Positions 1 through 24,541 of a stretch of 24,541 nt of DNA are shown here, in pieces; position 1 is the stretch's first letter, and every line of letters begins with the position of its first letter. The DNA lies in assembly GCA_937124525.1 (NCBI GenBank), contig CAKZLA010000509.1, positions 1 through 24,541 of the forward strand, given 5' to 3'. The notes beneath the pieces are model-generated. The model was not told where the DNA came from, searched no databases, and saw only the letters and a list, made by a program, of their open reading frames with translations. The position numbers and the translations under genes were made by a program. The stretch is from an uncultured Desulfobacterium sp. Its GTDB lineage: Bacteria; Desulfobacterota; Desulfobacteria; Desulfobacterales; Desulfobacteraceae.

Positions 1-956
1 CAGATCCAGCGCCCGGGTTCAAAGCAGATACGGCAGTCCAGGCGGTTATGGATATGTTCACAGATTGCCAGGCTGAGCTCCCGGGCAAAGATGTCAATGG
101 GTGTGGATGGGTTGATCTCCATCACCGTTCCATTCCTTCGTTTTTCCATGTCCGGCTGTAAAAGTACCCATTCGCCCTGTTCCGGCCAGTAGCCTCCGCC
201 GATATCGATAAACTCAATGAGGCTCAGATCCCCGGTGTCAAGAGTGCCAAGGGGTTTTCCCAGTTCTTTGATGAAACCCACCTGTTTTTTCGGATTCATG
301 TTCCAGCTGGAGTGGAATTGAAGCCCCTGGAAACGGATGTGCGGACAGTTTTTTGTTGTCTGGATGAATTCATTTAAATCCTTTAAAAGGATGCCGAATT
401 TTTTCCATAATCCCGTGGGTTCCGTGGTGAGGCGTACCCCGGTGCGTACCATAGTGTTCCCCCGGGCAGCCCTGTTCTCCAGGCGGTTGAGTTCTGTTAA
501 ACTATCCATGAGGATCACCACCTGACGGCTGTTTGCCACGGCCAGATCCAGCTCTGCTTCTGTTTTTCCCGGACCACTGAAGACAATGTCAGTGGCGCCA
601 AGCTCCAGGGCCAGGGCTAGTTCTTCGCCACTTGAGACATCCAGGCCGAAACCACTTTTAAGGACCGTCCGGGAGACATCGGGAAAGTTGTTGCTTTTCA
701 TGGCAAAATAAAACCCCGTGTCTGGCAGATGGTTTTGAAAGGTGCGTTTGAAGTTTTCCGCCCTGGCGGTGATCATCTCCGGTTCAAACAGATAACAGGG
801 GGTCAGATGTCTGCCCATGGTGTGGATGAACTGTCTGCCTTTATTGAAATAGGTCTCCACAAAGGCGCTGATGTCTTCATCCTTATGGGCAGCCATATCT
901 TCAAACTTTTGCATGGCATTTGCTGCCAAGAACATCTTTTGCATTTGCATGGTCAT
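1..956 (-). CDS. PLP-dependent amino-acid decarboxylase (Orn/DAP/Arg group IV fold), 3' end outside window
   Basis: About 318 residues are visible; the C-terminal part lies beyond base 1. The start ATG (954-956) follows AAAGGA with a 5-base gap. The N-terminal segment LTPCYLFEPEMI resembles the entry strand of alanine-racemase-fold decarboxylases. FYFAMKSNN carries the expected PLP Schiff-base lysine, FQGLQFHSSWN corresponds to the HxH/HIGS strand, FIDIGGGYWPE is the glycine-rich phosphate-binding loop, and FEPGRWI matches the family EPGR motif. Known members decarboxylate ornithine, lysine, arginine, diaminopimelate or carboxyspermidines using cytosolic PLP. The substrate cannot be told here. 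It is the fourth gene of an operon with an AdoMet-decarboxylase-like protein, a GNAT protein and an ATP-grasp ligase, so a role in making an amine-containing amide metabolite is more likely than lysine biosynthesis. A 175-base gap holding an inverted-repeat element separates it from the ligase gene. Confidence 0.85.
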   Translation of the reverse strand, partial: MTMQMQKMFLAANAMQKFEDMAAHKDEDISAFVETYFNKGRQFIHTMGRHLTPCYLFEPEMITARAENFKRTFQNHLPDTGFYFAMKSNNFPDVSRTVLKSGFGLDVSSGEELALALELGATDIVFSGPGKTEAELDLAVANSRQVVILMDSLTELNRLENRAARGNTMVRTGVRLTTEPTGLWKKFGILLKDLNEFIQTTKNCPHIRFQGLQFHSSWNMNPKKQVGFIKELGKPLGTLDTGDLSLIEFIDIGGGYWPEQGEWVLLQPDMEKRRNGTVMEINPSTPIDIFARELSLAICEHIHNRLDCRICFEPGRWI

Positions 957-1017
957 TTGTATCCTTTATCCGCCTGCTGGTTGCCGGTATGCCGTGGTGG
1001 TTTTCATGACGGATGTC

Positions 1018-1135
1018 GTAAATATTCGGGTTGGTAATGTGAATGTTTGGCCAGTACCCCATATTCGCTTATTTGCTAAGTGCTATGTGAGCAGGCCAAA
1101 CTTAGGGGAAGATGGGGTGGTGGCCGAATATTTAC
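1018..1135. repeat. Element A, copy 1: palindromic repeat with 12-bp terminal inverted repeats
   Basis: The ends are perfect 12-bp inverted repeats, GTAAATATTCGG (1018-1029) and CCGAATATTTAC (1124-1135). Nested inside are GTTTGGCC/GGCCAAAC (1045-1052 and 1094-1101) and CCCCAT/ATGGGG (1057-1062 and 1112-1117). A second copy in the same orientation lies at 20345-20475 and shares a 20-base core beginning TGCTATGTGAGCAGG. The right terminus overlaps the end of the ATP-grasp gene and supplies its TAA stop codon. The nested symmetry, small size and lack of a coding frame suggest a non-autonomous MITE-like or large REP-type element. It fills the gap between the ligase and decarboxylase genes and could fold in their shared transcript. 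Confidence 0.8.
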
Positions 1136-2355
1136 CGGATGTCTATGGTTAATAGAGATAAAAGATGGAGGCATTGTTGTTCACAGGAGAGAAGCGTTGA
1201 TGGCTTGAACAAAATATGCCCCAGATTCCAAGAATCATAGTCCTTTGGCGGCAATTGAATCACATGCCCCGATTTGTGTTTGATGTACACCTCCCGGACC
1301 CGGCTATCTGCCATGAGGCGGGAGGTGTCAATGTCTTTGAGGATTCCGGCCCGGTGTCCGTGGATTCTCAGGCCCACCAGGGACGAGAACCGTCTGGACG
1401 GCTGGAATTGAAAATCCGGTTGGGCACCCAGGGTAATATTCAGGGACAGAATATCAAGGTTCATCCCCTTTTCAATGAGCCAGGGCAGGCAGTCCCCGCC
1501 GGGTCGTGGCGTCATTTCCAGGAGAGAGGCTCCGGTTTCCGTGACAATGAAATCCAGCATGCAGATGCCCCTTTCAATACCCAGGGCCCGGGCCGCTTTC
1601 ACCAGCAGACGTTGAAAATTTTTTGTTGAGATGTTTCCCCGGGGAAAATCCACCAGTTCATAGGCCATGATGGTGCCGAAAACGGGTATGGGGGCATGGA
1701 TTTTCCGGGTGAACCGTATGGGACGTGCCCCCTGGTGGTCAATGAAAAAATCACAGCTGTATTCATTTCCTTCCACAAAGGTTTCGATGATGACATCGGC
1801 TCGTTTTTGAAGGCTGCGAATGGTGTGGTATGCCGTTTCACAGGCAAGGACCGTATCACAGCGATACACGCGCTCGCTGCCACTGCCGTCCACGGGCTTG
1901 AGTACGCAGGGGGGTCCCATTTCGGTGAAGAAATCCATTGCCGCCGGGGCGGAAGCAATCCGCTGGGCCCGGGGGGTTTCAACCCCTCTTTGTGCCCACA
2001 TCTGGCGGGTCACCGACTTGTCCCGGCAAGCCTTTATGGTTTTAAGGGAATGGTAAGAAAGGTTCAGTGCACCTGCCAGATGTGCAGCAAGTGCCATGGA
2101 TTCACAGTCAAAACAGGAGATACCATTGATTACAAGGTCGTGGTCCTTCAGGTGGGCTTTAACCTGTTCAATAACCACTTCCGGGAAGGAGAGATCACAC
2201 AACACCTCCTCTTCGGGATCGGGTGCTTTTTCCCAGGCCTTTTTTCGAATGGAGGCCCCGGTGATGAACAGTAGTTTCCCCGGTGCTTTTTTGCGTAAAA
2301 GATCAATATAGTCTGAACTGGTTCCCACCACGGCAGTTTTATGACATAGATGCAT
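1132..2355 (-). CDS. ATP-grasp carboxylate-amine ligase
   Basis: A 407-residue ATP-grasp enzyme, expected to activate a carboxylate as an acyl phosphate and join it to an amine or amino group. Residues 1-110 form a Rossmann-like pre-ATP-grasp domain. PCVLKPVDGSGSERV (about 149-163) has the ATP-contacting lysine and glycine loop. ETFVEGNEYSCDFFID (191-206) is the adenine and ribose binding strand, MLDFI (266-270) and LLEMTPRPGGD (278-288) hold the Mg2+-binding Asp and Glu and the catalytic Arg. This arrangement is that of the PurK/BacD/carnosine-synthase-like ligases. The ATG at 2353-2355 has an AGGA site 7 bases upstream, and the gene overlaps the preceding GNAT gene by 17 bases, so they are probably translationally coupled. 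The stop codon lies inside the terminal repeat of element A. The substrates are unknown; an amine from a neighbouring decarboxylase is an inference. Confidence 0.85.
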   Translation of the reverse strand: MHLCHKTAVVGTSSDYIDLLRKKAPGKLLFITGASIRKKAWEKAPDPEEEVLCDLSFPEVVIEQVKAHLKDHDLVINGISCFDCESMALAAHLAGALNLSYHSLKTIKACRDKSVTRQMWAQRGVETPRAQRIASAPAAMDFFTEMGPPCVLKPVDGSGSERVYRCDTVLACETAYHTIRSLQKRADVIIETFVEGNEYSCDFFIDHQGARPIRFTRKIHAPIPVFGTIMAYELVDFPRGNISTKNFQRLLVKAARALGIERGICMLDFIVTETGASLLEMTPRPGGDCLPWLIEKGMNLDILSLNITLGAQPDFQFQPSRRFSSLVGLRIHGHRAGILKDIDTSRLMADSRVREVYIKHKSGHVIQLPPKDYDSWNLGHILFKPSTLLSCEQQCLHLLSLLTIDIR

Positions 2356-3436
2356 ATCCGCATCCTTTTTCTGGTATGTTTATTTTATACAATGGGCGGG
2401 ACGAGAGGTGAAACCGCTCTTTCCATCCAAAATCCCCACATAGAAAATCCAGGGTATGGATCTCCTCCAGGGGCATGTCTCCCAACCGATCTGCATGGGA
2501 ACAGGCCCACTGGATGTGGTGAAGATTGATCAGTTTTGCAATTCCGGGAACGGCTTTGGATGTGCCGCCCGCCAGAAACGAACAGGTGTGGTTCCACACC
2601 GCTGCCATATCCACGGCGGCCACTTCATTGTTCACCAGTACAGTGACCACCCGCAGCATTTTTTCCCGGTGTAGCATCTGGGCAAGTTCCCTGAATGCGT
2701 TTAAAAATCGTGGGTCATGGAAGTAGCCGTTTTCTCCGAAATTATCACGGTTTAACTGGAACAGGATCTCCACATCTTCCAGGGTATTGTATCGAAAATC
2801 GATTCCTTTTTTCTCTATGGTACTAATTTCCGCCAGGATTTTTTTTCTTGATTTACCGGCAAACCCGCCGAGGTAACCTGGGTATTGTGCGCCCTTTGTG
2901 CCATGGTTTTCCAGATGAAAAAGATATCCGGTCTCATCAATGTGCATCTCCCCGGGAAACGATGGTTCCACCGTGGGCATCTCATTTTTGTCGATTTCAC
3001 CCCTGATTTCCCAGTGGTCCGGACACAGGTAGCGAAGTTCGGCAGAACCTGGAACCCCATGGAGCAGTTGTGCCATCACCTCTGTGTCTGGGGCAATGAT
3101 TTTATTTTGCTCCAGCCAGGTCCGCCCCTTCCAGGTTTCCCCGGGAAAGAAGGCAAATTCCTTTTTCTCTTCAATCCAGGACAGGGGCAGCACACCATCA
3201 ATGTCATGGATTTGATGGTCTGTATCATTTTCCCGGGGGAGGGCGTTTTCTTTTTTTCCGGCATAATGGACCACAAAGCAGTTCTTTCGTCCAAAATTTC
3301 GGGCAAAAATTTCTCTGACCTCCCACAGGTCAAAAATAGTGTCCCGGGGATAGAGTTGCTTCCATAAACGTGCACAGGTGTCGTCATCTTCTATGATGCC
3401 AATCTTTTCCACGTGCTTATTTTCGGTGGGTGACAT
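2339..3436 (-). CDS. BioF2/FemAB-like GNAT acyltransferase
   Basis: About 365 residues in the fold of the CelD/BioF2-like (Acetyltransf_6) group, which transfer acyl or aminoacyl groups in the cytoplasm. The C-terminal half shows the pattern: FRELAQMLHREKMLRVVTVL, VAAVDMAAVWNHTCSFLAGG (strands around the acyl-CoA or aminoacyl-tRNA site), and HTLDFLCGDFGWKERF near the C-terminus, the characteristic closing motif of this family. The start is uncertain. The TTG at 3460 has an AGGA site but overlaps the upstream gene by 44 bases. The ATG at 3436 has no clear ribosome site. The GTG at 3412 lies four bases after the upstream stop (TAAGCACGTG) and would fit termination-reinitiation; the conserved region begins just after it (IIEDDDTCARLWKQ). 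It overlaps the ligase gene downstream. The acceptor is unknown. Confidence 0.75.
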   Translation of the reverse strand: MSPTENKHVEKIGIIEDDDTCARLWKQLYPRDTIFDLWEVREIFARNFGRKNCFVVHYAGKKENALPRENDTDHQIHDIDGVLPLSWIEEKKEFAFFPGETWKGRTWLEQNKIIAPDTEVMAQLLHGVPGSAELRYLCPDHWEIRGEIDKNEMPTVEPSFPGEMHIDETGYLFHLENHGTKGAQYPGYLGGFAGKSRKKILAEISTIEKKGIDFRYNTLEDVEILFQLNRDNFGENGYFHDPRFLNAFRELAQMLHREKMLRVVTVLVNNEVAAVDMAAVWNHTCSFLAGGTSKAVPGIAKLINLHHIQWACSHADRLGDMPLEEIHTLDFLCGDFGWKERFHLSSRPLYKINIPEKGCGYASMS

Positions 3437-3806
3437 TGGACAGGGTGGCCGTGCCTTCAAAATATTCCTGGGAAAAGGTTTTCACAACTTCCGGATCATA
3501 GGCTTTGCAGCTGAAAACATCCAGATACACGGTGTTGGTCAGATTGGCAAAATGGGCAGAGATCAGGGAGGTTTCAATGAGCTGGACCATGGAAAACCCC
3601 GCCACTTTTTCATCTTCTCCAAAGTGAACCACCTGGGTTTCTCCGAATCGTTTCATTTCTATGAGATCACACAGATCTTTGACAAATAGTTTAATATAAT
3701 CGGCATCCCGGATTTTATCTGGATTGCACCCGTAAATATCAATGGATGAGGCAATGCCCCATACCTCTTGCGCCGGTGCAACGTTTTTGAATGCAAGAAC
3801 TCCCAT
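3417..3806 (-). CDS. AdoMet-decarboxylase-like pyruvoyl enzyme (SpeH/SpeD family)
   Basis: A 129-residue protein resembling the short, self-processing S-adenosylmethionine decarboxylases. SIDIYGCNPDKIRD (21-34) matches the HxxxDxYGC opening. Placing S80 as the pyruvoyl serine puts S72, H85 and C100 at the same offsets (-8, +5, +20) as Ser55, His68 and Cys83 of the Thermotoga maritima enzyme around its Ser63. The residue before S80 is Thr (ETS) instead of Glu (normally ES), and the usual HTWPE segment reads HFANL, so substrate binding may differ. AdoMetDC homologues that act on ornithine or arginine are known. The ATG has AAGGA nine bases upstream. As first gene of the operon it probably makes an amine building block; the product is inferred, not shown. 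Confidence 0.75.
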   Translation of the reverse strand: MGVLAFKNVAPAQEVWGIASSIDIYGCNPDKIRDADYIKLFVKDLCDLIEMKRFGETQVVHFGEDEKVAGFSMVQLIETSLISAHFANLTNTVYLDVFSCKAYDPEVVKTFSQEYFEGTATLSNVTHRK

Positions 3807-3899
3807 GTTTTTTATTCCTTATATGATTAATGCGTTTTTTGGCAAGCCTGGCCTACCCATCGGAGAAGGCGGATGCTATGATCCCGTTATTTTTTTGTT

Positions 3900-4112
3900 T
3901 CAGCGTTGATTCTTTGTTCTGAGCTCACTGTCCAGAAAATCATCTTTGGCTGTTTTTTTGCGATGAAGCCGTTTCCCCACATCTTTGCGTCTCTTGGATT
4001 CCATTGTCCCTTGATCTTCATAGAATTCATCATCAAGGCCGTCCTTGAATTTTAAAATTGATTTCTTGCTGCCGTCACTGTTTTTAATGTATCTGGTTTT
4101 GGCTTTTTTCAT
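3900..4112 (-). CDS. Small basic hypothetical protein
   Basis: I do not recognise this gene. From the ATG at 4112 it encodes 70 residues, very rich in Lys, Arg, Asp and Glu (MKKAKTRYIKNSDG at the start, KSILKFKDGLDDEFYEDQG in the middle, a basic tail with RLHRKKTAKDDF). There is no membrane segment and no cysteine. The open frame extends upstream to an ATG at 4232 (110 residues), but that start lacks a ribosome site, whereas the inner ATG follows AAAGAGACG. It lies 93 bases upstream of the pyruvoyl enzyme gene on the same strand and could be co-transcribed. It is charged enough to bind nucleic acid, but that is speculation, and it might be a chance frame in an A+T-rich stretch. Confidence 0.4.
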   Translation of the reverse strand: MKKAKTRYIKNSDGSKKSILKFKDGLDDEFYEDQGTMESKRRKDVGKRLHRKKTAKDDFLDSELRTKNQR

Positions 4113-4242
4113 TTTTTCGTCTCTTTTCAAGTTGTTGTCAGTTTCTATTACTTTTTGTGCTAAAAAAGCGTTGACACCTTGTTGAAATGTTTTTTTAAAG
4201 ATGTGATTGACCTTGGCTACTACGCCCCCCATGGCAACCGAT

Positions 4243-4272
4243 TTGAGTATGCATATCTATGCATGTTATAAT
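4243..4272 (+). promoter_or_regulatory. Sigma-70-type promoter with palindrome in the spacer
   Basis: TTGAGT (4243-4248), an 18-base spacer and TATAAT (4267-4272) fit a housekeeping promoter reading toward the sigma-54 activator gene, giving a leader of about 230 bases. The spacer contains the inverted repeat ATGCATA-TC-TATGCAT (4249-4264), a position where a bound repressor would block RNA polymerase. The rest of the gap up to 4513 is very A+T rich with runs of A and T, and a small inverted repeat AATCCA-G-TGGATT at 4345-4357. No other gene was seen there. Confidence 0.45.
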
Positions 4273-4513
4273 TCATAGCAAAGGTTATGCCATTTTGAAT
4301 GGGTATTAGCTATGGTATTAATATTATTAGAATTAAAAAAAAAGAATCCAGTGGATTGAAAATATCGGTATTTTTTTTCTTTAATATGGGATATAAAAAA
4401 AGAATCATAATGCCTAAAAATAAAAAATGGATATTTTATACTGATTTTTTTAAAGCTTTTTTTAAAGGACTCAGCAATTCTTGATTGAGTCCCTGGGATA
4501 CCTGGAGAATAAA

Positions 4514-6022
4514 ATGCTGCTCAGACTGGCCCTGGCCATCAATGATAAAAAACTGGAAAAAAAAATAGCGGAAAAACTGGATGCCATCTCCGATCTTCAG
4601 ATCAAACGGTTTGGTTCTGACAACAGTGCCTGGCAATCCCTGGTGAGGAGTTGCGCGGATATTTTTCTGATCAGTGACTCCATGATCCCCAAACCTGTGG
4701 AGTCAGGCCTTTCCATTTTAAATAATCTTCCGGAAAAACCCATGACCATTGTCCTCCATGCAAATGACTCATCCGAGGACCATGCCTTTCTGCTGGCAGC
4801 GGGGGCAGATTCTGTTCTTTATTCCGGGGTCGTCAGCCCCAGACTTGTTGAGGTCATGGAGACTATTATTGAATCCCGCCGGCAGTACAACCTTATGGAT
4901 CGATATGATAGAAAGGGACGTCTGAAGCCCAAAATCAGTGATTTTGTATCGGAAAGCCAGCAGATGCAAATTTTCATGGAAGAGGTGCACCAGGTCGTAA
5001 ACAGCGATACGACCTTGCTTATTCTTGGAGAAACCGGCGTGGGAAAGGAACACCTGGCCAAGGCCATCCACGCTGAAGGTCCCCGTTCCAACGGCCCTTT
5101 TGTTGCCGTAAATACCGCTGCACTGCCGGAACAGCTTTTGGAGAGCGAATTGTTTGGCCATGAGCAGGGGGCCTTTACCGGTGCCATACGTGCCCGGAGG
5201 GGAAGTTTTGAGTTGGCCCACGGAGGTACCATTTTTTTAGATGAGATCGGGGACATGCCCCTGCACCTTCAGACCAAACTGCTCCGGGTGCTCCAGGAGT
5301 ATGAGATCGTTCCCATCGGGGGCGAGGAACCCACCTGGGTGGATGTCAGAATCATTGCCGCCACCAACAAAAATCTTGAACAGGAGATTGAGCAGGGTCG
5401 GTTCCGGAGGGATCTCTTCTATCGTATCAGCGTTATCTCCTTGACCATTCCAGCATTGAGCCGTAGAAAAGAAGATATCCCTGCCCTGATTCGAGGGTTT
5501 ATTTCCCATTACCGCAAACGCATCGGGCGGGACGTGGTGGGTATCTCCGATGAGGCCGTCGCCGTGATGAGCCGATACGCCTGGCCCGGGAACGTCAGGG
5601 AGTTGATGAATGTCATTGAACGGGCCATGCTGCTGTGCCGGGGGGACATCATTGCCCTGAAGAACCTTCCCGAGGGGATCTTAACAGGGGGAACTTGTGA
5701 AAATGAAAAAAACATTCCGGGTTCCAGGTATAACGACATTTTTACTGTGTCCTGCCCTCCTGGGAATGAGGGGCCCTTGCTGGATAATCCGCTTTGTTCC
5801 CGGGAAAGCGTTTTATTTGATGCCACCGATTGGGAAGGTAAAACCCTTCCCCAGGTAACCCAAGACGTATTAAAAAGGGTTGAAAAAATATACATTGAGC
5901 AGGTACTTTCAAAGGCAAAGGGGCGGGTGGGCAAGGCTGCGGAACTGGCAGGCATTCACCCCAGGGGGTTATACAATAAAATGAAACAGCTGGGAATACA
6001 CAAAGAGGTGTATAAAAAATGA
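4514..6022 (+). CDS. Sigma-54-dependent transcriptional activator (enhancer-binding protein)
   Basis: About 502 residues from the ATG at 4514, chosen because GGAG lies six bases upstream; the frame is open from a TTG at 4481. Residues 1-120 look like a receiver fold but lack the usual acidic pocket and phosphorylation site (ADIFLISDSMIPKP where xDLxLLDxxMP is expected; VLYSG where the Lys should be), so activation is probably not by phosphorylation. The AAA+ core is complete: Walker A GETGVGKE (about 172-179), the sigma-54 contact loop GAFTGA (219-224), Walker B TIFLDEIGD (about 239-247) and RRDLFYRI with the arginine finger. The C-terminus has a Fis-type helix-turn-helix (RVGKAAELAGIHPRGLYNKM). 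It is expected to remodel sigma-54 holoenzyme at -24/-12 promoters. Its stop overlaps the channel gene start by four bases. No clear -24/-12 promoter was found nearby. Confidence 0.92.
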   Translation: MLLRLALAINDKKLEKKIAEKLDAISDLQIKRFGSDNSAWQSLVRSCADIFLISDSMIPKPVESGLSILNNLPEKPMTIVLHANDSSEDHAFLLAAGADSVLYSGVVSPRLVEVMETIIESRRQYNLMDRYDRKGRLKPKISDFVSESQQMQIFMEEVHQVVNSDTTLLILGETGVGKEHLAKAIHAEGPRSNGPFVAVNTAALPEQLLESELFGHEQGAFTGAIRARRGSFELAHGGTIFLDEIGDMPLHLQTKLLRVLQEYEIVPIGGEEPTWVDVRIIAATNKNLEQEIEQGRFRRDLFYRISVISLTIPALSRRKEDIPALIRGFISHYRKRIGRDVVGISDEAVAVMSRYAWPGNVRELMNVIERAMLLCRGDIIALKNLPEGILTGGTCENEKNIPGSRYNDIFTVSCPPGNEGPLLDNPLCSRESVLFDATDWEGKTLPQVTQDVLKRVEKIYIEQVLSKAKGRVGKAAELAGIHPRGLYNKMKQLGIHKEVYKK

Positions 6023-8571
6023 AAAAAAAGATCCTGTTGTTGACCATCGGTCTTATCTGTCTGTCATCGCTGGCCTTTGCCCAGACCTCCCCTGGCACAC
6101 CATTGGGGGAGGATAAAAATACCCAGGTGCCTTTTGAACAGGCGGTTGACGCTGCCAGGAATGCCCTGGATGTTCTGGAAAAAGACCTACAGGGCGAAAA
6201 GAAAGTCCTTGAAGAGGTCATGTCACAGCAACAGATCTACCGAACCCAGATAAACTCCCTTCGAAATTTTCTCATTGTGCCTGACATCAGCGCCTCCGTC
6301 ATTGGAAAAGGTCTGGAAGAGGTGGATATTTCAACCACCCTGATTCAATCAAAAATTCAGAAAGCAGGGGAAAGAGATGCAAAAATACGCCAGACCCTCT
6401 CTTCGGTACAGGAGAAAATACTATTAATCGAAGAAAGGATCAAAGAAGCGGAATCCATGCCCAAGGACAGTTCGGATAGAGGAGGCATGGACAGAGCCGC
6501 TGATATTAAAAAATTCAAAGCCTATCGCTCCCTTCTGGAAAAACAAAAAAAAGTGCTGTCAAGCCTCCTGGATGTCGTGGCTTTGGAAATAAAAGCTGAA
6601 GATGATCTGTTCACCGCATTTAAAGAGATTCGGGTGACTTTGAAAAAGGAACTGAAAGACAGAAAGGGAGATCGGTTGTTCCAACGCAGTGAAATTGAAT
6701 TGAAAACTTTTTTCCCCATCACTGTGGGAAAAGAGATCGTTTTTTCATTTTCAACGGTGGAGCAGTTGTTTACCCAGGATCAGCTGATTTTGAGATGGGC
6801 GCAGTTCCAGGAACAGAAGAATTTAAGAAGTGTTGTGATCCTGGTGGTGTTTTTTCTGAGCTGCTTTTTTTTCAGAAAGGGCCTGCACCTGCTCAGAAGT
6901 AAAGAGGCATACACCAAAATAATTTCCCGGAGAACGGGCTATCCCCTCATCGTATTTGAGGATGCTCTTTTTTATATTTTCTTTATATGCCTCACCATCA
7001 CATTGTCCAAGACCACTTTTTATGTGGTGTTCCCGGACATGATAAATTTTTTTAAAACCTTATTCATCGTTTTTTTATGCACAAAAATTGCTGCGGATTC
7101 CATTCGTCTCATCGTCAATGAAAAGGGGCATGTACTTTTCAATGCCCTATTTAAATGGAAAAATGCCTTTGTTCTGGGGGTGAGGCTGTATGCCCTTGTG
7201 TATCTGTTGTTCTATCGGTTTTTGTCTCTGGAAAGCGCGCTTCTGGTGCTCATCAAGATTGCTTCAGAAGTGGTGCTTGTGGTGGGGGTTTTTCTGTTCT
7301 GGAAAGATTTTGCAAAGACAAAATCACCCACGGATGCCATGGAGGTCAAGCTGCTGAACATTTGGTCAAAGGTGGTGGTGGTTTCAGGGCTTTTTGCGGA
7401 AATTTCAGGGTATGGCTATTTCTCCGCCTGGTGGTACATCTCCTGGGGGATTTCCATTGTGATCCTGTGTGTCTGTGGCTTGCTGTTTTATTCCATGAAG
7501 GACATTGATCGTAAATTCAAGGATAAATTTGAGTCCGACTCCCGACAAACCCATGGGGTCTTTTCTCCCCTGTACTGGATTTTTTCCAACGCCATTTATT
7601 TTATCATCATAGCCTTTGCAGTAACCGGGGTGTCTTTTTCCTGGGGAATCAGCGATCTGTTCTTCCCCTTTTTGTGGGAGACATTCAACCGGAAATATGT
7701 GATGGGCAATTTTCAGTTGAGCATCGCAGGGTTTGCATACTGGTTGCTGGTGATTTTTGCCACATATTTGTTCACCCGCATGTGGAAACGATTGATGACG
7801 AATCATATCTTAAAACAGAGCGGACTCTCCACCGGGGCAAAGGAGTCTGTCACCACCATTTCCGTCTATATTATCTGGGGGCTTGGCATCCTGATCAGCC
7901 TGAATGTTTTTGGTCTTGACACCACTTCTCTCACCGTTGCCTTTGGTGCCCTGAGCATTGGGCTTGGGTTTGGTCTGCAAAATATATTCAGCAATTTCAT
8001 CAGCGGCTTGATTCTGTTGTTTGAACGCCCCATCCAGGTGGGGGATGTGGTGGAGGTGGCAGATACCTGGGGGGAAGTGAAAAAAATAAATGTCCGGTCA
8101 ACCCTGGTTCAGACCTATACCAATGCCTCGTTGATTATTCCCAATTCAGAATTCATCAGCGCCAAGGTGGTCAACTGGAGCCACCAGGACCCTTACATAA
8201 GAAGGGATCTGCTGGTGGGCGTGGCCTATGGGTCGGACACCGAACTTGTGAAAAATCTGCTGTTAAAGGCGGCGGACACGGTGAAGGAAGTGTACTCTTA
8301 TCCCCGGAAACCCATGGTGCTGTTCCTTGATTTCGGGGCGAGTTCCCTTGATTTTAAATTGCGGTTCTGGTCCAGTATTGATGATTTTGTGACGGCCGAA
8401 AGTGCTCTGCGATTTGAGATTGACAGGCTTTTCAGGGAACATGATGTAGTGATTCCCTTTCCCCAGCAGGATGTTCATCTTATGGATGTTCCTCCGGGCT
8501 TGTTTCAGGGCAGGGAAAATACCACGCCTGAAAAAGAGGTTACGCATACCCCGCCACCTGAATCTCTGTAA
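6019..8571 (+). CDS. Large MscS-family mechanosensitive channel
   Basis: 850 residues. It begins with a signal peptide (MKKKILLLTIGLICLSSLAFA, cut before QTS), then a long periplasmic region of heptad-like helices (about 30-230), several hydrophobic membrane segments between about 270 and 620, and a C-terminal MscS module. The pore helix region (about residue 635 on) reads SLTVAFGALSIGLGFGLQN, followed by NFISGLILLFERPIQVGDVV and the beta domain with IIPNSEFI and VVNWSHQD, which are signature features of MscS. The layout is that of MscK/MscM-like members (usually 700-1100 residues), inner-membrane channels that open on hypo-osmotic shock. The start codon overlaps the activator stop (ATGA), so the two are probably translationally coupled. 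The regulator may control this gene or respond to the same stress. Confidence 0.92.
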   Translation: MKKKILLLTIGLICLSSLAFAQTSPGTPLGEDKNTQVPFEQAVDAARNALDVLEKDLQGEKKVLEEVMSQQQIYRTQINSLRNFLIVPDISASVIGKGLEEVDISTTLIQSKIQKAGERDAKIRQTLSSVQEKILLIEERIKEAESMPKDSSDRGGMDRAADIKKFKAYRSLLEKQKKVLSSLLDVVALEIKAEDDLFTAFKEIRVTLKKELKDRKGDRLFQRSEIELKTFFPITVGKEIVFSFSTVEQLFTQDQLILRWAQFQEQKNLRSVVILVVFFLSCFFFRKGLHLLRSKEAYTKIISRRTGYPLIVFEDALFYIFFICLTITLSKTTFYVVFPDMINFFKTLFIVFLCTKIAADSIRLIVNEKGHVLFNALFKWKNAFVLGVRLYALVYLLFYRFLSLESALLVLIKIASEVVLVVGVFLFWKDFAKTKSPTDAMEVKLLNIWSKVVVVSGLFAEISGYGYFSAWWYISWGISIVILCVCGLLFYSMKDIDRKFKDKFESDSRQTHGVFSPLYWIFSNAIYFIIIAFAVTGVSFSWGISDLFFPFLWETFNRKYVMGNFQLSIAGFAYWLLVIFATYLFTRMWKRLMTNHILKQSGLSTGAKESVTTISVYIIWGLGILISLNVFGLDTTSLTVAFGALSIGLGFGLQNIFSNFISGLILLFERPIQVGDVVEVADTWGEVKKINVRSTLVQTYTNASLIIPNSEFISAKVVNWSHQDPYIRRDLLVGVAYGSDTELVKNLLLKAADTVKEVYSYPRKPMVLFLDFGASSLDFKLRFWSSIDDFVTAESALRFEIDRLFREHDVVIPFPQQDVHLMDVPPGLFQGRENTTPEKEVTHTPPPESL

Positions 8572-8706
8572 CGCCTTAGCCCCGTCCCCCTGTTTTCATG
8601 ACAGATGATGCCCCTTTTTTAAATGAATTACTCATTTGATTTCAATGGATTTTTAGGGCAGTATGAACAAGTTGCAGGCATGAAGATTCACAAAGAATAG
8701 AATATG

Positions 8707-9016
8707 ATGGATACGGAACAAAAAGGAACACGACGTTCATGATCAAGGTGAGATAAAGAATGAAATTGATAAAATATGGGAAGTTTTCTGGACAGGGGGC
8801 ATTACCAACTCCCTCACCGTGATCGAGCAGTTTAAGTATCTCCTTTTCATAAAAGGGCTGGATGACAAGCAAAATGACCTGGAGGCAAATGCCGCGGTGC
8901 TGGGTCTGACTGCGGAAAAAATATTTGATGTGCATCAGCAGGATTTACGCTGGCACAATTTTAAACAAAAGGCAGCCCAGCAGATGTGTAAAACCAATTC
9001 AGTTGTTTTTATATGA
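8707..9016 (+). pseudogene. hsdM: hsdM remnant: 5' fragment of a type I DNA methyltransferase subunit
   Basis: In the frame of base 8726 the translation runs GEIKNEIDKIWEVFWTGGIT, then LTVIEQFKYLLFIKGLDD and later DLRWHNFK. This is the N-terminal helical region of HsdM (family pattern: WxxGGITNPLTVIEQxxYLLFxKxLDD ... DLRWxxFK). A plausible start, ATG at 8707 (MDTEQK), is out of frame with it by one base; removing one A from the A5 run at 8720-8724 would restore a single frame. Similarity stops near base 8985 and the frame ends at 9016, so the SAM-binding and NPPF catalytic parts are missing. The fragment cannot methylate DNA. It marks the left border of a decayed restriction-modification locus; the right border is an hsdR fragment beyond 11966. 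Confidence 0.75.
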
Positions 9017-9045
9017 AAGAGTAGGCACGCCTAATATTCTTTCAT
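9013..9045. repeat. Imperfect palindrome at the hsdM truncation point
   Basis: ATGAAAGA (9013-9020) pairs with TCTTTCAT (9038-9045), and inside them TAGGC (9022-9026) pairs with GCCTA (9029-9033) around AC. It spans the end of the hsdM fragment and lies just before two longer repeats. It could be a cruciform site involved in the rearrangement, or a transcript hairpin; there is no T-run after it to make it a normal terminator. Confidence 0.45.
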
Positions 9046-9050
9046 GCTTC

Positions 9051-9099
9051 GTTGTGGGCAGGCCCAGGTCCCCCATGCGGTCTGCCCGTGGCAGTTATA
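9051..9099. repeat. Direct repeat unit 1 with internal hairpin
   Basis: A unit of about 49 bases beginning GTTGTGGGCAGGCC and ending GTGGCAGTTATA. It is repeated 94 bases further on with a handful of substitutions and one length change. Within it GGGCAGGCC (9056-9064) can pair with GGTCTGCCC (9079-9087): nine pairs with one G-U and a 14-base C-rich loop. It lies between the hsdM remnant and the DUF262 gene. It has no coding role that I can see. Confidence 0.65.
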
Positions 9100-9144
9100 T
9101 GAAACTCAGTCCAATGAATTGTAATAACTGGAGTTTCGATACTT

Positions 9145-9192
9145 GTTGTGGGCAGGCCAGATCCCCAATACGGTCTGCCTGTGGCAGTTATA
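9145..9192. repeat. Direct repeat unit 2 with internal hairpin
   Basis: Second copy of the unit at 9051-9099. GGGCAGGCC (9150-9158) pairs with GGTCTGCCT (9172-9180). The outer C to T change still allows a G-U pair, so the fold is kept in RNA. It ends about 36 bases before the DUF262 start codon, so it would sit in or just upstream of that transcript's leader. Confidence 0.65.
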
Positions 9193-9228
9193 AACAAACA
9201 AGAACCATACTGTGATCAAGGATAGTCA

Positions 9229-10377
9229 ATGATCGACAACAAAGAAAATACAGACCTGTACCAAGAAATTTCTGTTGAAAAAGAGGATGAGGGCTCTGGT
9301 TCTGAATTGATGAGAGAGCCGTTCAATCCTTCTTTGATCAATATTAAAAGAGAATTTCCCACAATTTCAAATTTGGTTGATATGCTGAAACAATCCCCTT
9401 CAGAAATCGATTTGAATACAGAATTTCAAAGAAGCGGAAATTTATGGTCTCAGGTTCAGCAAAGTCGATTGATTGAATCAATTTTAGTAAAATTTCCATT
9501 ACCTTCATTTTATTTCGATGCTGGTGATGAAAATGAAAACAAATGGCTGGTTGTGGATGGTTTACAAAGGTTGAATTGTTTTCAAAAATTTATCGTGGAT
9601 GGAACCCTTCCGTTGACGGGACTTGAATTTTTGAGAAAACTCGAGGGTAAGCACTATTCAGGTCTTGATAGACCGCTTCGACGAATTATCGACCAAACCC
9701 AGGTTACGGCGTATATCATCAATCCAGGCACACCAACAAATGTAAAATACAATATTTTCAAACGTATAAATACCGGTGGGCTGGTGCTCGAATCACAGGA
9801 AATCAGGCACGCCCTTCATCAGGGCGTGCCGTCAACGTTCATCAATGATCTTGCAACGCTTAAAGAATTCAAAGATGCTACAGATAAAAAAATAAGTTCC
9901 CAAAGAATGCTCGACAGAGAATTTGTAAATCGGTTTGTTGCGTTTTTTATTACCCCGCCCAAGGATTATGTCCCGGATCTGGATTCATTTTTGAATGATT
10001 CCATGGAAAAAATTGCTGCCAAAACGGCAGATGAACGGAACTTCATCAAAGAATCATTTCGAAAATCCATGGCCGCTTCAACACAAATTTTTGGAAACTG
10101 GAATTTTAGAAAAGCGGATTTATATCCTGAAAGAAGAAAACCAATCAACAAATCAATTTTCGAAATTTGGGCAGTTGCATTGGCCAATTTATCAGACAAT
10201 GAGAGAGAAATGTTAATTGAAAAACAAGATCTGGTACTCAATAAATTTGCAAATTTATGTAAAACTGATCAAAGTTTCATTTCATCGGTCTCCCAAACAA
10301 CTGGTGACAAAGGCCGAGTCATGAATCGTTTTTCAAAAATCCAACAACTTATCAAAGAGATTATAGATTCTAAATGA
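9229..10377 (+). CDS. DUF262 (GmrSD-N/ParB-like) protein of a putative defence cassette
   Basis: 382 residues; ATG follows AAGGAT seven bases upstream. The N-terminal DUF262 domain is clear: IDLNTEFQRSGNLWSQVQQS (about 60-79), LIESILVKFPLPSFYF, and WLVVDGLQRLNCF (about 106-118), which carries the DGxQR motif used for nucleotide binding and hydrolysis in DUF262 proteins such as GmrS/BrxU. VKYNIFKRINTGGLVLESQEIRH is the second conserved block (FxRINTGG). The C-terminal third is helical with no HNH (DUF1524) motif, so this protein has the sensor or NTPase half but no recognisable nuclease. Its stop overlaps the start of the ATPase gene (ATGA). Base composition is more A+T rich than in the flanking genes, suggesting acquisition. 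A role in phage or plasmid defence is inferred from the family and location. Confidence 0.85.
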   Translation: MIDNKENTDLYQEISVEKEDEGSGSELMREPFNPSLINIKREFPTISNLVDMLKQSPSEIDLNTEFQRSGNLWSQVQQSRLIESILVKFPLPSFYFDAGDENENKWLVVDGLQRLNCFQKFIVDGTLPLTGLEFLRKLEGKHYSGLDRPLRRIIDQTQVTAYIINPGTPTNVKYNIFKRINTGGLVLESQEIRHALHQGVPSTFINDLATLKEFKDATDKKISSQRMLDREFVNRFVAFFITPPKDYVPDLDSFLNDSMEKIAAKTADERNFIKESFRKSMAASTQIFGNWNFRKADLYPERRKPINKSIFEIWAVALANLSDNEREMLIEKQDLVLNKFANLCKTDQSFISSVSQTTGDKGRVMNRFSKIQQLIKEIIDSK

Positions 10378-11461
10378 TTGATAACATCAGTGTCCACAAT
10401 TTTAAATCCCTTAAGAATATCGATCTGCCTTTGAAGAGGCTGAATATTTTTGCTGGCCTAAACGGCATGGGGAAAAGTTCTTTAATTCAAGTGCTACTGC
10501 TGCTGAAGCAAAGCCAGCTGATTCGTACAGAAAAGTTGGCGCTCATGGGAGACCTTGTGAATATCGGCAAAGGGTCCGATGCGTTGTATCAATTTGCCGA
10601 AGATGAAGTGGTGCGCTTTTCTCTTCAATGGAATGAAGAGCTGCTGGCGACCTATGAATTTGAATGGATGCCGGAAAGCAACTATTTAGATCTTCTACCA
10701 TCATCTAACTCTGAAACAGATATCACCCCATATATTGAGAATCTTCAATACATATCGGCGGATCGTCTCGGCCCATCCATTATGTACGACATGTCCCAAA
10801 ATTCCGTGAAACAAGGAAATCTTGGAGCTTTGGGAGAATATACCTCCCATTTTCTTTCAGTGAACGGTAATCGATTGAAAATAGACCTCCAACGGTTACA
10901 TCCTTCTATGGCATCTCCATTTCTTGTAAACCAAGTCAATGCCTGGCTTGGAGAGTTATCACCCGGGGTTAAAATCAACGTAACGGAACTTCCCGGTGCT
11001 GATAAAATGTTATTGACATATGAATTTGAGCTCCAAAAAGGAAGAACTCAACCATTTAAACCAACCAATGTAGGATTTGGCATCACATGCGTGCTTTCCA
11101 TTGTGGTGGCGTTGCTGATTGCAGAAAAAGATCAACTGATCATTATAGAAAATCCGGAAGCCCATATTCATCCGCGAGGACAGGCTAAATTGGGTAAACT
11201 CATGGCACTTGCGGCATCCTCAGGTGCCCAGATTATAGTTGAAACCCACAGTGATCATGTCATCAACGGTATTCGAGTCGCTGTTAAAGAGGGGTTATCC
11301 CCCCCTCAGAAGCTCAATGCCCATGGTTTCATAAAGTGACAACGGAAACAGAGCAATATACTGATATTATCAACATTTTAATTGATAAAAACGGAGAATT
11401 GAGTGAATATCCGGAAGGCTTTTTGGAAGAGTGGAACAATCAGCTGTTGAGGTTGATATGA
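10374..11461 (+). pseudogene. AAA ATPase with DUF3696 tail, broken by a single-base frameshift
   Basis: The first 321 codons encode an AAA15/OLD-like ABC-type ATPase: HNFKSLKNIDLPL, Walker A GLNGMGKSS (about 28-36), a signature-like region NVGFGITCVLS, Walker B LIIIENPEAHIHPRGQ (about 255-270) and the IIVETHSDHVINGIR H-loop. The frame stops at 11339. The -1 frame then continues WFHKVTTETEQYTD to EEWNNQLLRLI and ends at 11461, which is exactly the DUF3696 tail of this family. Its TGA overlaps the next ATG (11458), as expected for an intact operon. One missing base near 11324 (CATGG for CATTGG) or in the C7 run 11299-11305 explains it. It may be a mutation, a sequencing error or ribosomal frameshifting. 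The product pairs with the DUF262 protein. Confidence 0.8.
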
Positions 11462-11973
11462 ATCCCAAGGGTAAATTGAGAGATCTTGTTTTTAACGAGC
11501 TAACCGAATTTCCCTTGGCTGCCGATTTCAATGAGGCTTATCAACGTGTCGTTCAGTTTTTACAAACTTACAAGGCAAGGCCATCCATTTTTGACAAAAG
11601 AATACGACTTGAAAATCATATTGGGGAACTTCAATTGACTGATGCCGTTTCGTTACAAGACTTTTGCAAAAATCCCAAAGGGCGTACCGTTGGTGCCCTG
11701 CTCTTAGGGCTTGGGAGGCACCCGTTTATTGATCCCAATACCCCGGAAGAAGATCAATATCTTGAGAAAAACTATACACTGAATCATCATGAAGATAAGA
11801 AAGAGGCCATCGGATTGGCCTCGGCTTACTTAAGCGATACCATTTGTATTGGATTTGAATCAGAAAATTTTTGGCAACGAATTGAACATGAGTTAGAAAT
11901 TTCAGACAATGGTCTGGGGTCGAATTTTGAGAAAGTTTTATCCGTATCAAACCCCAATCATTTCGTTCCTTGA
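11458..11973 (+). CDS. Third protein of the DUF262/ATPase cassette, unknown function, probably C-terminally truncated
   Basis: 171 residues from the ATG at 11458, which overlaps the TGA of the reading frame restored from the ATPase; the frame is also open from 11431. I recognise no named domain. Visible features are a helical N-terminus (KLRDLVFNELTEFPLAADFN), GALLLGLGRHPFIDPNTPEED and EAIGLASAYLSDTICIGFES ahead of FW, a mixed alpha/beta pattern. It ends in SVSNPNHFVP at the point where hsdR-like sequence starts in another frame, so the original C-terminus was probably lost in the same rearrangement. Position and overlap suggest it is the effector or an accessory subunit of the cassette; that is inference. 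Confidence 0.6.
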   Translation: MNPKGKLRDLVFNELTEFPLAADFNEAYQRVVQFLQTYKARPSIFDKRIRLENHIGELQLTDAVSLQDFCKNPKGRTVGALLLGLGRHPFIDPNTPEEDQYLEKNYTLNHHEDKKEAIGLASAYLSDTICIGFESENFWQRIEHELEISDNGLGSNFEKVLSVSNPNHFVP

Positions 11974-12206
11974 AAAAGACCCCCAATACCAGGAAATTGC
12001 CACTGCCTGCATTGAGGCGGAGAAGTCCATTTGCCACTTGCCCCACCATGATGAATGCCATTGATCACAATAAAACCAAAGACGGTGCCCGCCTTTTTAC
12101 ACCAGGGCGTTTTGATTTCATTATTCGTGATGAAACCCATCGCTCAATTTACCGGAAATATCAGTATATTTTTACCTACTTTGACGGGTTCCTGCTGAGT
12201 CGCTAA
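11966..12206 (+). pseudogene. hsdR: hsdR remnant: two non-adjacent pieces of a type I restriction subunit joined out of frame
   Basis: Piece one (11966 to about 12029) reads FLEKDPQYQEIATACIEAEKS, like the extreme N-terminus of HsdR proteins of the DUF4145 type. Piece two (12030-12206, another frame) reads FATCPTMMNAIDHNKTKDG, then RLFTPGRFDFIIRDETHRSI and YRKYQYIFTYFDGFLLSR before the stop. This matches the helicase motif II region of HsdR (family pattern TYPTMMNAID ... FTPGHFDLIIxDExHRSIYxKYxxIFxYFD). Several hundred codons between them, including the nuclease and Walker A, are gone, as is everything after motif II. It is non-functional. With the hsdM fragment near 8707-9016 it brackets the DUF262/ATPase cassette in hsdM-to-hsdR order. 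Confidence 0.75.
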
Positions 12207-12260
12207 AAATCCATTAATTCAGTACCCATTAACCGTTTTTTCATTTAAAGAGGAAACAAC

Positions 12261-13676
12261 ATGCCAAGAAAAACAAAAATAGTTGCCACCATATCAGATC
12301 TTCATTGTCAACCTGATTTTTTAACAGCCCTTCACCGGGCAGGTATGGATGTGGTCAGGCTTAATACCGCTCATATGACCCATGAGTCTGCCATGAAAGT
12401 CATCACTGCTGTGCGGGGGATATCCAATAAAATTGCCATTCTTCTGGACACCAAGGGGCCTGAGATACGAACCTGTGAAGCGGATCAGCCCCTTAAGGTG
12501 ACCTATGAAGACAGGGTACGCATCATGGGTGATCCCCTGGGACAATGTGCCGGGGATATCATCTGTGTTTCCCACAAAGATTTTGTCCGGGATATCCCGG
12601 TGGGAAGTTCGGTGCTCATTGATGATGGCGACGTGGCCCTGACCGTCATGGAAAAAGATGATGTATTTCTTTACTGCACCGTGGAAAATGACGGGGTTAT
12701 ACAGGGAAAGAAAAGTGTAAATATCCCGTCGGTGCATGTGAAATTACCGGCCCTGAGCCAAAAAGACAAAAATTTTATCCGGTTTGCCGCAGATCAGAAT
12801 CTGGATTTCATTGCCCACTCCTTTGTGCGTAATAAGGAAGATGTGTTGGCCGTGCAGGAAATCCTTGATGAGAAAAACAGCACCATGAAGATCATTGCAA
12901 AAATTGAAAACCGGGCAGGGGTGGATAACCTCGATGAAATTTTAGATGTGGCTTATGGGGTAATGATTGCCCGGGGAGATCTGGCGGTGGAGATTCCTGC
13001 GGAGAAAATTCCCCTGATACAGAAAAAAATGATTAAAACCTGCATCAACCGACATCGTCCGGTGATTGTGGCCACCCAGATGCTCCATTCCATGATTCAG
13101 TCCCCCCGGCCCACCCGGGCCGAGGTGTCTGATGTGGCCAATGCCTGCCTGGACCATGCCGATGCCCTGATGCTGTCAGGGGAGACGGCCAACGGGCGTT
13201 ACCCCCTGGAGGCTGTGCAGACCATGGCCCGCATTGCCGGGGAAGTGGAGGCCGACCGAACTTCATTTCTGGATACCCCGTATCTTTTGGAGAATAAAAT
13301 CACGGCGTATCTGGCCAAATCAGCGGTAAAAGCCTCCATGCGGCTGAATACCCGTGCCATTGTGGCAGACTCCATTTCAGGGCAAACCATTCTGGCCATT
13401 GCCGCCTACCGGGGGGATAACCCCATTTATGCCCAATTATATGATGAGCAGGTCATGCGGGTCATGGCTCTTTCCTTTGGCGTCTTTCCCGATTTTATTG
13501 AGCGTAAGGCTTTTAATACAGATCCCATCCAGAAGGCCATCCAGGGCCTGGTGGACCAGGGGAAATTTCAGGCAGGGGATTTGATCACCGTATTGGCTGG
13601 CCACTTTGGGTGCGATCACGGGGCCTCCTATATTGAGATCAGCACCGCTGAAAGCATGATTCCCCGGGTGTGTTGA
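12261..13676 (+). CDS. pyk: Pyruvate kinase
   Basis: 471 residues, the usual length for a bacterial pyruvate kinase without a PEP-utiliser extension. It converts PEP and ADP to pyruvate and ATP in glycolysis. LLDTKGPEIRT (Mg/K site), IIAKIENRAGV with the catalytic Lys, MIARGDLAVEIP, VATQMLHSMIQSPRPTRAEV and DALMLSGETANGRYP are the family blocks in the right order; the C-terminal allosteric domain follows. The N-terminus is divergent: TISDLHCQPDF replaces TIGPAS, and RLNTAHMTHE replaces RLNFSHGTHE, so one K+ ligand Ser is Ala. A similar variant is familiar from Bacteroidetes-type enzymes. The ATG has GAGG eight bases upstream. It stands alone, facing the HD-GYP gene convergently across a 115-base gap. 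Confidence 0.93.
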   Translation: MPRKTKIVATISDLHCQPDFLTALHRAGMDVVRLNTAHMTHESAMKVITAVRGISNKIAILLDTKGPEIRTCEADQPLKVTYEDRVRIMGDPLGQCAGDIICVSHKDFVRDIPVGSSVLIDDGDVALTVMEKDDVFLYCTVENDGVIQGKKSVNIPSVHVKLPALSQKDKNFIRFAADQNLDFIAHSFVRNKEDVLAVQEILDEKNSTMKIIAKIENRAGVDNLDEILDVAYGVMIARGDLAVEIPAEKIPLIQKKMIKTCINRHRPVIVATQMLHSMIQSPRPTRAEVSDVANACLDHADALMLSGETANGRYPLEAVQTMARIAGEVEADRTSFLDTPYLLENKITAYLAKSAVKASMRLNTRAIVADSISGQTILAIAAYRGDNPIYAQLYDEQVMRVMALSFGVFPDFIERKAFNTDPIQKAIQGLVDQGKFQAGDLITVLAGHFGCDHGASYIEISTAESMIPRVC

Positions 13677-13791
13677 TGGACATGGAAGGGTGACGTCAGC
13701 AGAGTCTCCGAGGCGGTATAATACCATTTTTTATCTTCGTTGTGACAGGTAACACTGTCATGTAAGTTGTATGAAATGGTTAAAAGTATGA

Positions 13792-14844
13792 TCAGAGAAT
13801 TTCATCCTGGTGGGCCTCAACGATTTTCATTATCTCCGGCTGCAGGGAGACAAAGAGATCCACCAGTTCAGGATCAAAGAACGTCCCCTTGCCCCGTTTG
13901 ACCTCTTCCAGGGCTATGTCCACAGGCCAGGGCTCTTTATATGGTCGCCGGGAGATCAGGGCATCAAATACATCACAGATACAGGTGATGCGTCCGGCCA
14001 GGGGGATCTCCTCCCCCTTGAGGTGCTGATGATACCCTGTACCATCCCATTTTTCATGGTGGGTCATGGCAATGATGCGGGCCACCTCCAGCAGTTGGGA
14101 AGAACCCCCGGAAAGCAGTTGTTCGCCAATGCGGGTGTGGCCTTTCATGGATTTCCACTCCTCCCCGTCCAGTTTGCCGGGCTTTAGCAAAATATTGTCT
14201 GAAATGCCGATTTTACCCACATCATGCATGGTGGAGGCAAGGTCCAGTCGTTCGTACTCTTCCCGGGAGAACCCCAGTGCCTTACCCATGATGCGGCAAT
14301 ATTTGCTCATGCGGTTGATGTGGGTGCCTGTATCCTGATCCCGATATTCTGCGGCCTTTCCCAGGCGGCTGATCACCTCTATCTGGGTTTTTCTCAGCTC
14401 CAGGGTTCGTTCCCGCACCATCTCTTCCAGGATGGTATTCTGATTTTTAAGGGCCTCCTGGGCAAGCTTGAGGGTGAGATGGGTTTTCACCCGGGCCTTG
14501 ACCTCGGTGACGTCAAAGGGTTTGGTGATGTAATCCACTGCTCCGAAATCAAAACCCTTGGTTTTATGACTCAGATCATCCATGGCGGTGATGAAGATGA
14601 TGGGAATATCCCGGGTTTCTGGCATTGCTTTGAGTCGTCGGCACACCTCAAATCCGTCGGTGCCGGGCATGACAATATCCAGAAGAATCAGGTCAGGTTG
14701 TTTTTCCCGGGCAAACCGGATGGCATCCTCACCATTGAGGGTGACCCCCAGTTTATAGGTTTCCTTTAAGGCCTGGACAAGTACCGCCACATTGGCCTTG
14801 GTGTCATCCACCACAAGGATGGTACAGTCATTAATGGTTTTCAT
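13792..14844 (-). CDS. Response regulator with HD-GYP domain (predicted cyclic-di-GMP phosphodiesterase, RpfG type)
   Basis: 350 residues. Receiver 1-125: DD at 13-14, phospho-acceptor D56 (LILLDIVMP) and K108 (YITKPF). A coiled linker (about 128-155) leads to the HD-GYP domain: HDVGKIGI (207-214), GHTRIGEQLL, and HHEKWDGTGY (262-271) followed by GEEIPLAGRI, all metal- and substrate-binding residues present. Such proteins hydrolyse c-di-GMP when phosphorylated, lowering biofilm or raising motility outputs. The receiver is closely similar to the stand-alone regulator at 17907-18287 (shared DDTKxNVxVLVQxLK and YKLGVxLNGxDAIRF), pointing to duplication within the cluster. The ATG is preceded by AAGGAT. 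It is 86 bases downstream of the hybrid kinase gene, probably in the same operon. Confidence 0.93.
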   Translation of the reverse strand: MKTINDCTILVVDDTKANVAVLVQALKETYKLGVTLNGEDAIRFAREKQPDLILLDIVMPGTDGFEVCRRLKAMPETRDIPIIFITAMDDLSHKTKGFDFGAVDYITKPFDVTEVKARVKTHLTLKLAQEALKNQNTILEEMVRERTLELRKTQIEVISRLGKAAEYRDQDTGTHINRMSKYCRIMGKALGFSREEYERLDLASTMHDVGKIGISDNILLKPGKLDGEEWKSMKGHTRIGEQLLSGGSSQLLEVARIIAMTHHEKWDGTGYHQHLKGEEIPLAGRITCICDVFDALISRRPYKEPWPVDIALEEVKRGKGTFFDPELVDLFVSLQPEIMKIVEAHQDEIL

Positions 14845-14930
14845 GGATAAATATCCTTATCTTCAGAAAAGGCACCGGGATTCGCATGTGACATGTTGTC
14901 CATGCCCGGCACTTTGGGGATGTTTGCTTA

Positions 14931-17888
14931 TCATGGGGACGTCAGGGAACTCATAAGGGATTCCAACACGGTGCGGGCATCATCAAATTGATAATTTTTA
15001 ATATGTTTTGCCAGGGTGCTTATCTCTTCCTTTGCGGCATCAGCCATCAGTGGCTGAATCTCTGTGACCAGGGTTTCAGACTCAATGGGATCAAAGCTGT
15101 CAAGGCTTTCCAGCAATGCCTGCATTTTGGATAAAACTGTTTGTGGGGAAGAGGTCTTCTCTGGCTGTGCCTGGGAGGCTGTGTTTAAGCTGTTATCTTG
15201 CTGAATCTGTGCAAAAAATTGCCGGGCAGCATCACACACCAGCAAAAAAGCCTTGTGTGCCAGGGGAAGTAGTTGTTTGATCTCCTTTTCTTTTTTGTCC
15301 CAGCAAGCCTGCTCCAGATCCTTTGTCGCCTCAAACAGATGGGGGGCGGAAATATTGCCAGAGGCCCCTTTGATGGAGTGGGCCAGGGTGGCTGCCCCTT
15401 TGAAATCACCGTTTTCAAGACATGCTGCCAGGGTGGTGTGAAAGCTGGCATGCTCCTCACAAAAATCCGATAATATATCGGCAAAAATTTCCCAGCTTCC
15501 CCCCAGCCGTTCAATGCCCTCCTGGAGGTTCAGGGCAGCCAGGGGGTCCAGTGCCGGGGCATCTGTTTTTTTTGGGGCCGCTTTAGGGGGGAGAACAGAG
15601 GCGATTCCATGGCGATATCCCAACTGTTTTTTCAGCACCGCCAACAGATCCCTTTTGTTAAAGGGCTTGAGAATATAGTCATTGATTCCCGCTGCCAGAC
15701 ATGCCTTCCATTTTATGGATTTGGCGTGGGCACTCATGGCAATGATGGGTAGATCATGGCTGGAAAACTCCTGACGGATGATCCGGGAGGCTTCAATGCC
15801 ATCCAATAGGGGCATCTGGATATCAATGAGCACCACATCATAGGGAGCGGTCTGAACTTTCTCAACGGCTTCCATGCCGTTTTGGGCCGTATCCACATCA
15901 ACCCCTGCCAGGCGAAGCATTTCCGCACCGATTTTCAGATTGATGATATTGTCTTCCACAATAAGTACCCGGGTGTTTAAAAATCGTTCCCCGGGCGGGG
16001 CAGGTGTTGTTTCTGGATCAAGGGCCTTTGTGGGGAAGCCAAGTCCCTGTTTGATGGTTTCCAAAAGCAGGGTCTGTTTCAAAGGTTTGCCCAAGGATCT
16101 TTTGATGCCAAGATCCATGGCGCGTTGGGCCTCTTTTTTCCGGCCCATGTTGATGACAGCAATGAACAGGGACCTTGGCGAGGACTCTGTTAATCGGGGC
16201 AGACCATGGGCAGGCTCAAGATTGTCTATCCCCATGTCCATGAGGATCAGCTCAAAGGGGGGGCCTGAGTCTTTTGGTGCGAGCATGGCAAGGGCCTGAT
16301 CCCCGGAAAGGGCCACTGATACCTTAAATCCCCAGGTCTGAAGCAGGCCCTGGAGTACCTGTTGAGTCCTGCCATTGGCGGCGGCAATAAGGGCGTTGTA
16401 TTGTCCAAAGGCTTTGGGAACAGCCAAAGGGGTTTCCTGGGCCGGGGACAGGCATTTAAACGGGGCTTTAAAATAAAAGGTACTGCCCCTGCCCGGGGTG
16501 CTTTCCACCCAGATGGTGCCGTCCATCATGGTGACGATTTGTCGGGAGATGGCAAGGCCAAGTCCAGTGCCTCCATACTCCTGTTTTTCCGGATCATTCA
16601 CCTGGGTGAAGGAGTCAAACAGGTTGCCTTGGTGCTCCGGGGCAATGCCAATACCGGTGTCACTGACATTAAACTCCAACTCGGCATGGGACCCATTACT
16701 GTGGCATGGGGCCACCCCGATGATGATTTCTCCTTTTTCCGTGAATTTAAGTGCATTGGATGTCAGATTGATAAGCACCTGGCGAAGACGCATGGGGTCG
16801 GAGATCAGCGTTGTGGGAACATCCGGGTGAATATCCAGAACCAATTCAAGCCTTTTTTTGGACACCAGTTCCAGAAAAAGATCTGACACATCTTCAATCA
16901 CCTCCCTGAGGTTAAAGGGGGTTTCCAGAAAGGTCAGTTTTCCGGCCTCGATTTTTGAAAAATCAAGGATATCATTGATGAGGCCTAAAAGGGAAATGGC
17001 AGCGCTTTTGATGATGCCAAGGTATTCGTTTTGCTGCCGGGAGAGCTCGTCGGCCATGATCAGATCACAGGTGCCCAGGATGCCGTTCATGGGGTTGCGG
17101 ATTTCGTGGCTGATGACGGCCAGGAATTCGCTTTTGGCCCTGTTGGCCTTTTCCGCCTCCTTTCTGGCAGCCTCCACCGCTTCCATGGCATGGGACAATT
17201 CTCTTGTGTTTTTTTCCTGGATTTCTTTGGCAAGTTTTAATGCCCGGGCGTTTTTTTTGAGTTTTTCCTGGGTTCTGATGAGCTCTTCTTCGGCTTCCAT
17301 CTCCTTGGTGACCAAAGTCAGGCATCCCGAAGAGATGTGAATGTGATCCGCATCAAAGGCCTTCACCGTGGCCTGATCCTTGAGCCACACAACGGACCCG
17401 TCTGGGAGCTGTACCTTGTAAACGGCTTCCGTACCCCCTTTTTTTTCTCCTTCTTTGCGCAGTCCCCTTCGTGAATGGGAGAGTTCCGAGGATTTAAGTG
17501 TCTGGGTGTTCACCTGCCCTTTATGAGCTTCTTTGTAGTTGTAAACCCGCCGTTCAAGGATACTGTTTCTGAAAATTTCCGCCACCGCATTCGGGGAACA
17601 TTGCATGAGGTCACAAAAGCTTTGTCCTGCAAATTCATACCACATGGCATTTTCCTGTTCCTGCCAGGCAGACAGGTAGGGAATGACAGGAATTAAGGTG
17701 TGTTCAAAGGCCTTCATCCTGGAAATTGTGTCTGAGATATAGATTTTCAGATTCTGGCTGTGGTTTCCCTTCAGTATTTTTCCATGGTAGTCCCCTGTAC
17801 TTGCAGTGCCGTCATGAGGGTGTTGTTCCATTAGCTGTCTGTCTCTCTTGGTAAAATGATTGAAGTCATGGGGTATGGGTGAGTTCAT
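14931..17888 (-). CDS. Hybrid sensor histidine kinase with two receivers and an HPt domain
   Basis: About 985 residues from the ATG at 17888. Residues 40-195 form an unrecognised sensory region, partly PAS-like (VYKVQLPDGSVVWLKDQ); no membrane segments are visible, so it is likely cytosolic. A long coiled coil (200-255) precedes the DHp domain SEFLAVISHEIRNPMNGILG (His near 261) and an ATPase with NLTSNALKFTEKG, DTGIGI and GTGLGLAI. Receiver 1 is degenerate: IAAANGR lacks the acidic pair, although ILMDMG and GKPLK remain. Receiver 2 is complete (VEDN, DVVLIDIQMP, YILKPF). The C-terminal HPt domain has AHSIKGASGNI. This BarA/ArcB-like architecture runs a His-Asp-His relay, whose likely outputs are the neighbouring receiver and HD-GYP proteins. 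It begins 18 bases after the stand-alone regulator's stop. Confidence 0.92.
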   Translation of the reverse strand: MNSPIPHDFNHFTKRDRQLMEQHPHDGTASTGDYHGKILKGNHSQNLKIYISDTISRMKAFEHTLIPVIPYLSAWQEQENAMWYEFAGQSFCDLMQCSPNAVAEIFRNSILERRVYNYKEAHKGQVNTQTLKSSELSHSRRGLRKEGEKKGGTEAVYKVQLPDGSVVWLKDQATVKAFDADHIHISSGCLTLVTKEMEAEEELIRTQEKLKKNARALKLAKEIQEKNTRELSHAMEAVEAARKEAEKANRAKSEFLAVISHEIRNPMNGILGTCDLIMADELSRQQNEYLGIIKSAAISLLGLINDILDFSKIEAGKLTFLETPFNLREVIEDVSDLFLELVSKKRLELVLDIHPDVPTTLISDPMRLRQVLINLTSNALKFTEKGEIIIGVAPCHSNGSHAELEFNVSDTGIGIAPEHQGNLFDSFTQVNDPEKQEYGGTGLGLAISRQIVTMMDGTIWVESTPGRGSTFYFKAPFKCLSPAQETPLAVPKAFGQYNALIAAANGRTQQVLQGLLQTWGFKVSVALSGDQALAMLAPKDSGPPFELILMDMGIDNLEPAHGLPRLTESSPRSLFIAVINMGRKKEAQRAMDLGIKRSLGKPLKQTLLLETIKQGLGFPTKALDPETTPAPPGERFLNTRVLIVEDNIINLKIGAEMLRLAGVDVDTAQNGMEAVEKVQTAPYDVVLIDIQMPLLDGIEASRIIRQEFSSHDLPIIAMSAHAKSIKWKACLAAGINDYILKPFNKRDLLAVLKKQLGYRHGIASVLPPKAAPKKTDAPALDPLAALNLQEGIERLGGSWEIFADILSDFCEEHASFHTTLAACLENGDFKGAATLAHSIKGASGNISAPHLFEATKDLEQACWDKKEKEIKQLLPLAHKAFLLVCDAARQFFAQIQQDNSLNTASQAQPEKTSSPQTVLSKMQALLESLDSFDPIESETLVTEIQPLMADAAKEEISTLAKHIKNYQFDDARTVLESLMSSLTSP

Positions 17889-17906
17889 CAATGGGGATGG
17901 CTTGAA

Positions 17907-18287
17907 TCAACCCGGCGTAAGGTGTGTGAGGATCTTTTTTTTTACTTCACCTGCCACAAAGGGTTTGGTGATATAATCCACCCCGCCGCATTCAAAGCAT
18001 TTTGCTCTGTGGGCCTGATTGTCCATGGCTGTGATGAAAATAATGGGGATACCCCTGGTTGCCGGGGCAGATTTTAATGTGCGGCACACCTGAAAGCCAT
18101 CCATTCCCGGCATGATAATATCAAGTAGAATGAGATCAGGTGGGTGGGTGTTGACAAAACGGATGGCATCTTTTCCATTGAGGGCCACCCCCAGTTTGTA
18201 CTCACCCTTCAGGGTCTGCACCAGCACATCAACATTGGTTTTTGTGTCGTCAACGATGAGGATGGTGGGATTGTTGGTGTTTTTCAT
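17907..18287 (-). CDS. Stand-alone response regulator (CheY-like receiver only)
   Basis: 126 residues, a single receiver domain: acidic pair D13-D14 (LIVDDTKTN), phospho-acceptor D56 (LILLDIIMPGMDG), Thr in IFITAMD and K108 (YITKPF). There is no output domain, so it acts by protein contact or as a phosphate shuttle or sink. Its sequence is very close to the receiver of the HD-GYP protein in the same cluster. Its start codon overlaps the stop of the upstream Gln-type hybrid kinase (ATGA), and the next kinase starts 18 bases downstream. Tight coupling to both kinases suggests that it links them. Confidence 0.92.
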   Translation of the reverse strand: MKNTNNPTILIVDDTKTNVDVLVQTLKGEYKLGVALNGKDAIRFVNTHPPDLILLDIIMPGMDGFQVCRTLKSAPATRGIPIIFITAMDNQAHRAKCFECGGVDYITKPFVAGEVKKKILTHLTPG

Positions 18288-20251
18288 CTCTGTTCTCCGC
18301 AGTGTTTCCTGATGGCTGCCACAAGCTCACCGGCCACATAGGGTTTGGACACGGTGGCATTGAACCCGTGTAGTTTGTATTGCCCCATGACAGGATCAGA
18401 AGGGTATGCACTTGACGCAATGGCAGGCAGGTCTGGGTGGATCTTTCTAAGCTGTTTTAGTGTGGTGATCCCGGCCATGTCATCCCCATGGGTCATGAGG
18501 TCCACAATCACCAGGCTGAAGGGAAGATCCGCTGCCATTGCCTCTTTGCAGGTGTTGACGGCATCTGCCCCGGTTTTGACACAGGTGACCTGGAACCCCC
18601 CACGTTCAAGGATTTTACAGGTGATGGTTTTCACCATTTCATCATTGTCCACCATGAGCACCCTTTTCAGCCGTGGGGGGGCCACAATAGTTGTTTTTCC
18701 TGATTTCGGGGTGGGAACGTATATGTTCATGGTGGTACCTGCCCCTTTGGGGGAGGTCACCGCCATGACACCACCATGTTGTGTGATGACGGCTTGGCTG
18801 ATGGCAAGCCCAAGCCCCCGTCCTTGTGTGGTATCCCGGGTTTTTGTGGTGAAATAGGGGTGAAAGATACGGTGCAGGTGGTCTTTTTCAATTCCCAGTC
18901 CGTTGTCCCGTATGGTGATTTTTGTATAATCCCCCGGGCTCAAAACAATATCTGAAACAAATTCCAGTTTCTCAATGGAAAGATTTTGCAGGATTACTTC
19001 AATGAACCCCTTTGCTTCCAGAGATTCTTTTGCATTTAATAGCACATTTTTGATGGCCTGGGTCATGGGGCCGGGGTCCACCCGGCAGGGCCACAGATCC
19101 GGGGGAATGTCCAGTTTGACCTGCACCTTGGTGTTGTCAAGCACGTCGTGGGTGACGGCGGCCACCACCTCTGACAGCACTGCGTCCTCCCTTGCCGGTT
19201 TACGGTTGCTGGACAGGGCAAACAATTGCCGGGTCAGTTCCGATGCCCTGCGGGTGATGTCCAGGGCACCGGTGAGAAATTCCTGCTGTTCCGACGGGGT
19301 TGTGTCAGCCATGCAGGAAAGTTCAATGTAGCCTGTAATGCCGGTGAGAAGGGTGTTCAGATCCTGGGCCACTCCTCCGGTGAAGGTCTGCATGGCCTGG
19401 CGTTCCCTGGATTTTATCCGATGGGCCTGGAGGTGTTTCTTTTCCGAGATATCCATGGAAACGCCGTCAACATACTGAATCCCTTTTTTTATATAAGGTA
19501 TCCCTGATTTTTCATGAAGCCAGATGAATTCTCCGTCCCGGCATTCAAAGCGGTATTCAATATCCAGGGCAATCCGGTTCCGGTAAAGATCTTTATAGGC
19601 ATTTTTTACCCCTTGCACATGGTCGGGGTGGACCCTTGTCAACCATTGTCTTTTCCCGGTTTCCAGGAGATAATTTATGGTGAAACCGGTGATATCTTCC
19701 ACAGCAGGGCTTATATATGTGATGTTGCCCCCGGCATCAACGGTCCACACGGCACAGGGAATATTTTTAAGTAATGCGCAGGTATCTTGATTCCGGGTTT
19801 GACTGGCATCCTGGGGATTTTTTATCTCCGTGGGCGGTTCGTTGTTTTCCCGGGGGGCTTCCTGCCCGGGGGGAAGAAATTCATGGCCATCAAGGATGCT
19901 GTCAATGGTTTTGAGCAGCATGGCCGGATCAGCCGGTTTGGTGATAAAGGCCTTGGCCCCCACCTTTTGGGCCAGTTTCCTGGCTGTTGCTTCGGTGTGG
20001 GTGGATGAATAGAATATAAAGGGGATATGTTTGAGGTTCTCATCCAGCTTGCACAGGCGACAGAACTGAAATCCATCCATTTCAGGCATGAGAATGTCTG
20101 AAATGATCAGATCAGCGGGTTTGATCTGAAGCAGTCCCAGGGCATCCTTTCCACTCAGTGCCGATGTGGTATTGTACCCGTTACGGGATAACAAAACCTC
20201 AAGTACCTTTAGATTAACCTTAATGTCATCAACAATGAGAATACTTTTCAT
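18284..20251 (-). CDS. Hybrid histidine kinase lacking the phospho-acceptor histidine (REC-PAS-DHp-ATPase-REC)
   Basis: 655 residues; ATG has GGAG five bases upstream. Receiver 1 (1-122) has D52 and K105. A PAS domain with PAC motif (160-270) includes NITYISPAVEDITGF and EYRFECRDGEFIWLHEKSG. The DHp helix reads FTGGVAQDLNTLLTGITGYI: Q296 stands where this NtrB/HWE-like class has His (xxGGxAHDFNNLLT); the codon is CAG in the sequence. The ATPase looks intact (VLLNAKESLEAKG, RDNGLGIE, GRGLGLAIS). Receiver 2 (530-650) has DND, D584 and K636. No membrane segment is seen. It cannot autophosphorylate on the usual residue. It may act as a phosphatase, a scaffold or an acceptor of phosphate from the downstream HPt kinase. 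First gene of the signalling operon. Confidence 0.9.
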   Translation of the reverse strand: MKSILIVDDIKVNLKVLEVLLSRNGYNTTSALSGKDALGLLQIKPADLIISDILMPEMDGFQFCRLCKLDENLKHIPFIFYSSTHTEATARKLAQKVGAKAFITKPADPAMLLKTIDSILDGHEFLPPGQEAPRENNEPPTEIKNPQDASQTRNQDTCALLKNIPCAVWTVDAGGNITYISPAVEDITGFTINYLLETGKRQWLTRVHPDHVQGVKNAYKDLYRNRIALDIEYRFECRDGEFIWLHEKSGIPYIKKGIQYVDGVSMDISEKKHLQAHRIKSRERQAMQTFTGGVAQDLNTLLTGITGYIELSCMADTTPSEQQEFLTGALDITRRASELTRQLFALSSNRKPAREDAVLSEVVAAVTHDVLDNTKVQVKLDIPPDLWPCRVDPGPMTQAIKNVLLNAKESLEAKGFIEVILQNLSIEKLEFVSDIVLSPGDYTKITIRDNGLGIEKDHLHRIFHPYFTTKTRDTTQGRGLGLAISQAVITQHGGVMAVTSPKGAGTTMNIYVPTPKSGKTTIVAPPRLKRVLMVDNDEMVKTITCKILERGGFQVTCVKTGADAVNTCKEAMAADLPFSLVIVDLMTHGDDMAGITTLKQLRKIHPDLPAIASSAYPSDPVMGQYKLHGFNATVSKPYVAGELVAAIRKHCGEQR

Positions 20252-20344
20252 CTGGGCTCCATGGGTTGTTTAAAGGTCAGATCTGCTGATTGATCCAGCG
20301 AAGTGTGCCTGCTTCGTATTCCCCGGGGATTTGTCAGGGAAACA

Positions 20345-20475
20345 GTAAATATTCGGGTTGATAGTATAAATGTTTGGCCAGTGTCACATGTTTACCTGTT
20401 TGGGACTGCGTAGCAGATTAATGCTATGTGAGCAGGCCAAAATATGTGAATATGGGGTTCAGGCCGAATATTTAC
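20345..20475. repeat. Element A, copy 2
   Basis: 131 bases with the same perfect 12-bp termini as the copy at 1018-1135: GTAAATATTCGG at 20345-20356 and CCGAATATTTAC at 20464-20475. The left arm continues with TGTTTGGCCAGT and the right arm contains the shared core TGCTATGTGAGCAGGCC. The central part differs and is 13 bases longer. It lies in the 420-base gap between the signalling operon and tesB. The rest of that gap shows one further hairpin (20587-20641) and no gene. Confidence 0.8.
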
Positions 20476-20586
20476 GGAAAACAAGCTAAAATAGTAACAA
20501 AGATGAGGAGTTAAAGTCAACTTATTTTGCTTGCCCCCACGCTGATGCGTTTTATCTTTATTTAGGAACCGGTCTTAAATAATTTG

Positions 20587-20641
20587 CCCATTTTAGAACA
20601 AGCCACCGTTGAAGGATAGTGTTCTCCAAATTTTAAATGGG
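20587..20641. repeat. Inverted repeat downstream of tesB
   Basis: CCCATTT (20587-20593) pairs with AAATGGG (20635-20641), and inside it AGAAC (20595-20599) pairs with GTTCT (20620-20624). It resembles the core of element B (CCCATTTTTAGAG ... TTCTCCAA) at 21584-21685, so it may be a diverged relative. It is 31 bases past the tesB stop and could act as a transcript end structure, though no T-run follows in either direction. Confidence 0.35.
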
Positions 20642-20671
20642 TATGTTATTTCGGACTCATTCCTTAAGGAA

Positions 20672-21550
20672 CTATTTCACCAGACGTCGATACAACCCTT
20701 CCTGGGCCACACTGGCCACCAGCACCCCATCCCGGGTATATATGGAACCGAAGTTCAGCCCTCTTCCCTTGGCGGCACTGGGGCTTTTTACCACATAGAG
20801 GAGCCAGTCATCCATTCTGAAATCCCTGTGGAACCACATGGAGTGGTCCAGGCTTGCCACCTGTAGATCCGGGGACCAGAAGGTTTTTCCATGGGGATTA
20901 AGGCCAGTGGAGAGCAGATTGAAATCCGACGAATACGCCAGCATGTAGCGATGGGCCGCCGCATCATCGGGTATTTTGTCAATGGCCCTGAACCAGATAA
21001 ATTTTTCAGGAGGCAATGCCGTGGGGGCAAAGGGATTCACCGGGTTCACCACCCGGATTTCAATGGGTTTTCTGCACAGCAACTTTTCCAGAACTGCAGG
21101 CGGTATTTGGTCGGAAAGACGCCGGGCCATCTCCACTTCGGACTCTATGCCCTCCGGGCCTTTAACATGGGGCATGGTGTCTTGGTGTTCATAGCCGGGT
21201 TCTCCCCTGTGAAAGGAGGCGGACATGGAGAAAATAGCAACTCCTTTCTGGAGGGCCACCACCCGCCGGGTGATGAAACTCTTTCCATCCCGGATGCAGT
21301 CCACGGTGTAGACAATGGGTTGTTTTGCATCACCGGGTCGCATGAAATAGCCGTGGAAACTGTGGGCATGGAAGGTGGGTGGCACGGTGCGGGAGGCGGC
21401 GGACAGGGATTGACCCAGCACCTGGCCCCCAAACACATTGCCGTATCCCAAATCCTGACTCTGGCCCCTGAAAATGTTTTCTTCTATTTTTTCAAGTTTT
21501 AAGAGTCTCAACAGTTCTTCCAGAACATTTCCATCTTGGCAGGTATTCAT
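20672..21550 (-). CDS. tesB: Acyl-CoA thioesterase II
   Basis: 292 residues from the ATG at 21550, chosen because AAGGA precedes it by seven bases; the open frame reaches 21586, but that longer start overlaps element B. E. coli TesB has 286 residues. It hydrolyses acyl-CoA to free fatty acid and CoA in the cytosol. The double hotdog fold is visible: NVFGGQVLGQSLSAASRTVP and HSFHGYFMRPGD in the first repeat, then SLDHSMWFHRDFRMDDWLLY and VASVAQEGL in the second, carrying the Asp and Gln of the catalytic Asp-Thr-Gln set. It is divergent from fadH, another fatty acyl-CoA enzyme. Confidence 0.93.
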   Translation of the reverse strand: MNTCQDGNVLEELLRLLKLEKIEENIFRGQSQDLGYGNVFGGQVLGQSLSAASRTVPPTFHAHSFHGYFMRPGDAKQPIVYTVDCIRDGKSFITRRVVALQKGVAIFSMSASFHRGEPGYEHQDTMPHVKGPEGIESEVEMARRLSDQIPPAVLEKLLCRKPIEIRVVNPVNPFAPTALPPEKFIWFRAIDKIPDDAAAHRYMLAYSSDFNLLSTGLNPHGKTFWSPDLQVASLDHSMWFHRDFRMDDWLLYVVKSPSAAKGRGLNFGSIYTRDGVLVASVAQEGLYRRLVK

Positions 21551-21583
21551 GTCTTTTCCTTTTATATGGTAAGATATTTGTGA

Positions 21584-21685
21584 CATCCTTCATTTCCCAG
21601 TTTACACTTGTTGGAGCAATAACCCCATTTTTAGAGCATTATTCTCCAAACAGTGTAAAGTACTTTTGGGGTGGTATGAAGGATG
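21584..21685. repeat. Element B, copy 1: nested palindromic element
   Basis: Terminal inverted repeat CATCCTTCAT (21584-21593) with ATGAAGGATG (21676-21685). Nested inside are TTTACACT/AGTGTAAA (21601-21608 and 21652-21659) and TTGGAG/CTCCAA (21611-21616 and 21644-21649). A related copy in the same orientation lies after fadH (24224-24321), sharing CCCATTTTTA, AGTGTAAAGTAC and TATGAAGGAT. No coding frame. It reaches to within 34 bases of the tesB start codon and would be part of that gene's upstream region. Confidence 0.75.
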
Positions 21686-21849
21686 CCATATTTGTGAGTC
21701 TTAAGTTCAAATTTTGCACTCCGGGCAGGCAGGAGAATTTATGACTGACGAGTAAAATGGTATCGGTTTGTTTTTCCGTGAAAAAAATTGTATGTTTTAA
21801 CCCGATGATTTAGTTTGTGAGCCACAGTGGCGGGCCAATGGTGTCAGAC

Positions 21850-21880
21850 TTGTGTTATTGGAGACTGATTCCCCTATAAT
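21850..21880 (+). promoter_or_regulatory. Candidate promoter of the fadH leader
   Basis: A perfect -10 hexamer TATAAT (21875-21880) with TTGTGT (21850-21855) 19 bases upstream as a weak -35. The predicted start near 21887 would begin just before the structured segment 21896-22024, which fits a leader-controlled transcript. The stretch 21686-21849 contains no gene that I can support. Confidence 0.45.
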
Positions 21881-21895
21881 CTGTCAATATGAAAA

Positions 21896-24126
<2,231 letters not shown>

Positions 24127-24223
24127 GATCCATGTTGGGTTCCGGGGGATTTAAGACCTGTAAATTCGGAGTTCGGGAATCCCACTGGCATCAGAACTGT
24201 TTATTTAGGTGAGGCTTTTGGGC

Positions 24224-24321
24224 ATCCTTTAAAAATACTTTACAGTCTTTGAAAGCATTGCCCATTTTTAAAGACTTTCTTCAAAAAAAGTGTAAAGTAC
24301 TTTGGGGCTAATATGAAGGAT
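24224..24321. repeat. Element B, copy 2
   Basis: Outer arms ATCCTT (24224-24229) and AAGGAT (24316-24321); next arms TACTTTACA (24236-24244) and TGTAAAGTA (24291-24299); inner arms around TTTGAAAG and CTTTCTTCAAA. The inner arms differ from those of copy 1 (TTGGAG/CTCCAA) but still pair with each other, a compensatory pattern. It starts 98 bases after the fadH stop. The gap 24127-24516 contains otherwise only a candidate promoter at its right end. Confidence 0.7.
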
Positions 24322-24464
24322 TCCTATATCTCAATCTATACCTTGTAATTTGATAGGCTGAATTGGCACAAGATATGGCACTTTGATTCAGTGGTGTCCG
24401 GTTAGGTTTTTGCATGTTGAAAAAATAATATAAAATACTTGATTTGTTGAGAAATAAGAGTTAA

Positions 24465-24507
24465 TTAAGCATTGCGTTTGTCTTGTTATAATTTATTTTA
24501 TAACAAG
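24465..24507 (+). promoter_or_regulatory. Promoter with perfect palindromic operator over the -10 box
   Basis: CTTGTTATAA (24482-24491) and TTATAACAAG (24498-24507) form a perfect 10-bp inverted repeat with a 6-base spacer. TATAAT (24487-24492) lies inside it, with a weak -35 TTAAGC (24465-24470) 16 bases upstream. The right arm runs into the ribosome site of the next gene. A bound repressor would block transcription; the same sequence in RNA is mostly downstream of the predicted start, so protein binding is the better guess. Confidence 0.55.
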
Positions 24508-24516
24508 GAGAAGTTA

Positions 24517-24541
24517 ATGTTCATCCCCCAATGCAAGAAAC
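24517..24541 (+). CDS. Start of an unidentified gene, truncated by the window end
   Basis: ATG at 24517 follows AAGGAG by six bases, an excellent ribosome site, and begins MFIPQCKK before the window ends. Too short to identify. The palindrome directly upstream suggests tight regulation, possibly of its own synthesis. Confidence 0.5.

What the first reader, a model, noticed from the sequence alone, without database searches (positions are those of the whole stretch)
8707..12206. DUF262-ATPase(DUF3696)-unknown cassette standing inside a gutted type I restriction locus
The sequence shows an hsdM 5' fragment on the left and two hsdR pieces on the right, in native order and on one strand. Between them are three overlapping genes: a DUF262 protein with DGxQR, an AAA15-type ATPase, and an unrecognised third protein. 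DUF262 NTPases and OLD/AAA15 ATPases are well known in anti-phage systems. The three-gene set with no recognisable nuclease, embedded between hsdM and hsdR, is the best candidate here for an under-described defence module. Either the cassette was carried inside an hsd operon and outlived it, or it replaced hsdS and most of hsdM and hsdR.
Basis: partly seen in the sequence, partly recalled or inferred. Interest (0 to 1): 0.75.

Follow-up and report, generated by a model that had tools for sequence, protein, structure and literature searches.

The report
Decayed Menshen defence system, known kind
A close relative of a sulfate-reducing bacterium carries the broken remains of a known three-gene phage-defence system (Menshen) between the remains of a restriction enzyme's genes; it is an ordinary, already described kind of system in a mildly unusual position.

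Summary
The three genes are nsnA, nsnB and nsnC of Menshen, a published anti-phage system (PADLOC: NsnA E 8.6e-127, NsnB 5.8e-99, NsnC 3.1e-49). An intact, colinear copy, 90% identical in DNA, stands at the same chromosomal site in Desulfocicer vacuolatum. In the window the system is decayed: nsnB is frameshifted before its DUF3696 tail, and nsnC stops after its N-terminal part, losing 30 of the 36 most conserved positions of its subfamily. The flanks are an hsdM 5' scrap and two hsdR scraps of one type I restriction family, in native order. nsnC homology ends where the hsdR scrap begins, so nsnABC probably once lay directly upstream of hsdR. nsnB follows nsnA at 47 of the 50 best nsnA places, but hsd genes were seen within 10 kb at 3 of 50, a lower bound. 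D. vacuolatum shows no credible hsd trace at the site. A broken member of a known kind.

The parts
8620..8694 (+). upstream element shared with D. vacuolatum (one copy found here, two at the same site there)
   Evidence: blastn 79% to L001:4666-4739, and 82% over 8621-8675 to L001:7340-7394; alignments; core pattern, up to 3 mismatches, twice in the D. vacuolatum genome, 0 for the reversed control
8747..8992 (+). hsdM 5' scrap (HsdM residues 4-85), no usual start codon in frame
   Evidence: HsdM_N PF12161 E 6.2e-8; 76-79% identity to HsdM of L131/L129; PADLOC MTase_I E 2.3e-17
9054..9192 (+). two copies of a dispersed palindromic repeat between hsdM scrap and nsnA
   Evidence: repeats D1/D3; 49 matches to window 9030-9200 in the D. 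vacuolatum genome, a lower bound (40 of 506 candidates scored)
9229..10377 (+). nsnA, DUF262 (GmrSD_N) protein, full length, 382 aa
   Evidence: PADLOC NsnA E 8.6e-127; PF03235 E 9.8e-17; 90.8% aa identity to the D. vacuolatum copy
10374..11339 (+). nsnB ORF, AAA15/OLD-like ATPase, frameshifted near its 3' end
   Evidence: PADLOC NsnB E 5.8e-99; AAA_15 E 1.6e-25; 4-nt overlap with nsnA
11327..11461 (+). nsnB DUF3696 tail, in another frame
   Evidence: frames; alignment to L001; PF12476 on residues 309-361 of the intact relative
11458..11973 (+). nsnC, N-terminal part only (about 168 of 285 codons)
   Evidence: PADLOC NsnC PDLC03895, positions 2-165 of 281, E 3.1e-49; DNA homology to D. vacuolatum ends at 11963
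11963..12031 (+). hsdR N-terminal scrap (HsdR residues 6-28)
   Evidence: 74% identity to HsdR of L131, E 4.2e-7; 44% to L129, E 2.4e-4
12021..12197 (+). hsdR internal scrap around the DEAH-box motif (residues 470-528 of L131)
   Evidence: 68-69% identity, E 9.3e-22 and 4.9e-21; ResIII PF04851 E 1.6e-5; PADLOC REase_I E 1.6e-7

Best explanation
This is a decaying Menshen (NsnABC) anti-phage system of a Desulfocicer-like bacterium, standing among remains of a type I restriction locus at a site that differs between relatives, between an MscS-like channel gene and pyruvate kinase (both named by eye). That core claim carries the confidence given. As a second step (my odds about 0.7) it once stood directly upstream of hsdR in a block hsdM-(hsdS)-nsnA-nsnB-nsnC-hsdR; later losses removed hsdM beyond codon 85 and hsdS, fused the first part of nsnC to the start of hsdR and cut hsdR to two scraps, and nsnB frameshifted. 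In an intact system I infer that NsnA (DUF262, ParB/Srx-like NTPase) and NsnB (ABC-type ATPase with a DUF3696 tail) sense the phage and control NsnC, whose conserved C-terminal domain is the likely effector or effector contact. That domain is missing here, so this copy is very probably inactive. Shown: gene identities, breaks, synteny, hsd scraps. Inferred: ancestral order, mechanism, inactivity.
For: PADLOC matches for all three. nsnB directly behind nsnA at 47 of the 50 best nsnA places. Intact copy at the same site in D. vacuolatum, colinear over window 9196-11963 at 89.9%. dN/dS 0.13, 0.10 and 0.13 for nsnA, nsnB before the shift and nsnC before the break, i.e. selected until recently. 30 of 36 positions conserved in at least 90% of 104 NsnC proteins lie after residue 163, in the lost part. 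Both hsd scraps match the same operons, L129 and L131. nsnC homology ends at 11963, hsdR homology starts at 11951 (L129) or 11963 (L131).
Against: I found no genome with intact hsdM-hsdS-nsnABC-hsdR. hsd genes lie within 10 kb at 3 of 50 nsnA places; only 20 of 50 have 5 kb on both sides and one search did not list all its matches. D. vacuolatum shows no credible hsd trace at the site (best E 0.011, on the other strand and with a stop), so hsd may have joined in the window's lineage alone. The nsnB frameshift sits in a homopolymer run and could be an assembly error. Activity was not testable.
Confidence: 0.92

Rival explanations
1. A new three-gene defence module, distinct from known systems, that replaced hsdS and most of hsdM and hsdR.
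For: No Pfam family at E<=10 in the window's third protein; no PDB or viral fold match at E<=0.001 for a confident model of its relative.
Against: All three match Menshen models; the nsnA-nsnB pair recurs at 47 of 50 places.
Confidence: 0.03
2. Menshen was resident at the site and a type I system joined later, or the reverse, without ever forming one hsdM-S-nsnABC-R block. (This competes only with the second step of the best explanation, not with its core.)
For: D. vacuolatum has Menshen at the same site without credible hsd traces; its left neighbour there is a different two-gene module, so the site exchanges modules.
Against: hsdM and hsdR scraps flank nsnABC in native order on one strand, match the same operons, and nsnC runs directly into the start of hsdR.
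Confidence: 0.25
3. The shortened set still works: a shortened NsnB and the first part of NsnC act as a reduced or regulatory form.
For: Low dN/dS up to the breaks; NsnA and the ATPase motifs are intact.
Against: The lost parts hold DUF3696 and 30 of 36 conserved NsnC positions; low dN/dS is explained by recent breakage.
Confidence: 0.04

Closest known systems
Menshen (NsnA-NsnB-NsnC), PADLOC-DB models PDLC03877, PDLC03878, PDLC03895
   Same: All three components, gene order, overlap of nsnA and nsnB; NsnC subfamily PDLC03895.
   Different: This copy is broken in nsnB and nsnC and stands between hsd scraps.
D. vacuolatum nsnABC at L001:7753-10840
   Same: Same site, colinear, 89.9% DNA identity.
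   Different: Intact; preceded by a two-gene module instead of hsdM; no credible hsdR trace behind it.
Type I restriction loci with an embedded defence gene (EcoprrI: prrC inside a type IC operon; PMC3874165, one passage seen)
   Same: A defence gene placed within an hsd operon.
   Different: PrrC is a single anticodon nuclease held by the restriction complex; no such coupling is shown for Menshen.
Type I hsdM-hsdS-hsdR operons of L131 and L129 (hsdS named by eye)
   Same: Same HsdM and HsdR family as the scraps (hsdM 76-79%, larger hsdR scrap 68-69%).
   Different: hsdR follows hsdS directly, with nothing between.

Membership tests
Menshen | NsnA: DUF262 protein of the Menshen subfamily | tested here: met
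   PDLC03877 E 8.6e-127, positions 22-384 of 385; DGLQR motif
Menshen | NsnB: AAA15-type ATPase part | tested here: met
   PDLC03878 E 5.8e-99, positions 1-303 of 345; AAA_15
Menshen | NsnB: DUF3696 tail in frame | tested here: not met
   tail present but in another frame; in frame in D. vacuolatum (PF12476). So this is filed as a broken copy, by descent, not as a working member
Menshen | NsnC, full length | tested here: not met
   only positions 2-165 of 281; the intact relative matches 2-281 of 281
Menshen | Order nsnA-nsnB-nsnC on one strand, tightly packed | tested here: met
   same order in L001
Menshen | Protection against phage | not testable with these tools
   no assay
Type I restriction-modification | complete HsdM | tested here: not met
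   only residues 4-85 of 487 found
Type I restriction-modification | HsdS | tested here: not met
   five HsdS proteins (three annotated; two named by eye) give no match to window 8560-12260 below E 0.67
Type I restriction-modification | complete HsdR | tested here: not met
   two scraps, residues 6-28 and 470-528
PrrC-like accessory of a type I operon | functional coupling to the Hsd complex | not testable with these tools
   position only

The most novel reading that the evidence does not exclude
Some Menshen systems are true accessory parts of type I restriction operons (hsdM-hsdS-nsnABC-hsdR), sharing their promoter and acting as a second line when restriction fails, in the way of PrrC; the window is a fossil of such an operon.
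Probability: 0.12. Interest if true: 0.5.

Novelty: new member of a known kind. Interest (0 to 1): 0.2.

Why it matters
It settles that the cassette is Menshen, gives an intact relative at the same site (D. vacuolatum) for tests, and points to the C-terminal domain of NsnC, modelled with confidence but without a found fold, as the part whose function is open. The hsd embedding, if found intact elsewhere, would tie Menshen to restriction the way PrrC is tied.

Full report
What is there. The middle genes are Menshen: NsnA (9229-10377, PADLOC E 8.6e-127), NsnB (10374-11339, E 5.8e-99) and NsnC (11431-11973, most likely from the ATG at 11458; E 3.1e-49 over positions 2-165 of 281). Pfam sees GmrSD_N/DUF262 in NsnA, AAA_15 in NsnB and nothing in NsnC. 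The review PMC10952713 (passages seen) lists Menshen among DUF262 systems, with a predicted OLD nuclease partner, and says that mutating or deleting the DUF262 gene abolished resistance.

The intact relative. A scan of genome contigs with an alignment of 14 NsnC proteins gave one locus, in Desulfocicer vacuolatum DSM 3385. The same neighbours stand there in the same order: a sigma-54 type regulator, an MscS-like channel, then nsnA, nsnB, nsnC, then pyruvate kinase and two-component genes (neighbours named by eye). DNA identity is 89.9% over window 9196-11963, against 78.8-88.9% for the six other long aligned blocks. Synonymous divergence is 0.35 (nsnA), 0.39 (nsnB before the shift) and 0.54 (nsnC before the break), against 0.58-0.90 for six flanking genes. 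This hints at exchange of the cassette but proves nothing. dN/dS is 0.13, 0.10 and 0.13. Left of nsnA, D. vacuolatum has a two-gene module (251 and 599 aa) instead of hsdM.

How it is broken. nsnB is frameshifted in a homopolymer run near 11.30 kb; the DUF3696 tail, in frame in D. vacuolatum (PF12476), lies in another frame here. An intact copy exists in D. vacuolatum. The run makes an assembly error possible. nsnC loses homology at 11963 and stops at 11973. In an alignment of 104 NsnC proteins (chosen by me from the 120 listed of 237 found, mostly full-length), 36 positions are at least 90% conserved; 6 lie at or before residue 163 of P0002 and 30 after it, in the lost part.

The hsd scraps. 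Relatives of the larger hsdR scrap were found in 6 of 389 genomes of the class at E<=1e-8; three stood out at 70% identity. L129 and L131 show hsdM, hsdS (named by eye) and hsdR in that order with nothing between hsdS and hsdR; in L130 the contig ends inside hsdR. Against L131 the window keeps HsdM residues 4-85 (8747-8992) and HsdR residues 6-28 (11963-12031) and 470-528 (12021-12197); no HsdS match is better than E 0.67. nsnC homology ends where hsdR homology begins. The simplest reading is an ancestral hsdM-(hsdS)-nsnABC-hsdR block with several losses. Between its channel gene and pyruvate kinase D. vacuolatum shows no credible hsd match; the best is E 0.011, on the other strand and with a stop.

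Recurrence. In the class, 60 of 389 genomes, D. vacuolatum included, have an NsnA match at E<=1e-40 (the weaker ones may be other DUF262 proteins). I took the 50 best places (E up to 1.1e-100). nsnB follows within 250 nt at 47 of 50; at 3 of these the contig ends inside nsnB or at its end (L075, L078, L089). Of the other three, L092 has an nsnB match 298 nt downstream, just outside my limit, while L067 and L077 have none nearby. The next gene is 230-345 aa long at 37 of 47. By my profile of this NsnC subfamily it is NsnC at 7 of 50 places; many others begin with a similar 'NELS' stretch by eye, which I did not test. hsd genes lie within 10 kb at 3 of 50: G053 (nsnA without nsnB between hsdS and hsdR), G051 and G259. 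This is a lower bound: 20 of 50 places have 5 kb on both sides, and one search did not list all its matches. In print, the E. coli study PMC10121019 (passages seen) notes that a type I R-M hotspot occasionally holds other defence systems such as Druantia.

Mechanism. Inferred: NsnA and NsnB act as NTP-driven sensor and switch, NsnC as effector or effector contact. The D. vacuolatum NsnC has a confident model (mean pLDDT 95.6) with a C-terminal helix, four strands, helix arrangement. No solved or viral fold matched at E<=0.001. P0002 residues 181-278 resemble the end of PADLOC's CARF7-DUF2103 model, and 104 of 104 relatives match that model; Pfam's DUF2103 does not confirm it. In the window this domain is absent, so I expect no activity.

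Verdict. Observation confirmed; identity known; a decayed new member of a known kind. The position among hsd remains is real and mildly interesting; whether Menshen is ever functionally tied to type I restriction is open.

Noticed in passing
L001:4782-7333: In D. vacuolatum a two-gene module (251 aa, and 599 aa with a P-loop-like GYGKSH stretch read by eye) precedes Menshen at the same site; no PADLOC match at E<=0.01 or Pfam match at E<=1. The larger protein is found in 13 of 389 genomes of the class at E<=1e-10, itself included. Possibly an undescribed defence module.
   Followed up: partly
window 8620-8694; L001:4666-4739 and 7340-7394: A short upstream element stands before hsdM in the window and before both the two-gene module and nsnA in D. 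vacuolatum; its core pattern (up to 3 mismatches) occurs twice in that genome, both at this site. Perhaps a shared promoter, perhaps a seam for module exchange.
   Followed up: partly
window 9054-9192: Two copies of a GGGCAG...CTGCC palindrome; at least 49 related matches in the D. vacuolatum genome (40 of 506 candidates scored), so a dispersed repeat.
   Followed up: partly
P0002 residues 181-278 (NsnC C-terminus): Resembles the end of PADLOC's CARF7-DUF2103 model, which 104 of 104 NsnC relatives match; a possible link between Menshen and a CARF protein of CRISPR systems.
   Followed up: partly
L056 (G001:C41): D. vacuolatum carries a second nsnA-nsnB pair elsewhere, followed by a different third gene.
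   Followed up: no
L077:5608-15288 (G053): hsdM, hsdS (by eye), a lone nsnA-type gene, an AlbA-like gene (by eye) and hsdR in a row: a DUF262 gene inside an hsd operon.
   Followed up: no
P0015 (114 aa): A close NsnC relative in another contig looks internally deleted, so decay of NsnC may be repeated in this group.
   Followed up: no
L113:6762-7770: An hsd operon on a Chryseobacterium oryzae plasmid, matched by both scraps, has an HTH and a PIN-domain gene between hsdS and hsdR.
   Followed up: no
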